From: Dysgonomonas hofstadii
Lineage (GTDB): Bacteria; Bacteroidota; Bacteroidia; Bacteroidales; Dysgonomonadaceae
DNA: 64,000 nucleotides
Reading direction: 5' to 3'
NCBI RefSeq assembly: GCF_014196915.1
Contig: NZ_JACIEP010000005.1
Location: forward strand, 124,001 to 188,000
Shown here in pieces: positions 1 to 64,000 of the stretch. The position numbers and the translations under genes are program-made. The notes below the pieces were generated by a model. It worked only from the letters and a program-made list of their open reading frames with translations, made no database searches and was not told the origin of the DNA. Positions within the stretch are counted from its first letter, which is position 1. Each line of letters begins with the position of its first letter.

Positions 1-2920
1 TTTCTTTTGGAGTAATAAATTTGCCATCAGAGCCTATGTCCGAGGCAACTACATTGTAAGGGCCTCTTTCTCCAGGGTAGAAAGACAGGTTCAGTGCCGA
101 AATCGTGGCGGCTTCATTATATGCCAGGTCTTTGTTCGGATATATTTCATTAATATAAATCTCACGCACAAAGTGATTTGATAGTTGATCCAGATCATCT
201 TTTATATGTTGAGGAGTCAGCGACGAACCTTTGCGGTTAAATAATCCGTCTATCGAAAACCATGACAGCAGCGCCCTGTTCTTCCCATAGTTTATGTCGT
301 TGCTTAATTTCGATTCTTCAAACATACTTGGGGTTGACGATAATGTCCAGGCATACGGACTTTTTATGTCGATACGTGACTGGGATGATTCAAAATCGTC
401 AAGATACGAATATCCACCGGCTTCTTTATTTTGGTAATGCCCGGCGATCAGATGCGCAAATTCGGCATTGAAGTTTATTTGCGACGGTTGTGTTGCGTTT
501 ACAAACGGCAGTTTATCAATCAGGTTGGTAAGCCACATCGATTCGGTTCGGAATGAGGTGTTTAGTCCCCACAGGGTATTTTTTACCGATTCGTTTCCGA
601 TTTCGGTTTTGGTGGTCAGCGGCTTTTCGTAATAGTGCATGATGGTACCGCCGATATTGAAATTTTTGGAAATATCGTAGCTCAGGTTAAGCCCTAGTAA
701 TGTTTTTCTTTGCATACTCAGTGACATGCCTTCGCTCGTTACCTGTATGGGGGTATTCGAATCTATCAGGTTCTGGTTGATGATGGTTACTTTACCTGCA
801 ATATAATCGACAATGTAGTCTACACCCTCTGTCAGCGGAGCTCCTGCTGCTGTGAGTACTACAGATCCTTGTGGGATATTTGTTGATCCAAGATCTATTT
901 CCGCATTGTTTGTACCCGATCCCCTGTACGATCCAAATAGCTTGAACTTGTTTTTCTCTGCTATCTGGCGTGCAACAGTAAGTGTAGAGTCGTATAATTC
1001 GTCATAAACATATTTATCTGCTATTGCATCGTATCCTATCTTCTTTCGCAAGTGGTCACCGAATGGCTCTACCACAGGAAAGAAGATACGTCCGGTCTGG
1101 GAGTTGACGGTGAATCCTTCCACGAAGTCGAAAATACCATCGCCCGAGATCGTGTCGCCCCGGTTTACTTCATTGTTACGGGAATCCAGCCGGTCGAGGC
1201 TCATCACCTGCAACAGACGTTGGTTTTTTATCTTACCTTCGGGGATATAGTTGATATATGTACCCAGTGTATCTGATTGATAGGAGATATTCAGCCGGAA
1301 GCGGTCTTGCTGTATGGCGTTGTCGCTGATGCGGTAAACGTTTTTCATCATCAGATCCCATGAGTAAGAGGATGGAGTAAGAGAAACAGGCTTTAATAAT
1401 TTTACGATAAGTGTTCCCAGATTACTGCTGTCTGAAGTATTGTTCTTGTCAATATTATCAGTTGATAGTTCTCCAACTCTGTAAGTATTGCCTTTCATCG
1501 TGTATTCGAATGCCACTGCAAGCACTTCGTCCGCCTGTAGTGCCGAACTTAGTGAGATATATCCTAATTGTGCATTGTAAGAGTATTCGGAAGAACTAAG
1601 CAGACGTGCGCTCTCTACTTTCTCATAATCTAAGCCAGTTTCCAGGTTTTGCTCACCTTGCAGATAAGATGTGATTTGCGTTATATCTCTTACCTTTGAT
1701 TCGTCTTTATAGGTGCTATATAAGTTGTTGACTTTATTAGAAGGAATGTTTTCACTTCCTACCTTTGACCAGCGTATAGTATTTTTTATAGAATCATGCT
1801 CTGCCAGATCTGCAAAAGCTACAATGTTGCGCGATTGAGTATAATCGCCCCGCTTGTTGGTTATCCACACTTCCATTTTGGTAATGGTTACGGCCGACTG
1901 GACATAGGGAATCTTGCTCATCGCATAATCATAGTTGTCCCTGAAGTAATGCCCTAAGAAAAAGTGCCTGTTTTCGTCGTATTCGTCAGCCCTTATTTCA
2001 TATTCAAGGTTTTGTACTCCGCCCTGAGAATTTGTCGTTTGCGACTGTGATTCCTGTTGTGAGACTACAGCGTTTACCCGTAGTTTTCCAAATTGTAGTT
2101 CTGTGTTTATTCCGAATAGGGCAGTACCTCCATTGATCAGGGAATTAGTGGTGCTCATGCTGACGTTACCTGCCTCTATTTTCTTTACTATTTCGTCTTC
2201 CTGACCTTCGTAGCCCAGTTTTAGCTTTTTTGAATCGAAGTCGTAGAGGGCTTTTGTGTCATAGTTCATCCCGAAATTGATCTTATCGCCTACGGATGCG
2301 GTTACGTTTAATTGTATATCCTGGTCGAAATCGAAAGCCGTGCGCTTACGGTTGCGTTCCGACAGGGTAGGGTTGTCCGAGCTATTGTATTTTACACCCA
2401 TCTTGGCCTCAACATATCCCTGCGTTCTCACCTTTACACCTCCGGCGCCAAAAAGACGTTCGGCCGGGCCAATATTCAGTTGTATATCTTTCAATGAAAA
2501 CTCGTCCTTATCTGCTTCCTCACCCGGAGTATAGGTATTGCGCCCTCTGAAATAGCTCGACATAGATTCTTTCAGTCTATAATCCATATATTCTTCAGGG
2601 GTCAGAGAGAAAGGGGTGGATATTTCTTCATCTCCTATTTTGGTGCGGAAGATGTAAAGACCGGTCTTCGGGTCGTATTCTATTGTCGTTTTCAGGTTCG
2701 AAGGATCTTTCAGATCCACTGGTGGTTTACCCTTCAGGTCTTTGTATGTGGTGATCTGTGTTTTTTTTACGGGATAACGGGGTGCTGTGTCATTGGCTTG
2801 GTGAGATATGTTTTCGGCTTCGGGAAAAGAAAAATCCGGCTTTCCGGATATGCCGGAAAACAAACTTACCGAACTAATGAACAGAGTTGTTATGAATAAA
2901 TATTTACTATATTTTTTCAA
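1..2920 (-). CDS. sprA: SprA, T9SS outer-membrane translocon protein (5' part only)
   Basis: This is the N-terminal 973 codons of a very large reading frame that runs off the left edge of the window without a stop. I translated the first ~300 and the last 20 codons and both are open. The product matches SprA (cell-surface gliding protein), the giant outer-membrane channel of the type IX secretion system, usually about 2,400 residues, so some 60% is missing here. It opens with a signal peptide (MKKYSKYLFITTLFISS...), followed by a SprA N-terminal type region (e.g. RLFGAGGVKVRTQGYVE). The best start is a TTG at 2918-2920, 14 bases after the ruvA stop; no ATG gives the signal peptide. ruvA and sprA being adjacent and co-directional is a familiar Bacteroidota arrangement. 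Family call secure; start codon inferred. Confidence 0.9.
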   Translation of the reverse strand, partial: MKKYSKYLFITTLFISSVSLFSGISGKPDFSFPEAENISHQANDTAPRYPVKKTQITTYKDLKGKPPVDLKDPSNLKTTIEYDPKTGLYIFRTKIGDEEISTPFSLTPEEYMDYRLKESMSSYFRGRNTYTPGEEADKDEFSLKDIQLNIGPAERLFGAGGVKVRTQGYVEAKMGVKYNSSDNPTLSERNRKRTAFDFDQDIQLNVTASVGDKINFGMNYDTKALYDFDSKKLKLGYEGQEDEIVKKIEAGNVSMSTTNSLINGGTALFGINTELQFGKLRVNAVVSQQESQSQTTNSQGGVQNLEYEIRADEYDENRHFFLGHYFRDNYDYAMSKIPYVQSAVTITKMEVWITNKRGDYTQSRNIVAFADLAEHDSIKNTIRWSKVGSENIPSNKVNNLYSTYKDESKVRDITQITSYLQGEQNLETGLDYEKVESARLLSSSEYSYNAQLGYISLSSALQADEVLAVAFEYTMKGNTYRVGELSTDNIDKNNTSDSSNLGTLIVKLLKPVSLTPSSYSWDLMMKNVYRISDNAIQQDRFRLNISYQSDTLGTYINYIPEGKIKNQRLLQVMSLDRLDSRNNEVNRGDTISGDGIFDFVEGFTVNSQTGRIFFPVVEPFGDHLRKKIGYDAIADKYVYDELYDSTLTVARQIAEKNKFKLFGSYRGSGTNNAEIDLGSTNIPQGSVVLTAAGAPLTEGVDYIVDYIAGKVTIINQNLIDSNTPIQVTSEGMSLSMQRKTLLGLNLSYDISKNFNIGGTIMHYYEKPLTTKTEIGNESVKNTLWGLNTSFRTESMWLTNLIDKLPFVNATQPSQINFNAEFAHLIAGHYQNKEAGGYSYLDDFESSQSRIDIKSPYAWTLSSTPSMFEESKLSNDINYGKNRALLSWFSIDGLFNRKGSSLTPQHIKDDLDQLSNHFVREIYINEIYPNKDLAYNEAATISALNLSFYPGERGPYNVVASDIGSDGKFITPKE

Positions 2921-2934
2921 TTCCGTAAAAAAAA

Positions 2935-3516
2935 TTAGAGCATTTTGAGTGCTGTCTTTATTATTTCTTCGACTACACTATCCGGCTTATCCTTTAATAT
3001 TTTCGCTACCACTTTTTGCGATGCCTGTTGCGGGAATCCCAGCATTACAAGCGCTGCAATGGCTTCTTCACCCGAAGGATGAGAAACAGGAAATATGTCA
3101 GCTTGATCTATGCCTGTTGTTTTAATCTTGTCTTTCAGGTCGACGATCACACGCTGTGCTGTTTTCAATCCTATACCTTTCACTGTTTTCAGCATGTCGG
3201 CATTGCCCGATGCTATTACATTAGCCAGTTCCTGTGTGTTCATCGATGATAACATCACGCGCGCGGTTCCTGCTCCGATGCCCGAAACGCTGATAAGTAG
3301 AAGAAACATTTCACGCTCTTGTTTGTCTGTAAAGCCGAACAAAACGTGAGCATCCTCCCTAATGGATTCGTATACAAAGAGTTTAGCTTCTTTCTTTCCT
3401 GAAAGTCTGGTGTATGTATTTAGTGAAATATTGATGAAATAGCCTATATTATATGTTTCCAGAGTAACTGATGTTGGTGTAAGTTCAGCTATTTCACCTT
3501 TTATATAATCTATCAT
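2935..3516 (-). CDS. ruvA: Holliday junction branch-migration protein RuvA
   Basis: 193 residues, normal RuvA length. RuvA tetramers bind four-way junctions and load the RuvB motor during recombination and repair. The N-terminal OB-fold domain covers about residues 1-64 ([20 protein letters not shown]). Two helix-hairpin-helix motifs follow, SGIGAGTA at 78-85 and VKGIGLKTA at 112-120, then a C-terminal RuvB-contacting domain at about 145-193. A TAnnTTTG promoter element (TATTTTTG, minus strand, 3552-3559) lies about 40 bases upstream of the ATG. The next gene, sprA, starts 14 bases downstream, so the two are probably co-transcribed. ruvB is not in the window. Confidence 0.97.
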
Positions 3517-3611
3517 ATTTGTAGTTCTTATTTATTCCAGAATTAATAACGCAAAAATACATTAAAAAGTATATTAATGTGTAAATTATTGTTGTTATAA
3601 ATCGGTTGTTT

Positions 3612-4046
3612 ATTTTTTACTACGCACAATCAAAGATTGCTTGTCATTCTTTTGACTCGCCTACGCTTCGTCGATCGTTGATTGGCCAAATCCCCAAAAG
3701 AATGCAAAAAGTCTTTGGTGGCTCGCCCTCCGTGTTACCCGCTACAGGCTCACGGACTAAATTAAAAGATTGTCCTATCGGATGCTTTTAATTTCACGTC
3801 CCTTTCACTTGACGGGTGCCCAGCACTCCGGCCTAATGCCACCGGGCGAAGCCACTAGTGCGTCAGCTTCCCGTGCATAGGTTTACAAGCCGGGCGCCTG
3901 ACGGCTGAAGGCGGTGTGAAACCAAATACTGTTTGAGCCGTAGGCGAGTTTATCTGGTTTAGCCGGCAAAGCCAATGTCAGGTCGGCGGTAAACGAAGTA
4001 GCCTTTTGGTTCGTTTTGGGCAATGCCAAAATGAACAAAATAAACG
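3612..4046 (+). repeat. Dispersed repeat R2, copy 1
   Basis: About 430 bp that reappear in the same orientation at 18204-18655. Shared landmarks include CGCACAATC near the left end, CTTTGGTGGCTC, GACGGGTGCCC, ATGCCACCGGGCGAAGCCAC, GGTGTGAAACCAAATA and TTCGTTTTGGGCAATGCCA near the right end. It is GC-richer than its surroundings. Open frames here are short and not the same in the two copies, so I do not call a protein. This copy carries the 30-bp unit at 3654-3683, where copy 2 has none. Elements like this look familiar from Bacteroidota intergenic regions, but I cannot name the family. Confidence 0.8.
3654..3683 (-). repeat. 30-bp palindromic unit (filled site 1)
   Basis: One of six related 30-bp units in the window. 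On the minus strand it begins AATCAACGATCG and ends AGGCGAGTC. It sits in the loop of a hairpin of R2 copy 1; R2 copy 2 lacks it at the equivalent place (about 18240), giving a filled/empty pair. Confidence 0.75.
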
Positions 4047-4123
4047 ACTTTTTTTATATTCCGATAAACTGATGAATCCCTTTTATTTGTCAGGCAAAGA
4101 TAAAACATTCGGATTAGATTTTA

Positions 4124-4131
4124 TACCTTTG
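4124..4131 (+). promoter_or_regulatory. Bacteroidota -7 element before the nitroreductase
   Basis: TACCTTTG matches TAnnTTTG, 33 bases before the ATG at 4165. No clear -33 box at the right spacing. It supports the internal start rather than the longer open frame that begins inside R2. Confidence 0.45.
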
Positions 4132-4164
4132 TTTCTTTCATCTACATTAAATTATAATAGTAAT

Positions 4165-4803
4165 ATGCAATTAAAGGAAGTTAAAAGCAGGGAAAATCTA
4201 TTGTTCATGGAACGGACTTCGATAAGAAAGTACGATCCGGCAGTGAAAATAAGTAAGGAAGAGATGGCAAATATATTGCAGGATGCCATGACGGCCCCAT
4301 CATCTTTCAATCTGCAACCCTGGCGTTTTTTTGTGATAGACAGCAAAGAGGGCAAAGAAATGATAAAACCCTACATGATGTTCAACCAGATTCAGTGGGA
4401 GACATCGTCGGCCATCATAGCCATATATGGCGATATGGATAACTATACTTCTGCCGATAAGGTATTGTCGGCCAATGTGGAACACGGACTGATGACACAG
4501 GAATATAAAGATAAGATGCTGGAAATGATGACAGGCTACGGAGCCAGTTATACCGAAGACAGGTTGAAGAACTCGGTTTTTCTCGATTGCGGCTTTGTTA
4601 TCATGCAACTGATGTTGTCGGCTAAAAATTATGGTTATGATACTAATCCTATAGGAGGATTCCAACGGAAAGAACTAACCGAAGCTTTAGGGCTGGATGC
4701 TAGCCGGTATATGCCTGTTCTTCTGTTATCTATAGGTAAAGCAGCAGAGGGTGGTAAGCCATCTGTCCGTTTTTCTGTGGACGAAGTTGCGCAGTGGAGA
4801 TAA
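4165..4803 (+). CDS. Cytoplasmic nitroreductase-family oxidoreductase
   Basis: 212 residues. Nitroreductase-fold flavoenzymes bind FMN and use NAD(P)H to reduce quinones or nitro compounds; the real substrate cannot be told. The N-terminal FMN-binding signature is RTSIRKYDP, followed by APSSFNLQPWRFFVI, which is typical of the family. The open frame extends upstream to 4006 but that part lies in repeat R2, and the TAnnTTTG element at 4124-4131 falls inside it, so I start at the ATG at 4165. No signal peptide, unlike the second nitroreductase at 16457. It stands alone, between R2 copy 1 and R1 copy A. Confidence 0.87.
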   Translation: MQLKEVKSRENLLFMERTSIRKYDPAVKISKEEMANILQDAMTAPSSFNLQPWRFFVIDSKEGKEMIKPYMMFNQIQWETSSAIIAIYGDMDNYTSADKVLSANVEHGLMTQEYKDKMLEMMTGYGASYTEDRLKNSVFLDCGFVIMQLMLSAKNYGYDTNPIGGFQRKELTEALGLDASRYMPVLLLSIGKAAEGGKPSVRFSVDEVAQWR

Positions 4804-4878
4804 AAATGATGTGGATGAACAAATGGTTTTAATTGGAGTTCTATAATTGTATTATTGAGTGACAATTAAAATCAGGGA

Positions 4879-5190
4879 AGTTTATCTATAGTAATAGAGT
4901 AGTTAGTAGAAGCTCCCTCTGGCGCGGGGGAGAGAAACAGAGAGTATAAATAAAAATTGAACTTAGCGCCTTTGCAGGAAAATCTGTCAGGAGTGTCAGG
5001 TTTTTATACTTTGTCATACTGGAGCGAAGCGAAGCATCCAAAATATAGATCCTTCGTTTCTCAGGATGCCAAAATGGAAGATAAATAATTTGTCAGGAGG
5101 GTCAGGTTTTGGTCGAAAATGCTGCAAAAGTGTAACATTTTAGTAAAAAAGCTAATAGCTAACAGGTAAAAAGTGTCAGGTTTTGGTTAT
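4879..5190 (+). repeat. Dispersed repeat R1, copy A
   Basis: About 310 bp repeated directly at 15850-16380. Shared blocks include GTTTATCTATAG at the left, then GAGAAACAGAGAG, AATAAAAATTGAACTT, CTGTCAGGAGTGTCAGG, GGAGCGAAGCGAAGCATCC and GGTCGAAAATGCTGCAAAAG. Three TGTCAGG-type direct repeats lie inside (about 4986, 5092, 5174). The inner 5012-5068 part belongs to the widespread imperfect palindromes that pair GAGCGAAGCGAAG with CTTCGTTTCTCAGGAT. No gene is visible in 4804-5262 apart from this repeat. Copy A lacks both insertions found in copy B. Confidence 0.8.
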
Positions 5191-5262
5191 CGATTAGGAC
5201 GCTATAAAGTGTAAATGTCAGATAAAGAGAAATTTAAAATTGTAACTTAATAATCATGGTGT

Positions 5263-7353
5263 ATGAAGAAAATAATTATTTCAATTTTACTATTAATAAT
5301 AGCAATGACAACAGTAGAAGCGCAAAATCCGTTTTTTAAGGCGTATAAGACTCCATACGAGACGCCACCGTTCGATAAGATTAAGAATGAGCATTACGAG
5401 CCTGCCATAGATAAAGGCATCGAAGAACATAAGAAAGAGATTAACAGTATTGTAGTTGTACGGTCTGTGCCGACGTTCGAAAATACAATCCTGCGACTGG
5501 AAGAATCCGGCAAACTTTTAAGCAAAGTAACGTCTGTATTCTTTAACTTGTTGAGTGCCGAGAGCGATGATGAAATGCTGGAGATAGCACAACGTATACA
5601 ACCTAAATTGTCGGTACACTCTAACGAGATAACTTTAAATGAAGGCTTGTTTCAAAAGGTAAAAGCCGTTTATGACAAGCGTTTCGAATCGAATCTGACA
5701 CCGGAACAGATCCGGCTGGTGGAGAAAACATATCAGGGATTTGAGGACAGCGGTGCAACTCTTACGGGTGCAGACCGGGATAAGTACAAAGAATTATCTA
5801 CAAAATTGAGCCAACTCACATTGACTTTCGGACAGAATGCGCTGAAAGAGAATAATAAATATGAAATGTTGCTGACCAACGAGACCGATCTTGCAGGATT
5901 GCCACAAATGGTGAAAGATGCCGCAGCAGCAAAAGCAAAATCAAAAGACAAAGAGGGCTGGTTGTTCGACCTTTCGGCACCGAGCTATATCGCTTTTATG
6001 AAATACTCTTCGCGCCGCGACCTTCGCGAGAAGATTTACAGGGCTTATACCACCCAGTGCGTTTCGGGAGGGGAATTTGATAACCAAAATAATGTGAAGG
6101 AAATAGCTAAGACCCGTATGGAGATAGCAAATCTACTTGGTTATGAAGATTATGCGTCTTATGTGCTTCGCAACAAAATGGCTAAAGATAAAAAACATGT
6201 ATATGGATTGCTCGATGACCTGTTCAACGCTTACGCTACTGCTGCCCGTCAGGATGTGAAAATGGTAGAGGGCTTTGCTGTAGGTATGGAAAGAAAGGGC
6301 ATAGATCTGATGCCTTGGGACTGGTCTTATTATTCAGAAAAACTGAAAGATGCGAAGTATAGCGTGAGCGATGAGCTTGTACGCCCTTACTTTGAGCTGG
6401 AAAACGTAAAGAAAGGTGTTTTCGGGCTGGCAACAGATCTTTATGGAATCACATTTAAGAAAAATACAAATATCCCTGTCTATCATTCCGAAGTAGAAGC
6501 TTTTGATGTATTGGACGAGAAGGGAAATTTCCTGGCCGTTCTATATACAGACTTCCATCCTCGTGAAGGAAAGAGACAAGGTGCATGGATGTCTGAGTTT
6601 AAAGGCCAATATGTAGAAAAAGGAAAAGACTCTCGTCCGCATGTGATCATTGTGATGAATTTTACCCGTCCAACAGGAAATGAACCGGCATTGCTAACCT
6701 TTGATGAGGTAGAAACATTTTTGCACGAGTTTGGTCATGCATTGCATGGCATGCTGACCAAATGTACATACGAGTCACTGTCGGGTACCAATGTGTTGCA
6801 CGACTTTGTTGAGCTTCCGTCACAGATAATGGAAAACTGGCTGACAGAAAAGGAATATCTCGATAAGTTTGCCGTGCACTATAAAACAGGAGAGAAGATT
6901 CCGGCCGGATTGGTACAGAAGCTGGTTGATGCAGCTAATTTCAATGCGGGGTATTTGTGCTACAGGCAGTTGTCGTTCGGATATCTTGATATGGGATGGC
7001 ATACGCTGACAAAAGCTTATGAGGGGGATGTTATTTCATTCGAGCGCAATGCTATGGCAAAGACAGCCATGTTGCCACTTGTAGACGGTGCTGCTATGTC
7101 CACTTCATTCAGTCATATATTCTCGGGAGGATATGCTGCAGGCTATTATGGTTACAAATGGGCTGAGGTGCTCGATGCAGATGCTTTTGCTTTGTTTAAG
7201 GAAACCGGCATCTTTAATAAAGAAACAGCCGGATCTTTCCGTGAAAATATACTGGAAAAAGGTAATACCGAAGAGCCTATGAGCCTGTATGTGAAATTCA
7301 GAGGACAAGAGCCGTCTGTAGATGCATTATTGAAACGGAATGGTATAAAATGA
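5263..7353 (+). CDS. M3-family zinc metallopeptidase (Dcp/oligopeptidase type), exported
   Basis: 696 residues, the usual size for M3 peptidyl-dipeptidase Dcp or oligopeptidase A relatives. These cleave short peptides (Dcp removes C-terminal dipeptides). A signal peptide is clear (MKKIIISILLLIIAMTTVEAQ), so it acts in the periplasm. The zinc site is HEFGHALHG with ligands H488 and H492 and catalytic E489; the third ligand is probably E517 in FVELPSQ. The C-terminal half holds the M3-typical FSHIFSGGYAAGYYGYKWAEVLDADAF region (quoted in part: FSHIFSGGYAAGYYGYKW). It is a single-gene unit behind repeat R1 copy A. Specificity between Dcp and OpdA cannot be set from sequence alone. Confidence 0.92.
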   Translation: MKKIIISILLLIIAMTTVEAQNPFFKAYKTPYETPPFDKIKNEHYEPAIDKGIEEHKKEINSIVVVRSVPTFENTILRLEESGKLLSKVTSVFFNLLSAESDDEMLEIAQRIQPKLSVHSNEITLNEGLFQKVKAVYDKRFESNLTPEQIRLVEKTYQGFEDSGATLTGADRDKYKELSTKLSQLTLTFGQNALKENNKYEMLLTNETDLAGLPQMVKDAAAAKAKSKDKEGWLFDLSAPSYIAFMKYSSRRDLREKIYRAYTTQCVSGGEFDNQNNVKEIAKTRMEIANLLGYEDYASYVLRNKMAKDKKHVYGLLDDLFNAYATAARQDVKMVEGFAVGMERKGIDLMPWDWSYYSEKLKDAKYSVSDELVRPYFELENVKKGVFGLATDLYGITFKKNTNIPVYHSEVEAFDVLDEKGNFLAVLYTDFHPREGKRQGAWMSEFKGQYVEKGKDSRPHVIIVMNFTRPTGNEPALLTFDEVETFLHEFGHALHGMLTKCTYESLSGTNVLHDFVELPSQIMENWLTEKEYLDKFAVHYKTGEKIPAGLVQKLVDAANFNAGYLCYRQLSFGYLDMGWHTLTKAYEGDVISFERNAMAKTAMLPLVDGAAMSTSFSHIFSGGYAAGYYGYKWAEVLDADAFALFKETGIFNKETAGSFRENILEKGNTEEPMSLYVKFRGQEPSVDALLKRNGIK

Positions 7354-7460
7354 GTAATGTAATTTGTTGATTGTGAAGAGGTACGTCCTGTGTGAGGTGC
7401 CTCTTCCTATTTTATGTGCAGAAAAATTTTATACCCTCTTGTTTTTAAGTTAAAATATTG

Positions 7461-7489
7461 TTGTTTTATTAGCATAAACTTTATCTTTG
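7461..7489 (+). promoter_or_regulatory. Promoter of the small gene at 7531
   Basis: TTG at 7461-7463, 18 bp, then TATCTTTG at 7482-7489: a good Bacteroidota -33/-7 pair. It lies about 40 bases before the ATG at 7531 and supports that short gene. Confidence 0.6.
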
Positions 7490-7530
7490 TTGCAGGGAAA
7501 TCTAAGTTGTATTTTTTTGTATGTAGACCT

Positions 7531-7722
7531 ATGAAAAACTTGATTACATACCTGTTTAGTAAAAAAAAGAAAACATATTCACTGATAGCAGGAGAGAATA
7601 AATGCAGTGCGTTAAGAGTGTGTGCTTTGGCTCATGGTGCAAAGGCTGTTAATAGTCAGGACTATGCAGTTATTCAGGCATTGGTAGCAAAAGGTATTGT
7701 TACCGGAGTCAGATTCGCATAA
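7531..7722 (+). CDS. Small basic protein of unknown function
   Basis: 63 residues starting at the ATG at 7531 (MKNLITYLFSKKKKTYSLIA). I do not recognise the family. The first 18 residues are hydrophobic then strongly basic (KKKK), and the rest is predicted mixed helix with two cysteines (C25, C31 region: NKCSALRVCALAHGAK). The open frame extends to 7414, but the promoter at 7461-7489 lies within that extension, so the shorter form is preferred. It is monocistronic, with its own promoter and a separate promoter for the threonine aldolase after it. Coding status is likely rather than proven. Confidence 0.55.
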   Translation: MKNLITYLFSKKKKTYSLIAGENKCSALRVCALAHGAKAVNSQDYAVIQALVAKGIVTGVRFA

Positions 7723-7817
7723 CACTAATAAAAATTATATCACTTTCGTTTAATAAATATTCTGCTATTTTGTCTGTTTTATCATAGAAGCTATTACTTT
7801 TGCTGAAAAGTAATGGA

Positions 7818-8852
7818 ATGGCTATGTTATATGATTTTTCGAACGATTACAGTGAAGGATGCCATCCTTCTATTCTAAAGGTATTGGCAGAAACAAACCT
7901 TATCCAACAGCACGGATATGGTGATGACGAATATTCCGGAAATGTTACTGCTGTGGTACGTAAATTAACCGGTAATGGAAGTTTGGACGTATATATGGTT
8001 GGTGGTGGGACTTTGGCTAATCTGGTTGTACTGTCCTCTCTTTTGAAACCATTCGAATCGGTCATTGCTGCGACAACAGGACATATATTTGCAAATGAAA
8101 CCGGGGCAATAGAGGCTACGGGGCATAAGGTGGAAGCAGCCTGCACGACAGATGGCAAATTAAGACCGGAGGATATAAAACCTTTTTTAAATAAGGCAAG
8201 AGGGCATCATGTTGTCCGTTCCCGTGTCGTTTATATTTCTAATTCTACCGAATTGGGTACAGTGTATACAAAGCAGGAGTTGACATCTTTGTCTGAATTT
8301 TGCAAAGATAATAATCTGTTGCTTTATATGGATGGAGCCAGGTTGCCAATGGCTTTGACGGCAATATCTAACGATCTTACGATGGAAGATATTGCTTCCT
8401 TGACAGATGTGTTTTATATAGGAGGTACAAAATGTGGAGCATTGCTGGGTGAAGCTATTGTTATTGCCAACCCGCAATTGAGAGATGATTTTAAGTACCA
8501 TCTGAAACAACGGGGAGCTCTGGCAGCCAAAAGCCGGACAATTGGAGTCCAGTTTGATCAGTTATTGCGCGATAATCTGATATTTGATTTGGCTGATCAT
8601 GCAAATAAGATGGCGTTGAAATTAGCAGATGCTTTTAAGTCTTTAGATTATAGTTTGCTGGTTGAATCAGATACGAATCAGCTATTTCCTGTATTGCCAA
8701 ATTCTCTGATAAGGGAATTGCAAAAGGAATATGGCTTTATCGTTTGGAATGTGATCGATGCTGATAACTCAGTCGTTCGCCTGATAACATCATGGGCGAC
8801 TCCCGAAAAAGAAGTAGAACGATTCATAAATTATTTAAAAAAGACACATTAA
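7818..8852 (+). CDS. Low-specificity L-threonine aldolase family PLP enzyme
   Basis: 344 residues from the ATG at 7818. Fold-type I PLP lyase that splits L-threonine or L-allo-threonine into glycine and acetaldehyde. Family features: FSNDYSEGCHP near the N-terminus, GGGTLANLVVLSSLL (cofactor phosphate region), YMDGARLPMAL with the PLP-contacting Asp, and GGTKCGALLGEA whose Lys (K205 here) should form the Schiff base. A -7 element TACTTTTG (7795-7802) overlaps the upstream TTG that would lengthen the frame, so ATG 7818 or the second ATG at 7824 is the start. Monocistronic. Related beta-eliminating lyases (tyrosine phenol-lyase group) share the fold, but length and motifs favour the aldolase. 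Confidence 0.9.
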   Translation: MAMLYDFSNDYSEGCHPSILKVLAETNLIQQHGYGDDEYSGNVTAVVRKLTGNGSLDVYMVGGGTLANLVVLSSLLKPFESVIAATTGHIFANETGAIEATGHKVEAACTTDGKLRPEDIKPFLNKARGHHVVRSRVVYISNSTELGTVYTKQELTSLSEFCKDNNLLLYMDGARLPMALTAISNDLTMEDIASLTDVFYIGGTKCGALLGEAIVIANPQLRDDFKYHLKQRGALAAKSRTIGVQFDQLLRDNLIFDLADHANKMALKLADAFKSLDYSLLVESDTNQLFPVLPNSLIRELQKEYGFIVWNVIDADNSVVRLITSWATPEKEVERFINYLKKTH

Positions 8853-9016
8853 GAAATGTGTAAAACAAACACGTGGGCAGATGTTAAATTAACAAATAGA
8901 TATTATCTATGGCTTATTTTCCGAAACGTGCCTTTTTTATAAAACTCTGTTTGTTAGGTTTTTTGTGTTTTTGTGCAAACGATTGCGGAAAACGGTTCTA
9001 TAATATATAGTTGTTC

Positions 9017-9050
9017 TTGCAAGTTTTATTGACAAATGTTAATATCTTTG
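9017..9050 (+). promoter_or_regulatory. Promoter of the ECF sigma factor gene
   Basis: TTG (9017-9019), 23 bp, TATCTTTG (9043-9050). Its position makes the ATG at 9063 almost leaderless and favours the in-frame ATG at 9099. Confidence 0.5.
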
Positions 9051-9098
9051 TATTGTTAAACGATGGCAACGAGAGTTGTTATAAAAAAGACTAGAATT

Positions 9099-9611
9099 AT
9101 GAACAAAGCTGCTAAGCAAACACTAGAAGACAATTTGGTTCAATTACAGGGGAATATGTTGAACTTTGCACTAAAACTTACGTCAGATATGGAAGATGCT
9201 CAGGATTTGACGCAGGAGACAACGTTGAAAGCATTAAATAATATTGATAAATATTATAATAATGTGAATTTTAAGGGCTGGGTATTTACAATTATGCACA
9301 ATTTATTCGTTAATAATTACAGACGAGCCATACGCAATCAGACTATAGTTGATCAGACGGAGAATCTTTATCATTTAAATTTACCACAGGATTCAGGGCT
9401 TGATACACCTGAAGGCTCCTTCGCTTATTCTGAAATAACAAAAGTTTTGAATGGTTTTTCGGAAGAATATAAGGTGCCATTTTCATTACATGTATCTGGC
9501 TATAAATATGAAGAGATAGCTGAAAAATTATCATTGCCATTAGGTACTGTAAAGAGCCGTATATTCTTTGCCCGGAAAAGATTACAGGAAATACTGAAGG
9601 ATTACAGGTAA
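9099..9611 (+). CDS. ECF-type RNA polymerase sigma factor
   Basis: 170 residues from ATG 9099 (an in-frame ATG at 9063 would add 12). Region 2 is seen in ALKLTSDMEDAQDLTQET and FKGWVFTIMHNLFVNNYRR, which contacts core enzyme and the -10 element; region 4 is YKYEEIAEKLSLPLGTVKSR, a helix-turn-helix for the -35 element. No anti-sigma factor or SusC/D genes are beside it, so it is not the usual polysaccharide-locus FecI type; it more resembles the stand-alone ECF factors with short leaders known in Bacteroidales. A strong hairpin terminator follows at 9755-9804. Targets unknown. Confidence 0.9.
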   Translation: MNKAAKQTLEDNLVQLQGNMLNFALKLTSDMEDAQDLTQETTLKALNNIDKYYNNVNFKGWVFTIMHNLFVNNYRRAIRNQTIVDQTENLYHLNLPQDSGLDTPEGSFAYSEITKVLNGFSEEYKVPFSLHVSGYKYEEIAEKLSLPLGTVKSRIFFARKRLQEILKDYR

Positions 9612-9754
9612 ATATATAAAGTCTTCAAATAAATTCATTTACACACTACTATCTTTTATTTGCACATACATAAATTCATTCACAACAACTGCAAATTTAT
9701 TTAGGGAGGATGTGCAAAAACAAAATCCGCATACAAAATAAATAATAGATTATT

Positions 9755-9804
9755 AAATAGGGAGAAGTAAATAGTTCTTATACAGAATTTGCTTTCCCCT
9801 ATTT
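9755..9804 (+). terminator. Terminator after the ECF sigma gene
   Basis: Long imperfect hairpin with 18-base arms (9755-9772 with 9787-9804), AAATAGGG pairing with CCCTATTT at the base. Intergenic 9612-10046 holds only this and the hairpin at 9907-9935. Confidence 0.55.
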
Positions 9805-9906
9805 ATATTTATCTAAACTGATGATTCTTTTTTTTACTTAAAATTGTGATTGTTAAGGAAAAATGCAGAATATAATCAATCGTTTGTATGGCGTGTATAC
9901 AAAAAA

Positions 9907-9935
9907 GAAGTCCGCAACATCACATCGCAGACTTC
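9907..9935 (-). terminator. Terminator for the minus-strand kinase fusion gene
   Basis: GAAGTCCGC ... GCAGACTTC hairpin; read on the minus strand it is followed by six T residues (plus 9901-9906), a standard intrinsic terminator about 110 bases past the stop at 10047. Confidence 0.65.
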
Positions 9936-10046
9936 CATAACCTTAACACAAACTTTACAAAACTACACATTATTATAACGAAATAGTTTAGAAAATGTTC
10001 TGAAAACAAAAGTTAAATAATGATATTTGTTGTGAAACTGTTTGTG

Positions 10047-11186
10047 TCATATGTCGCTTCTGCGGATACGTATCTGTATCGCATTTTCCAAAGGAGTTTC
10101 GCTTATAAAAGTCAGATATCCGCCGCCCCCGGCTCCGCTGAGTTTCCAGCCCAGGGCTTTATCCTTATATTTATTCAATACTTCAAATATTTCCTTGTTG
10201 ACCATGTGCGGGTACATTGCTATTTGCGCTTCAAAACTTTTGCGAATAGCTTTTCCTAAATTAGATATGTCTTTTTTTAATAGTGCGTTCCAGCATTCTG
10301 CGGCAGCAAGGCTAAGATTTTTTGCATTTTCTTTATTTATATTTGTATACGAAAGCACATCGTAATCATCATGGCGGGGATAGAGAGGGATAAGCCATAA
10401 ACGGTTTTCCAGCCAATTCAGCAATTCATTATCATGTATACTTTCTATTTTCGAAGGCCAGAAATTTCCATCATAATGAAGATAGTTAAGGCCGGGTAAA
10501 ACTATTCCTAATGAATCCTGTGACCCACTTATATATTTCGTTCCTGGAGGATTCTCGAAACAGAAAAGAGTCATGGCTAGTTTTTCTTTGTCTCCGCTGG
10601 GTATGTCGACCTGCCATAGCTCGATCGCTTTTTTTCGGGAACTGGTAGACATGCCGCTCCTGTCATTAAATTCATAATCGGGTTCTATTGATATAGTCAA
10701 CACGGGTCCCGGGTATAAACTGCTGACATTAGGCTGATCGAGCCAGCCCCCAGCCAGGTCTATGCGGTATGGAATTCTACATTCTTCCCTTAAAGATGTT
10801 GTAGAACGCGAAGGTAAACTGGCATGAGGAACTCGTTTACTGACAATATATTCAATACCAAGTTCTTTACATAACTCTTCTTTGAGGGTACTATGCCCGT
10901 CACTGTTTACGAAGAAAATATCGGGTTTTAAATTTTTTATCTCTTCTAAAAAATCAATAAGGCCATTCCCCTTGTTAATCCATGCATCTTTTACAAATCT
11001 GAGAGACGATATCATATAGAGCCGTTCCTGTTCATTGTTAAACGTTTTTCGGGCTTTTAACTTGCTTATAGTATCATCCGATCCTATGCCAACATATAAG
11101 TCACCATGCCGGGAAGCTTCCTCAAAAAAAGCTACATGGCCACTGTGAAGCATATCATAGCATCCGCTTACAAAAACTTTTTTCAT
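10047..11186 (-). CDS. Fused cytidylyltransferase-like and GHMP-kinase-like protein
   Basis: 379 residues with two parts. Residues 1 to about 130 are a nucleotidyltransferase of the cytidylyltransferase superfamily: GCYDMLHSGH (H14-S-G-H17) is the nucleotide-binding signature. Residues about 133-379 look like a GHMP sugar kinase: motif 1 RIPYRIDLAGGWLD at 137-150 and motif 3 GWKLSGAGGGGYLTF at 346-360. The middle phosphate loop is altered (PPGTKYISGSQDSLGI rather than PxGxGLGSSA). A bifunctional sugar activation role (phosphorylation plus nucleotidyl transfer) is an inference by analogy with HldE, which instead uses a PfkB-type kinase. Monocistronic; no capsule or LPS genes adjoin it. Confidence 0.8.
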   Translation of the reverse strand: MKKVFVSGCYDMLHSGHVAFFEEASRHGDLYVGIGSDDTISKLKARKTFNNEQERLYMISSLRFVKDAWINKGNGLIDFLEEIKNLKPDIFFVNSDGHSTLKEELCKELGIEYIVSKRVPHASLPSRSTTSLREECRIPYRIDLAGGWLDQPNVSSLYPGPVLTISIEPDYEFNDRSGMSTSSRKKAIELWQVDIPSGDKEKLAMTLFCFENPPGTKYISGSQDSLGIVLPGLNYLHYDGNFWPSKIESIHDNELLNWLENRLWLIPLYPRHDDYDVLSYTNINKENAKNLSLAAAECWNALLKKDISNLGKAIRKSFEAQIAMYPHMVNKEIFEVLNKYKDKALGWKLSGAGGGGYLTFISETPLENAIQIRIRRSDI

Positions 11187-11283
11187 TGTATTATCTCATA
11201 TCTTTTATTGCAGTAAAAATAAGCAACTTTTATCATTTATCCGATATAAGTATGATACTTTTCATATTTAATTAAAATCTGAC

Positions 11284-11313
11284 AATTGAAAATCGCCGAA
11301 GCGTAGGCGAGGT
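11284..11313 (+). repeat. 30-bp palindromic unit (diverged)
   Basis: Begins AATTGAAAATCG and ends GTAGGCGAGGT; the same subtype as the unit at 15972-16001. It lies in the 362-bp intergenic region 11187-11548, which also contains a CCTGACAAACCTGACAGATT block (11336-11356) that recurs at 48707-48726 and a more degenerate 30-bp unit at 11396-11425 (minus orientation relative to this one). No gene is seen there. Confidence 0.6.
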
Positions 11314-11502
11314 AAACTCGTTACTGTTTCGAAAAACCTGACAAACCTGACAGATTCTTACTATTTTTTCAAAGAACTCTTTTTATTAGTGTATTGTCTC
11401 GCCCACACTTCAGCGATTGTTGTTTAATCTATTAATTAATCTATTCACAGATTATGTCCTATAGATAAATTTTCCAAATATTCATCATATAAAAAAAATA
11501 TG

Positions 11503-11510
11503 TACTTTTG
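11503..11510 (+). promoter_or_regulatory. -7 element of the S9 peptidase gene
   Basis: TACTTTTG matches TAnnTTTG, 39 bases before ATG 11549. It makes the upstream TTG at 11519 an unlikely start. Confidence 0.45.
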
Positions 11511-11548
11511 GTCAAATATTGCTAACAGGATATAAAACATTCTTAATT

Positions 11549-13972
11549 ATGAAAAAACTAACGTTATTGATTTTAATTTTAGGCGTTCTGTCTTCTCATC
11601 TTACGGCACAGGAAGATCTGGTATATCAAAAACCTCCAAAAGAAATTCTTGAACTGGCTGATTTTGAAAGGGCTCCATCTTTGTCGATGGATAGTAAGCG
11701 TACAAAAATGTTATTCTCATATAGAAATACATATAAAACACTGGCACAACTGGCAGAAAAAGAAATGAGGCTGGCAGGATTGAGAATTAATCCTAAAACG
11801 AATATATCTAGTACTGTAACATACTCTAATAATTTAAAATATAAGCTTTTCGATGAAATTGAAGCAAAGCAGGTACAGGGGCTTCCTGAAAATGCACAGA
11901 TAAGCAATCTAAGCTGGTCTCCGGACGAAACAAAGGTTGCTTTTACCAATACTACCGGTACCGGAGTAGAATTATGGTATTTCGATTTTGAGACAGGTAT
12001 GGCAACCCGCTTGACAGAGGCAAATCTGAATGCCAATATGGGTAATCCTTATACATGGTTTCGTGATGGAAGTGCTTTCCTGGTGAGAATATTACCAGAG
12101 GATAAGCCGGCATTGATAGATGCAGCTCAGGCAATACCTACAGGGCCCACTGTATCAGTTAGTGAACAGGGACAAAAAGCTCAGAACCGCACATATCAGG
12201 ATTTGTTGCAAAATGCAACTGATGAAGCTAATTTTGAAACTCTGATAACATCCGAATTATATAAAGTAGATTTGTCAGGAAATAAATTATTATGGAAGAG
12301 TAAGGATTTGTATGCGGGCGAGTCTTTCTCTCCGGACGGATCATATGTGCTCATTAGGACTATTCATCGTCCATATTCCTACATTGTACCATATTACCGT
12401 TTCCCGGTCGAAACATCAGTGTATGACATTAACGGAACCCTTGTCAGTAAATTTGATGATAAGCCATTAGAAGAAGTTCTCCCTAAAGGCTTTATGGCTA
12501 CCAGTCCTGGTAAGCGCAATATTTCATGGAGATTTGACAGACCGGCTACACTTTATTGGGTAGAGGCATTAGATAAAGGAGATCCAGATGTGAAAGTTGA
12601 TTTCAGGGATGAAATTTTTGAAGTATCGGCTCCATTCACAGGGCAGCCGCTAAGCCTGGCTAAAATTATAAACCGTTTTAACGGTGTAGCGTGGGGTAGT
12701 GAAACCACTGCTATTTTGTATGATAACTGGTGGAACACCCGCAATACAAAAGTATATCTGTTCGATCCGTCAAACCCTCAGCAGAGCCCCGTTATTTTAT
12801 CCGACCGTAATTATCAGGATGTATACAGTGATCCGGGGTCTTTTGATATGAAAAGAAACGAATACGGGCGCTATATACTTAATATTGATGGAGATAAGGC
12901 CTATCTGATAGGAGAGGGTTTTACAGAAAAAGGACAGTTCCCGTTTGTTGATGAAGTGGATTTGAAGACTAAAGTAACCAAACGTCTGTATCAGTCCGGT
13001 TATACAGATAAAAAACTGGAGATAATATCTATTATGGATGTAAAACGGGGTGAATATCTGGTCAGTATACAATCTCCTACCGAATATCCTAACTATTATG
13101 TATTGAATACTAAGAAAAGAATAGCCCCGATGCCGGTTACTCATTTCGATAACCCATTCAAGAGTATTGTCAATATACACAAAGAGGTAGTTAAATATAA
13201 ACGTCCCGATGGGGTGGAACTTACCGGAACTCTTTATCTGCCAGCCGGCTATGACATGCAGAAGAAAGAAAAACTGCCCATGATCATGTGGGCTTATCCT
13301 ACCGAGTATAAAGATAAGGCCAGTGCCGGTCAGAATACAACGAATCCGAATGAATTTATATATCCGTATTATGGTTCACCGATCTATTGGGTGACACGGG
13401 GCTATGCTATATTGGACGATGCTGCATTTCCTATAGTAGGAGAAGGTGATGCCGAACCTAACGATACATTTATAGAACAGCTGGTGGCAAATGGCAAAGC
13501 TGCAATAGATGCCATTGATTCCATGGGGTATATCGATAAAAACAGAGTTGCAGTTGGCGGACACTCATATGGTGCATTTATGACTGCTAATCTGCTGACT
13601 CATTCTGACTTATTTGCAGCGGGTATTGCCCGTAGTGGTGCATACAACAGAACGTTAACCCCGTTCGGGTTTCAGGCCGAAGAGCGGAACTATTGGGAAG
13701 CCCCTGATGTTTACAACGCAATGTCTCCGTTTATGCATGCCGATAAAATGAAACATCCTCTATTGCTGATACATGGTGGGGATGATAACAATTCAGGAAC
13801 TTTCACAATGCAGAGCGAGCGTTATTTCAATGCATTGAAAGGTTTCGGCGCTCCGGCCCGCCTTGTTATCCTGCCGAAGGAAAGTCACGGTTACGCTGCT
13901 AAAGAGTCTGTCCTGCATGTTTTGTGGGAACAGGATCAATGGCTGGAAAAATATGTGAAGAATAAGAAATAA
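11549..13972 (+). CDS. Prolyl-oligopeptidase-family serine peptidase (S9), exported
   Basis: 807 residues from ATG 11549, beginning with a signal peptide (MKKLTLLILILGVLSSHLTAQ). Residues about 100-520 have the repeated short strands of an S9 beta-propeller (e.g. ISNLSWSPDETKVAFTNTTG). The C-terminal alpha/beta-hydrolase domain has the nucleophile motif GGHSYGAF (S673), Asp in HGGDDNNSG (D745) and His in KESHGYAAKE (H780). Length and motifs fit the S9D group related to plant glutamyl endopeptidase, but the cleavage preference cannot be read here. Monocistronic, with its own -7 box and a clean terminator at 13993-14026. Confidence 0.93.
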   Translation: MKKLTLLILILGVLSSHLTAQEDLVYQKPPKEILELADFERAPSLSMDSKRTKMLFSYRNTYKTLAQLAEKEMRLAGLRINPKTNISSTVTYSNNLKYKLFDEIEAKQVQGLPENAQISNLSWSPDETKVAFTNTTGTGVELWYFDFETGMATRLTEANLNANMGNPYTWFRDGSAFLVRILPEDKPALIDAAQAIPTGPTVSVSEQGQKAQNRTYQDLLQNATDEANFETLITSELYKVDLSGNKLLWKSKDLYAGESFSPDGSYVLIRTIHRPYSYIVPYYRFPVETSVYDINGTLVSKFDDKPLEEVLPKGFMATSPGKRNISWRFDRPATLYWVEALDKGDPDVKVDFRDEIFEVSAPFTGQPLSLAKIINRFNGVAWGSETTAILYDNWWNTRNTKVYLFDPSNPQQSPVILSDRNYQDVYSDPGSFDMKRNEYGRYILNIDGDKAYLIGEGFTEKGQFPFVDEVDLKTKVTKRLYQSGYTDKKLEIISIMDVKRGEYLVSIQSPTEYPNYYVLNTKKRIAPMPVTHFDNPFKSIVNIHKEVVKYKRPDGVELTGTLYLPAGYDMQKKEKLPMIMWAYPTEYKDKASAGQNTTNPNEFIYPYYGSPIYWVTRGYAILDDAAFPIVGEGDAEPNDTFIEQLVANGKAAIDAIDSMGYIDKNRVAVGGHSYGAFMTANLLTHSDLFAAGIARSGAYNRTLTPFGFQAEERNYWEAPDVYNAMSPFMHADKMKHPLLLIHGGDDNNSGTFTMQSERYFNALKGFGAPARLVILPKESHGYAAKESVLHVLWEQDQWLEKYVKNKK

Positions 13973-13992
13973 TCCGAAGAATATTGATTAAG

Positions 13993-14026
13993 AAAGGTCT
14001 GGAAATAAATTCATTTCCAGACCTTT
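13993..14026 (+). terminator. Terminator after the S9 peptidase
   Basis: Perfect hairpin, arms AAAGGTCTGGAAAT and ATTTCCAGACCTTT around a 6-base loop, followed by T-rich sequence. Confidence 0.85.
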
Positions 14027-14152
14027 TCTTTTATAAAAAAGCCCATTTCTTTGATGTTGTACTTGTATCCGGATTGAAAGTCTTGCTTTGCGAAGCATAT
14101 TGAAATATATAGAAACGATACTTATATTCTAATTCTTAAAAATATGAAATAA

Positions 14153-14184
14153 TTTGGATTTAGTTTACATGTAAACTAAATTTG
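14153..14184 (+). promoter_or_regulatory. Promoter with embedded 24-bp palindromic operator (MarR-MFS operon)
   Basis: TTTG at 14153-14156, 20 bp, TAAATTTG at 14177-14184 form an ideal Bacteroidota promoter. The spacer and the start of the -7 box are occupied by a perfect 24-bp palindrome, 14158-14181, core TAGTTTACATGTAAACTA. The first gene of the operon is a MarR regulator starting 20 bases downstream. Autoregulation by occluding the promoter is the simple inference. Confidence 0.8.
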
Positions 14185-14204
14185 CGTTGCTTTTAATTAT
14201 AGAT

Positions 14205-14654
14205 ATGAAAGAGAAAATAAAAGAACCTGACGAACAATCGGGATATTTACTCACACAGGTAACCTTTTTGAAACAACGCATTGTTAATGCCGCATTAAAG
14301 GAACTGAATATAACATATATACAGTTTATCATTCTTGCGGGAACATTTGAACTGGGAACTGAAGGCGGGATGGTAACACAGCAGGATATCTCGACAAAGC
14401 GCAGGCTGGATAAGGCTATGGTTTCGAATGTGGTAAAAACTTTAATTGAAAAAGGACTAATGCTAAAGAATACCCATCCTGTAGATAAAAGAGCTTACAC
14501 CTTGTCGTTGACAACAGCAGGAATAGAAAAGGCCAAAAAAGGAAAAGAAATCGCTTTAAAGATTGATGAATCCTTTTTCTCGGAAATAGATAAGGAAAAA
14601 TTCCGTGAATCCCTGATGATATTATTAAAAAACGACAGTAATTCGCATGAATAA
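14205..14654 (+). CDS. MarR-family transcriptional regulator
   Basis: 149 residues from ATG 14205 (a TTG at 14187 would lie at the probable transcription start). Winged helix-turn-helix: recognition region about 66-95 (TQQDISTKRRLDKAMVSNVV) and wing around HPVDKRAYTLSLTTAG. MarR dimers bind palindromes and usually let go on binding a small phenolic or drug-like ligand. The 24-bp palindrome inside its own promoter (14158-14181) is the likely operator. Its 3' end overlaps the MFS gene by 8 bases, so regulator and transporter are co-transcribed and the transporter is probably the regulated output. Confidence 0.92.
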   Translation: MKEKIKEPDEQSGYLLTQVTFLKQRIVNAALKELNITYIQFIILAGTFELGTEGGMVTQQDISTKRRLDKAMVSNVVKTLIEKGLMLKNTHPVDKRAYTLSLTTAGIEKAKKGKEIALKIDESFFSEIDKEKFRESLMILLKNDSNSHE

Positions 14655-15828
14655 TAATAAGCGCCCCCAACTGTGGACAAAGGATTTTATCCTTGTCTTT
14701 ATTTCCAATCTACTTCTCTTTTTCTCTTTCTATATGCTTATTCCGGTATTGCCGCTCTACCTGATGGAAAATCTGGGAACAAGCGGATCGGTGGCAGGTA
14801 TAGTGCTGGCGTTATATACAATATCGGCTTTGTGCATACGCCCGTTTTCAGGCTTTATGGTAGATATGTTTAGCCGCAAACCGCTATATCTGATCTGTTA
14901 CGGGCTATTCTGCGTTATTTTTGCCGGATATGTAGTAGGCACGACCTTAGTATTATTTATCATTCTGCGCATTCTTCACGGATTGGCCTTTGGCATGAGT
15001 ACGGTTAGCGGAAGCACTGTGGCTGTCGATATCATGACTTCCGAGCGGCGTGGAGAAGGTATCGGCTATTTCGGAATGGCTGCGAATATCGCGATGGCTG
15101 TGGGGCCTGTGGCCGGACTTGCCATATATAAATATTATTCCTTTGATGCCTTGTTCCTTACTGCATTATTTTCCAGCTTTATCGGGCTGATCACTATAAT
15201 TCTGATAAAACCTATAAAGAAAGAACATGTAGTGCCAAAACAAACATTGTCTCTCGACCGGTTTATCCTTCTGAAAGCACTGCCGTGTGTCGCCTTGCTT
15301 TTCATTGCCGGATTGGGCTATGGCTCTGTTTTGAATTATGTGGGTTTATATACCGAAATGGTCGATTTTCAGAGTAGTGCAGGCTGGTTCTTTGTGATTA
15401 TTGCTATCGGGATAATCTTAGCCCGTGTCTTGTCGGCCAAAGCGCTCAACAATGGGAAAATAGTATTATTAGTTAATACAGGAAGTGTTTTTCTGCTCGT
15501 TTCATTCGGGCTGTTCGCTATATGCACAAATGCTATTATGCTATACCTGATCGCTTTTTTATTGGGGATCGGCTTCGGATATATAAATCCGGCGTTCCAG
15601 ACCATGTTGATCAATCTGGCAGACCATAACCAGCGGGGAACAGCCAACGCGACTTATTTCACTTTTTGGGATCTGGGAATCGGGATCGGAACAGCTATTG
15701 GCGGAACAATTATTGAAAAACTCAATTTCGGATGGATGTATGCTATTTGTGCGGGAGCTCTTATATTGGGTATTTTATACTTTTACGCAATCTCTGCTCC
15801 GTATTTTCAGAAGAATAAACTTCGTTGA
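14647..15828 (+). CDS. MFS transporter, probable drug or metabolite efflux
   Basis: 393 residues with about 12 hydrophobic segments, the usual MFS size. The loop 2-3 signature is recognisable as GFMVDMFSRKPLYLI (GxxxDrxGrkp type), with FGMSTVSGSTVAVDIMTSERR in the fifth-helix region. In Bacteroidota this group is often annotated as arabinose-efflux-like or multidrug efflux; substrate unknown. It overlaps the MarR gene by 8 bases and shares its operator-bearing promoter, which suggests inducible export of the compound sensed by that regulator. Downstream lies repeat R1 copy B. Confidence 0.9.
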   Translation: MNNNKRPQLWTKDFILVFISNLLLFFSFYMLIPVLPLYLMENLGTSGSVAGIVLALYTISALCIRPFSGFMVDMFSRKPLYLICYGLFCVIFAGYVVGTTLVLFIILRILHGLAFGMSTVSGSTVAVDIMTSERRGEGIGYFGMAANIAMAVGPVAGLAIYKYYSFDALFLTALFSSFIGLITIILIKPIKKEHVVPKQTLSLDRFILLKALPCVALLFIAGLGYGSVLNYVGLYTEMVDFQSSAGWFFVIIAIGIILARVLSAKALNNGKIVLLVNTGSVFLLVSFGLFAICTNAIMLYLIAFLLGIGFGYINPAFQTMLINLADHNQRGTANATYFTFWDLGIGIGTAIGGTIIEKLNFGWMYAICAGALILGILYFYAISAPYFQKNKLR

Positions 15829-15918
15829 ATCTGCATTTTTATAGGATATGTTTATCTATAGAATGAGGAGTTAAAGGAGTTAAGTAACAAGTAGAAGCCC
15901 CTTTTGGCTCCCCGTGGG

Positions 15919-16090
15919 CAGGGCTGTTAAGTTCTGAAATTTATACCCTCTTTGTCATGTTGAACGGAGTGAATTGCAAATCGCCGAAGCGAAGGCGAGG
16001 CAAACATCTCTTGTAAGATAAGAGATCCTTCGTTTCGCTCAGGATGACAGCAGAAAATAACAGAACAAAGCAGAGAACTTAACAGCCCTA
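15919..16090. mobile_element. MITE-like element with TIRs and 8-bp target duplication
   Basis: Perfect 16-bp terminal inverted repeats AGGGCTGTTAAGTTCT (15920-15935) and its complement (16074-16089). CCCGTGGG stands on both sides (15911-15918 and 16091-16098) and reads as an 8-bp target-site duplication, because R1 copy A has a single comparable GC-rich block there. Inside is a GTCATGTTGAACGGAGTGAA ... TTCGTTTCGCTCAGGATGAC inverted structure, itself interrupted by a 30-bp unit (15972-16001). No transposase frame, so non-autonomous. Confidence 0.75.
15972..16001 (+). repeat. 30-bp palindromic unit (inside the MITE)
   Basis: Begins AATTGCAAATCG and ends GAAGGCGAGGC. It splits the otherwise symmetrical inner palindrome of the 15919-16090 element. 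Confidence 0.7.
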
Positions 16091-16310
16091 CCCGTGGGGG
16101 GAGAAACAGAGAGAGATAAATAAAAATTGAACTTTGCGCCTTTGCGCGAAAATCTGTCAGGAGTGTCAGGTTTTTATACTTTGTCATGCTGGAGCGAAGC
16201 GAAGCATCCAAAATATAGATCCTTTGTTCCTCAGGACGGTAAAATGAAAGATAAATAATCTGTCAGGAGTGTCAGGTTTTGGTCGAAAATGCTGCAAAAG
16301 TGTAACATTT

Positions 16311-16340
16311 GCCTCGCCTTCGCTTCGGCGATCGTTGATT
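16311..16340 (-). repeat. 30-bp palindromic unit (filled site 3)
   Basis: Plus-strand ends GCCTCGCCTTCGCTTC and CGATCGTTGATT. R1 copy A runs straight through the matching point (around 5148) with no insert. Confidence 0.78.
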
Positions 16341-16456
16341 GTAACTTTTTTGCTAATAGTAAACGCGTCAGGTTCTAGTTAAAATATTAATCGCTATACT
16401 TGGAGTAGGGTAGTAATAACTTTTAATAATTGGCAAAGAATTAATAATAATAATAT

Positions 16457-17074
16457 ATGAACAGAAATTATTTTTTTAATGTTTTAATTATTATCATATC
16501 AGCTATGGTAATAACATCATGCAATTCGGATCAAGGTAAATCTATGGATTCAAAAACAGCGATCGACATCATTCACAAACGGACAAGCATCCGTAGTTTT
16601 CACGACAGGAAAGTGTCGAAAGAACAACTGGAAACAATCGTCAGGGCTGGTATGGCTGCACCTACAGCCATGAATAAGCAACCCTGGATGTTTATTGTAA
16701 TTGAAGATAAAGAAGTGCTTCAGGCTTTGGGAAAAGATATTCCCACATCAAAAATGGTACAACAGGCTCCCGCCGCTATTATCGTTTGCGGTGATATGAA
16801 AAAAGCAGGAGAAGGCTGGTTACAGCAATACTGGATTCAGGATTGCTCGGTTGCTTCACAAAATATTCTGCTGGCGATAACTGACCTGGGGCTGGGCGGT
16901 GTCTGGACGAGTGTATATCCGGCAGAGAACAGGATGAAAATAGTATCGGAAATCCTGCATCTACCCGAACATCTTATTCCACTGAATATAATTCCGGTCG
17001 GTTATCCTGCCGAAAATAAAAGCCCGATGGATAAGTGGAAACCTGAAAATGTGCATTGGGGTGTATTCGAATGA
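16457..17074 (+). CDS. Nitroreductase-family lipoprotein
   Basis: 205 residues. Unlike the protein at 4165 it begins with a lipoprotein signal ending VITSC (C22), so it should be exported and lipid-anchored. The mature part is a nitroreductase fold: HKRTSIRSFHDRKVSKEQL, AAPTAMNKQPWMFIVIEDK, and LGLGGVWTSVYPAENRM near the C-terminus. Family members bind FMN; a lipid-anchored form needs cofactor and electrons outside the cytoplasm, which is unusual but known for Bacteroidota annotations. The next gene starts 31 bases later, likely in the same transcript. Partner and substrate unknown. Confidence 0.87.
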   Translation: MNRNYFFNVLIIIISAMVITSCNSDQGKSMDSKTAIDIIHKRTSIRSFHDRKVSKEQLETIVRAGMAAPTAMNKQPWMFIVIEDKEVLQALGKDIPTSKMVQQAPAAIIVCGDMKKAGEGWLQQYWIQDCSVASQNILLAITDLGLGGVWTSVYPAENRMKIVSEILHLPEHLIPLNIIPVGYPAENKSPMDKWKPENVHWGVFE

Positions 17075-17105
17075 AATAATTATTATTAATCTCAAAATAT
17101 TTTAT

Positions 17106-18128
17106 ATGAAACTTAAAACAGCATTAATTATACTGATCCTTTTAGGAATATTCAATGCCTGTTCCGATAAACCGTCTTTGATAAAGGTCGCAGAATCGGA
17201 TTATCAATGGACAGGAATTGCTGTGTCTGAAGAAGGGCGTATTTTTGTAAATTATCCGACATGGAAGGTTCCTTCTCCTTTTAAAGTTGCGGAAGTGATA
17301 GACGGGAAAGAAGTTGCCTATCCGTCAATGGAAGCAAATGAATTGTTTGTTTGCGTACAAAGTGTTGTCATCGATAAGCTGAACCGCCTATGGATACTCG
17401 ATCCTGCGAATCCACAATTTAAAGGCGTGGTTGATGGCGGGCCTAAACTTTACCAGATAGATCTCCGTACCAATGAGATTGTCAGGACGTTCAGTTTTTC
17501 TGACAGTGCGTATACTGCTACCAGTTATCTGAATGATGTGAGGGTAGACACAAAAGATGATATAGCCTATATGACAGACTCAAAAGATGGGGCGATAGTC
17601 GTACTCGACTTGAAGTCAGGAAATTCGTGGCGGGCATTAGATAATAATTGTCCGGCTGTAATGGCCAATCTGGATGGTATTAACTTTAAATCGACCGGGA
17701 AGTCCAATGGTATAACAAACAGCGACGGTATCGAATTATCGGAAGATGGGAAAATGCTCTATTTTGCGGCGTTGACGGGTGATATTCTCTATCAGATACC
17801 CACATCGGTACTGAGAGATACAACTCTAGTCTGCGAGGATCGTTGCAAAGAAGTATCAATACTAAATGAGAAGAATGTACCAACAGACGGGATGATTTTG
17901 TATAATGGCAAACTTTATATGGCCGACCTGCCAAATGAAAGTGTGTGGTCGTTCGATCTGGCGACAAAACAAGGGCAAAATCTGGATTTCGGCCAGACGA
18001 TCCGCTGGGCAGACAGTTTTGCCATAGATGCAGATGGTTATGTTTATTTTACTACATCCCAGATCAATTATCCGGAACAGGAGAGGGTCAAATATGAGAT
18101 TTATAAATTCAGGCCTTTAGTCCCATAA
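17106..18128 (+). CDS. Major-royal-jelly/yellow-like (SMP-30 fold) lipoprotein
   Basis: 340 residues from ATG 17106; lipobox FNAC (C19). The mature part resembles the bacterial MRJP/yellow family, a six-bladed propeller related to SMP-30/gluconolactonase: NRLWILDPANPQF, YLNDVRVDTKDDIAYMTDSK, GIELSEDGKMLYFAAL and DGYVYFTTSQIN. No catalytic role is assured; relatives include lactonase-like and ligand-binding proteins. The open frame extends to 17049, overlapping the nitroreductase, but only the ATG at 17106 gives the signal sequence. Likely co-transcribed with the nitroreductase lipoprotein, hinting at a joint envelope redox function (inference). Confidence 0.82.
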   Translation: MKLKTALIILILLGIFNACSDKPSLIKVAESDYQWTGIAVSEEGRIFVNYPTWKVPSPFKVAEVIDGKEVAYPSMEANELFVCVQSVVIDKLNRLWILDPANPQFKGVVDGGPKLYQIDLRTNEIVRTFSFSDSAYTATSYLNDVRVDTKDDIAYMTDSKDGAIVVLDLKSGNSWRALDNNCPAVMANLDGINFKSTGKSNGITNSDGIELSEDGKMLYFAALTGDILYQIPTSVLRDTTLVCEDRCKEVSILNEKNVPTDGMILYNGKLYMADLPNESVWSFDLATKQGQNLDFGQTIRWADSFAIDADGYVYFTTSQINYPEQERVKYEIYKFRPLVP

Positions 18129-18203
18129 TCGAAATATCAGTTAAGTAATAAGGGCAATCAATAGTTGAAATTATTATGATTGTAAAAAATAATCGTTCTA
18201 TTT

Positions 18204-18655
18204 TCTACTGCGCACAATCGAAGATTGCTTGCCATCCTTTTTTCCTAAGCAAAAAAAGGATGCAAAAATGCTTTGGTGGCTCATCCTGCGTGCGACCCGT
18301 TACAGGCTCAGGAGCTAAATGGAAAGATTGTCCTGCGGACGCTTCCCATTTCACGCCCCTCTCGCCTGACGGGTGCCCCGCACTACGGCTTAATGCCACC
18401 GGGCGAAGCCACCTCAAGGCAGGGCAATTCCCTATCGTGCGCCAGCTTTCCGTGCATAGGTTCCTACGACGGGCACCTGTCCGGTGAAGACGGCGTGAAA
18501 CCAAATATTGTCTGAGCCGAAGGCGAGTTTATTTGGTTTAGCCGGCAAGCCGATGACAGGTCGGCGGGGAACCAGGTACTAGCCTTTTGTTTCGTTTTGG
18601 GCAATGCCAATCAACGATCGACGAAGCGAAGGCGAGTCAAAATGAAAAACAACCC
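18204..18655 (+). repeat. Dispersed repeat R2, copy 2
   Basis: Direct copy of 3612-4046, with ATGCCACCGGGCGAAGCCAC and TTCGTTTTGGGCAATGCCA conserved. It has a 30-bp unit at 18609-18638 that copy 1 lacks, and lacks the one copy 1 carries. It fills most of the 595-bp gap between the propeller lipoprotein and the DUF3861 gene. Frames of 80-103 codons inside are not conserved in copy 1 and are not called as genes. Confidence 0.8.
18609..18638 (+). repeat. 30-bp palindromic unit (filled site 2)
   Basis: Begins AATCAACGATCG and ends AAGGCGAGTC. Flanks CAATGCC and AAAATGA join directly in R2 copy 1 (4020-4032), so insertion is seen at base resolution. Confidence 0.82.
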
Positions 18656-18723
18656 CGAAGGGCGCGTTAGTAAAATTGAACGATTAAATCTAACTACTGA
18701 TTCGTATTAATAATTAAATAGTA

Positions 18724-19032
18724 ATGGAAAAGAAAGCATATCTGTATAAACTTACATTAGAAGCACTGAAAAATCCGGAAGGGGAGGCGTTGAATAAAGA
18801 GCCTCTGGAATTTGAATTCCGTAACCATGACGACCTGTTCAAAATCTTTGAAGTGATCAAGGGTAAAGATTTATTTGGTAGTCCGGCCGAAAGTATTGAA
18901 TTCGCCTTAGGCTTAAAGCTTTTCAGTGAAGTGATGATACACAATCGCAACCATCCTTTGTTTGAAGAACTGGCTCCGGCATTCGGACAGTTTATGAAAA
19001 GGTTGAAAGGCAGATTGATTCAGGAAGATTGA
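18724..19032 (+). CDS. DUF3861-family protein
   Basis: 102 residues, full length for the family. DUF3861 proteins are small cytosolic proteins of unknown function; the pattern here is LEFEFRNHDDLFKIFEVIK in the middle and LGLKLFSEVMIHNRNHPLF with FGQFMKRLKG at the end. No membrane segment or signal. It is convergent with the LytTR regulator, only 4 bases between the two stops, and has no obvious functional neighbour. Confidence 0.82.
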   Translation: MEKKAYLYKLTLEALKNPEGEALNKEPLEFEFRNHDDLFKIFEVIKGKDLFGSPAESIEFALGLKLFSEVMIHNRNHPLFEELAPAFGQFMKRLKGRLIQED

Positions 19033-19036
19033 CTGT

Positions 19037-19765
19037 CTATTCAAATAATTTCATAAGATTATCTTTGTAACTACTGCCGACTGGTAGCTTCTTACCGGCA
19101 ATATGAACAATGTTTTTATCAATTAATTCAATATGTTTGATTGATATAATATAAGATTTATGTATTCGCACAAATAAACCGGACGGTAGTTTTTCTTCCA
19201 GGTCCTTTAATGAAAAAAGAGTGGTGATATTTTGCTTTGTGGTATGGAAGGTAACGTATTCCCGTTGCCCTTCCACATAAAGCAAGTCAGCATAATTTAT
19301 TTTGTATAACTTATATCCGCTTTTTACTACCATGCTGTCCTCTTCCTGATTATGGGGTAGTCGATACTCTGCAGTAAATAACGGATTATGGAAACTGTTG
19401 TTTTCCCTTTTTTCTATTACCCTGTTTATCGCTTGTAGAAATCGGGGAAATGCGATCGGCTTCAACAGGTAATCGGCCACATCCAGTTCGTAGCTTTCCA
19501 CAGCATACTCCGAATATGCTGTCGTAAATATTACCACCGGTGGATTTTTCAGGCTACGGACAAATTCCAGGCCTGTGATCTCCGGCATCTGGATATCAGA
19601 TAATAAAATATCGATCTTTTCTTTTCTTAGAATCTCCATAGCTTCGAAAACGTTTGCTCCGGTTCCTGCCAATTCAAGAAACGGTAGTTTTGAAACATAC
19701 TCCGATAACAATTTCCGGGCATGATATTCATCATCTATAATTATGACTCTCAAAGTTTCGTTCAT
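19037..19765 (-). CDS. LytTR-family response regulator
   Basis: 242 residues. N-terminal receiver domain: acidic pair D11-D12, phosphoacceptor D57 in LLSDIQMPEITGLEF, and K-containing YLLKPIAFPRF. C-terminal LytTR DNA-binding domain from about 140, with YVEGQREYVTFHTTKQ and FVRIHKSYIISIKHIE. It is co-directional with the histidine kinase, 19 bases downstream of it, forming a LytS/LytR-type two-component pair. Targets are not visible; the adjacent RND operon has its own MarR regulator, so a link to it is not assumed. Confidence 0.93.
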   Translation of the reverse strand: MNETLRVIIIDDEYHARKLLSEYVSKLPFLELAGTGANVFEAMEILRKEKIDILLSDIQMPEITGLEFVRSLKNPPVVIFTTAYSEYAVESYELDVADYLLKPIAFPRFLQAINRVIEKRENNSFHNPLFTAEYRLPHNQEEDSMVVKSGYKLYKINYADLLYVEGQREYVTFHTTKQNITTLFSLKDLEEKLPSGLFVRIHKSYIISIKHIELIDKNIVHIAGKKLPVGSSYKDNLMKLFE

Positions 19766-19784
19766 AGCCTGAATTTTATGAAGA

Positions 19785-20819
19785 TTACAAATTTATAGAT
19801 AATTCTACCCTGAACGAGTCGGAATTATCGAATATATTCAATGAATACTCATTTTCGAAATAAAGCTCGAGCCGTCTTTTCACGTTTTCAATACCTATAC
19901 CACCTCCGTTCGACGCAGCTTTATTTTTGATCAATGGCTGGCTGTTTTCAGCGACGAAATATATTTGCTTCTCTTTCACTTCCAATAAGATATGAATGAA
20001 ACTGTTTTCATCAACTTCAAGAGGTGTGTGTTTGAAGCAGTTCTCTACCAGTGGTTGGAAAATCATTGGAGGTACACTTATATTTGTCTCGTTTTCATTT
20101 ATATAAGTAAAATTAATATTCTTGTCATTTTCAAATCTTAATTTTTGAAAATCGATAAAGTTTCTGATATAATCAATATCCTTTGACAGAGGAGTCAGTT
20201 CGGTTTCACAATCTTCCATCACATAACGCATCATTTGTGCCAGTTTCAGTACATATCCCGAAGTGTATTCGTCTTTGAAATATGTCATTGAATATATATT
20301 ATTCAAAGCATTAAATATAAAATGTGAATTGATTTGAGATTTCAGAACTCTGGCTTCCAGCATTTTCTTCTCAGATAACAATTCTTCTTTTTGTCTGGCA
20401 TCTTCGGCGGTCTTTCTTGTAAAGAAAATTATATTGGATATAGAATATGTTAATATAAAAATTGTGGCGTATCGTGATATCGAAAAAATAAACCTGAACT
20501 CATGTTCAACCTCTATGTTAAGGTTTTTAAACATATATATTTCGAACCGGGCGCAAATATTTGCAAACAGGACAACAAACGCAATAGAAAAAAGGAAAAA
20601 CAATATCTTCTTCTCCTTTATCAGTAATTTAGGTATCAATATATTATATGTTAGATAATATATCATAATCATACAAATAAAGCTTAAGGAGCCCACTTTT
20701 ATCGACCATTCAAAACTGATCCAGAGATTCTGAATAAATCCCAATATATAAATCCCTGTCCAGATAAGTATTGATTGAAGTTTTGTTGAAGAACGTATAT
20801 GATTTAGTATTTTGATCAT
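19785..20819 (-). CDS. LytS/YehU-type sensor histidine kinase
   Basis: 344 residues. Four hydrophobic segments within about residues 15-135 form a membrane sensor part with little external loop. The His_kinase dimerisation domain has KSQINSHFIFNALNNIYS with phosphoacceptor H166; the ATPase domain shows VPPMIFQPLVENCFKH (N-box) and GGGIGIENVKRRLELYF (G-box). It is the first gene of the two-component operon, followed 19 bases later by the LytTR regulator. The stimulus is unknown. Confidence 0.93.
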   Translation of the reverse strand: MIKILNHIRSSTKLQSILIWTGIYILGFIQNLWISFEWSIKVGSLSFICMIMIYYLTYNILIPKLLIKEKKILFFLFSIAFVVLFANICARFEIYMFKNLNIEVEHEFRFIFSISRYATIFILTYSISNIIFFTRKTAEDARQKEELLSEKKMLEARVLKSQINSHFIFNALNNIYSMTYFKDEYTSGYVLKLAQMMRYVMEDCETELTPLSKDIDYIRNFIDFQKLRFENDKNINFTYINENETNISVPPMIFQPLVENCFKHTPLEVDENSFIHILLEVKEKQIYFVAENSQPLIKNKAASNGGGIGIENVKRRLELYFENEYSLNIFDNSDSFRVELSINL

Positions 20820-21097
20820 AAGTATAAGATTAGAAAACCTGATTAAATATAATAATAATCATTATATAAAAACAAATATATTCAACCAAATCCCTGAGAA
20901 TATCTACCAACCGGCTGAGATCTTCAACGAAAGTATGTTTTGGGCGAAATATCTACTACATAAGATGATTGTTGAAAATTTGTAGCTGTTTCATACAGAT
21001 AACTTTCCTGTTCGTTGAATAATTTTTGAGATGATAAGATACTTGGCGATTTTTGCCTCAGAAAATAAGAGTACTTATAATCTCAATTGATAATATA

Positions 21098-21553
21098 ATG
21101 GAAAAAATCAGAGAAAACAGCATGAAGGGTGTCAATGTAGATTCGTTGATGCGACATGTTTTTAAGCTGTGGATGAGAAGTAAAAAACAAATATTGGATG
21201 AATTCAGGCTAACCGGTTCACAGTATGAAATATTATCGGCTATATATCATCTGAATACGTATAAAAAAGAGATAATTCAGATTGATCTGTCGGAGGAGAC
21301 CGGAATAGACCCAATGACAGTTTCTACCATTCTGCGCAATCTGGAAAAGAATAATATGATTACCCGTGTCCGAGGAACAGTGAATACCCGTGTGATATAT
21401 ATCGAATTGACAGACAAGGGAAAATCCCTTTACAGTATGGCATCGTCCAAAATGCTATTATGCTGTAATAATCTCTACCGCAATATTGATGAAAGAAATT
21501 TCACGGCTCAATTACTTGTGTTGTCCAAAGAACTGAATAAACTTAATAATTAA
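21098..21553 (+). CDS. MarR-family regulator of the RND efflux operon
   Basis: 151 residues from ATG 21098; the frame is open from 21053, but no other ATG fits better. Winged helix: YEILSAIYHLN, IDLSEETGIDPMTVSTILRN (recognition helix) and wing RGTVNTRVIYIELTDKG. It precedes the adaptor-pump-outer membrane genes by 7 bases, so it is the first gene of the operon and its presumed regulator. An imperfect AT-rich inverted repeat around TCAATTGA (21083-21090) upstream could be part of an operator; weak evidence. Confidence 0.88.
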   Translation: MEKIRENSMKGVNVDSLMRHVFKLWMRSKKQILDEFRLTGSQYEILSAIYHLNTYKKEIIQIDLSEETGIDPMTVSTILRNLEKNNMITRVRGTVNTRVIYIELTDKGKSLYSMASSKMLLCCNNLYRNIDERNFTAQLLVLSKELNKLNN

Positions 21554-21560
21554 AATAACA

Positions 21561-22685
21561 ATGAAAACAAAGATGATTTTAAGCGGGGCTATCGCTCTGT
21601 TAGGGCTTGCCTCATGTGGAAACAGTGGTCAAACGAACCAAGAGGCACCAAGTCAGGAATATCCTGTGATGGTTTTGAACAAACAGGATGCAAATATGCA
21701 GTCTGTATATCCGGCAACAATCAAGGGGCAGGAAGATATTGAGATAAAGCCGCGTATCGATGGTTATATCGAAGCGATATATGTAGATGAAGGTTCGGTT
21801 GTCAGGGCAGGACAGATATTGTTTAAGATTAATTCTCCTTCATCGGAACAAGCGTTAACTTCAGCTAAAGCATCTGTAAGTAGCGAAAAAGCTCAGGTTA
21901 ATACAGCAAAAGTAAATGTAGACCGTTACCGGCCTCTGGCAGAAAAAGGCATTGTTAGTGAAGTGCAATTACAGACCTATGAAAATGCCTATGAAACGGC
22001 TTTAGCATCGCTTGAACAAGCAGAAGCCACTCTGAAGAATGCACAGGCGACTATGAGTTGGACGACTGTTACCAGTCCTGTTGACGGGGTTGTCGGAGAA
22101 ATACCTTATCGTAAGGGCAGCTTGGTTAACAATAGCAATACACTGACCACCATTGCCAATACAGGTAATGTGTATGCTTATTTTTCGTTGAACGAACGAA
22201 AGTTAATGAGTTTCCTGGATGGAGTGGAAGGTTCAACCCAGTCAGAGAAAATAAGGAATATGGAACCGGTTTCCCTGATTCTTGCCGATGGATCGGAGTA
22301 TGAGGATAAAGGACGTATAGAAACAATCACCGGAACTGTAGATGTAACAACAGGATCTGCCAATTTCCGCGCAGAATTTTCTAATAAACAGGGTCGGCTG
22401 AGAAGTGGAACCAGCGGGAAAATAATTATTCCTAAAACGCTGGAAAATGTCTTTGTAATACCACAGAAAGCTACATTCAGTCAACAGGATAAAGTATTGG
22501 TCTATAAGCTTGAGGGCGACACTGTGAAACAGCAGCTTATTTCGGTGCAGACTATGCCTAACGGTCAGGATTATGCAGTAACCAGCGGCCTGTCGGACGG
22601 AGATAAAATAGTGTCGGATGGAGTAGCTACACTTAGGAATGGAATGAGGATCGCTACAAAACAAGAATATTTAAGTCAAAATTGA
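21561..22685 (+). CDS. RND efflux periplasmic adaptor (AcrA/MexA type) lipoprotein
   Basis: 374 residues; lipobox LGLASC (C19). The adaptor bridges the inner-membrane RND pump and the outer-membrane channel. A split biotinyl-lipoyl domain is visible (IKPRIDGYIEAIYVDEGSVV and SPVDGVVGEIPYRKGSLVNN) flanking a coiled-coil hairpin at about residues 95-160 rich in Ala, Glu and Lys. The C-terminal beta-barrel and membrane-proximal parts follow. Between this gene and the pump lies a short inverted repeat of GAAAGTTGAAA/TTTTCAACTTTC (22683-22770). Confidence 0.93.
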   Translation: MKTKMILSGAIALLGLASCGNSGQTNQEAPSQEYPVMVLNKQDANMQSVYPATIKGQEDIEIKPRIDGYIEAIYVDEGSVVRAGQILFKINSPSSEQALTSAKASVSSEKAQVNTAKVNVDRYRPLAEKGIVSEVQLQTYENAYETALASLEQAEATLKNAQATMSWTTVTSPVDGVVGEIPYRKGSLVNNSNTLTTIANTGNVYAYFSLNERKLMSFLDGVEGSTQSEKIRNMEPVSLILADGSEYEDKGRIETITGTVDVTTGSANFRAEFSNKQGRLRSGTSGKIIIPKTLENVFVIPQKATFSQQDKVLVYKLEGDTVKQQLISVQTMPNGQDYAVTSGLSDGDKIVSDGVATLRNGMRIATKQEYLSQN

Positions 22686-22789
22686 AAGTTGAAAATTGAA
22701 AGTTGAAAGTGTGTGTCCATAATTGAAAATTAACCAAGCATTTCGTTTTCAACTTTCCATTTTCCATTTTTCACTAAAAAATAAAAAAC

Positions 22790-25700
22790 ATGCTTAAAAC
22801 ATTTATAGAACGCCCGGTATTATCCACCGTTATATCAATAATAATAGTGGTATTGGGGATAATAGGACTAAATATGTTGCCGATAGAGCAATATCCCGAC
22901 ATTGCCCCTCCTACAGTACGGGTAGAAGCCTCTTATAGCGGGGCAAATGCCGATGTGATCATGAACAGCGTAGTGATTCCCCTGGAAGAGGCTATCAATG
23001 GTGTGGAAGGGATGACCTATATGACATCATCCGCAGCAACAGGATCTGCGACCATAACTGTTTATTTCGAACAGGGATCGGATCCCGATATGGCAACGGT
23101 AAACGTTCAGAATCTGGTAAATCAGGCATCGTCATTGCTGCCCGCCGAAGTAACACAGGCCGGGGTAACAGTTAGGAAGCAACAGACAAGTACCATCCTA
23201 ATGATGTCGCTTTCATCTGATAATCCGGAATATGATGCTGCCTTCATTCAAAATTATGCGGACATTAATATTATTCCGCAGATAAAACGTGTTAATGGCG
23301 TGGGTAACGCTTCTGCATACGGATCGAAAGAATATTCTATGCGTATCTGGATGAAACCGGATGTAATGGCTTCGTATAAAATATCGACAAACGAAGTTAT
23401 TGCCGCATTGCAGGATCAGAATATCGAAGCTGCTCCGGGCCAGTTGGGAGAAAACAGCAATCAGGCATTTCAGTATACATTGAAATATACCGGACGGCTA
23501 TCTTCAACAGAAGAATTTGAAAATATAATTGTCCGCTCTAATGACGGGAAAATTGTTCGCCTGAGTGATGTGGCGGATGTAGAACTGGGTGGTTTGCAGT
23601 ACAATATGTATATGACGACCGATGGAAATCCTGCCGTAATGATGGGTATTAACCAGACAGCAGGATCGAATGCACAGGAAGTGCTTACGAACGTAAAAGC
23701 AGAATTGGATAAGGCGGTAAAAGATTTTCCTCCCGGATTGAAACTAACTTATTTGATGGATATTAGTGATTTCCTGAACGCGTCTATCAATAAAGTTATC
23801 ATGACATTGCTCGAAGCATTTTTGCTGGTTTTCCTTGTTGTGTTCATTTTCCTTCAGGATTTCAGTTCTACATTGATCCCTGCCATAGCGGTACCTGTTG
23901 CCATTGTCGGCACATTCTTCTTCCTGTGGGTAATGGGCTTCTCTATCAATCTGCTTACATTATTTGCCCTTGTTTTAGCCATCGGGATTGTCGTCGATGA
24001 TGCAATAGTCGTCGTCGAGGCCGTACATGCCGAACTCGAACATGGAATAAAAGATCCTAAGCAGGCCTCTATTAAAGCCATGGGAGAAATCGCACCTGCC
24101 ATTATATCCATTACATTGGTTATGGCATCGGTATTTATCCCGGTTAGTTTTATCGGTGGCACAAGTGGTATTTTCTATAAGCAGTTTGGTTTGACATTGG
24201 CTATTGCCATCTTTATTTCGGCTATCAATGCTTTGACTCTAAGCCCGGCTTTGTGTGCCCTCTTTTTGAAACCACATGATGAGGAGCATGGTAAAAAAAG
24301 TTTTCTGAAACGCTTTTACTATTATTTCAATATCGGGTTTAGCGCAACAACAACGAAATACAGGAAGTCTCTGGTCTTTTTAGGAAAAAGGGGGCACAGA
24401 TGGATTACCGTAGGGATTATTCTGGTGAGCACATGTGTGCTGTTTGGACTGATGAAGGTAATACCTACCGGATTTGTTCCACAGGAAGACAGTGGTGGTG
24501 TTATGGGAAGTATCACTTTACCTCCCGGATCGTCACTGGAAAGATCAGATTCTGTAGTACATGCCGTTATGGAAATGGCTTTTGAAATACCGGAAGTAAA
24601 ACACGCCGGAAGCCTTAGCGGGATGAGTTTTATGAGTGGTACCGGTAGTTCCTACGGATCGGTAATGATAAAAATGGATCATTGGGATAATAGGGATATA
24701 ACCGCGAACGAAATTGCTGCGATATTGACCGAGAAAACAAGTTCTATCAAGAATGCTACATTCTTATTTTTCGGTACACCTACTATTCAGGGATTTGGTT
24801 TAAGTAGTGGTGTAGCTGTAAACCTGCAGGACCGTACGGGTGGTGATATTTATGATTTCTATAATGTAACGAATGACTTTATTGCGAAAATGAGCGCAAG
24901 AGAAGAAGTAATGACAGCCATGACAACATTTAACCCGAACTTTCCCCAAAAGCAACTGGAGGTTAATATGGCTAAGATCAAGGATGCAGGCATCACACTA
25001 AGTGATGTGATGGGTACTTTGCAGGCATACATCGGTAGCCAGTATATTTCAAACTTCAACCTGTATGGGAAACAATACCGGGTAATGATACAGGCTGCCC
25101 CCGAATATCGGTCTAAATTAGACGATCTGGATGGACTATATGTAAAAACGGCAAGCGGTGAAATGGCACCGGTTACAAGCTTTCTGACGATAACCGATGT
25201 TACTGGCCCTGAAACACGGACACGGTTCAACTTGTATTCTTCAATGGAATTGACAATTATTCCTAATTATGCAGGCGGATATAGTTCAGGGGATGTAATA
25301 AAAGCGATTGAAGAAATAACTCTCCCGACCGGATACAGCTATGAATTTTCAGATATGACACGTGAAGAAGCCGAAAGTAGCAGCCAGACTGTACTTATAT
25401 TTGGATTGTGTCTGATATTTGTTTACCTGCTATTGGCAGCTTTATACGAAAGTTACATTTTACCATTAGCTGTGATCTTCTCTCTTCCTGTAGGATTGGC
25501 CGGAGTATTTATCTTCCTTTCGGCATTCGGATTGAGCCAGGGTATAACAAATAATATCTATGTACAGATATCGCTGATTATGCTTATCGGGCTATTGGCT
25601 AAGAATGCCATTCTGATAGTAGAATATGCTATTCAGCGCCGCCAACAGGGTATGAGTATCGTAGATGCAGCCGTTAACGGTGCAGTAGCCCGTTTCCGTC

Positions 25701-25942
25701 CGATATTAATGACATCATTCGCTTTTATATTCGGACTTTTACCTCTGGCTGTTTCCACAGGGGCAGGTGCTATCGGTAACCGCTCGATAGGTATCAGCGC
25801 CATTGGAGGTATGCTAATAGGTACGCTTATCGGAGTATTGGTGATTCCGTCTCTCTATATCATATTCCAGTCTATACAAGACAAATTCAGCAAGTCGGGT
25901 ATGATAAATTCGAACGATGAGTTTATAAACAAACAACAATAA
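22790..25942 (+). CDS. RND multidrug efflux permease (AcrB/MexB type)
   Basis: 1050 residues, standard HAE-1 RND length with twelve membrane segments and two large periplasmic loops. Opening FIERPVLSTVISIIIVVLG is typical. The proton-relay aspartates sit in AIGIVVDDAIVVVEA (TM4) and the partner lysine in GLLAKNAILIVEYA (TM10). The GFVPQEDSG motif marks the second half. It works as a trimer that uses proton motive force to expel amphipathic compounds. Third gene of the MarR-adaptor-pump-channel operon. Substrate range cannot be predicted. Confidence 0.96.
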   Translation: MLKTFIERPVLSTVISIIIVVLGIIGLNMLPIEQYPDIAPPTVRVEASYSGANADVIMNSVVIPLEEAINGVEGMTYMTSSAATGSATITVYFEQGSDPDMATVNVQNLVNQASSLLPAEVTQAGVTVRKQQTSTILMMSLSSDNPEYDAAFIQNYADINIIPQIKRVNGVGNASAYGSKEYSMRIWMKPDVMASYKISTNEVIAALQDQNIEAAPGQLGENSNQAFQYTLKYTGRLSSTEEFENIIVRSNDGKIVRLSDVADVELGGLQYNMYMTTDGNPAVMMGINQTAGSNAQEVLTNVKAELDKAVKDFPPGLKLTYLMDISDFLNASINKVIMTLLEAFLLVFLVVFIFLQDFSSTLIPAIAVPVAIVGTFFFLWVMGFSINLLTLFALVLAIGIVVDDAIVVVEAVHAELEHGIKDPKQASIKAMGEIAPAIISITLVMASVFIPVSFIGGTSGIFYKQFGLTLAIAIFISAINALTLSPALCALFLKPHDEEHGKKSFLKRFYYYFNIGFSATTTKYRKSLVFLGKRGHRWITVGIILVSTCVLFGLMKVIPTGFVPQEDSGGVMGSITLPPGSSLERSDSVVHAVMEMAFEIPEVKHAGSLSGMSFMSGTGSSYGSVMIKMDHWDNRDITANEIAAILTEKTSSIKNATFLFFGTPTIQGFGLSSGVAVNLQDRTGGDIYDFYNVTNDFIAKMSAREEVMTAMTTFNPNFPQKQLEVNMAKIKDAGITLSDVMGTLQAYIGSQYISNFNLYGKQYRVMIQAAPEYRSKLDDLDGLYVKTASGEMAPVTSFLTITDVTGPETRTRFNLYSSMELTIIPNYAGGYSSGDVIKAIEEITLPTGYSYEFSDMTREEAESSSQTVLIFGLCLIFVYLLLAALYESYILPLAVIFSLPVGLAGVFIFLSAFGLSQGITNNIYVQISLIMLIGLLAKNAILIVEYAIQRRQQGMSIVDAAVNGAVARFRPILMTSFAFIFGLLPLAVSTGAGAIGNRSIGISAIGGMLIGTLIGVLVIPSLYIIFQSIQDKFSKSGMINSNDEFINKQQ

Positions 25943-26043
25943 AGCCCCTTCAATCCCCCGTAGGGGGACTTTGGCAAAGCCACGAATAGAATTATTAAAC
26001 AAATACCCTCTCTGTAGTCCCCCTTCGGGGGGATTAGGGGGGC
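25943..26043. repeat. ~100-bp inverted-repeat element between pump and channel genes
   Basis: Left arm AGCCCCTTCAATCCCCCGTA..., right arm ends ...GGGGGGATTAGGGGGGCT; the ~28-base arms are imperfect inverted copies, each with its own GGGGGACT hairpin half. It fills the gap between the permease stop and the outer-membrane gene. A related CCCC/GGGG-rich pair is at 49339-49396. It may act as a REP-like structured spacer in the operon RNA. Confidence 0.65.
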
Positions 26044-26057
26044 TAATATAAATAGAT

Positions 26058-27452
26058 ATGAAAAATAAAATTGTTTTATTGGGATTTATCGCCCTGATAG
26101 GCTTCTCCTCCTGCCAGGTAACAAACAAATATAAAACACCTGAACTCAACACCGATAATTTGTATGGGGAGATAACCTCCGATGATACCACCTCTATAGC
26201 GAATATTCCATGGAAAGAATATTTTACTGACCCTTATCTTGTAGCTTTAATAGATGAAGGTATAGATAAGAATCTCGATCTACAGATAGCCTATACACGT
26301 ATTCAGCAGGCCGAAGCTAATCTAAGTATGGCCAAAGCCGCTTATTTTCCCGATGTATCATTAGTCGGACAGGTAAATCATTCACGAAGCAGTGACGGAG
26401 GCAGAGGTAAAGATGTGCTGGGGTATCATTCCACAAATTACTCCCTCGGGGTTTCTGCCAGTTGGGAATTGGATATTTGGGGAAAGCTGAACAGACAGTC
26501 TAAGGCAAAATATGCTCAGTTTCTGAACAGCCATGCATATAAGAATTTAATACAGACATCTTTAGTTGCGAATATTGCCACATCATATTACTCGCTACTG
26601 GCGTTGGACGAAAAGCTGGCAGTAACTATAGAAACAGTGAAACTGTTAGAGGAAAATGTGGAAACAATGCAGGCATTAAAGGAATCGGGATTACAGAATG
26701 GCGCAGCAGTTGAGCAAAGTAAGTCATTGCTGTATAGCACACGTGCAAGTATTCCCGACCTGGAAAGCCAGATCAGGCAAATGGAAAACTCAATTTGTAC
26801 TATGTTGGGCAGGAAACCGGGAACAATAGCCCGTTCTACTATTTTTGAACAGCAATATACTGAAAAGCTTGAATACGGTGTGCCTGTACAAATGTTAGCC
26901 AAGCGTCCGGATGTACAACAGGCTGAACTGTCTTTCCGTTCGGCATTTGAACTGACAAACGCCGCTCAGGCAAGTTTCTATCCATCTATAACACTTAGTT
27001 CGGGATCGATAGGATATGGAACAACGAATACATTGTCTAATTTCTTTAAGCCGGAGAATATTTTTGCCAGTATTATCGGAGGATTGACTCAACCGATCTT
27101 TGCGAAGAAGCAATTGACCGGAAACCTGAAGATAGCAAAAGCCCAGCAACAGGAGGCTTTATTGACTTTCGAACAGACAGTTTTAGCTGCAGGGCAGGAA
27201 ATAGCTGATATTTTGTTCTCTTTCGAATCTTCTCTGAAAAAGAATGAAACACGGGATAAACAAATAGAGTCGTGCAAAAACTCTGTTTACTTTACTCAGG
27301 AATTGCTAAAGGCTGGTGATGCAAATTATACCGAGGTGCTTACAGCTGAACAAAATCTGCTGTCGGCATTACTCACTCAGGTGAATGATAAACTGGAACA
27401 GTTGCAATGTACTGTGGATCTATATAAAGCCTTAGGCGGAGGTACGGAATAG
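26058..27452 (+). CDS. RND outer-membrane channel (OprM/NodT family) lipoprotein
   Basis: 464 residues; lipobox IGFSSC (C19). Two repeated OEP domains of long helices: LQIAYTRIQQAEANLSMAKA and VSASWELDIWGKLNRQSKA in the first, LAKRPDVQQAELSFRSAFEL and LLKAGDANYTEVLTAEQNLL in the second. It forms the trimeric tunnel through the outer membrane for the adjacent adaptor and pump. Last gene of the operon, followed by a hairpin terminator at 27477-27510. Confidence 0.94.
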   Translation: MKNKIVLLGFIALIGFSSCQVTNKYKTPELNTDNLYGEITSDDTTSIANIPWKEYFTDPYLVALIDEGIDKNLDLQIAYTRIQQAEANLSMAKAAYFPDVSLVGQVNHSRSSDGGRGKDVLGYHSTNYSLGVSASWELDIWGKLNRQSKAKYAQFLNSHAYKNLIQTSLVANIATSYYSLLALDEKLAVTIETVKLLEENVETMQALKESGLQNGAAVEQSKSLLYSTRASIPDLESQIRQMENSICTMLGRKPGTIARSTIFEQQYTEKLEYGVPVQMLAKRPDVQQAELSFRSAFELTNAAQASFYPSITLSSGSIGYGTTNTLSNFFKPENIFASIIGGLTQPIFAKKQLTGNLKIAKAQQQEALLTFEQTVLAAGQEIADILFSFESSLKKNETRDKQIESCKNSVYFTQELLKAGDANYTEVLTAEQNLLSALLTQVNDKLEQLQCTVDLYKALGGGTE

Positions 27453-27476
27453 TATATCCGTTTATGGAAAGGTATT

Positions 27477-27510
27477 GGGGGATATTTATGATATCCTCCT
27501 TTATTTTTTA
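27477..27510 (+). terminator. Terminator of the RND efflux operon
   Basis: GGGGGATAT ... ATATCCTCC hairpin with a 5-base loop followed by TTTATTTTTT. It separates the efflux operon from the retron promoter. Confidence 0.75.
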
Positions 27511-27529
27511 TACTATTGTATGATAGCAC

Positions 27530-27561
27530 TTGTACTGATAAAAGAAAAACAGTTATATTTG
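27530..27561 (+). promoter_or_regulatory. Retron promoter
   Basis: TTG (27530-27532), 21 bp, TATATTTG (27554-27561). The predicted transcript start (about 27566-27570) coincides with the first retron repeat a1, as expected if the RNA begins at the msr. Confidence 0.7.
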
Positions 27562-27565
27562 CATT

Positions 27566-27723
27566 CAGGAGGATGAGCTAAAGATTTAGCAAGAAAGAGG
27601 TGTAGTCGCCTCGATAGTTCATGCCTTTTCTGAGATTTAGGATTGTTCTGTATTACTGCCTAAATCTTTCAGATTTACAGGCGGTACTACAGAACAATCC
27701 TAAAAGTAAACACTTGTCCTCCT
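27566..27723 (+). ncRNA. Retron msr-msd RNA
   Basis: Seen in sequence: repeat a1 AGGAGGA (27567-27573) complementary to a2 TCCTCCT (27717-27723); an AGC at 27576-27578 whose G could be the 2'-5' branch point; msr hairpins GCTAAAGATTTAGC (27577-27590) and GAGGTG-TAGT-CGCCTC (27597-27612); and a long msd hairpin, arms 27636-27667 and 27671-27704, about 28 of 32 positions paired around a TTC loop. The a2 repeat ends 15 bases before the RT start. This order (a1, branch G, msr stems, long msd stem, a2, RT) is the known retron layout. Exact RNA and msDNA ends are inferred. Confidence 0.85.
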
Positions 27724-27738
27724 TTTAATTTTCAGACG

Positions 27739-28911
27739 ATGAATATAGCCTTAGTCATACTTATCATATTCCTAGTATTATGGATATTCTACAAATTACT
27801 CAATTATAGCGGGGGTGACGAATACAGTCGCGACACCCGAAACTATAATCGAAATCCGGATAATTATGATAAAGGCGAAGAGGTTAAAACCACCCCCAAA
27901 AAGAGTATATTCTCTGTCTTTTCCCGGGAGAAGAAAGTAAAACAGGCGAAAAGGCAAAGCTTTTTTGAACGTATATTTTCAGCACCTTTACCTTTCGATG
28001 ATGCAGCTATAACATGGTGTGCCAATTTTCTGGCAGTTGAAAAAAATGAATTGATCGATATACTGAAAAATACTTCAATTCAGTATTCTCATTTCAAACT
28101 GGGGAAACGGAGTGGAGGTTGTCGCACAATATCGGCACCAAACAATGTATTGCTGAATATTCAAAAAACGATTTACAAACGCATTTTACTCTCTGTAAGT
28201 ATTCATTCCGCCGCTACCGGATTTCGGCAGAACGTATCAGTGATTCACAATGCTAAAGTACATCTGGGGAAAACACAGATAATAAAGGTTGATTTAGCTG
28301 ATTTTTTCGGATCGATAAAGAAGCCCAGAATAATAACTGCTTTTGAGAAGATTGGTTATCCGTCTAATATATCAAAAGTACTGGCCGAATTATGCTCTCT
28401 TGACGGAAAACTACCTCAGGGGGCAGCTACAAGTCCTACTCTCAGCAATATTATTGCCTACGATATGGATGTAAAACTCATTGCTTTGGCACGGAAGCAC
28501 AATCTGACATACAGCCGTTATGCGGATGACCTGACTTTTTCGGGAGAAGATATTGCTTTTGAACTTTTTCTTTCGGAGATAGATGGTATTGTAAGAGAAG
28601 AAAAATTTGTGATACAACGAAAAAAGACCCGTTTCTTAACAGAAAATAAAAAAAAGATCATTACTGGTGTTTCTGTCAGTTCCGGAGAAAAACTGACTAT
28701 TCCAAAATCAAAAAAACGGGAGATTCGAAAAAATGTGCATTACATTCTAACCAAAGGACTAGCCGGACATCAGAAATTTATAGGCTCGACAGATCCCTCT
28801 TATCTGAAACGCATTGTCGGTTACCTCAACTTCTGGCTGATGGTAGAACCCGACAGTGAGTATGTGAAAAAATCACTTATCGCATTGAGTAAATTACAAG
28901 GCAAATCCTGA
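27739..28911 (+). CDS. Retron reverse transcriptase with N-terminal membrane anchor
   Basis: 390 residues. Residues about 3-20 are a single hydrophobic helix (NIALVILIIFLVLWIFYKLL), followed by a charged linker to about residue 80 (first acidic/Asn-Tyr rich, then Lys/Arg rich), then the RT. Catalytic motifs: KVDLADFFGS with D185, PQGAATSPTLSN at 226-237, YADD at 261-264. Retron-specific NAxxH is present as NAKVH (171-175), and the VTG-type motif is ITG (308-310). The RT copies the msd part of the RNA just upstream into msDNA. Most retron RTs are about 300-350 residues without a membrane helix, so the first 80 residues are an extension. No separate effector gene is evident downstream. Confidence 0.93.
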   Translation: MNIALVILIIFLVLWIFYKLLNYSGGDEYSRDTRNYNRNPDNYDKGEEVKTTPKKSIFSVFSREKKVKQAKRQSFFERIFSAPLPFDDAAITWCANFLAVEKNELIDILKNTSIQYSHFKLGKRSGGCRTISAPNNVLLNIQKTIYKRILLSVSIHSAATGFRQNVSVIHNAKVHLGKTQIIKVDLADFFGSIKKPRIITAFEKIGYPSNISKVLAELCSLDGKLPQGAATSPTLSNIIAYDMDVKLIALARKHNLTYSRYADDLTFSGEDIAFELFLSEIDGIVREEKFVIQRKKTRFLTENKKKIITGVSVSSGEKLTIPKSKKREIRKNVHYILTKGLAGHQKFIGSTDPSYLKRIVGYLNFWLMVEPDSEYVKKSLIALSKLQGKS

Positions 28912-28955
28912 TCCATATGAGTAAACCAACATAAAATATGTAATAAACAATTGCC

Positions 28956-29063
28956 TTAATCTTCTTCACTTAAATAGTGATTCAGGACACAATACACAAG
29001 GAAAGACAGGTAAGCTACAACAATTGTACCTGGTAAAATCAAATTCATTATATGTATATTCAT
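28956..29063 (-). CDS. Possible 35-residue membrane peptide
   Basis: Short frame, ATG at 29063 (alternative ATG at 29048), product starts MNIHIMNLILPGTIVVAYLS and ends NHYLSEED. One transmembrane helix and an acidic tail, like many small membrane peptides or type I toxins. It is opposite to the retron RT, 44 bases between the stops. A weak -7-like TACATTTA lies about 28 bases upstream. I recognise no family; coding status uncertain. The rest of 28912-29352 shows no other gene. Confidence 0.35.
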   Translation of the reverse strand: MNIHIMNLILPGTIVVAYLSFLVYCVLNHYLSEED

Positions 29064-29304
29064 GACATATATTTTTAGAATTATTCCTAAATGTATTTGT
29101 AAAATATTTTATTTCAGTTAAGACAATATTAATCTTTTGATAAGATTAAAACATTATTGGAAGGATTGATATAATAGAAGTAAGAATAACTTGTTTGTTA
29201 ATTTAATAGTTGTAGATTATCTATGATTGTCAGATTAGATCGGGATTATTTCACATAATCATAACTACAGATGATTCTAAACCGCCTATAAAGCCATATT
29301 ATCC

Positions 29305-29349
29305 CCAAAAAGAAAAGCACCTACTTGTTAATGTAAGTGCTTTATTTTC
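29305..29349 (-). terminator. Terminator after tRNA-Arg
   Basis: AAAGCAC ... GTGCTTT hairpin (29314-29320 with 29337-29343), read on the minus strand into TTTTCTTTTT. Confidence 0.65.
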
Positions 29350-29352
29350 TTG

Positions 29353-29426
29353 TGACTCCGACAGGATTCAAACCTGTAACCTTCTGATCCGTAGTCAGAT
29401 GCTCTATTCAGTTGAGCTACGGAGCC
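29353..29426 (-). tRNA. tRNA-Arg (anticodon ACG)
   Basis: 74 nt cloverleaf on the minus strand. Acceptor GGCTCCG pairs with CGGAGTC (one G-U) and discriminator A; D arm AGCTCAACTGAATAGAGC; anticodon stem TCTGA/TCAGA with loop CTACGGA giving ACG; T arm ACAGG-TTTGAAT-CCTGT. CCA is not encoded. The A34 would be edited to inosine to read CGN codons. Confidence 0.95.
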
Positions 29427-29678
29427 GTTTTCTTGAATGCGAGGACAAAGGTAAAATAGTTTTATATATAATCCAAATTTATCTATCTTATTTTTTGCTA
29501 TAAAATCATTATTAATGCCTGTTTTGGCTATCTGTCTGTGTGTTTGATATTTATATATTTTTGTGGTTACAAAGCAATGCTTATTTATTGTTTTTCGATA
29601 AATAATTTGTTTTTATCGGAAAATATTTATTCTTTTGTATTGTTGTTTGATTTGCCATTAATTTAAACTTTATATATT

Positions 29679-30338
29679 ATGAACACGCGAATTAAATTTT
29701 ATTGTATTCTTATTGCTATCTGTTATGTCGGTTTCTTTGTAAACATGTTCTGTAACGATTTTGATGATATGAAGGAGAGCTTCATCGATGGAGCCAATTC
29801 AGCCAGAGAAAAGAGTAGTACCACCCCTCTTTCCGTATGGCTCGAACCTGTTGCAAAAGAAAATACAGCAATTACTTTATACAACAAAACAGGCAATGAA
29901 ACTATAAATACACAATTTGAAGAAGCCCGTATTAAAGTAAATGTTCCGACAAAGGATGTTCCCGTATACCTTTTCATTGCTGAAATATTTTTTATGGCTA
30001 TAGCTATTTTTCTTTTCATTGCTATTGTTGCTTTTCCTATTATGTTTTTTAATGTGGTGTATAATATCACAAAGAACAAAATAATTACAGATAATGTTAT
30101 TTTCAAAATCCGTATTATGGGTTGGACTATGATAGCACTTTCCCTGTTTGATGCATTAATGAGGTATATCAATATTGCAACAGCAAAACAAGTTCTCAAT
30201 ATTGAAAACTATAAAATAGCAGGACCCGATCTCGAAAACAATATCATTTACCTTTCTCTTGGATTGGTCACACTATTATTAACCGAAATACTCAAAGTTT
30301 CGCTAAACTTAAAAGAAGAACAGTATCTCACCATTTAA
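29679..30338 (+). CDS. DUF2975-like integral membrane protein
   Basis: 219 residues with four hydrophobic segments (about 7-24, 93-120, 146-163 and 187-207) and a soluble loop at 25-88. The pairing with a small XRE protein 14 bases downstream is the hallmark of DUF2975/YozG pairs, which occur widely in Bacteroidota and Firmicutes; the role is unknown, possibly a membrane sensor that controls the regulator. Assignment rests on topology and neighbour more than on motifs. The 29427-29678 region upstream is AT-rich with nothing else recognised. Confidence 0.68.
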   Translation: MNTRIKFYCILIAICYVGFFVNMFCNDFDDMKESFIDGANSAREKSSTTPLSVWLEPVAKENTAITLYNKTGNETINTQFEEARIKVNVPTKDVPVYLFIAEIFFMAIAIFLFIAIVAFPIMFFNVVYNITKNKIITDNVIFKIRIMGWTMIALSLFDALMRYINIATAKQVLNIENYKIAGPDLENNIIYLSLGLVTLLLTEILKVSLNLKEEQYLTI

Positions 30339-30352
30339 TATATAGATAAAGT

Positions 30353-30562
30353 ATGGCAATTATCGTGAATCTGGATGTAATGATGGCTAAGCGGAAGATC
30401 TCGCTGAACGAACTTTCCGAAAAAGTGGATATAACCCCGGCCAATTTGTCTATATTAAAAACGGGTAAAGCTAAAGCAATACGTTTCGGTACGCTGGATG
30501 CGATCTGCAAAGTGCTGGAATGTCAGCCCGGAGATATACTCGAATTCAGAGAAGATGGATGA
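30353..30562 (+). CDS. YozG-like XRE-family small regulator
   Basis: 69 residues, essentially one helix-turn-helix: MAKRKISLNELSEKVDITPA NLSILKTGKAKAIRFGT, then LDAICKVLECQPGDILEF, characteristic of the YozG/Cro-CI small regulators. It follows the DUF2975-like gene by 14 bases and ends 9 bases before the convergent dapA stop. Probably autoregulates the pair. Confidence 0.88.
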   Translation: MAIIVNLDVMMAKRKISLNELSEKVDITPANLSILKTGKAKAIRFGTLDAICKVLECQPGDILEFREDG

Positions 30563-30571
30563 TTAGGAATA

Positions 30572-31465
30572 TCAGCACTTAATGTTCAGGTCGATAAGTA
30601 CATTTCGTATCTGTTCGTAGGTAGTGATGCGTGTAGGAACAAGCGGCAGACGCAGCTTGTTTTCTATGTATCCCATCATATTGAGCATACATTTTACTCC
30701 GGCAGGATTACCGTCTACAAATAAGAGGTTGAACAGTTCATTGAAACTGTGATGTATAGTCAGCGCACTGGCATAATCACCCTCTAAGGCAAGGCGTGTC
30801 ATGCGGCTGAACTCTTTAGGAAAGGCATTACCAATAACAGATATAACACCGATAGCGCCTAATGTAATAAGCGGGAATGTCACACCATCGTCCCCCGAAA
30901 TAACATCAAAGTTTTCAGGTTTACGTTTGATGATCTCGTCCATCTGTGTCATATTACCGGAGGCTTCTTTTACAGCAACTATATTCGGAAAATCGCAGGC
31001 GATACGCAACGTGGTTTCTGCTGTCATATTTACTCCTGTGCGTCCGGGAACATTATATGCAACCACAGGTAGAGACGATGCTTCGGCAATAGCTTTATAA
31101 TGCTGGTATATACCTTCCTGCGAAGGCTTATTATAATAAGGTACGACAGAAAGGATGCCGTCGATACCTGAATAATCATTTTTCTTTAGTTTATCAACAA
31201 TCGAGCGGGTATTATTTCCCCCTTCTCCAAGGATAATAGGAATTTGTCCGTTTACCCTGCTGACGATCAGTTCCACGATCTGCTTTTTCTCATCTTCGGT
31301 CAGGGTAGGGGTTTCGGCAGTGGTTCCCAGTACAACCAGGTAATCGGTGCCGTTCTGTAATTGGTAATCAACGAGCTTGAGCAGCGCATCGTAATCGACA
31401 CTCTCATCCTCTTTAAACGGAGTTATCAGTGCAACTCCCATCCCTCTCAGATTAATTCTAGGCAT
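30572..31465 (-). CDS. dapA: 4-hydroxy-tetrahydrodipicolinate synthase
   Basis: 297 residues, normal DapA length. It condenses pyruvate with aspartate semialdehyde, the first committed step to diaminopimelate and lysine. Catalytic residues: Schiff-base lysine K166 in VAVKEASGN, Y137 in VVAYNVPGRTGVNM, and the T48-T49 pair in LGTTAETPTL. Monocistronic here; no other dap genes nearby and no riboswitch-like leader recognised. N-acetylneuraminate lyase shares the fold, but the motifs fit DapA better. Confidence 0.94.
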   Translation of the reverse strand: MPRINLRGMGVALITPFKEDESVDYDALLKLVDYQLQNGTDYLVVLGTTAETPTLTEDEKKQIVELIVSRVNGQIPIILGEGGNNTRSIVDKLKKNDYSGIDGILSVVPYYNKPSQEGIYQHYKAIAEASSLPVVAYNVPGRTGVNMTAETTLRIACDFPNIVAVKEASGNMTQMDEIIKRKPENFDVISGDDGVTFPLITLGAIGVISVIGNAFPKEFSRMTRLALEGDYASALTIHHSFNELFNLLFVDGNPAGVKCMLNMMGYIENKLRLPLVPTRITTYEQIRNVLIDLNIKC

Positions 31466-31607
31466 ACAATCGTTTAAAACTTACTATTTTCCCGTTTAGG
31501 GGACTATTATATTTCAGATTGCACAAAATTAAGAATTAATTCGGGAAGATTTTCACAATGGAGAAAATTTATATTTACACCGTACAACTTTCTTCCTTAT
31601 CTGAAGA

Positions 31608-31660
31608 GAAGAGCTTTGGCCGGAGAATTATCTGCCTTCCGGCTAAAGCTCTTCTTTTTT
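31608..31660. terminator. Hairpin between the DUF5722 gene and dapA
   Basis: 16-base arms (31608-31623 with 31639-31654) with one mismatch, GAAGAGCTTTGGCCGG. The T-run (TTTTTT) is on the plus side although the adjoining gene ends on the minus strand; probably a terminator used by the minus-strand lipoprotein gene or in both directions. Confidence 0.6.
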
Positions 31661-31677
31661 ATTATCTTATCACTATT

Positions 31678-33357
31678 TCAGAAATTTTCAATAACATTCC
31701 AGTCAGAAATCCCTATCACAGGAAGGAATTGCTGAAAATAACTGTCCTCTTCTTCCGTGCCTGCTTTTTGGAACACAAACCATGAAGGCTTGGTTTCTGC
31801 ATTATCGGTTTGTGGAAATTTACGTAATCCCAGACGGGCACCTCCTTCATCTGGGTGGTCGAACCAATTATGCCATTGTATACCGTCGATACCAGGAAGG
31901 CCATTGATCTTTTTCCAGGCGTAAGCTACTCCGGCAGCTTGCGTCAATAGATCCTGATCAGAATAAGTAGGTGAATTAACCCCGGCTTCGGACAACCATA
32001 CAGAACGCTTGATCGTTCCCTTGTATTTGTTTTCCTTGGCGAGTGCCCATTTGCTCAGTACTTCCAGATTTTTGAAGGTAACAAATTTAGTATCCATGGA
32101 GTACGTCGCGTTCGGGTCGTCCCATGTGCGCGGATTATATACATCTTCAGGATAACTGTGGCAGGCCATAGCCCACTGAAAATCTCCCTCGGCACGACTA
32201 TAGTCGTTGATCAGGTCGACTATCTCTCTGGTAGTGTGCCATCCCGGGTTAGAAGCTGCTGTCCATGAATGTGAGAAGGACGCAAATACTTCTGCATTAT
32301 TGTCGTACTGCCGTACAATATTGTAACACAGTCTCATAGACTTCATGTAAGCATCGGTTACCAGTGTGACAGGTCTCACTCCCATATTGGTCCAGTCTAT
32401 CGATCCGTCTATCTCGTTGTGCATGATCCAGTGAGAAATACGTCCGTACCGGTTGTCGGGCGTACAATACCTTTTGGCCAGAAAATCGAGTGCTGCCGCG
32501 TAACAATTGACAGCCTCGGGATTACTCATGTCGGGCATAGTAAAGGCGCCTTTTTCGTAATCGGGATGCTGCAACAATGCGCCTACGGCGGGATCTGCCG
32601 CCTGAGCGGCAGGCTCTATCAGCAAAATGGCTGCGATGGAAAGGTTACGGTCTTTGGTGGTTTCCTTCAGCATGGTATCATAAGTTCCTTCTACGAAGGC
32701 CATGTCGATGTAATAGGTTTTCCCGCCATAAGTATATTCGCTATATCCGTCTTTGGGTGTAAGATGTAGGAAACGGGTAATGGTGAGATTCAGCGTTCCG
32801 CTACTGGTGCCCAGCAAGGTGAGGTCGGAGATGAACTGGTTGACGAAAATTCCGCCAATCCCTTTTTTTGTAGTTAACGGAACCGGTTGTAACTGATGGA
32901 GAACCGGTATGTCGTCTGCATAACGGGCATGCGAAACAAGTTTACCGGTCGTGCCTTCGGTCTTAAAAACAGCCCATTTCGATAACAGGCGGTCATACGT
33001 AATGCCGCCTCTTTCTACCATGCGGTCGAGTTTAACCGTGAAGGGCGTGCCTTCGAGCTTTGTTTTGTACGGTGCCTCTTTTATCTGCGTAACATCTTCA
33101 TAGGGAGGTATCTCTACTAAGTAGAAGTCGCCTTCTCCTGTCGATTTGCCTTTTATTTCCACAGTCTGATCCGTCACCGAAACCCGTTCGATGGCAGAAG
33201 GAAATGATTGTTGCAGATAGGATTTTAAAGATATTTCATCTTGAATATCTTCTTCACTGTATGGTGGCTGATATGGTTCGTTATCTTCGTCGTCACTACA
33301 TGAAAAGAATAATGTCAGGCTGCAAAAAAATAAAAAATAAATAGATAATGATTTCAT
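31678..33357 (-). CDS. DUF5722-family lipoprotein, glycoside-hydrolase-like
   Basis: 559 residues; lipobox LTLFFSC (C20) followed by a highly acidic SDDEDNEP stretch, which fits surface-export signals of Bacteroidota lipoproteins. The body matches DUF5722, a (beta/alpha)8-barrel family. HWIMHNEIDGSIDW resembles the acid/base NE pair of clan GH-A enzymes and SVWLSEAGVNSPTY could hold the nucleophile Glu; catalysis is inferred. No SusC/SusD pair is adjacent, so it is an isolated candidate carbohydrate-active enzyme. Single-gene unit with a hairpin after it. Confidence 0.8.
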   Translation of the reverse strand: MKSLSIYFLFFCSLTLFFSCSDDEDNEPYQPPYSEEDIQDEISLKSYLQQSFPSAIERVSVTDQTVEIKGKSTGEGDFYLVEIPPYEDVTQIKEAPYKTKLEGTPFTVKLDRMVERGGITYDRLLSKWAVFKTEGTTGKLVSHARYADDIPVLHQLQPVPLTTKKGIGGIFVNQFISDLTLLGTSSGTLNLTITRFLHLTPKDGYSEYTYGGKTYYIDMAFVEGTYDTMLKETTKDRNLSIAAILLIEPAAQAADPAVGALLQHPDYEKGAFTMPDMSNPEAVNCYAAALDFLAKRYCTPDNRYGRISHWIMHNEIDGSIDWTNMGVRPVTLVTDAYMKSMRLCYNIVRQYDNNAEVFASFSHSWTAASNPGWHTTREIVDLINDYSRAEGDFQWAMACHSYPEDVYNPRTWDDPNATYSMDTKFVTFKNLEVLSKWALAKENKYKGTIKRSVWLSEAGVNSPTYSDQDLLTQAAGVAYAWKKINGLPGIDGIQWHNWFDHPDEGGARLGLRKFPQTDNAETKPSWFVFQKAGTEEEDSYFQQFLPVIGISDWNVIENF

Positions 33358-33582
33358 ACGGGCATTTTTTAGTTATTAAAGATCTATAAAGAAAACGGAA
33401 TTTCTTTTTACAAAAGTATAGTATTGCAATTGTATTATCTTTCCGGATTGCAAATTATTTCAGAATATTTGATAATGTTTCTTAATAATTCCAGATTCTC
33501 ATATCTTGTTCATTTTGACAAGCAATTTCCGATTGCGTGTAGTTAAAGAAAATTGAAAGATTAAACCTGCTACCAATAAAAA

Positions 33583-33608
33583 AGAAGCCTTTGATGAGAA
33601 AGGCTTCT
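33583..33608 (-). terminator. Terminator after the small membrane protein
   Basis: AGAAGCCTTT/AAAGGCTTCT perfect hairpin; on the minus strand it runs into TTTTTATTGG. Confidence 0.8.
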
Positions 33609-33635
33609 GTGCATTTTATTAAATCGGTTTATCTG

Positions 33636-33896
33636 TTACCTGGAAGCAGCGGCACCGACAACCATTGCGGCGATGGCTCCCCAGAAAATGACAACAAGTA
33701 TAATACCTATTACCATCCATACTAATTGAGCTTTTGCCCAGTTGGCCTTACTTTCCGGCGTATTGCTACCGAAAGCCCATACGAACAGCATTATTAAATT
33801 TACAAGCGGAATGATCATTATAAGCATAGTTATAAGCCATTCTCCCATACTAACCACAGATTTATTGCCTTGGGCATACTGTTCTTGATTTTCCAT
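33636..33896 (-). CDS. Two-helix small membrane protein
   Basis: 86 residues, two transmembrane helices (about 17-43 and 57-82) joined by a polar loop SNTPESKANWAKAQ. Proteins with this MGEWLITMLIMIIPLVN... pattern are common in Bacteroidales but have no known function. Monocistronic, own terminator at 33583-33608. The 278-bp gap 33358-33635 has nothing else recognised. Confidence 0.72.
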   Translation of the reverse strand: MENQEQYAQGNKSVVSMGEWLITMLIMIIPLVNLIMLFVWAFGSNTPESKANWAKAQLVWMVIGIILVVIFWGAIAAMVVGAAASR

Positions 33897-33978
33897 AATA
33901 ATGATTTTTTATAATTAAAAATAGCACAGCGAGCGACTCGCTGATAGATTAATTAATTTATTTTTTTAGATACTAATC

Positions 33979-34896
33979 CTAATTCATACCAATAATACCT
34001 ATCTCATTAAGCCATTTCTCGAGCAATATCGTCCAACTGTTGGTGCTGCCAGGATTGTTTCGTGCAGCAATACTATGACCTCCCTGCGGATAGATATGCA
34101 ATGACGCTTTTATTATATTGTGTTGTTTGAGAGCCGAATAATAAAGAATGCTGTTCAACGACGACACTGTTCTATCATCAGAGGCATGAACCATGAAGGC
34201 AGGAGGCGTTTTGTCCGTTACTCTTTTATTGCAGGAAAAAGCATCTTTTAGTTCCTGTGATGCATCCTTTCCCAGTAAATTGTCCCGGCTGCCTTTATGC
34301 ACGTATTCGTTCATTGATATGACGGGGGATACCAATATTGTAAAATCTGGAATATATGGAACAGTATCCATACTATCGCCTGTTGCGGACCAATCTTCGG
34401 TAAAAGTGGACAGACAAGCGGCGAGGTGTCCTCCTGCCGAACTGCCCATCACCCCGACTTTGTTCGTGTCTATATTCCATTTTTTAGCATTGTAACGGAT
34501 AAACTTTATAGCCCTTTGGGCATCTTGTAGCGGAGCCTTATGTGATTCGATCACATCGGGCGACAGGGGAAGGCGATGATTTAGGACAAAGGCTGTCACC
34601 CCAAAGGTATTGAACCATTTTGCCAGCTGGAAGCCACTTACCTGATAAGCCAGTCTCGCATATCCTCCTCCCGGAATAATCAGGACTGCCGTATTCTTAT
34701 TTTCGGCAATAGAAGGTTCAAATACATAAATGCCGGGGGTTACTACCTGATAAACTCTCTCATTAGCAATACTGTCTTTCAATATAATTCCTTTGCTATT
34801 TGGTGTTTTTTTATCCCAAACCGGCAAAAATTCTTGTGCGAATGAGAATACACACACAAGGTTTATTAAGCATATAGTAGATACCTTCTTCGACAT
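33979..34896 (-). CDS. Exported alpha/beta-hydrolase, acetyl-xylan-esterase-like
   Basis: 305 residues; signal peptide ending in VCVFSFAQ. BD-FAE/HSL-type hydrolase: oxyanion loop VLIIPGGGYARLAYQVSG, nucleophile GSSAGGHLAACL, acid MVHASDDRTVSS and His in YPQGGHSIAAR. Enzymes of this sort de-acetylate xylan or other glycans, or cleave small esters; substrate not defined here. Stands between the small membrane protein and the GldFG fusion gene, with its own short gaps, so it may be transcribed separately. Confidence 0.85.
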   Translation of the reverse strand: MSKKVSTICLINLVCVFSFAQEFLPVWDKKTPNSKGIILKDSIANERVYQVVTPGIYVFEPSIAENKNTAVLIIPGGGYARLAYQVSGFQLAKWFNTFGVTAFVLNHRLPLSPDVIESHKAPLQDAQRAIKFIRYNAKKWNIDTNKVGVMGSSAGGHLAACLSTFTEDWSATGDSMDTVPYIPDFTILVSPVISMNEYVHKGSRDNLLGKDASQELKDAFSCNKRVTDKTPPAFMVHASDDRTVSSLNSILYYSALKQHNIIKASLHIYPQGGHSIAARNNPGSTNSWTILLEKWLNEIGIIGMN

Positions 34897-34959
34897 ATTC
34901 TAAATCTTTGCATACAAATATAAAAATAAAAATATCTTAGAATAATAATTCTATTACTT

Positions 34960-37350
34960 TTACTCATATTTTCTTTTCCTGTACAGAACGGTTCCTCCCA
35001 TAACTATCAGCATGAATATGACGGGGAATGCGATATTCAGAACGGTGTATTTGTCCCTGCTTTCGTACGCTGCTTTTTTATTGAGGATATACATCTGTTG
35101 CTGCTTGGTGCGCAAGGTCATAATGCCATCGTCGTCAGCCAGCCAGTTTATGGCGTTGACAATAAAATCACGGTTTCCAAACTGTGTTTGCGAAACCCGG
35201 TCGAATCCCATCGGTACTATTTGAGAATCGCTGCCCTGTCCTTGTATTCCGTTCGATATGATGTCAGACGACGAAACAACGATCATCTTGGTTTCCTTAC
35301 TTTCAGCCAATCGTTCTTTTCTGGTATTGCTTATACTGTCGGGTACAGGACGGTTTATGAATGCCGAACCGAACTTGCCCTCAAGGCTTACGGCTACAGG
35401 AACAAAAGGCTGATTGAAATAGCCGGACTGGTTTTGTATCCGCTCCACGTCGAAGTCTATCGGCTCGGGTACTTTTACCAGGTGTGCGTTGGCCGAACTG
35501 GTCAGCAATACTTGCTTTTGTATTTCTCCCGAACTGTTTACAACATCGATCGAACTGGCGAATCCGGCTTTTATATCCCTTATGTTTTTTGTCACCGGAT
35601 GACCGGGCGATGGTATCAGCAATGGCTGAAAATAGCTTGGTACAACTGCCGGTGCCTGTTTTTTATCGTCCGATACCAGGTGCGTGGAAACACACTGCTT
35701 GTCCTGTAACAGGTCAGGATTGATGCGTACTCCGTAATTGAACAGTATATCATCCAGATTCACATCGTTTTTCATACTCGGTGAATAACCTATGCCAGCC
35801 AGTTGCTGATGCGAATAATATGCACCGTCTACAAGCCACAGTATTTTTCCACCCTGCATGATATACTGGTCGATAATATATTTTTCTGTTTCGCTATATT
35901 TTTTCAGAGGCCCCGCGATGATAATGACATCAAAATTATCCAGGACTCCCGGCTCATTACCTATCTGGCCGCGATTTACGGAATAGTATTTAGAAAGAAG
36001 CTCTTCGGCGTCATAGACGTAAGTCCGTGGCAGTTCGTCATGTCCCTCGATAAAAGCTATGTTTTTCGGTTCCTTCTGTTGTAATAACCTGATAGCATCG
36101 ATGAATTCAAATTCGAGGCTTTCAACCGAAGCGTTCAGGTTTTCTTCGGCGGTGTTTCCCATTACATTTTTCAGCAGATTCACGGTTAATGTGTCTTTCT
36201 CGTTCGAAATCCGGGCGTAAGGGTAGATAACTTTGCGGCTGTTTTTCCCCTCTTTATCGGTTTCGTTGAGTATGATGCCATCCATTCCGTTTCTGTACAT
36301 CGTTTCGTATATCCGCTCCTGTGATTCTCCCGAAATATAGGGCGAGATATACCTGATATTTATATTATTATCCGAATAGCGGTTAAAATCGGCAAACAGG
36401 TTATCTGTTTCATTTTTAAGATGCTGGAATCCGTAATTAAGATCGCCGGTAAGATACATCTCGACATTCAACGGCTGACCCTTTACCTGTTTCAGCAACT
36501 CCACCGAATAGCCGCTTAATGTGTAACGATTATCCGCAGTAAAGTCCAGTCTGTAGTTGGGAATAAAGGTAGTAGTAATATTTATTGACAGAAGTAGTAC
36601 AGACAGGTATATAAGTGCTTTTTTCTTATTCCTGACAAGTAATATAATTGTAAGAAAGCTGAAAATAGCGAGATAATTGATAATAACGATAATATCGCTC
36701 AGTTGTATGACTCCCCGCTGCATCAGCTTGTAGTGGTATGATAATCCGAGCGAAGATAATAGGGCATTTGTTTTTCCCGAGAGAAACAAGCCAGCCAGCA
36801 TGTCGAAGCCATACAGGCAAAACAGGCAAAGCGAAATGGAGATAATAAATGCTACGACCTGATTTTTTGTCAGGGCCGAACCAAATAATCCGATAGAGAT
36901 AAACACTGATACAAGTAGCAATAAGGATATATAAGATGCCACAATGCTATTTATATCTATATTGCCGACCGGATTAGCTAGTTGATGCAAAGAATATATG
37001 TAGATAAGTGTGGGTAGTAAAGTGACCGAGACAAAAACAAAAGTAGCTGTGAATTTACTGAAATATACAGAGGTAGCTTTTACAGGCCTTGCCAATAATA
37101 TATCTAATGTCTTGTTGCGTTTCTCTTCCGAGAACAGGCGCATAGTTACCGCCGGTATCAGTATGGCAAAGAGGATAGACGATAAGCTGAAAAAGCGTTC
37201 CATGCTTGCATAGCCGCCATCTATAAGATTATAATTGCCGGAAAAGAACCAGAGCATTCCTCCGGCAGCCAGTAAATAAACCACGGAGAAAAAAGCTCCT
37301 GCGGGTGAACAAAAAATGATTTTAAGTTCTCTGGATATCAAAGCTTTCAT
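34960..37350 (-). CDS. GldF-GldG fusion, ABC-2 permease plus accessory protein
   Basis: 796 residues. Residues 1 to about 245 are an ABC-2 permease with six membrane segments (MKALISRELKIIFCSPAGAF; RLFSEEKRNKTLDILLARPV), i.e. GldF-like. The rest is GldG-like: a large exported part (about 270-760, with KPKN-type GIFT-related region around IAFIEGHDELPRTYVYDAE) and a last membrane helix (about 768-788). In gliding Bacteroidota GldA, GldF and GldG form an ABC complex; non-gliding relatives keep fused GldFG of unknown role. No ATPase (gldA) gene is next to it here. It is transcribed away from the 37414 gene. Confidence 0.87.
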   Translation of the reverse strand: MKALISRELKIIFCSPAGAFFSVVYLLAAGGMLWFFSGNYNLIDGGYASMERFFSLSSILFAILIPAVTMRLFSEEKRNKTLDILLARPVKATSVYFSKFTATFVFVSVTLLPTLIYIYSLHQLANPVGNIDINSIVASYISLLLLVSVFISIGLFGSALTKNQVVAFIISISLCLFCLYGFDMLAGLFLSGKTNALLSSLGLSYHYKLMQRGVIQLSDIIVIINYLAIFSFLTIILLVRNKKKALIYLSVLLLSINITTTFIPNYRLDFTADNRYTLSGYSVELLKQVKGQPLNVEMYLTGDLNYGFQHLKNETDNLFADFNRYSDNNINIRYISPYISGESQERIYETMYRNGMDGIILNETDKEGKNSRKVIYPYARISNEKDTLTVNLLKNVMGNTAEENLNASVESLEFEFIDAIRLLQQKEPKNIAFIEGHDELPRTYVYDAEELLSKYYSVNRGQIGNEPGVLDNFDVIIIAGPLKKYSETEKYIIDQYIMQGGKILWLVDGAYYSHQQLAGIGYSPSMKNDVNLDDILFNYGVRINPDLLQDKQCVSTHLVSDDKKQAPAVVPSYFQPLLIPSPGHPVTKNIRDIKAGFASSIDVVNSSGEIQKQVLLTSSANAHLVKVPEPIDFDVERIQNQSGYFNQPFVPVAVSLEGKFGSAFINRPVPDSISNTRKERLAESKETKMIVVSSSDIISNGIQGQGSDSQIVPMGFDRVSQTQFGNRDFIVNAINWLADDDGIMTLRTKQQQMYILNKKAAYESRDKYTVLNIAFPVIFMLIVMGGTVLYRKRKYE

Positions 37351-37413
37351 ATATCTTTGTGTGTGGGTTAGCCTTTGTTTTATGTTTACACAAACGTTTA
37401 TGATTTCGATACA

Positions 37414-38229
37414 ATGACCAAACGCCGGATAAAGATAATTATTTTATTTATTCTGATGACTACAATTCTTGTCGGCGGCTGGTTTATGTACAAACGGCTG
37501 GAATATAATAGGGAGTCTTATACTACAAATATCTATGAACATATTCCATCAACTGCTATCGAGGTATTCAATATCAACAGGAACTATAACTTAAAAGATG
37601 TTTTTGTTTACGATTCTGCATATGCCAGTTTGGTAAACATATTGCCCGAAGGATTTTCTTATCCGGTAGTTTTATGTAAAGACGCTGCAGATAACAGGAT
37701 GCTATTGCTGAAAATAAGAAAAGAAGATGAATCGGTAATAGAAGGATATATAAAAGATAGTGTGGCTCTGTCTTATAGCCCGCAACACCGCATCTATAAA
37801 GGCAGTGAGATCGTATTATATGCACTTCCCGGCGACCGGTTTCTCGTTAGTACATTCCGCAAAGGGGTTTTCGCTGCCAGCAACAGCTACAGGGCAATAC
37901 ATGATTTTATTGAAACTGATTCCATAAATTCATTTTTCTGTCATATCCCGGAAAAAGATATGATGGAGAGAACAATAGCAGGCGCTTCTGTGAGTATGTT
38001 CACCAAAGTAGGGGATCAGCTTCTGGCTTTCGATTATAAGGCCGGGAACGATACAATCAGTCTGAATGGCTATGTAGTCAGCACAGGAAAAACAGAAAGA
38101 GACTCAGTGGATAATAGTCTGCTGCCTCACAAGATGAATATTCCGTATAATATATGTGTCGACAATTATGAAGTATCAGCAGAAAATAATACTTTGGCTA
38201 TCCGGGTTGTTTTAAACAAAATACATTAA
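37414..38229 (+). CDS. Membrane-anchored protein of unknown function
   Basis: 271 residues from ATG 37414 (MTKRRIKIIILFILMTTILV), one N-terminal transmembrane helix then a soluble domain presumably outside the cytoplasm. I recognise no family. The domain has repeated beta-strand-like patterns (LYALPGDRFLVSTFRKGVFA, GNDTISLNGYVVSTG) reminiscent of DUF3352-like proteins, not more. A TATCTTTG -7 element lies at 37352-37359. Divergent from gldFG, upstream of mscL by 56 bases. Confidence 0.7.
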   Translation: MTKRRIKIIILFILMTTILVGGWFMYKRLEYNRESYTTNIYEHIPSTAIEVFNINRNYNLKDVFVYDSAYASLVNILPEGFSYPVVLCKDAADNRMLLLKIRKEDESVIEGYIKDSVALSYSPQHRIYKGSEIVLYALPGDRFLVSTFRKGVFAASNSYRAIHDFIETDSINSFFCHIPEKDMMERTIAGASVSMFTKVGDQLLAFDYKAGNDTISLNGYVVSTGKTERDSVDNSLLPHKMNIPYNICVDNYEVSAENNTLAIRVVLNKIH

Positions 38230-38285
38230 TTTGCGTTTAAATTAATAGAAATAATATATTAACAAATTAGAAAAGATAAACTAAA

Positions 38286-38696
38286 ATGGCAATTTTAAAA
38301 GAATTGAAGGCCTTTATGATGCGTGGTAACGTTGTCGATATGGCAGTCGGTGTTATCGTCGGTGGAGCTTTCGGAAAAATAGTATCATCACTGGTAAGCG
38401 ATATTATTATGCCACCTATTGGCATTTTATTGGGAGGTATGAATTTTACAGAGTTAAAGTTTACGTTGAAAGATGCAGTCGGAGATGCTGCTGCCGTAAC
38501 TATTAACTATGGAACATTTATCCAGACAATACTCGATTTTGTGATCATAGCAACTGCAATATTCTTTGCTATCAAAGGCATTAATGCATTGCAGAATAAG
38601 AAAGAAGAAGAACCTGCTACACCTCCTGCTCCCGGCAAGGAAGAAGTGCTGCTTACCGAAATACGTGATTTGTTGAAAGAACAAAATAAGAAATAA
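38286..38696 (+). CDS. mscL: Large-conductance mechanosensitive channel
   Basis: 136 residues, standard MscL length. The channel opens when membrane tension rises on osmotic downshock. N-terminal amphipathic helix and TM1: [20 protein letters not shown], with the conserved pore-lining [16 protein letters not shown]2 about 75-98 ([20 protein letters not shown]); C-terminal charged helix [18 protein letters not shown]. It is followed 36 bases later by the M48 protease gene on the same strand, possibly co-transcribed. Confidence 0.96.
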
Positions 38697-38732
38697 AGTA
38701 AATAACACTTTTACAAACAAAACTAGACAAGA

Positions 38733-39581
38733 ATGAAAAAAGAACATCTGTTATTATCTGTCGTAGCGTCTGCGATTTTATTTGCAGGCTGTAGTAGTGT
38801 GCCTCTCACAGGACGAAAACAACTGTCTCTGGTTTCTAATCAGGAAGTGTTGACCCTGAGCTTACAACAATACGACGAGTTTATAAAATCTGCACCTGTT
38901 TCTACAGACAAGGCTAATACAGCATTGGTGCAAAAAGTGGGGAGAAATATTGCTAATGCAGTAGAAACCTATTTGAAAAATAACGGATATGCCGATGAAT
39001 TGGCATCTTATTCGTGGGAATTCAACCTGGTAAAGAGTGCCGATGTAAATGCTTTCTGTATGCCGGGTGGAAAGATTGTGGTATATGAAGGTATTCTGCC
39101 ATATACCCAAAATGAAACTGGACTTGCCGTAGTACTGGGGCATGAAGTAGCGCATGCTGTTGCCAAACACGCGAATGAACGTATGAGCAACCAGATGGCG
39201 GCACAGTATGGTACGGCAGCAGTTGGTGCGGCTCTTGGCGGCACTTCTGCAGGGGTACAACAGGCTGCCGCTGTAGCCATGGGACTTGGAGCCCAGTATG
39301 GTGTTTTATTGCCATATTCGCGTAAACAGGAGCTCGAAGCAGATCAGCTTGGACTGATATTTATGGCAATGGCCGGATATGATCCGAGCCAGGCCGCCGC
39401 ATTTTGGCAACGTATGTCGCAGCAGGGTAGTAGTACACCCGAATTTATGAGTACCCACCCTTCGGATAATACCCGTATCCAGCAGATACAAAAAGACCTG
39501 CCCGAGGCCTTGAAATATTATAAAGGCGCCGGAGTGTCTACTTCCGGTTCGGCAAAGACGTCGGAGCAGTGGAAATTCTGA
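38733..39581 (+). CDS. M48-family metallopeptidase lipoprotein (BepA/LoiP-like)
   Basis: 282 residues; lipobox LFAGC. Zinc motif HEVAHAVAKH with H137, E138 and H141; third ligand probably the first Glu of KQELEADQLG (about residue 203). PLTGRKQLSLVSNQEVL near the N-terminus is typical of the periplasmic M48 quality-control proteases. It should act on misfolded outer-membrane or envelope proteins. The last 20 residues are low-complexity (Gly/Ser/Thr). A short MITE remnant lies 40 bases after the stop. Confidence 0.93.
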   Translation: MKKEHLLLSVVASAILFAGCSSVPLTGRKQLSLVSNQEVLTLSLQQYDEFIKSAPVSTDKANTALVQKVGRNIANAVETYLKNNGYADELASYSWEFNLVKSADVNAFCMPGGKIVVYEGILPYTQNETGLAVVLGHEVAHAVAKHANERMSNQMAAQYGTAAVGAALGGTSAGVQQAAAVAMGLGAQYGVLLPYSRKQELEADQLGLIFMAMAGYDPSQAAAFWQRMSQQGSSTPEFMSTHPSDNTRIQQIQKDLPEALKYYKGAGVSTSGSAKTSEQWKF

Positions 39582-39620
39582 TCTTAATTGATTCATATTG
39601 AACTGCTGATTCGCACAATA

Positions 39621-39667
39621 TAAGAGTCTGTTCAAATTTTAGCGAAAATTTTTCTTACAGGCTCTAA
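39621..39667. mobile_element. 47-bp remnant related to the MITE at 48352
   Basis: TAAGAGTCTGT at one end and ACAGGCTCTAA at the other are inverted copies, and the left 31 bases match (as reverse complement) the right end of the 48352-48573 element. A solo internal-deletion remnant. Confidence 0.6.
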
Positions 39668-39720
39668 GTTTCTGTCTGTTAAATAAATGTGTATTTGATA
39701 TGTGTTTAAAAATAAAATAG

Positions 39721-40356
39721 TTAGAATCTGAAACCTAAATAAAACCGGGCGCCTGATGTTTTCAGTTTTTGCTTATAAGAAGTAGGTTCTTCATATTCAT
39801 CCTCCTCATAGTCGAACTTATATTTTGCACTACCCCAACGGTTTTCTATACCAAGAGATATCAATTTATAAGATACCGATAGTCCTGAAACGAAAAAAGA
39901 GCCATATGTTCCGGAAAAATTCTCGGAATAATCGTCATATATGGCTGCATAAGAAGGGGCATAGCGAAAGTATCCACTTATATTTAGTCCATTGAGAGGG
40001 GTTACGGTGATTGACGGACCAACATGCATACCTGCTTCACCCTGATAGATTTTCACTTTATCATCTTCATAATCATCAAAATAGGTGTCGAAATATTGTG
40101 AAAAATTCAGGTCGAAAATAGTCCAGTCAATTCCAAAGCGAACCATATTCCATAATGGTTCTTTATGTAGATAAAAAGTATGTCCAATTGTTATGGCTGC
40201 ACCATAATTGTTTTTTAACGAACTTTTATCTGATGTGTTTTTTAGTTTTGAAGACACATAGTTGAAATTCAAATATGTTCCTCTTGGCTTGGATGCCTGA
40301 GCTTGTATCGCAAGACAACAAAACAGTATAATAGCTAATAAATAAATCTTTCTCAT
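39721..40356 (-). CDS. Outer-membrane beta-barrel protein of unknown function
   Basis: 211 residues; signal peptide MRKIYLLAIILFCCLAIQAQA. The mature part alternates polar and hydrophobic residues in many amphipathic strands and ends in a typical outer-membrane C-terminal strand GARFYLGFRF (terminal Phe). An acidic run (YEEDEYEEP) precedes the last strands. It is 7 bases downstream of the BACON lipoprotein gene, so the two form an operon controlled from 41750-41840. Function unknown. Confidence 0.75.
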   Translation of the reverse strand: MRKIYLLAIILFCCLAIQAQASKPRGTYLNFNYVSSKLKNTSDKSSLKNNYGAAITIGHTFYLHKEPLWNMVRFGIDWTIFDLNFSQYFDTYFDDYEDDKVKIYQGEAGMHVGPSITVTPLNGLNISGYFRYAPSYAAIYDDYSENFSGTYGSFFVSGLSVSYKLISLGIENRWGSAKYKFDYEEDEYEEPTSYKQKLKTSGARFYLGFRF

Positions 40357-40363
40357 CGGATAA

Positions 40364-41749
40364 TTATTTTTTTACGACAAAAATGGAGTTGGCTTCTGAA
40401 TAATCCGAATTACCTAGTTTTACTATTTTACCGTTTTTCCAATAGACTGCATTCAGCGACTCTGTTTTACTATTCCATACTGATCCTGCAACATACACAT
40501 CATTGTCTACAACATATATAGAAGATGCCTCCTCCTCTGGGTCGGAATCGGAATAGTCTGTTAAAATAATAGCTTCCCTGTTTTTCCAGTATTTGGCGAT
40601 ATAAACATCTCCTCCTCCAGCAGATCGTTGAGCTCCAGCCATGTATACATCGTTGCCTGATACGAATAAAGACGTTCTATGAGTAGGACTATCACTTTCT
40701 TCTACTATTACTTCTTTTCCATTTTTCCAATATCTGACAAAACATGTTTGTTTGTCTTCATTATAGCCACCATCGCTAGCGACATAAACATCATTACCCG
40801 AAACAAAGATAGATGTCGCTACAGGGCAATAGCGGCTTTCGTCTAAAACGATCTGTTGTCCGTTTTTCCAGTAACAAGCTTGTTGATTATAAATGTCATA
40901 CTCTCCACTTATACTATAACTTCCTCCTGCTACATATACATCATTACCTGAAACAAAAACAGAATTAGCGTCGTATCCTTTTCCATCCAATTGCATTTCC
41001 TTTCCATTTTTCCAATAACGGGCATTATAGCCCGCTCCAGATATTGTTCCTGCTACATATACATCATTTCCTGATACAAAAATAGAATTAACCGAATAAG
41101 CTGATAAAGATGTGCGTTGTCCATTTTTCCAGTAGCAGCTTACGGCACTGGATCCGTCCACACCCCATTCTCTTCCTGCCACATATACATCACTGCCAGA
41201 TACAAAGATGGAATTAGCTTCAGACGATAGATTACTCAACACAACTTTATTTCCGTTTTTCCAATATACAGCCCGGTCACCATCTTCCCCCGCCACATAA
41301 ATATCCACGTCATCATTCTCTTCTGGTATTTCACCTGTTGCGGTTTTGCCGGTCTGTGTTACTTTTATTTCAATTTTATCATTACCACAAACAATCGTAA
41401 TGGTGGAAGAACGGTCGGCTCCCGTATAATTGGGACTTAGAGAGATAGAGATAGTATATGTTCCTGCCTTATTTCCGTTATCCGGACTTATGCTTACCCA
41501 ATCAGCCTGGGTATTACCTGTCGATTTTTGTGTCGTTTCCACTATCGATGATGTCCAGGCTCCACTTGTAGTGAAGGTTACTCCACTCTTGCCTTCGGTG
41601 CCATCGGCGTAAACAGTTTGAACAAGCTGTTCCTTTTCCGGAACTTCGATGGCTTTCTCTTCGTTGTCATCACTGCTACATGCGGTAAAACCAAAAAAGT
41701 ATACCAGAATTATCAGTACTGAATAATGTTTCAAATAATAGTTTTTCAT
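40364..41749 (-). CDS. BACON-domain lipoprotein with seven propeller-like repeats
   Basis: 461 residues; lipobox GFTACSSDD (C24) with acidic export tail. Residues about 50-135 are a BACON domain (FTTSGAWTSSIVE; WVSISPDNGNKAGTYTISIS; IEIKVTQTG), a carbohydrate or mucin-binding type module. Then seven repeats of about 40-48 residues, each with YWKNG and xNSIFVSGNDVYVAG, i.e. one per blade if this is a seven-bladed beta-propeller (inference). The last repeat has IFVV and the gene ends there, which closes the count neatly. Its promoter (TTTG-N19-TACCTTTG, minus) is covered by two palindromes beside the divergent XRE gene. Confidence 0.82.
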   Translation of the reverse strand: MKNYYLKHYSVLIILVYFFGFTACSSDDNEEKAIEVPEKEQLVQTVYADGTEGKSGVTFTTSGAWTSSIVETTQKSTGNTQADWVSISPDNGNKAGTYTISISLSPNYTGADRSSTITIVCGNDKIEIKVTQTGKTATGEIPEENDDVDIYVAGEDGDRAVYWKNGNKVVLSNLSSEANSIFVSGSDVYVAGREWGVDGSSAVSCYWKNGQRTSLSAYSVNSIFVSGNDVYVAGTISGAGYNARYWKNGKEMQLDGKGYDANSVFVSGNDVYVAGGSYSISGEYDIYNQQACYWKNGQQIVLDESRYCPVATSIFVSGNDVYVASDGGYNEDKQTCFVRYWKNGKEVIVEESDSPTHRTSLFVSGNDVYMAGAQRSAGGGDVYIAKYWKNREAIILTDYSDSDPEEEASSIYVVDNDVYVAGSVWNSKTESLNAVYWKNGKIVKLGNSDYSEANSIFVVKK

Positions 41750-41777
41750 ACAATGGATATTTAGTTAATATTCAGAT

Positions 41778-41840
41778 GTTATCATATATGATAACCATGT
41801 GCAAAGGTAATAATCTTTCCTTAGTTATCAAATATGATAA
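41778..41840 (-). promoter_or_regulatory. Divergent control region: promoter plus two palindromic operators
   Basis: Minus-strand promoter of the BACON operon: TTTG (plus 41829-41832), 19 bp, TACCTTTG (plus 41802-41809). Palindrome 1, GTTATCATATATGATAAC, spans 41778-41795 at the expected start point; near-palindrome 2, TTATCAAATATGATAA, spans 41825-41840 over the -33 box. Centres are 46 bp apart. The XRE gene begins 10 bases after palindrome 2, so its product is the likely binder. Confidence 0.75.
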
Positions 41841-41849
41841 TCGAAGGTT

Positions 41850-42065
41850 ATGAAAAAAGAAGAATTGCTTATTGCTATAGGGCAGAATATCAAGAGGATA
41901 AGAGAGGAGAAAAATATTACGCAAGCAGAACTTGCTGCACGTTGTAATTATGAAAAGTCGAATATGAGCAGGATAGAGTCGGGGAGAACCAATCTCACCA
42001 TCGGTACTTTGCTGAATATCGCGGAATCTTTAGATACTACTATTATTAATCTTATAAAGGTCTGA
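41850..42065 (+). CDS. XRE-family transcriptional regulator
   Basis: 71 residues, one Cro/CI helix-turn-helix: IRKRIREEKNITQAELAARC-type segment (IKRIREEKNITQAELAARC) and EKSNMSRIESGRTNLTIGTL. It is divergent from the BACON-barrel operon and shares a 100-bp control region with two TTATC-ATATAT-GATAA type palindromes, so it probably represses that operon and perhaps itself. A bidirectional hairpin follows at 42074-42102. No toxin or methylase is associated, so not a restriction C protein by context. Confidence 0.88.
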   Translation: MKKEELLIAIGQNIKRIREEKNITQAELAARCNYEKSNMSRIESGRTNLTIGTLLNIAESLDTTIINLIKV

Positions 42066-42073
42066 ATGCGAAA

Positions 42074-42102
42074 AAGGCGATCTTTATTATAAAGATCGCC
42101 TT
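42074..42102. terminator. Bidirectional terminator
   Basis: Perfect AAGGCGATCTTT/AAAGATCGCCTT hairpin between the convergent XRE and superoxide dismutase genes; A and T runs on both sides. Confidence 0.85.
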
Positions 42103-42129
42103 CTGTTTATATATTTTAATTTAATCAGA

Positions 42130-42813
42130 TCAGTAGCGTGCTTCTACTGTGCTCCAGTCGATTATTTTCCAAAGCTCAGCCAAGTGGTCTGCACGGCGAT
42201 TTTGGTAATCAAGATAGTAAGCATGTTCCCATACATCGAATCCTAATAGCGGAGTAAGACCTTTTGTGATCGGGTTTCCTGCGTTTGCTTCTTTAGTGAT
42301 TTCCAGTTTACCCTCTTTATCTTTGGCTAGCCATACCCAGCCCGAACCGAATACTGCTGTTCCGGCAGCATTAAATTCTTTCTTGAATTCTTCGAAAGAA
42401 CCCCATTTTGCATTAATAGCTTCCGCTAGTTTTCCTTTAGGCTCTCCGCCACCGTTAGGACTGAAAGTAAGGAAATATATATTGTGGTTTAACGTTTGTC
42501 CTGCATTGTTGAAAATAGCGCCATCGCTTTCTTTTACAATAGTTTCCAGATCAGCGTTTTCAAACTTGGTTCCCTGGATCAGGTTGTTCAGGTTATTGAT
42601 GTAAGTCTGAAGGTGTTTGCCCCAGTGTAATTCTATTGTCTGTTTCCCGATAACCGGCTCTAATGCGTCTGTTGCATACGGCAACTTTGGTAATTCAAAT
42701 TTCATAGCTTTTGTTTTTTGATTGTTATTATTGTCATTATCATTATTTTGTGCGTTTACATTACCTGTGATAAGTAAAGCAAACGTTATACATGCAAAAA
42801 ATATTCTTTTCAT
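42130..42813 (-). CDS. Fe/Mn superoxide dismutase with export signal
   Basis: 227 residues: a signal peptide (MKRIFFACITFALLITGNVNA) and an Asn/Asp-rich spacer, then a normal SOD of about 190 residues. Metal ligands: His of TIELHWGKHLQTY, His of AGQTLNHNIYF, and Asp and His of LLGFDVWEHAYYLDY. Two common active-site positions differ: HHGKHH is HWGKHL, and the usual WNH is LNH. It dismutates superoxide outside the cytoplasm. Usual Bacteroidales SODs are cytosolic, so the signal peptide is notable. Own gene unit; Fe versus Mn not decided. Confidence 0.92.
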   Translation of the reverse strand: MKRIFFACITFALLITGNVNAQNNDNDNNNNQKTKAMKFELPKLPYATDALEPVIGKQTIELHWGKHLQTYINNLNNLIQGTKFENADLETIVKESDGAIFNNAGQTLNHNIYFLTFSPNGGGEPKGKLAEAINAKWGSFEEFKKEFNAAGTAVFGSGWVWLAKDKEGKLEITKEANAGNPITKGLTPLLGFDVWEHAYYLDYQNRRADHLAELWKIIDWSTVEARY

Positions 42814-43012
42814 AATAAAGAGTGTTTCTTATGTTGTTACAAATTTAACAATCATATTCCGATATTTGTTTAACACTTAGCCAATAATTACCATAAATTG
42901 TTTTTAACTCTATATTGTCAAAATCTATAACTGTGATTTGAATTATAGATTAAACTTATGATTTCGTGTGGCAGATAATTTGATTTTAAGAATACTATTC
43001 CAAATTAATATG

Positions 43013-43020
43013 TAATTTTG
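43013..43020 (+). promoter_or_regulatory. -7 element of the LuxR-type regulator operon
   Basis: TAATTTTG, 30 bases before ATG 43050; no convincing -33 box. Confidence 0.4.
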
Positions 43021-43049
43021 TTGTCGAAATTTTTTGAAGTCTGAGATCA

Positions 43050-43928
43050 ATGCTTTTTTTAGAAACATCATCTATATTATCGGAAGTCGTTGAAGAAAAT
43101 CACCAATTGATTCCTGTTATCAACCGCTTTGGGGTTAAACTTGGCCTGGGAGACAGGACTATAGGTGATATATGCCATACGGCTAATATCAATCCTGAAT
43201 TCTTTCTGGCGATACTGAATACATTTCTCAATGAAGAATATTTCCCGGAAAAGAAACTTCAGAAATTCGACATAGAGATGGTTATCGGATATATCAAGCA
43301 AACCGACGCTTATCTGATACATGGGCAGTTGCACAATCTGGAGAAACACCTGAATGCTTTCCTGTCGATGAGTGACCAGAATAATGCACAATTGAAACTG
43401 ATATGCAGGCTTTTTAATGAATTCAAACACGAACTGGTTGCCCAGATCGAGCAGGGTATGGTAAAGGGAGATACTCCGCTGGCGCTGCTCACCGATCTGA
43501 AGAGTATTATAATCAAGCATATTTCGGGGAACTTCAATGAAAACATGTGCTATGCTGTTATTTTTACGATAGATAGCTTTCAAAAAGATCTGGAAAAACA
43601 CAACCGCATCAGGGAGAAGATATTGAAACCGATGATGGATGAACTGTCCGAATCGGGTATTGAAGACCTGCAAGGGCTGATAGCTGCCAATCATAACCAG
43701 AAATCGCACAGGGCACAGGCTCTCTCTCAGCGCGAGATGGATGTGTTGAGACTGGTGGCGCTCGGGTTTCTGAACAAGGAAATTGCCGACAAGCTGAACA
43801 TCAGTCTGAATACCGTGCTTTCGCACCGCAAGAATATTACGGCCAAACTGGGTATAAAAACCGTATCGGGGCTTATATTTTATTGCATAACACACGGCTA
43901 TATTTCGGCCGACGAAATAGAACTATAA
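43050..43928 (+). CDS. LuxR-type regulator with ScdA/hemerythrin-like N-terminus
   Basis: 292 residues. C-terminal LuxR HTH about 228-285: LSQREMDVLRLVALGFLNKE and KLNISLNTVLSHRKNITAKL. The N-terminal 60 residues, LIPVINRFGVKLGLGDRTIG, resemble the ScdA/RIC N-terminal domain, and the middle is helical with spaced histidines and acids (YLIHGQLHNLEKHLNAF; FNEFKHELVAQIEQ), as in degenerate hemerythrin-like proteins. RIC proteins deal with nitrosative and oxidative damage to Fe-S centres, so a redox- or NO-sensing regulator is a reasonable inference. It overlaps the next gene by one base and lies near SOD and Ahp genes. Confidence 0.8.
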   Translation: MLFLETSSILSEVVEENHQLIPVINRFGVKLGLGDRTIGDICHTANINPEFFLAILNTFLNEEYFPEKKLQKFDIEMVIGYIKQTDAYLIHGQLHNLEKHLNAFLSMSDQNNAQLKLICRLFNEFKHELVAQIEQGMVKGDTPLALLTDLKSIIIKHISGNFNENMCYAVIFTIDSFQKDLEKHNRIREKILKPMMDELSESGIEDLQGLIAANHNQKSHRAQALSQREMDVLRLVALGFLNKEIADKLNISLNTVLSHRKNITAKLGIKTVSGLIFYCITHGYISADEIEL

Positions 43929-44422
43929 TGGAAAAAACTAACAGGTACGTCTCGTTCGAATTACTACTCGCATTGTTGTTTATTATTGCTTTTTTCCTGC
44001 CATGGCTCGACATGGGGCTGGTGAAGGTAGTAGGCTGGGATATTCCCGACATACAGAAAAAAATGACCAAAGTGACCAATTTTTTCAAATTCTTCTCTAA
44101 AAATAAAGAATCTGTTTATACTACTTATATAATATACCTGATACCCTTATTCAGCTTTATCGTGATGAGCCTGTGGCTTCTGGCAAAACCAAGGATAGCC
44201 CGCATCCTGTTGATGGTTACCGGTTTTTTTGCACTTATCGTATCGTTTAATCTGTTCTATAAATTGCCTAAGATCGGTTCGGGTGTTTACCTGCTATGCG
44301 GCGCATCCGTGGTAACGATTGTATATCTCATTATTATATTCAGGCGCAATAAGAAACGGAAAGCACAACTCATCGATACTCCTCCCGAGGTGGTGGAAGA
44401 GGATCTGGAAGAACAATTATAA
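43928..44422 (+). CDS. Four-helix membrane protein of unknown function
   Basis: 164 residues from ATG 43928, which shares its A with the stop of the regulator gene (TAATG), a translationally coupled start. Four hydrophobic helices (about 9-27, 60-81, 86-107 and 115-133) and an acidic C-terminus (PPEVVEEDLEEQL). I recognise no family. Being coupled to the LuxR-type regulator it may be its membrane partner; no evidence beyond the operon. Confidence 0.68.
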   Translation: MEKTNRYVSFELLLALLFIIAFFLPWLDMGLVKVVGWDIPDIQKKMTKVTNFFKFFSKNKESVYTTYIIYLIPLFSFIVMSLWLLAKPRIARILLMVTGFFALIVSFNLFYKLPKIGSGVYLLCGASVVTIVYLIIIFRRNKKRKAQLIDTPPEVVEEDLEEQL

Positions 44423-44426
44423 ACAA

Positions 44427-44449
44427 AAGCAACCCCATAAGGATTGCTT
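44427..44449. terminator. Hairpin between convergent genes
   Basis: AAGCAA ... TTGCTT hairpin with partial CCCC/GG pairing inside, followed by AT-rich DNA. Confidence 0.5.
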
Positions 44450-44473
44450 ATTATTTAATTTTTTAGAGTTAAC

Positions 44474-46030
44474 TTACGAAAGTACTCCACGGATACGGTC
44501 TTCAAAAGCTGATAAGGCAGCTTTCGCACCTTCTCCCATAGCAATTATTATTTGCTTGTAAGGTACATTCGTTACATCTCCGGCCGCATATACTCCCGGT
44601 ATATTGGTACGGCAATGAGCATCTACCTCTATTTCACCGAAACGGTTTACAGCCACTACATCCTTAAATACCCCGCTATTGGCAGCCAGTCCGATCTGAA
44701 CAAATATGCCATCAAGGTCATACTTCTTCGCTTCCTCTGTTTTGCGGTCTATAATATGAATGCCTGTAACCTTTTCCCCATTACCAGCGACTTCTGTAGT
44801 CTTCGCGCTAAGGATAATTTCTACATTTGGCAGGCTTTTGGCTTTTTCCTGTAACACCTTGTCGGCTTTCAGCTCGTCCATAAATTCAAACACAGTCACT
44901 TTCGAGCAGATCCCGGCCAAATCTATAGCAGCTTCTATTCCTGAATTTCCTCCGCCGACTACGGCCACATGTTTGCCTTTATAAAAAGGCCCGTCGCAAT
45001 GTGGACAAAACGCCACCCCTTTACCGATATAATCTGTTTCGCCCGAAACATTCAGTTTACGCCAACTCGCTCCAGTAGCTATAATCAAAGCCGGAGCAAT
45101 AAAGACTTCACCTCCTGTTACATATACTGTTTTCTGCAAACCTTCGGTCTCCACCCGTTCTACCTTGCGGTGTTCCAGTACATCAATCGGATAATCCTGT
45201 ACATGAAGTTTTATGTTATTGGACAGTACTTCGCCTGTAGTTTTGGGTACGGAAATCAGGTTTTCAATCCCTACGGTTTCTTTTACCTGCCCGCCGATAC
45301 GTTCAGCAAGCAAAGCCACACTCAATCCTTTACGTGCAGAGTATATAGCAGCGGCAGCTCCGGCAGGCCCGCCGCCAACGACTATCACATCATAATTCCT
45401 GATCTTTTCGGTATCTGATTCCTGCTCCTGAATACCATATTGATTTTCCAGTTTCGCAAGTAATTCGCCCAAATCGCCTCTGCCCACATGCAATAACTGA
45501 CCATCGGCAAAAACAGCAGGTACACCTTGCAGTTTCAAAGCATCCACTTCTTCCTGGTTGATAGCCCCGTCTACCATCTCGTGTGAAATACCGGGATTAA
45601 GTATTGCCATTACATTCAAGGCTTGCACAATATCGGGACAATTTGTACAGGTCAGTGATACATAGGTTGTGAGGTGAATCGGAGTTTTCAGGGCATTTAT
45701 CCTGCTTACTATAAATTCATCGGGGATATTTTTCCCTTTGCCGTCACTATTGAGAATGGCCAGAAGCAAAGATGTGAATTCGTGCCCGTTCGGCACTCCC
45801 CGGAATTTTACACCTGTGTTTTCCCCGTTTTTCAGAATAGAGAATTCCAGGGCATTACCAGTATTTATTTTAGTTGATATCTTATCCGAACATGAAGCTA
45901 CATCATCCAGCAAACCAGTCAGTTCGTTGTAAGATTCATGCTGACCAGATACCGATATATCGAATATATAATCATTTTGGAGATCTGCGAAAAGTGTACG
46001 CAACTGATCTTTCAAAGAAGAGTCCAGCAT
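44474..46030 (-). CDS. ahpF: Alkyl hydroperoxide reductase subunit F
   Basis: 518 residues, normal AhpF length. It passes electrons from NADH via FAD and two disulfide centres to AhpC. N-terminal double thioredoxin-fold domain with CTNC (LTCTNCPDIVQ); FAD domain VIVVGGGPAGAAAAIYSARK; thioredoxin-reductase-like active site CPHCDGPF; NAD-binding GGGNSGIEAAIDLAG; C-terminal GVYAAGDVTNVPYKQI. It lies 76 bases downstream of ahpC with a hairpin in the gap, consistent with an ahpCF unit where ahpC is expressed more. Confidence 0.97.
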   Translation of the reverse strand: MLDSSLKDQLRTLFADLQNDYIFDISVSGQHESYNELTGLLDDVASCSDKISTKINTGNALEFSILKNGENTGVKFRGVPNGHEFTSLLLAILNSDGKGKNIPDEFIVSRINALKTPIHLTTYVSLTCTNCPDIVQALNVMAILNPGISHEMVDGAINQEEVDALKLQGVPAVFADGQLLHVGRGDLGELLAKLENQYGIQEQESDTEKIRNYDVIVVGGGPAGAAAAIYSARKGLSVALLAERIGGQVKETVGIENLISVPKTTGEVLSNNIKLHVQDYPIDVLEHRKVERVETEGLQKTVYVTGGEVFIAPALIIATGASWRKLNVSGETDYIGKGVAFCPHCDGPFYKGKHVAVVGGGNSGIEAAIDLAGICSKVTVFEFMDELKADKVLQEKAKSLPNVEIILSAKTTEVAGNGEKVTGIHIIDRKTEEAKKYDLDGIFVQIGLAANSGVFKDVVAVNRFGEIEVDAHCRTNIPGVYAAGDVTNVPYKQIIIAMGEGAKAALSAFEDRIRGVLS

Positions 46031-46063
46031 AGTTGTTTTATCCTTAGTTTTTAAGTAAAAAAT

Positions 46064-46089
46064 AAGACCAACAGTAAATTGTTGGCCTT
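46064..46089 (-). terminator. Attenuating hairpin between ahpC and ahpF
   Basis: CCAACA ... TGTTGG hairpin (46068-46073 with 46080-46085); read on the minus strand it is followed by CTTATTTTTTAC. Confidence 0.65.
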
Positions 46090-46106
46090 ACCCGAATTAT
46101 AATGAA

Positions 46107-46673
46107 TCAGATCTTACCAACAAGATCAATACTTGGTTTCAAAGTTTCTTCGCCTTTCTTCCATTTTGCAGGACAAACCTCACCATCGTGAGTAGCAACA
46201 AATTGAGCTGCTTCTACTTTGCGAAGCAATTCATCAGCATTACGTCCGATGCCGTTATCGTGAATTTCTGCTATTTTGATCTGCCCTTCCGGATTTACAA
46301 GGAAAGTACCTCTGTAAGCCATACCTTCTTCTTCGATCATCACACCGAACGAACGGCTCAGTACGCCTGTAGGGTCGGCCAGCATAGGATATTTAATTTT
46401 ACGGATACTATCTGATGCATCGTGCCATGCTTTATGCACAAAGTGCGAATCGGTGCTCACAGAATATACTTCTACACCCATCGCCTGAAGCTGGTCATAT
46501 TTTTCAGCTACATCGACAAGTTCGGTAGGACAAACAAATGTAAAGTCGGCAGGGTAGAAAAAGAAGATAGCCCACTTTCCTTTTACATCCTCACTGGATA
46601 CGGTTTTGAAAGCGCCATTGTGATAAGCTTGTACTTTGAACTCAGGTAATTTCGAATTGATAATTGGTTCCAT
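46107..46673 (-). CDS. ahpC: Peroxiredoxin AhpC
   Basis: 188 residues from ATG 46673. Typical 2-Cys peroxiredoxin: peroxidatic C48 in FTFVCPTELVDV, resolving C167 in HDGEVCPAKWKKG. It reduces H2O2 and organic hydroperoxides and is recycled by AhpF, encoded just downstream. The frame is open for another 25 codons upstream, but those are AT-rich leader and contain the promoter. In Bacteroidales such operons are OxyR-controlled; no operator can be defined here. Confidence 0.97.
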   Translation of the reverse strand: MEPIINSKLPEFKVQAYHNGAFKTVSSEDVKGKWAIFFFYPADFTFVCPTELVDVAEKYDQLQAMGVEVYSVSTDSHFVHKAWHDASDSIRKIKYPMLADPTGVLSRSFGVMIEEEGMAYRGTFLVNPEGQIKIAEIHDNGIGRNADELLRKVEAAQFVATHDGEVCPAKWKKGEETLKPSIDLVGKI

Positions 46674-46718
46674 AGAAAAAACGTTTTGATTAAATAAATA
46701 ATATTTATAACTATGGTG

Positions 46719-46748
46719 CAAATATATATAGTTTTTATTTATCAGCAA
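46719..46748 (-). promoter_or_regulatory. ahpC promoter
   Basis: Minus strand: TTG, 19 bp, TATATTTG (-7 at plus 46719-46726). The leader to the ATG at 46673 is about 40 nt. Confidence 0.65.
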
Positions 46749-46852
46749 TGTAAAATTGATAGATTATAACTATATTCAGTTAGAGAAAAATAATCTGAAA
46801 AGCGAAGTTCTTTAATATCAACGGGATATGTTAACAGCCAGATAAATTAGCA

Positions 46853-47703
46853 TTATTTATTCAATATAATTTCCACTATCTCGGGCGAAGCAAAAAAACG
46901 GAACGGAACCCCCCCATCCCTATACCGGAAGTCACATAAAGTTTCACACCGTCTTTTTCCTTCGATCCATAGCGGTATTTCTGTCCCGTCTGAGGAAATT
47001 CGGGATGACCTGTACTTGGCATGACCGGAGCCCAAAGGCCAAAAAATGTAATCTGTCCACCGTGAGTATGTCCGGATAACATCAGATCAACCTTATCGGT
47101 TTCCAGTTCTTCTATATAATCAGGATTATGTGAAAGAAGGATACAAAAATCCGATGATTTTACATCGTCTATTGTATTATTTAATAACTGATCGTCTTCC
47201 CAGTAATCTCCTACTCCGCCAATCTTAATGCTGTCGTTGCCTTCCTTTATCCAGTACGACCGGTTATCACAGACATTAAACCCGCAATCGGTCAGTCCCT
47301 GTTGTATAAATCCGGCGTTTTCCCAATGGTCATGATTACCCAGTACAGTAAAAACGCCATGTTTGCTTTTCAGTTTGCTTATTTCCCTGAAAAACGGATT
47401 ATAATAAGTTGTGTCTTTGCGCGTATGGTCTCCTCCTATAATAACTATATCGGCATTTCGTTCGTTAATCCGTTCTACAAGCCGGGCAACATCTTTTTCG
47501 GTAAATGTCTTGCAACAATGAATATCCGAAATAAATACAATTTTCTTTCCTACAAAGGATTCCGGTATATCGGGATCGGAGAAGACCATCTCCCTCAATA
47601 CAATATTTCGGGCTTCGTAGTATCCGTAAACAAGGCAAATACAAGGAAGCAGTATCGCCGATAGTATAAAAATTACAAAATATTTCTTTTTCTTACCTGA
47701 CAT
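46853..47703 (-). CDS. YkuE-like metallophosphoesterase, C-terminus frameshifted at a G7 tract
   Basis: The intact frame (46876-47703, 275 residues) starts with one membrane helix (KKYFVIFILSAILLPCICLV), then a calcineurin-like phosphoesterase: FISDIHCC, GGDHTRKD, LGNHDHWE, LSHNPDYIEE and LSGHTHGGQ give the complete metal site. It ends ...TSGIGMGGFRSVFLLRPR. One extra G in the run of seven (plus 46909-46915, C7) would change the end to GGVPFRFFASPEIVEII... with stop at 46853-46855, which is how the family normally ends. So either a sequencing error, a recent mutation or slippage. It overlaps ppa by 11 bases. Substrate unknown (relatives act on UDP-diacylglucosamine or nucleotides). Confidence 0.82.
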
Positions 47704-48340
47704 TCCTGAATGTGTTGTCGTAATCTTCTATCGAACGGCGGATAATCTCATGAGCTGTTTTTACATCATAAATATCGGTAAGTATGCATCGTGGCGATTT
47801 ATCTCCGGGCAGGTCTTTATATGTGGTAAAATAATGTTTCAGCCTGTCAATTACCTGAATAGGAATATCTGTTATATCTTTAAAAGCGCCATAAATGGCA
47901 TCACCCTCTAATACAGCGATCAGTTTATCATCAGCCTTATTATGGTCTAAAAGCCGGAAACCTCCTATCGGTCTCGCTTTTACTATTATATCACCATGTG
48001 TAATGTCTTTTTCCGTCAACACACAGATATCCACAGGGTCATTATCTCCTTCCACATCGGTACGGTTAAGAGCAATATTTGTAATTTCTGCTACCCGGCC
48101 GGCACTGTAAGTCTGCGGAATAAAGCCATAAAGAGCAGGTATTATATTCGAATATTTCTGCGGACGGTCAATGCTCAGATAACCGGTTGCCTTGTCCACT
48201 TCGTATTTCACGGTATCGGTAGGCACAATCTCTATAAAACAGGTTACAACTTCCGGTGCTTTATCACCATACGGTATTCCATGCCAGGGATGAGCCTTGA
48301 AAGGATGCTCTTTAATCATGTTCACACATTCACTTTTCAT
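47693..48340 (-). CDS. ppa: Family I inorganic pyrophosphatase
   Basis: 215 residues. It hydrolyses pyrophosphate to phosphate and so pulls biosynthetic reactions forward. Metal-binding signature DNDPVDICVL (within VEGDNDPVDIC), with VKYEVDKATGYLSIDR (Glu, Lys, Arg substrate contacts), GFIPQTY, KPIGG-like ARPIGGFRLLDHNKADDKLI and YKDLP near the end. Length is slightly over the usual ~175 because of N- and C-terminal extensions common in Bacteroidota. First gene of a two-gene operon with the metallophosphoesterase. An in-frame ATG at residue 8 (MIKEHPFKAHPWHGI) is an alternative start. Confidence 0.94.
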   Translation of the reverse strand: MKSECVNMIKEHPFKAHPWHGIPYGDKAPEVVTCFIEIVPTDTVKYEVDKATGYLSIDRPQKYSNIIPALYGFIPQTYSAGRVAEITNIALNRTDVEGDNDPVDICVLTEKDITHGDIIVKARPIGGFRLLDHNKADDKLIAVLEGDAIYGAFKDITDIPIQVIDRLKHYFTTYKDLPGDKSPRCILTDIYDVKTAHEIIRRSIEDYDNTFRNVR

Positions 48341-48351
48341 GTTCCAATTTC

Positions 48352-48573
48352 TTAGAGTCTGTTTAAATTTTATAGCAAATCTTTTTTATAGCAATTTTCA
48401 GATGGATTTTTTATATTTTACCCGCTGGTTTAGCGGGCTAGACCGGGAGAAAAATATAAAAAAGACGCTAAAAAGAGCATAAAAAAGTTGCAAAGAATTC
48501 GAAGAATCGACGGAGTCAATTATTTGTATGAGCCTATAATAAAATTTTCGCTAAAATTTAAACAGGCTCTTAG
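48352..48573. mobile_element. 222-bp MITE-like element
   Basis: Terminal inverted repeats of about 24 bp: left TTAGAGTCTGTTTAAATTTT, right the complement of AGAGCCTGTTTAAATTTTAGC. TTTC on both sides could be a 4-bp target duplication. An inner inverted pair (TTTTTTATATTTT, 48409-48421, and AAAATATAAAAAA, 48452-48464) surrounds a small CCCGCTGGTTTAGCGGG hairpin. No transposase. It is 12 bases upstream of ppa; a related 47-bp remnant is at 39621-39667. The remaining 48574-48754 has only a CCTGACAAACCTGACAGATT block (48707-48726). Confidence 0.72.
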
Positions 48574-48754
48574 TTTCGGGGCACAAATTTACGCATTAAA
48601 TCTTTATTACAGAACATCCCCGATAAATTATTGATTATGCCGGTTCTTCAATTCAGTCAGCTGTAATCAGCTAACAACCTTGTAACCCGTAACTGTTTTT
48701 CAAAACCTGACAAACCTGACAGATTCAGTAAATAGTAATCAGTTAACAACGACT

Positions 48755-49324
48755 TCATTCTTCATTTATTCTCATTCTTTCATCATTCTCAATTCTCTCC
48801 CTCTCCTCTTCGGTCGCCATCCTGATGACCTGGCTATCCTCCCCGTTCAGGTGCTTATCCAGTTTAATAAACAAGTCGGCCTCATGCTGGTTATTTACAT
48901 AAATAATTTGCTGCCGTAGTTTCGGCTTTTCTGCCGCTTCTTTCTCCTTGCGTTTTTCTTCCTGTTCCAGCACATACTTGATTGCCGCTAAGTTCGGCGG
49001 ATATTGTTTCTTCTTTACCACCCGTGATTTTTCTATCTGTACATGCGGATTGCTTTTGGCGGGTTCATATACCACTTTTTCTTCTTCCAGTGTATAACCT
49101 TCCAGTTTCTTGCGAAGCGAAGCACGGGCGATGGACACCAGCATCTCGTCCCGCTGGCGCATGGCTTCATCCACCGCTTTCTTAAACTCGGGTTTGGTGT
49201 CGAGCCACTGGTAGTAGGTTTCGCGGGAGATACGCGCCACCATGCATAGTTCTTTTACTGTGTAAATGTCGGATTCGATCAATGAGATGATTTCCGATAC
49301 TAGTTCTTCTGTGTACTTAGCCAT
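48755..49324 (-). CDS. Orphan phage terminase small-subunit-like HTH protein
   Basis: 189 residues from ATG 49324. N-terminal helix-turn-helix: YTEELVSEIISLIESDIYTV and KELCMVARISRETYYQWLDT, with PEFKKAVDEAMRQRDEMLVS, as in phage terminase small subunits of the phBC6A51/Nu1 kind that recognise the packaging site. The C-terminal half is strongly charged (KRKEKEAAEKPKLRQQ; EERERIENDERMRINEE). No large terminase, portal or other phage gene is present, so it is an orphan, perhaps domesticated. The frame is open to 49441, but that part runs over an inverted repeat. Function inferred from domain only. Confidence 0.65.
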   Translation of the reverse strand: MAKYTEELVSEIISLIESDIYTVKELCMVARISRETYYQWLDTKPEFKKAVDEAMRQRDEMLVSIARASLRKKLEGYTLEEEKVVYEPAKSNPHVQIEKSRVVKKKQYPPNLAAIKYVLEQEEKRKEKEAAEKPKLRQQIIYVNNQHEADLFIKLDKHLNGEDSQVIRMATEEERERIENDERMRINEE

Positions 49325-49338
49325 AGTTTTTGTTTTTA

Positions 49339-49396
49339 GAGGCCCCTCCAACCTCCCCACAGGGGAGGCTATTCCCCCTACGGGGGTTAGGTGGCC
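49339..49396. repeat. CCCC/GGGG-rich inverted repeats
   Basis: Two nested hairpins, CCTCCCCACAGGGGAGG and CCCCCTACGGGGG, between GGCCCCTCC and GGTGGCC. Similar in style to the element at 25943-26043. It lies just upstream of the orphan terminase-like gene. Confidence 0.6.
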
Positions 49397-49510
49397 GTTT
49401 TCCAGTATAGATAATTCAGCACAGATTTGATAACAACCCAATAAAATATTACTTTCATATCATCGTCCTACAAAAAAGGGGCTAAAGAATAGATTTCGTT
49501 AACTTTTCAC

Positions 49511-49518
49511 TATCTTTG
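49511..49518 (+). promoter_or_regulatory. -7 element of the dCMP deaminase operon
   Basis: TATCTTTG, 26 bases before ATG 49544. Confidence 0.45.
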
Positions 49519-49543
49519 CGTTGCGAAAAAAGGAACTAAAATA

Positions 49544-50005
49544 ATGGAGAAAGATAAACAACACCTGCTTGACGAACGTTATATGCGTATGGCTTCTATT
49601 TGGGCCGAAAACTCATATTGCCAACGCCGTAAAGTGGGTGCACTGATTGTCAAGGATAAGATGATTATTTCGGACGGGTATAACGGGACACCATCCGGTT
49701 TCGAAAATATTTGCGAGGACGAGAATGGCGAGACTAAACCCTATGTACTGCATGCCGAAGCCAATGCGATAACAAAAGTAGCCCGTTCACACAACAGTAG
49801 TATGGGTGCCACTATGTATGTGACTACCTCTCCATGTATAGAATGTGCAAAACTGATTATTCAGGCAGGTATCAAACGTGTGGTTTATAGCCAAAAGTAC
49901 AGACGTACAGATGGCGCCGCATTGCTCGAACGTGCCGGAATAGAAGTCATATATATAGATATAGAAACAATAACAGACGAATCGGACAGAATAAATGGAA
50001 AATGA
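49544..50005 (+). CDS. Deoxycytidylate (dCMP) deaminase family protein
   Basis: 153 residues. Zinc-dependent deaminase that converts dCMP to dUMP for thymidylate synthesis. Zinc ligands and catalytic Glu: HAEANAITKVA and TSPCIECAKLIIQAG (PCxxC). RMASIWAENSYCQRRKVGA and DGYNGTPSGFENICED are typical of ComEB/dCMP deaminases. It overlaps the following S41 protease gene by 11 bases, so the two and the 5-FCL gene form an operon; this order is common in Bacteroidales. Confidence 0.93.
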   Translation: MEKDKQHLLDERYMRMASIWAENSYCQRRKVGALIVKDKMIISDGYNGTPSGFENICEDENGETKPYVLHAEANAITKVARSHNSSMGATMYVTTSPCIECAKLIIQAGIKRVVYSQKYRRTDGAALLERAGIEVIYIDIETITDESDRINGK

Positions 50006-51833
50006 AAGAGACTATTACAACCGGACAGACGGGCCAATCGAAAACCCATCATACAAGGCTGTAAACCAATCGATAAATAAAAAACCAGAGAAGAAAGGAA
50101 GCAAAGCCATATATGTGTGGCTACCGCTCTGCATTGCATTAAGCATTGGCGCAGGTATACTTATAGGTAATATGTTCTCGGTATTTACTCCTGTGCGCGG
50201 CTTTCTTGGCGGCAGTGGAGGAAATAAGAAGCTGGAAACAATATTCGAATATATCAACAAAGCCTATGTGGATACAGTGAATGTAAACGCATTGGTGGAA
50301 AGTGCCATCCCTACTATCATTTCAGGGCTTGATCCGCATTCATCGTATATCTCTGCCGAAAATATGGCTTTGACGGGAAATGAGCTTGACGGCCATTTCA
50401 GTGGCGTGGGTGTTGAATTCATGTTGCAGGAAGACACCGTGGCCATTGTGAATGTGATACCAGGCGGGCCATCCGAAGCAGTGGGTATCATACCGGGCGA
50501 CAGGATCGTATATGTTAATGACAGCCTGTTCGCAGGAAACGGATTGACAGAAGATAAAGTATTCCGTAAACTACGCGGACCTAAAAATTCGAAAGTGAAG
50601 CTGGGAATAAAGAGAGGCACAAGCAAAGACACCATCTCGTTTGAAGTTACCCGTGCCGATGTACCAGTAAAGACTGTGCCTGTGGCATACATGATGGATG
50701 ACAAGATCGGCTATATCAAAATAACCAGGTTCGGAGCCGAAACTCACAATGAATTTATCACAGCCATCGCCAGACTGAAAAGTCAGGGATGCGAATCTTT
50801 TATCCTCGACCTGCAACAAAACACAGGAGGCTATATGGGAGCCGCCATCATGATGAGTAATGAGTTCCTTAAAAACGGCGATCTGATCGTTTATACCGAG
50901 GGGCGTGCCTATCCTCGCGAAAATGTATTCGCAGACGGCTCGGGAACATGCAAAGAGAACCAACTTGTAGTCCTCATCGATGAAGGTAGCGCTTCAGCCA
51001 GCGAGATATTTGCAGGGGCTATGCAGGATAACGACCGTGGACTGATCGTAGGACGCCGCTCCTTCGGCAAAGGACTGGTACAAAGCCCGTTCAAGTTTAA
51101 AGACGGGTCAGAAATGCGACTTACTATCGCCCGCTACCATACTCCGTCGGGAAGATGCATACAGAAAGCATACACACAAGGTGACCGCTCCGATTACGAT
51201 ATGGATTTGATAAACCGCTATAAACGGGGGGAATTCGGCAACCGGGACAGCATCAAACTTGATAACCTGCCATTATTTCACACCACCGCAGGACGTCCGG
51301 TATATGGTGACGATGGAATATTGTCTGATGTTTTTGTAGCACAGGACACCGCCGGAGTTAATTCTTATTACCTACGTGTTGCCAACAGTGGTATGATGCG
51401 TGAATATGCATTTAATTACACAGAAAACAACAGGGAACGCCTGAAAGATTTCGGTTCGTGGGAAGAAGCCGCCAAGTATCTGTCGGGACAACCGCTGGTA
51501 GATAACCTGGTAGAATATGCATACCGCAAGGGGATTCGCCGCCAGCCATATCTGATAGAAGAAGCACGTAAGTTGCTGCAAACTCAGCTGACTGCCTTTG
51601 TTATCCGCAATATATATGGAGACGATGGTTTCTATCCAATCTTCCAGAAAGACGATATGATAATAAAAGAAGCTATAAGGTTGATAAAAGCCAATAAAGC
51701 GACTCCGGAAGCTATCGGTAAAGAACAATATCTGGATAAAGGGAAATTGAAGAGTCTGAGTGAGAATTCGGCAGGCAACTTAAAATTCCCATTCTTCATT
51801 GACGACGAACAGTTCCGCAACCGAATTGTATAG
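49995..51833 (+). CDS. S41-family carboxy-terminal processing protease
   Basis: 612 residues. One N-terminal membrane helix (about 36-55, YVWLPLCIALSIGAGILIGN), then a PDZ domain (about 130-215, FSGVGVEFMLQEDTVAIVNV; GDRIVYVNDS) and the S41 catalytic core: KITRFGAETHNEF, LDLQQNTGGYMGAA, and the Ser-Lys dyad in DEGSASASEIFAGAMQD and GRRSFGKGLVQ. C-terminal helical domain to the end. It cleaves envelope proteins from their C-termini. Middle gene of the operon, 3 bases before the 5-FCL start. Confidence 0.95.
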   Translation: MENERDYYNRTDGPIENPSYKAVNQSINKKPEKKGSKAIYVWLPLCIALSIGAGILIGNMFSVFTPVRGFLGGSGGNKKLETIFEYINKAYVDTVNVNALVESAIPTIISGLDPHSSYISAENMALTGNELDGHFSGVGVEFMLQEDTVAIVNVIPGGPSEAVGIIPGDRIVYVNDSLFAGNGLTEDKVFRKLRGPKNSKVKLGIKRGTSKDTISFEVTRADVPVKTVPVAYMMDDKIGYIKITRFGAETHNEFITAIARLKSQGCESFILDLQQNTGGYMGAAIMMSNEFLKNGDLIVYTEGRAYPRENVFADGSGTCKENQLVVLIDEGSASASEIFAGAMQDNDRGLIVGRRSFGKGLVQSPFKFKDGSEMRLTIARYHTPSGRCIQKAYTQGDRSDYDMDLINRYKRGEFGNRDSIKLDNLPLFHTTAGRPVYGDDGILSDVFVAQDTAGVNSYYLRVANSGMMREYAFNYTENNRERLKDFGSWEEAAKYLSGQPLVDNLVEYAYRKGIRRQPYLIEEARKLLQTQLTAFVIRNIYGDDGFYPIFQKDDMIIKEAIRLIKANKATPEAIGKEQYLDKGKLKSLSENSAGNLKFPFFIDDEQFRNRIV

Positions 51834-51836
51834 CAG

Positions 51837-52394
51837 ATGAATAAAGTACAACAGGAAAAGGATAAATTACGGAAAAAGATTTTGACCCTGAAGAAAGGAT
51901 ACACACAGGACGAATTATATTACAAATCGCTGGAAGTACTTTCCATTGTAGAAATTACAGGTATATTTCAGGAAGCTGAAAAAATCTTTATTTATAATAA
52001 CCTCAAAGATGAAGTCCACACGTTGGACTTTATTCGTAAATGGGAACAGGAAAAAGAATTCTACCTGCCTGTTGTAGATGGAGATGACCTGCGTTTTCGC
52101 CGGTATAGTCCATCAACCGGATTTCAGCAATCATCATATGGTATAATGGAACCCATTGGTGAGGATTTCACTGATTATAATAAAGTCGACCTGGTGATCG
52201 TTCCCGGTATGGCTTTCGACCGCCGTATGAACCGTATGGGACGGGGACGGGGATTCTACGACCGCCTGTTGCCCAAACTGAAAGCTCCACGCATGGGCGT
52301 ATGCTTCGATTTCCAGTTATTCGATCAGATTCCTATAGGGGAAAAGGATATTAAAATGGATTATATTGTGTCGGAAAACGATTTCATGTGGTAA
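51837..52394 (+). CDS. 5-formyltetrahydrofolate cyclo-ligase
   Basis: 185 residues, usual length. It uses ATP to turn 5-formyl-THF into 5,10-methenyl-THF, salvaging folate. Signature GMAFDRRMNRMGRGRGFYDR with LLPKLKAPRMGVCFDFQL, and the N-terminal DKLRKKILTLKKGY. Three bases after the S41 protease stop, thus translationally coupled. Last gene of the operon; the GNAT gene follows after 72 bases. Confidence 0.94.
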   Translation: MNKVQQEKDKLRKKILTLKKGYTQDELYYKSLEVLSIVEITGIFQEAEKIFIYNNLKDEVHTLDFIRKWEQEKEFYLPVVDGDDLRFRRYSPSTGFQQSSYGIMEPIGEDFTDYNKVDLVIVPGMAFDRRMNRMGRGRGFYDRLLPKLKAPRMGVCFDFQLFDQIPIGEKDIKMDYIVSENDFMW

Positions 52395-52466
52395 TCCTTA
52401 TAAAAAATTATATATTTGCAGGTCTGAAAAACCTATGTAGCTACTTTTAGAGAAAATAAATAAACT

Positions 52467-53609
52467 ATGTCAGTAACCATAAAAGCAATCGACAATAACG
52501 ACAAAAAGCTGAAAAAAGCTTTTGTGAAATTTCCGATAAACGATCTTTACAAAGATTCTCCTTATTATGTTCCTTCGCTGGTTTTAGACGAACTGGACAC
52601 ATTGGATCTGAAAAAGAATCCTGCATTCGATTTCTGTGAGATGCAGCTTTTTCTGGCATACAGGGATAATAAGATTGTAGGACGTATAGCCGCTATTATC
52701 AACAATAATGCAAATAAGACATGGGACAAGAAGGAAGCCCGTTTTAGTTTTGTCGATTTTATCGATGATAACGAAGTGGTTGACGCATTATTTGCTGCTG
52801 CCCAAAAATGGGCTTTGGACAAAGGGATGGATGCCATTATCGGCCCAATGGGTTTTACCGATCTCGACCCTGAAGGCCTTTTAATCAAAGGTTTCGATAA
52901 GGTATCTACTATGGCGACAAAGTATAGTTATCCATACTATGAAAAGCAAATAGAACGCATAGGCTATGTAAAAGATGCCGACTGGAATGAATACCGTATT
53001 CCCGTACCCGATTCTGTACCTGAAAGGCATCAGCGCATCGCTAACATGGTGGCTAAAAGATATGGACTGAAAGTATTGAAATTTAAAAGCCTGAAACAAA
53101 TAACTCCGTATATCGACAGGCTTTTCAACCTGATGAATGAAGCATACAAACCTCTTTATGGGTTTGCTCCGCTAACTCAAAAGCAGATAGACCATTATGT
53201 GAAAATGTATGTCCCCCTGTTGCGTTGGGACATTGTGTCTATCATCATAAAAGAAGAAACTGATGAGGTAGTCGGTTTTGGTATAGGAATGCCAAGTCTA
53301 TCAAGAGGTTTGATCAAATCAAGAGGTAAATTATTCCCTTTTGGCTGGTATCATCTTATCAAAGACCTTAAAAGCAAAAAGAACCCTGTTATCGATTTGT
53401 TGCTGATAGGTGTTGATCCCGAATATCAGGGAAAAGGTGTAAATGCGATTGTTTTCAACGATTTCATCCCGTCGGCATACAAGTGTGGCTTTCAATGGGC
53501 CGAATCGAATCCCGAGCTTGAGATGAATAACAAGGTTGCGTCATTGTGGGACGGGTTTAGTGCCGAGAATCACAAAATGCGCAGGGCATATATAAAGCAT
53601 CTGAAATAA
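52467..53609 (+). CDS. GNAT-like acyltransferase domain protein
   Basis: 380 residues, longer than a simple GNAT. The first 200 residues hold FLAYRDNKIVGRIAAIINN and FDDNEVV-type segments (FVDFIDDNEVVDALFAAAQK) of one degenerate GNAT-like half; the second half carries LLIGVDPEYQGKGVNAIVF, the acetyl-CoA-binding Q/RxxGxG/A motif, and ESNPELEMNNKVASLWD. So probably two tandem GNAT folds (inference). This family is common in Bacteroidota with no known substrate. No operon partner; a hairpin AGTAGTTAA/TTAACTACT (53648-53677) follows the stop. Confidence 0.8.
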   Translation: MSVTIKAIDNNDKKLKKAFVKFPINDLYKDSPYYVPSLVLDELDTLDLKKNPAFDFCEMQLFLAYRDNKIVGRIAAIINNNANKTWDKKEARFSFVDFIDDNEVVDALFAAAQKWALDKGMDAIIGPMGFTDLDPEGLLIKGFDKVSTMATKYSYPYYEKQIERIGYVKDADWNEYRIPVPDSVPERHQRIANMVAKRYGLKVLKFKSLKQITPYIDRLFNLMNEAYKPLYGFAPLTQKQIDHYVKMYVPLLRWDIVSIIIKEETDEVVGFGIGMPSLSRGLIKSRGKLFPFGWYHLIKDLKSKKNPVIDLLLIGVDPEYQGKGVNAIVFNDFIPSAYKCGFQWAESNPELEMNNKVASLWDGFSAENHKMRRAYIKHLK

Positions 53610-53784
53610 AAGGGTAGTCAAAGGAATCACCACTCGTTTCGCTTATTAGTAGTTAAGTATATATGTTATTAACTACTTTATCTACTGATTGGTATAATAA
53701 TATTGGGATGCACCTCGTATAAGCTCAAGCAAGTTTGGCTTACCTCTCAGCTTTTCTTATATTTGTTATACTAAATACAATTTT

Positions 53785-54570
53785 ATGAAAAAGACTGCTA
53801 TACTGGGTATCGACCTTCAGAATGATTTTACATCACCTTCGGGTTCATTGTTTGTTAAACATGCCGATTCGGATGTGATCCGTATAGCCGATTTCATCCT
53901 TACCAATCAGGGGAAAATAGATTATATTGCCCTTACTCTCGATTCACATCAACCGATACATATTGCCCATCAGATTTATTGGAAAGATAAAGATGAGCGT
54001 AATCCCCCTTTATTTTCTGTGTTAAGTGCCGATGATGTGGAAGCCGGCAAATGGATTCCGCAATATAATAAAGACAGGGCTTTAATCTATCTCGAGCGAC
54101 TGGAAGCAAAAGGTGATGTATGCACCATCTGGCCGATGCATTGCATTCTGGGTACTACGGGATGGGCTATAGACCCGATACTTACTGATTGCCTGTCGAA
54201 GTGGGCTGTGAGAAACGACAGGTATTATGAACTTTTCTATAAAGGATTTTCACAGTCTACCGAACATTACAGTATATTCAGGGCTGCAGTGGAGTGGGAG
54301 GATGAGCCTGAAACGTATCTGAACACAAAATTGCTGAATAAACTGAACGGATACGACGAAGTATACCTGATTGGCGAAGCAGCCGACTATTGTGTCGCCA
54401 ATTCGTTGAATGATATCTTGGATGAGTGTGGCGAACTTGCGAAAAAGATTGTCGTGCTTACTGACTGTATGTCGTGGATCGATCCTGATAATGAGAGGGC
54501 GAAGGCTATATTTGAAAGAGCAAGGCAAAGAGGCGTGAAATTTAAGGAATCGACCGGATTGAGATTGTAA
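53785..54570 (+). CDS. Isochorismatase-family cysteine hydrolase (nicotinamidase-related)
   Basis: 261 residues. GIDLQNDFTSPSGSL near the N-terminus holds the catalytic Asp (D10 of GIDLQ); YIALTLDSHQPIHIAHQIYW has the metal-binding Asp/His pair; EAADYCVANSLND contains the nucleophile Cys; GTTGWAIDPIL replaces the usual HC(I)xGTxGxE. The Cys, Asp and metal-site pattern suits the nicotinamidase/pyrazinamidase side, but it is longer than PncA (~210), so substrate is open. It sits 24 bases before the sulfatase gene, possibly co-transcribed by chance. Confidence 0.82.
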   Translation: MKKTAILGIDLQNDFTSPSGSLFVKHADSDVIRIADFILTNQGKIDYIALTLDSHQPIHIAHQIYWKDKDERNPPLFSVLSADDVEAGKWIPQYNKDRALIYLERLEAKGDVCTIWPMHCILGTTGWAIDPILTDCLSKWAVRNDRYYELFYKGFSQSTEHYSIFRAAVEWEDEPETYLNTKLLNKLNGYDEVYLIGEAADYCVANSLNDILDECGELAKKIVVLTDCMSWIDPDNERAKAIFERARQRGVKFKESTGLRL

Positions 54571-54594
54571 GATTACCAGTTAAATATAAATACT

Positions 54595-55995
54595 ATGAAG
54601 AATAAGCTCGTATTGTTAGCTATATCAGGCTATTCACTTTCAGTCTACGCTCAGCAGCAAGTTAATTTTGTACTGATAAATCTTGATGATTGCGGATATG
54701 GCGACTTTTCATATAAGGGGGCAATGGGTTATACCACTCCTAATATTGATAAAATGGCCGCTGAGGGGATGCAATTTTCCCATTTTCTGGCGGCGCAGCC
54801 TGTTAGTGGGGCTTCTCGTGCAGCTTTACTTACAGGATGCTATCCCAACCGTATTGGATTTAGCGGGGCGCCGGGGCCGAGCGCTAAAACCGGAATAAAT
54901 GCCGATGAAGAAACAATAGCGGAAGTACTGAAGAAGAAAAACTATGCAACGGCTGCTTATGGTAAATGGCATTTAGGACATTTAGAGCCGTTCCTCCCTT
55001 TGCAAAATGGATTCGACGAGTATTACGGTATTCCGTATTCAAACGATATGTGGCCAAATCATCCGCAGCAGAAATTCCCGGATCTGCCCACTATTGAAGG
55101 GAATAAAGTGATAGGCTATAACACAGACCAATCGCAGTTCACAACCGATTTTACCAATAGGGCTGTTAACTTTATCACGAAGAATAAGAATAATCCGTTC
55201 TTTGTTTACCTGGCACATCCGATGCCACATGTTCCTTTAGCTGTTTCCGGGAAATTCAAAGGAAAGAGCGAGCAGGGTATGTATGGCGATGTGCTGATGG
55301 AGATAGACTGGAGTGTGGGGCAAATACTGAAAACTCTGAAAGAACTCAATCTGGAAGAAAACACACTGATTATACTGACTTCCGATAATGGCCCATGGAT
55401 TAATTATGGTAATCATGCCGGATCAACAGGAGGATTGCGGGAAGGTAAAGGCACTACATTCGATGGAGGCAACCGCGTGCCATGTATTATCTACTGGAAA
55501 GGCAAGGTTGAAGCAGGGACAGTCTGTAATACAATGGCTATCAATATGGATATATTACCCACATTCGCCGATATAAGCGGAGCGGATTTACCAAAAAATA
55601 AGATCGATGGGGTAAGCATTCTGCCGTTACTAAAAGGAGAAAAGTTTAAGCCTCATGAATTCTTTTATTACTATTATCGAAAAAATGATCTGGAAGCTGT
55701 GACAGACGGCACATTCAAACTGATACTTCCTCATAAACACAGGACTTATACCTTATATCCTTCCGGAAATGACGGGCAACCGGGTAAAGTGGAGGAATTC
55801 TTTGAATTGAAGGATTATGAATTATATGATTTGCGCCGTGATCCGGGCGAACGCTATAATGTGATCGGGCAATATCCTGTAATAGCCGATATGCTGATGA
55901 AAGCGGCAAATGTAGCCCGAGAAGATTTAGGTGATAATATTACAAAAACAGAAGGGGCAAATTGCAGGCCGATAGGCACAATTAAAGCAGACTAG
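54595..55995 (+). CDS. Exported Ser-type sulfatase
   Basis: 466 residues; signal peptide MKNKLVLLAISGYSLSVYAQ. Arylsulfatase fold: metal site INLDDCGYGDF, formylglycine motif S71-G-A-S-R with AALLTGCYPNRIG, so the Ser form matured by an anaerobic radical-SAM sulfatase enzyme (anSME), none of which lies in the window. Further active-site pieces: YGKWHLGHL, HPMPHVPLAV, LTSDNGPWIN and GGLREGKGTTFDGGNRVP. It removes sulfate from host or algal glycans or small sulfates; specificity unknown. Not within a polysaccharide locus. Confidence 0.93.
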   Translation: MKNKLVLLAISGYSLSVYAQQQVNFVLINLDDCGYGDFSYKGAMGYTTPNIDKMAAEGMQFSHFLAAQPVSGASRAALLTGCYPNRIGFSGAPGPSAKTGINADEETIAEVLKKKNYATAAYGKWHLGHLEPFLPLQNGFDEYYGIPYSNDMWPNHPQQKFPDLPTIEGNKVIGYNTDQSQFTTDFTNRAVNFITKNKNNPFFVYLAHPMPHVPLAVSGKFKGKSEQGMYGDVLMEIDWSVGQILKTLKELNLEENTLIILTSDNGPWINYGNHAGSTGGLREGKGTTFDGGNRVPCIIYWKGKVEAGTVCNTMAINMDILPTFADISGADLPKNKIDGVSILPLLKGEKFKPHEFFYYYYRKNDLEAVTDGTFKLILPHKHRTYTLYPSGNDGQPGKVEEFFELKDYELYDLRRDPGERYNVIGQYPVIADMLMKAANVAREDLGDNITKTEGANCRPIGTIKAD

Positions 55996-55997
55996 AA

Positions 55998-56636
55998 TTA
56001 ATCCAATTTATAAATGGGATCTTTACCGGATTGTTTTTCGATAAAGATTTTTTTTGCCACTTTACCTACGATTCTGGTTGTAATGGCATCGTAACTGCCC
56101 CCTACAACTCCACCAAGTACGGGTACTGCCTTACTGATTGAGGTTGCTGTTTTCTCTCCGGCTTTCGATGTCAGTTTGATACTGATCTGTTCTATTGCTT
56201 TGGTTAGCGCTCTTTCTCCGGCTTTTATACTGATGTCTTTCAACAATTCTTTTGCTCCGTTTCCGGCCATTGATATGTAAACAAGCGATTTCACACGATC
56301 GTCGTTTATGTCATGTCCACCCATATAGGCTATAGCCGTGATCATACGGATCTGGACATAAATAACACTTGCTATGTTTGCAGGAACGGTTAATGGCATA
56401 ACTGCTATTCCTCCTAGTCCGGTAACGAATCCGCTGGTAGCAGCTTTAGCCACCTGCCATTTGATCAGTGAATCTACTTGTTGTTCCAATGTCCCATGTT
56501 GATTCAGGTAACTATTGCCCAGATCGTAAGCAGAGTCTACCCCGCTAAAGCCTACAACAGCTTTTGAGTATGCCCAGTCGAGAGTCTTTGCTATTAATCC
56601 TTTGCTTATTTGTGTATTTTGTTTTTTGCCTGCCAT
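55998..56636 (-). CDS. EcsC-family protein
   Basis: 212 residues. EcsC proteins are poorly understood and often associate with membranes or with ABC transporters (EcsABC of Bacillus). Features: GTLEQQVDSLIKWQVAKAAT, FVTGLGGIAVMPLTVPANIA with a hydrophobic Gly-rich segment, and LGGVVGGSYDAITTRIVGKVAKKIF at the end (VLGGVVGGSYDAITTRIV). No partner here. Its stop is 2 bases after the sulfatase stop (convergent). Confidence 0.85.
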   Translation of the reverse strand: MAGKKQNTQISKGLIAKTLDWAYSKAVVGFSGVDSAYDLGNSYLNQHGTLEQQVDSLIKWQVAKAATSGFVTGLGGIAVMPLTVPANIASVIYVQIRMITAIAYMGGHDINDDRVKSLVYISMAGNGAKELLKDISIKAGERALTKAIEQISIKLTSKAGEKTATSISKAVPVLGGVVGGSYDAITTRIVGKVAKKIFIEKQSGKDPIYKLD

Positions 56637-56720
56637 CTTTAGTTTGTTGTTATTGTAAGTTTACAGAATAAAGAGAACAACAATTATACCAGTTTGCTCC
56701 ACAAACTGCTAAAAAAGAAT

Positions 56721-56753
56721 AAAGCGTCTCATTTACTGGAAATGAAGCGCTTT
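56721..56753 (-). terminator. Terminator after the thioredoxin-fold gene
   Basis: 14-base arms, AAAGCG...CATTT with AAATGAAGCGCTTT; minus-strand read continues into ATTCTTTTTT. Confidence 0.7.
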
Positions 56754-56776
56754 AATAATAAGTGAAAATTCTTTTT

Positions 56777-57277
56777 CTAGTTCAATATCTGATCCAAATC
56801 GCTTGCTGTAAGGTTCATCGCAATAATTACCCCGTTTTCATCTATCAGGTAATTTTTAAATCCTTTTTCTAAGCGAAACTGATTGAATAGGTCTGAAGAT
56901 GTTTCGTTCTTAACTAAGAATTGATACGAAGGATCAATTTTGTCCATTTTCAGAGTTCTTTCAAAGACCGATTCAACTTTGTCAAAAGATACTGATATCA
57001 TTTGCACCGGATAATTTTTCGATTCGATCACATGGGAAAGAAGAACATTGTCCTTGTGCGAATAAGCGTCATAAGCCGCCCAAAAATTCACCAATATTTT
57101 TTGACCTTTCAGATCAGATAAATTAATTTTTGTTCCTGATTCGTTTTCTAAATTTTTAATATCAGGAAACAGGTTTCCCGGATAAATACCTTCCGAAAGA
57201 CTAGAAGTGCCTGATGTGTTGGATGATAAACTGATAATAGCTATCCCCGCTATCAGGAAATACTTCAAATACTTCAT
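56777..57277 (-). CDS. TlpA-like thioredoxin-fold protein without active-site cysteines
   Basis: 166 residues; signal peptide-like start (YFLIAGIAIISLSSNTSG). Redoxin fold: NLFPDIKNLENESGTKINLS, LKGQKILVNFWAAYDAYSHK, IDPSYQFLVKNETSSDLFN, and the C-terminal GFKNYLIDENGVIIAM. In TlpA/ResA proteins the position after NFWA is WCxPC; here it is AYDAYS, so no redox-active pair. It should not be a thiol reductant; more likely a binding or structural relative (inference). Preceded by a ~130-nt leader with strong secondary structure (57278-57407). Confidence 0.72.
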   Translation of the reverse strand: MKYLKYFLIAGIAIISLSSNTSGTSSLSEGIYPGNLFPDIKNLENESGTKINLSDLKGQKILVNFWAAYDAYSHKDNVLLSHVIESKNYPVQMISVSFDKVESVFERTLKMDKIDPSYQFLVKNETSSDLFNQFRLEKGFKNYLIDENGVIIAMNLTASDLDQILN

Positions 57278-57415
57278 AAAATAATCATTAGGTTACCACT
57301 AAAGCCTTGCTCCAATGCCTCACAGAAATAGAACGCGGCCTCCCAATTTTTGGGAACAAAATCCGAACCCCTTACGCTTAAGGCCATTCTGATTTTGCAT
57401 TTTTCGGGTTCAAAG
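57278..57415 (-). promoter_or_regulatory. Promoter and structured leader of the thioredoxin-fold gene
   Basis: Minus strand: -7 element TATCTTTG at plus 57408-57415, then about 130 nt to the ATG. The leader can pair GAACCCGAA with the later GGGGTTCGG, CAAAATC with GATTTTG, and has CCTTAAGCGTAAGG and CCCAAAAATTGGG hairpins. A 26-codon upstream frame (MQNQNGLKRKGFGFCSQKLG ...) overlaps it. No known riboswitch recognised. Confidence 0.45.
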
Positions 57416-57506
57416 ATACTGCTTTTTTGTTAAATGCAGATGTTATTATCCCTTTTTTTAATTATATTAGTATTTAATGGGTTGATGTTTAGGTGTTTGT
57501 TTTATT

Positions 57507-58538
57507 TTATTGAATTATGAAATCTCCATTTATATGATCAAGTTTGGCAGTAGCAAGTTCTGTGCCGTTACCTGTTGTGGTAGTATTGAAAAACAAGCCT
57601 CCGACTAATCCCCCGATCATGCCAAAGCCAACAGCCAGCCCAATTTGTATTCCGTTTATATTGACATTATTATTGTTTGGTATATAAGTCCTGACGAAAT
57701 AATTACCATTCTCGAAAATGATAGGGAAATAACTATTTGCATGCATAAGGAATGGATTACTATCAACCACTACTATATAATAATCTTTTGGTTTTATCTT
57801 TTTCCATTTGCCGGATTTTTCGGGATGGGGTATCTTTATCTCTTGTATTATACCGTGATCCCTTTTTATCTGTAGTTGTGTATGTGACGGTGTTTGATAA
57901 GCAAACGATTTGAAATCAGGGTATAATCCGTCCGCTACTACATCTGTGTTATATATCGGAATACTGTTTTTCTCAAGTTCATCTATGTTGGCCAGATCAT
58001 CTAAGGTAAACGGCATGGAATAATCTTCGGCACGGAATGCGAGATTTTTCCGGAGTTGGGAGACGATAATTTTCGATGTTGTTTCCAGCAATTTTCCGGT
58101 AACATCCATAGCCTTTACCATGACGATCGTGTCGATTGTATTTATAAAATGAAAGGCACTGTCTTTTTCTTCATAAAGCGACATCCGGATATTGCAGAAA
58201 CCTTTTTCGGATGTAGATCCCGTTTCTTCCCTGAATCTTAAATTTCTTAACTGTACTAAAATAGTCCCCGATTGGGCAGTACTATCTATTATGCTCAAAA
58301 ATGTATAATAGAATTGTTCCGATAATGGTTTTTCAACAGCAACAGGAGTATATTTGTTAAATATTGAGGTTAATACAAAACCCATATCATCAGGATTGGG
58401 GCGCGAATCGAGAAATGCAAAATTATTATAGCTACTATAGCTTATCCTTTTTTCCGATCTGGACAAATTGAAATTCTTTTGAGCATTGATAATTATAGCC
58501 AAAGAGAAAAATGCAATTAGAAGTAATGTCTTTTTCAT
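57507..58538 (-). CDS. Exported protein of unknown function
   Basis: 343 residues; signal peptide MKKTLLLIAFFSLAIIINAQ. I recognise no family. A glycine-rich hydrophobic helix near the C-terminus (IQIGLAVGFGMIGGLVGGLF, about 302-321) suggests membrane association. The middle has beta-rich segments such as TILVQLRNLRFREET and NPFLMHANSYFPIIFENGNY. It stands alone; 230 bases separate it from the thioredoxin-fold gene downstream. Probably a Bacteroidales-specific envelope protein. Confidence 0.7.
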   Translation of the reverse strand: MKKTLLLIAFFSLAIIINAQKNFNLSRSEKRISYSSYNNFAFLDSRPNPDDMGFVLTSIFNKYTPVAVEKPLSEQFYYTFLSIIDSTAQSGTILVQLRNLRFREETGSTSEKGFCNIRMSLYEEKDSAFHFINTIDTIVMVKAMDVTGKLLETTSKIIVSQLRKNLAFRAEDYSMPFTLDDLANIDELEKNSIPIYNTDVVADGLYPDFKSFAYQTPSHTQLQIKRDHGIIQEIKIPHPEKSGKWKKIKPKDYYIVVVDSNPFLMHANSYFPIIFENGNYFVRTYIPNNNNVNINGIQIGLAVGFGMIGGLVGGLFFNTTTTGNGTELATAKLDHINGDFIIQ

Positions 58539-58675
58539 AATCTTTAAGGTTTGATCATATAAAAATAGGATATTTTTCAGATATAGATATATTTGATCTA
58601 TGATTTCAAAGATAATATCATTCTTTTTTTATTCCTTTGCTTAACCCGAAAACGGGAAAATACAAATAATACACG

Positions 58676-59104
58676 ATGATTAGATATATATACATTGGGT
58701 TGGGATTGATTTCCTTAGGTCTGGGACTGTTGGGGATTGTTACCCCGGGACTTCCTACCACACCATTCATCCTGCTTACCGGCGTTTTATTTGCCAAAGG
58801 ATCGCCTCGTTTACATAAGAAGCTTCTCGAAAATAAATTAACGGGGCCTTATATAAATAGGGTTAACAAAGGTTTTAGTATCAAAGGGCTTCTTGTGTCT
58901 ATCGGTATTATGTGGGTAATGATTAGTATTACAGCTTTTGTCGTATTCGATTATGGCACAATGCGATTTGTTATGCTCGGCTTGGGTGTAATAGGTACAA
59001 TAGCCCAGATAATTGTGCTCAGAAAGAAGAGGAAGGCTGTTGTAATACCCTTGGTTCAGGATGAATCAGAGATGGACGAACGGAGAAAAACAAAGGTGTC
59101 CTGA
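58676..59104 (+). CDS. DUF454 (YbaN-like) inner-membrane protein
   Basis: 142 residues. YbaN/DUF454 pattern: GLGLLGIVTPGLPTTPFILL, AKGSPRLHKKLLENKLTGPY and IKGLLVSIGIMWVMISITAF. Two or three membrane helices with a charged tail. No known function. Own transcription unit; start ATG at 58676 directly after the AT-rich intergenic spacer. Confidence 0.88.
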   Translation: MIRYIYIGLGLISLGLGLLGIVTPGLPTTPFILLTGVLFAKGSPRLHKKLLENKLTGPYINRVNKGFSIKGLLVSIGIMWVMISITAFVVFDYGTMRFVMLGLGVIGTIAQIIVLRKKRKAVVIPLVQDESEMDERRKTKVS

Positions 59105-59240
59105 GTACAGGGTAAATCTATATATTTGTGTTATAAAATATGTATGACTTACTTTGATTTTAGGTGATATTTGACTTTCTTTGTGTTAAAGGATATTTAA
59201 TAGAAAAGAAACAAATAGAATTATTAAAAAAGATCGGAAC

Positions 59241-59558
59241 ATGGAAAATAACAACGGACAAGACAACCAGATACAAATAGAACTTCCTGAAGATATAGCA
59301 CAGGGTACTTATTCAAACCTTGCCATAATAGCTCACTCTTCATCCGAATTTGTCATTGATTTTGTCCGCATCCTACCGGGATTGCCGAAAGCAAAAGTTC
59401 AATCACGTATTATATTGACGCCCGAACATGCCAAAAGGCTATTATATGCATTGAATGAAAATATCAATAGATTTGAGTCTCAGAACGGTCCTATATCTGC
59501 TGATAATTCAGCAGGTTTCCTGCCACCGATAAATAACGGGCCAATAGGAGAAGCTTAG
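59241..59558 (+). CDS. DUF3467-family protein
   Basis: 105 residues, full length. DUF3467 signature: IELPEDIAQGTYSNLAIIAH, SSEFVIDFVRILPGLPKAKV and ILTPEHAKRLLYALNENI. Small cytosolic protein of unknown role found in nearly all Bacteroidota. In that phylum it often lies near the RNA polymerase or ribosomal genes; here it stands alone before the cyd operon. Confidence 0.88.
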   Translation: MENNNGQDNQIQIELPEDIAQGTYSNLAIIAHSSSEFVIDFVRILPGLPKAKVQSRIILTPEHAKRLLYALNENINRFESQNGPISADNSAGFLPPINNGPIGEA

Positions 59559-59862
59559 TTTGGCTCTCATATTCTATGGTGTTAAGTTCTCGAGAATAAG
59601 ACTGAAAAAAGAGAATATGTGAAAGGATGTAAATATTCTCGAAAAAGACTGAACATTATAAACGGTGATATTGTTTATAAAGTCAGAGCCAGTACATGTT
59701 TGGTCTTGAATGTATGAAATATTGATTCTGTTAAAAACACACAATGAAAAAGTTATGGAAGAACATATACCTGAATTTGTGGGCAAAGAACTGGTTAACA
59801 GATCCCTTGTTAACAAATAGATAAGAATTCCTCATATATTTACTAATATAAAACTATTGTTT
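59559..59862 (+). other. cydAB leader region with repeats
   Basis: 304 bases without an accepted gene. It holds a direct repeat (TTCTCGAGAATAAGACTGAA at 59588 and a close copy ATTCTCGAAAAAGACTGAAC at 59633) and an inverted pair GTTAACA ... TGTTAAC (59794-59816). A 26-codon frame starts at 59744 (MKKLWKNIYLNLWAKNWLTD...), Trp-rich and ending 38 bases before cydA; a leader peptide is possible but unproven. Confidence 0.4.
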
Positions 59863-61422
59863 ATGGAACTATTAAGTACATCGTTAATAGACTGGTCGAG
59901 AGCCCAGTTTGCTATGACAGCAATGTATCACTGGTTGTTCGTTCCCCTTACTCTCGGACTTGGGGTTATTATGGCAATCATGGAGACAATGTATGTGCGT
60001 ACAGGTAACGAACAGTGGAAAAAAACTGCTAAATTCTGGATGAATCTTTTCGGTGTCAATTTCGCTATAGGGATTGCTACCGGGCTTATTCTCGAATTTC
60101 AGTTTGGTACAAACTGGTCGAATTACAGCTTTGTTGTAGGTGATATTTTTGGTGCGCCCTTAGCAATTGAGGGTATCGTTGCTTTCTTCCTGGAAGCTAC
60201 ATTTATTTCCATCATGTTTTTCGGATGGAAGCGTGTAAGCAAGGGTTTCCACCTTGCCGCCACATGGCTGACTATTACAGGAGCCACCTTGTCTGCACTA
60301 TGGATACTCGTAGCCAATGCATGGATGCAATTTCCTGTAGGCATGGAGTTCAATCCTGATACGGCACGTAACGAGATGGTCGATTTCTTTGCCATAGTTT
60401 TTTCACCTGTGGCAATTAATAAATTTTTCCATACTGTGATCTCAAGCTGGATTTTGGGGGCGGTATTTGTTGCCGGAGTGGCAGCATGGTATTTGCTAAA
60501 GAAACGCAACACCGAATTTGCCATGCAAAGTATGAAAATTGCGGCGGCTTTTGGGTTGTTGGCGTCACTACTCACCCTTTACACAGGACACGGATCTGCT
60601 GTTCAGGTAGCAGAAAAGCAACCGATGAAACTGGCCGTAATGGAAGGCCTTTATGAAGGCGGAACAAATGAAGGACTTATTATCTTTGGCGTTCCTAATC
60701 CTTCGAAAGAGTCATATGACGATGGAAAAGAGGCTTTCATGTTCCCGCCTATAAAATTCCCCGGAGGGTTATCTTTGATCGCGTTTTTTGATACAGATGC
60801 TTATGTGCCTGGCATTAAGGATATTATAGAAGGTGGCTATACGCAGCCAGATGGAACCAAAGCTCTGTCGTTTGCTGAAAAACAGGCCAAAGGAAAAATG
60901 GCAATAGATGCGCTTGGTTTCTATAAAAAAGCGTCAGCAGAAGGCGACGAGGCTGCTATGGCTCAGCACAGGGAAACTCTGAAAGAAAATTATGCATATT
61001 ACGGGTACGGATATCTGAAAGATGCCGGACAGTCGGTACCTGATCTTGCCAAGACTGTATATTGGGCATTCCATATCATGGTATATCTTGGAGGTTACTT
61101 TATCTTGTTATTTGTAGTTCTTGCATTTCTTGTATATCGGAAGAAAGATATTGCAAACAAGAAATGGCTCTTGTGGGCTTGTATATTCACTATTCCATTG
61201 GTCTATATTGCCAGCCAGGCCGGATGGATGGTAGCGGAAATAGGCCGTCAACCATGGACTATTCAGGATGTGTTGCCATTGCAGGCAGCTGTATCGGCAA
61301 TATCGGTACAATCTGTTATGACGACATTCCTCGTTTTCTTAGCGCTGTTTACAGCTCTGCTTATTGCTGAGGTTCGTATTATGCTAAACCAGATAAGGAA
61401 AGGTCCGGAGGATACTCACTAA
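59863..61422 (+). CDS. cydA: Cytochrome bd oxidase subunit I
   Basis: 519 residues from ATG 59863 (a TTG two codons upstream is unlikely). Heme-bearing subunit of the quinol oxidase that reduces O2 with high affinity. WSRAQFAMTAMYHWLFVPLT carries the N-terminal heme His; GLILEFQFGTNWSNYSFVVG and the C-terminal GWMVAEIGRQPWTIQDVLP signature are conserved. The region about residues 260-395 is a long Q-loop as in E. coli. Followed 81 bases later by cydB. Confidence 0.96.
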   Translation: MELLSTSLIDWSRAQFAMTAMYHWLFVPLTLGLGVIMAIMETMYVRTGNEQWKKTAKFWMNLFGVNFAIGIATGLILEFQFGTNWSNYSFVVGDIFGAPLAIEGIVAFFLEATFISIMFFGWKRVSKGFHLAATWLTITGATLSALWILVANAWMQFPVGMEFNPDTARNEMVDFFAIVFSPVAINKFFHTVISSWILGAVFVAGVAAWYLLKKRNTEFAMQSMKIAAAFGLLASLLTLYTGHGSAVQVAEKQPMKLAVMEGLYEGGTNEGLIIFGVPNPSKESYDDGKEAFMFPPIKFPGGLSLIAFFDTDAYVPGIKDIIEGGYTQPDGTKALSFAEKQAKGKMAIDALGFYKKASAEGDEAAMAQHRETLKENYAYYGYGYLKDAGQSVPDLAKTVYWAFHIMVYLGGYFILLFVVLAFLVYRKKDIANKKWLLWACIFTIPLVYIASQAGWMVAEIGRQPWTIQDVLPLQAAVSAISVQSVMTTFLVFLALFTALLIAEVRIMLNQIRKGPEDTH

Positions 61423-61503
61423 TAGCGATTTCAAGATTTAATAATTTGACTAACGTCGATTTTCAATTCAAGATTTTAAGATAAATCTAAAAAAGATATA
61501 ACT

Positions 61504-62649
61504 ATGGATTATTCATTTTTACAACATTATTGGTGGTTCCTTATTTGCCTGATCGGAGGACTATTTGCTTTCCTTCTGTTTGTTCAGGGTGGGCAGTCGA
61601 TGCTGTTTTCTCTTGCTAAAAGTGAAAAGGAACGCATGATACTTGTGAATGCATTAGGCCGTAAGTGGGAATATACATTTACTACATTGGTAACATTCGG
61701 AGGCGCATTGTTCGCTTCATTCCCTTTGTTCTATTCAACTAGTTTTGGTGGAGCATACTGGGTTTGGATGGCAATTTTGCTCTGTTTCGTCATACAGGCC
61801 GTATCTTACGAATATCAATCGAAGCCGGGTAATACATACGGTAAAAATACATACCGTTGGTTCCTGTTTATCAACGGACTATTGGGAACATTCCTGGTAG
61901 GTGCGGCTCTGGCTACATTCTTCACAGGATCTGATTTTATAGTAAACAAAGCTAACCTGGCAGATATAGGAAACCCTACCATCAGTCGCTGGGGCAGCGA
62001 ATGGCACGGGCTTGAAGCGTTGGCTAATCCCCGTTGCTGGCTGCTCGGATTGACAGTGTTTTTCCTTGCCCGTGTACAGGCATGCCTTTTCTTTATCAAC
62101 CGTCTGGCTGATGAGACGCTGGTAAGCCGTTCGCGGAAATTCTTATTGTACAACTCTATACCGTTCGTAGTGTGTTTTCTTGGTTTTGTTATCTGGTCGT
62201 TTATTGCTGATGGATATGCAGTGAACCCTGATACAAAGGAAGTGTTTATGGCACCTCATAAGTATTTGAACAACATGATAGAAATGCCGGTTGTAGGTAT
62301 TGTATTTTTAGCAGGAGTTGTCCTTGTCCTGTTCGGTATAGGTAAAACGCTGATGAGTAAAGAATTTAGTAAGGGTATATGGATCACAGGGATTGGTACA
62401 GTGCTTACAGTGTGTATGCTGCTGTTGATAACCGGATTCAATAATACAGCATATTACCCGTCGGCAACCGATTTACAGAGTTCGTTGACTATACAGAATT
62501 CTTCGTCCAGTGAATTTACATTGACTGTAATGAGTGTGGTTTCGCTGCTTGTGCCATTTGTATTGGCATATATCTTCTATGCATGGAACTCTCTTGAAAA
62601 GAAACGTTTCAAAGCAGAGGATTTGAAAGATGACGGGCATGTTTATTAA
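61504..62649 (+). CDS. cydB: Cytochrome bd oxidase subunit II
   Basis: 381 residues, normal CydB size with about eight or nine membrane helices. QHYWWFLICLIGGLFAFLLF at the start, WEYTFTTLVTFGGALFASFP and GLEALANPRCWLLGLTVFFL are family-typical. It completes the oxidase with CydA. No CydX-like peptide or cydCD exporter is seen next to it. A perfect 26-bp-arm inverted repeat follows and ends the operon. Confidence 0.96.
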   Translation: MDYSFLQHYWWFLICLIGGLFAFLLFVQGGQSMLFSLAKSEKERMILVNALGRKWEYTFTTLVTFGGALFASFPLFYSTSFGGAYWVWMAILLCFVIQAVSYEYQSKPGNTYGKNTYRWFLFINGLLGTFLVGAALATFFTGSDFIVNKANLADIGNPTISRWGSEWHGLEALANPRCWLLGLTVFFLARVQACLFFINRLADETLVSRSRKFLLYNSIPFVVCFLGFVIWSFIADGYAVNPDTKEVFMAPHKYLNNMIEMPVVGIVFLAGVVLVLFGIGKTLMSKEFSKGIWITGIGTVLTVCMLLLITGFNNTAYYPSATDLQSSLTIQNSSSSEFTLTVMSVVSLLVPFVLAYIFYAWNSLEKKRFKAEDLKDDGHVY

Positions 62650-62658
62650 TATTTAAGT

Positions 62659-62710
62659 TTATAAATAGAAAGAGGAAGATTTTATAAAATCTTCCTCTTT
62701 CTATTTATAA
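62659..62710. terminator. Terminator after cydB (26-bp perfect arms)
   Basis: Perfect palindrome centred at 62684.5, including GAGGAAGATTTT/AAAATCTTCCTC; loop essentially zero, flanked by AT. Suitable as a terminator in both directions. A second weaker hairpin (GGGAACCGAT/ATCAGTCCC, about 62732-62756) serves the ferredoxin gene on the minus strand. Confidence 0.8.
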
Positions 62711-62782
62711 ACATTGAATCTCTTAACAAAAAAGGGAACCGATTTATTATCAGTCCCCTCTGTATTTTATGCCTCTGCTATC

Positions 62783-62950
62783 TTATGCAGGGTGGATTGC
62801 TTCAGTTGGACAAGCGTCAGCGCAAGTTCCACAGTCGGTGCAAGTATCAGGATCGATTTTATAGATATCGCCTTCTGAAATTGCGTTTACCGGGCACTCG
62901 TCAATACAAGTTCCGCAAGCAATACAATCTTCATTAATTACGTAAGCCAT
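62783..62950 (-). CDS. 2[4Fe-4S] ferredoxin
   Basis: 55 residues. Two CxxCxxCxxxCP clusters: CIACGTCIDECP (C9, C12, C15, C19) and CTDCGTCADACP (C37, C40, C43, C47), with the ferredoxin-typical VNAISEGD and TEAIHPA. Low-potential electron carrier for pyruvate:ferredoxin oxidoreductase, hydrogenase or Rnf type systems of anaerobes. Single gene; start ATG at 62950. The 282 bases after it (62951-63232) hold no gene. Confidence 0.95.
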   Translation of the reverse strand: MAYVINEDCIACGTCIDECPVNAISEGDIYKIDPDTCTDCGTCADACPTEAIHPA

Positions 62951-63232
62951 GATTTCTGTTTTTTAATATTATTACTAACTTTGATGTACAAATATAACTA
63001 GTTTTTTTATTTGCTACAAACCTAAACTATTAGATAATGTGAATAATCGGATTGTTTTTATCTATAAAGATTTTATTGAATAATTTAATTTATTATCTGT
63101 TAGTTTGTTAAGTGGAGTTTGCAATTTGGGGGTAAACGGTTGTGCTGATGCTTATTTTGATTCTTTCTAATTAATTATTCTTATAATAAAGACCGGAATA
63201 TCACGTTTTTAAAGAACATAAATATTAAAAAA

Positions 63233-63943
63233 TTGAAAACAATCAAATTATATATCTTATTCTTGCTGACAGTTATTTTCTCAACAAATATATATGCTCA
63301 ATACCGCAAGCCTATAAATCAGCCTTTTGCCGATCAGAAGTTGTATCATCTGGGCTTCTCATTGGGTATAAACGGTCAGGATATGATACTTTCTCATACA
63401 GGCTTTGTAGGTGATAACGGGGAGTCGTGGTTTGCTGAAATACCGTCCTATTCTGTTGGATTCAGTGTAGGTATAATAGGGGACAGGTACCTGAACGAAT
63501 ATCTGAATCTGCGATTATCTCCAAGCCTGCATTTAGGGGAAAGGCGGTTCGTATTCAGAGAGCAAACCTCGGGCGAAGAATATGAAACCTCTTTACGGGC
63601 TAACTACCTGACTATACCTCTACATCTGAAATTTAGTGTGCCCCGCATTAAGAATTACCGTCCGTATGTGTTAGCCGGGGCATATACAGCTATAGATTTA
63701 GGAACGAAGAACGATGATGCCCTCTATTTTAAGAAAATGGATTATGGCCTTGAATTTGGTGTCGGTTGTAATTTCTATTTTCCTCTGTTTAAACTTTGTC
63801 CGGAACTCCGATTTTCTTTTGGGCTGAAAGATCTGATCAATAAAGACAGATCAGAAATCGATGATAAAACCATGGTTAAATATACAGACGCTATATCTTC
63901 AGGAAGATCGAGAATGATCTCCCTTATTTTTAATTTTGAATAA
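63233..63943 (+). CDS. PorT-like outer-membrane beta-barrel protein
   Basis: 236 residues beginning at TTG 63233; no ATG fits, and TTG gives a proper signal peptide (MKTIKLYILFLLTVIFSTNIYAQ). The mature part has amphipathic strands with GFSLGINGQDMILS, SVGFSVGIIGDRYLN, LRLSPSLHLGERRFVF, YLTIPLHLKFSVP, YGLEFGVGCNFYFPLF, ending ...MISLIFNFE. It matches the PorT/outer-membrane barrel family of T9SS-bearing Bacteroidota; PorT itself is required for gingipain export in Porphyromonas. Whether it is the true PorT is likely but not certain. Confidence 0.75.
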   Translation: MKTIKLYILFLLTVIFSTNIYAQYRKPINQPFADQKLYHLGFSLGINGQDMILSHTGFVGDNGESWFAEIPSYSVGFSVGIIGDRYLNEYLNLRLSPSLHLGERRFVFREQTSGEEYETSLRANYLTIPLHLKFSVPRIKNYRPYVLAGAYTAIDLGTKNDDALYFKKMDYGLEFGVGCNFYFPLFKLCPELRFSFGLKDLINKDRSEIDDKTMVKYTDAISSGRSRMISLIFNFE

Positions 63944-64000
63944 TGCCCCTTATGAATCTCAGATATCGGGAAAATTGTAATAATATTTCTTGGGAGAGGG

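Follow-up and report, generated by a model that had tools for sequence, protein, structure and literature searches.

A miniature transposon with ISAs1-type ends within a palindromic intergenic repeat of Dysgonomonas hofstadii

A 172-bp element interrupts copy B of the intergenic repeat R1 in Dysgonomonas hofstadii and is very probably a non-autonomous miniature inverted-repeat transposable element (MITE), moved in trans by an ISAs1 transposase into the centre of a palindrome, with the 30-bp unit that it contains most likely acquired beforehand. In the proposed mechanism, a transposase of the ISAs1 family would recognize CAGGGCTGTTAAGTTCT-type ends and act in trans on the miniature transposon, which would be inserted at the centre of an intergenic C-run/G-run palindrome with duplication of about 10 bp (8 bp in copy B). 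The target in the window would be the palindrome within R1, and the cargo would be a REP-like hairpin that, in some copies, carries a 30-bp hairpin unit in one of its arms, most likely since before insertion.

The window, i.e., the whole stretch of 64,000 nucleotides that was analysed, corresponds to G000:C5:124001-188000 in the host assembly (G000), which comprises 5.04 Mb in 44 contigs. R1 copy B lies in a gene-free gap between an MFS-like gene on the left (14647-15828) and a nitroreductase-like gene on the right (16457-17074), both named by eye. The features referred to below are as follows.

About 4880 to 5200, plus strand: R1 copy A, without the MITE and with a degraded palindrome centre.
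15850 to 15909, plus strand: R1 copy B left of the MITE, including the left-hand part of the palindrome targeted (by eye).
15911 to 15918, no strand: left target duplication CCCGTGGG, adjoining the MITE, read in the light of the family-wide flank test.
15919 to 16090, plus strand: the MITE, 172 bp including the single end bases C and A, or 170 bp from AGGG to CCCT (15920-16089).
15920 to 15935, plus strand: left terminal inverted repeat AGGGCTGTTAAGTTCT, 16 bp and perfect, common to ISAs1 elements of G012 and G024.
15953 to 16049, no strand: inner imperfect palindrome TGTCATGTTGAAC.../...CTCAGGATGACA, 67 bp plus the 30-bp unit, with stand-alone relatives in congeners.
15974 to 16003, plus strand: 30-bp unit TTGCAAATCGCCGAAGCGAAGGCGAGGCAA, identical in the host copies L001, L003, L004, and L005.
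16074 to 16089, minus strand: right terminal inverted repeat, the perfect complement of the left AGGGCTGTTAAGTTCT.
16091 to 16098, no strand: right target duplication CCCGTGGG, adjoining the MITE, read in the light of the same flank test.
16096 to 16310, plus strand: R1 copy B right of the MITE, matching copy A at 93% identity.
16181 to 16239, no strand: the GAGCGAAGCG palindrome belonging to R1 itself, outside the MITE, with the literal string at 16192-16201.
16309 to 16330, minus strand: core of another 30-bp-type unit, present in R1 copy B and absent from copy A.

An earlier note on this DNA had described R1 copy B as interrupted by a 172-bp element with 16-bp perfect ends and an 8-bp CCCGTGGG duplication, and the coordinates confirm this, CCCGTGGG occurring in the window only at the two flanks. 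The inner palindrome has its arms at 15953-15973 and 16020-16049 and is split by the 30-bp unit, as that note also had it; the unit divides the left arm, with the outer part on one side and the remainder on the other. The palindrome nested in the MITE had been called GAGCGAAGCG-type, which is right as to its kind, but the MITE holds a variant, and the literal string lies in R1 itself, in both copies (5022-5031 and 16192-16201). Further copies or relatives of the unit core were seen in the window at 16309-16330 (minus strand), 11294-11315, and 18619-18640.

The element is a MITE: it is short, has no transposase-coding capacity, possesses 16-bp perfect ends, and exists in several copies with duplications. 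The sole listed open reading frame of at least 90 amino acids over it (15927-16211, minus strand) extends into R1. The genome-wide search for end pairs that the earlier note had called for revealed 24 exact matches to a 14-base end core in G000 and three with one mismatch, against two for a reversed control pattern, a count therefore beyond chance. They resolve into 12 two-ended copies and single ends at C2:77 and C15:66122, while one mismatched match on C12 is probably due to chance. Directly repeated flanks (9-bp measure) were found in eight of the 12 copies. The hairpin is present in all 12, in agreement with the earlier view that the inner palindrome arrived with the MITE, and the 30-bp unit in four. 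Contig C2 starts inside a MITE copy (1-95), so that breaks in the host assembly may be due to repeats of this kind. The single-stranded DNA fold of 15894-16112, in which the flanking palindrome and the ends pair as one long stem, has a z of -6.07 against shuffles, which is no sign of function because inverted repeats must fold in this way. A structured RNA was also considered and dropped, as Rfam matched nothing in 15800-16460 at E 1 or better.

In two congeners, elements were identified that combine these ends with a transposase. They measure 1,329 bp in G012:C63 (L154, 897-2225) and 1,174 bp in G024:C72 (L113, 1462-2635), with both 16-bp ends exact, and both sit between C-run/G-run palindromes. 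The transposase is split over two frames in each, and both halves match NF033564 above the cut-off (E 2.6e-33 and 2.6e-32 in G024; E 1.1e-34 and 7.6e-32 in G012); the first reading frame of G024 also matches PF13808 (E 9.4e-22). Since these same-ended elements encode an ISAs1 transposase, the MITE, which has its ends in common with them, is most plausibly of ISAs1 type. The earlier note had suggested looking for a transposase with the same ends, and it exists in these congeners, but the host assembly yielded none. Of 298 relatives, 32 show an ISAs1 match at E 0.001, with none in G000, G003, or G019, all of which are rich in the MITE. The first transposase half of G012 had 0 matches in G000 at E 1e-20 and none at that threshold in 395 genomes of the phylum, a set that contained no positive control. 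In a plasmid collection, 631 records matched the first half of the transposase, all at less than 60% identity, the best listed being from Nostoc (43.8%). A transposase in the same genome is expected of an active MITE and is not needed for descent; the host assembly, 99.7% complete, yielded none. Either MITEs outlive or travel without their insertion sequence (IS), or the assemblies lack it; the source of the transposase in D. hofstadii would be lost or absent from its assembly.

The junction of the two transposase frames in G012 and G024 is a run of eight A, at the second-aspartate motif. The differences between the two species by codon position, each half being taken in its own frame, are 5, 6, and 34 in one and 14, 3, and 45 in the other; such mostly third-position differences suggest selection on both halves. 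For this reason, slippage or frameshifting at the A-run would be the likely explanation of the split, rather than decay. In G166, eight A lie at the same place, with the second half in the other of the two frames. Eight cyanobacterial relatives, picked from 20 listed and including an ISAcma12-like one from Acaryochloris, have a run of seven or eight A there as well. Among them, tandem transposase reading frames are annotated in five, only the first in two, and a single CDS in one, the ISAcma12-like relative, where it has 1,090 bases, not a multiple of three. It was also observed that the ISAs1 subgroup as sampled (L154, L113, L156, and L320-L327) has 7-8 consecutive A at a common position, where several members are split in two frames. 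A further candidate, unusual conservation of the DNA around the A-run, was dropped, as the longest stretch of identity is located elsewhere and its length is reached by 127 of 2,000 shuffles.

The target and the flanks were analysed in a sample of elements that comprised, besides the host copies, those in 60 chosen stretches of G003, G011, G015, G018, G019, G020, and G024, a part of all the elements there; genome labels were assigned from locus numbers. Excluded were ends that lay within 16 bases of the edge of a locus or had more than three mismatches, and pairs outside 60-1,500 bp. Of 94 elements, four with repeated flanks were removed, leaving 90 for the flank test; 14 of the 90 came from a pattern that demands a palindrome on one side and were kept in the shuffle test and dropped from the remaining 76, a few of which had first been found by a DNA query including four flanking bases. 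Among these 76, unselected by flank, CC-N1-5-GG occurs on both sides in 56 and on at least one side in 70, compared with 5.5% of random 14-mers (1,255/22,800). Because a palindromic target makes left and right flanks alike anyway, the flanks were re-paired within genomes in 500 shuffles. Perfect direct 9-bp flanks were found in 17 of 90 elements against 4.5 ± 2.0 after shuffling, and direct flanks with at most one mismatch in 34 of 90 against 14.4 ± 2.9, neither value being reached in any of the 500 shuffles. The direct match thus exceeds the re-paired expectation, so the target duplication is real.

Exact direct repeats of at least 8 bp flank 19 of the 90 elements; they measure 8-12 bp (10 bp in 12 of the 19), and in 13 a single base separates AGGG from the duplication at either side. 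Members of the ISAs1 family duplicate about 8-10 bp and begin with C, values that the present elements fit. Copy B, with only eight exact flanking bases, falls outside the 17 elements that are perfect over 9 bp; its match alone is modest evidence of a duplication, because the palindrome by itself yields 4.5 perfect 9-bp matches per 90 re-paired elements.

It could be argued that the CCCGTGGG flanks are instead the outer part of longer inverted ends, with no target duplication, the reading by which the earlier note would have been overturned. With the flanks counted in, the inverted repeat reaches 33 nt (82%), and perfectly inverted flanks occur in 14 of 90 elements, above the 5.1 ± 1.9 of the shuffles, none of which reached that number. 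This reading is nevertheless highly improbable, as the palindrome centre varies between copies, being GT, TTT, GGA, TT, GA, TCC, or AAAA in those of the host, and the direct left-right match stands at 17 of 90 against the 4.5 expected. Family-wide, the flanks are true target duplications that lie outside the element.

With at most one mismatch, inverted flanks number 20 against 16.2, reached by 73 of 500 shuffles, and the mean number of mismatches is 2.87 compared with 2.91 after shuffling. Over all 90 elements, the better flank match is direct in 51, inverted in 30, and tied in nine; among the host copies, L001, L004, L005, L007, L008, L010, L012, and L020 are direct and L003, L006, and L011 inverted, while L009 fits neither well. 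Template switching between short inverted repeats has been described to homogenize their arms and invert their spacers (PMC8604942). Such switching might have turned direct flanks into inverted ones, for instance, TT/TT into TT/AA, although the support for this is weak because the inverted excess is confined to perfect matches. The ends of the perfectly inverted elements (14) are not more worn than those of the perfectly direct ones (17), with no difference in end mismatches (p = 0.79). A wider reading is tentative and on balance doubtful: throughout Bacteroidota, the ISAs1 subgroup and its MITEs may home in on repeated C-run/G-run palindromes at their centres, template switching may then rewrite the double palindromes so formed and make perfect inverted flanks of direct duplications, and 30-bp units may independently enter fixed hairpin positions. 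On the Nostoc plasmid pNsp_e, an ISAs1 element (L320, 1431-2595) was seen by eye between a run of six C and a run of G, apparently in a palindrome.

The relation of the MITE to R1 was assessed from copies of the repeat. Copy A had been described as free of all layers; it has no MITE, but what it lacks is the nested palindrome only, not the palindrome type, and its degraded centre makes it an imperfect stand-in for the site before insertion. Better MITE-free copies are G000:C4:206306-206441 (L290) and G000:C11:12744-12840 (L305), which share 76% identity with copy A where they match it and in which the palindrome is uninterrupted, upholding the claim that R1 preceded the MITE. A query with copy A gave 43 matches in G000, mostly short, and four in G003 and two in G019, all short. 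No orthologous empty site was obtained via the downstream gene, whose homologues, present in seven of 24 further genomes of the genus, reach no more than 39-47% identity.

Six of the 12 host copies are borne by R1, all at the same point, and five of these have the same orientation relative to it, as would be expected if R1 and the MITE had spread jointly as a composite with no separate insertion at each site. That is improbable: the other six have no R1 module alongside, MITE-free copies of R1 exist, the duplicated centres differ, and the sixth R1-borne copy has the opposite orientation, so that at least two insertions occurred. Recombination or gene conversion among intergenic repeats could also have produced the nesting with no transposition at all. 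R1 resembles by eye a mosaic of short modules, and the presence of the unit conflicts with three columns of the copy alignment (23, 30, and 35, each showing all four combinations with it), so some exchange between copies is likely. As an account of the nesting itself, this is very improbable in view of the sharp element boundaries, the duplicated and locally variable targets, and the ends held in common with a transposase-coding element. 

For the innermost layer, the order first proposed is not supported. The earlier note had the 30-bp unit entering last, into the MITE of copy B at that very site. Eight of the 12 host copies are without it, so that a unit-free form is a possible ancestor, and the conflicts at the linked columns also permit recurrent insertion. 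Yet the unit is letter-identical and at the same position in four of the 12 copies, which lie at unrelated sites, and L004 (with the unit) and L012 (without it) show no other difference. Stand-alone hairpins without adjoining MITE ends also bear such a unit at the same position by eye (L051 in G020 and L052 in G024). Entry at that site as the final event is thus unlikely, and these three observations indicate that the unit was either present already or exchanged between copies: it was probably in the MITE when the latter entered R1 copy B, or was moved by conversion or by recurrent insertion at fixed hairpin positions. Among 55 hairpin-bearing elements of G000, G003, and G019, a unit occupies the first position in ten, comprising the four of the host and six of G019, the latter mostly longer than the 30 bp of the host unit. 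In six of the 55 (five in G019 and one in G003), the other arm has a different 30-bp unit at a second position, and two elements carry both. This second-position unit, with a GTTCGGCAGAGCGAAGCGGAGCCAA core, was noted at L115, L121, L138, L191, L223, and L233.

The family extends beyond the host. The end core, with at most one mismatch, is present in at least 15 of 25 genomes of the genus, nine of which have at least four matches each among the matches listed. The reversed control has at most two per genome among the 25 in the matches listed, and genomes with fewer than four core matches may therefore owe them to chance. A 26-base pattern of one end and the right-hand palindrome matched 23 stretches in genomes with names, most of them Dysgonomonas, others being Saprospiraceae, Phaeodactylibacter, Tannerella, and one Desulfamplus record. 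At L105, L107, L108, L112, L117, L119, and L126, which belong to other Bacteroidota, UASB270, and one Desulfamplus record, the same ends were seen beside palindromes, and where both ends are visible the interiors differ from that of the host MITE. Within the genus, a TGTCAT hairpin interior occurs in G000, G003, and G019, the sampled elements of G015, G020, and G024 are quite different, and G018 has both sorts. As interiors vary among genomes, the family is defined by its ends, with the hairpin as cargo.

Several known systems resemble this arrangement in part. The ISAs1 family is the closest, with the NF033564/PF13808 transposase on Dysgonomonas elements of identical ends and duplications of about 10 bp. 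Its cyanobacterial members have CAGGGCTG at both ends in four of the eight, at one end in three, and at neither in one. The host element differs in being gene-free, in having ends that depart from the cyanobacterial ones past CAGGGCTGTT, and in residing in a genome with no transposase found. Type I MITEs have their ends in common with an IS (PMC3542288), as the present element does, except that here the IS occurs in congeners and not in the host genome. IS that target REP palindromes are known, namely, ISPsy8, ISPa11, ISPpu9, ISPpu10, ISRm19, and ISRm22, and share the specific insertion into repeated intergenic palindromes (PMC1525189). The present case differs from them in its target, a C-run/G-run palindrome, and in the element being a MITE; a term search of the text of that paper gave 0 occurrences of ISAs1. 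The inner hairpin is like REP/BIME and REPIN sequences in being a short, repeated, intergenic imperfect palindrome that stands alone elsewhere in the genus. An origin of hairpin and unit from RAYT/Y1 transposases was rejected for want of association with Y1 loci: neither the hairpin nor the unit motif was present in the 10 loci scanned, of 11 Y1 matches in four genomes, two of the matches being in G000. In titles and abstract openings, a scope outside which ISfinder and subscription papers fall, neither this element nor any ISAs1 MITE that targets palindromes was found to be described. The mode of working is thus already known in kind from the REP-palindrome IS, and the target preference is unusually clear.

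An anonymous nested repeat is hereby given a named mechanism, with ISAs1-type ends and a palindrome as target. Each layer is itself a palindrome and usable as the next landing site, which suggests how intergenic repeats come to be stacked. Two cautions follow for the reading of such loci: where the target is a palindrome, flanks can readily match as CCC-GGG although nothing was duplicated, and an insert that lies innermost need not be the most recent. Because perfectly inverted flanks are in excess, natural sequences offer a test of template switching at hairpins, and if the reading of homing and template switching is true, these loci would be natural recorders of hairpin-driven DNA rewriting.
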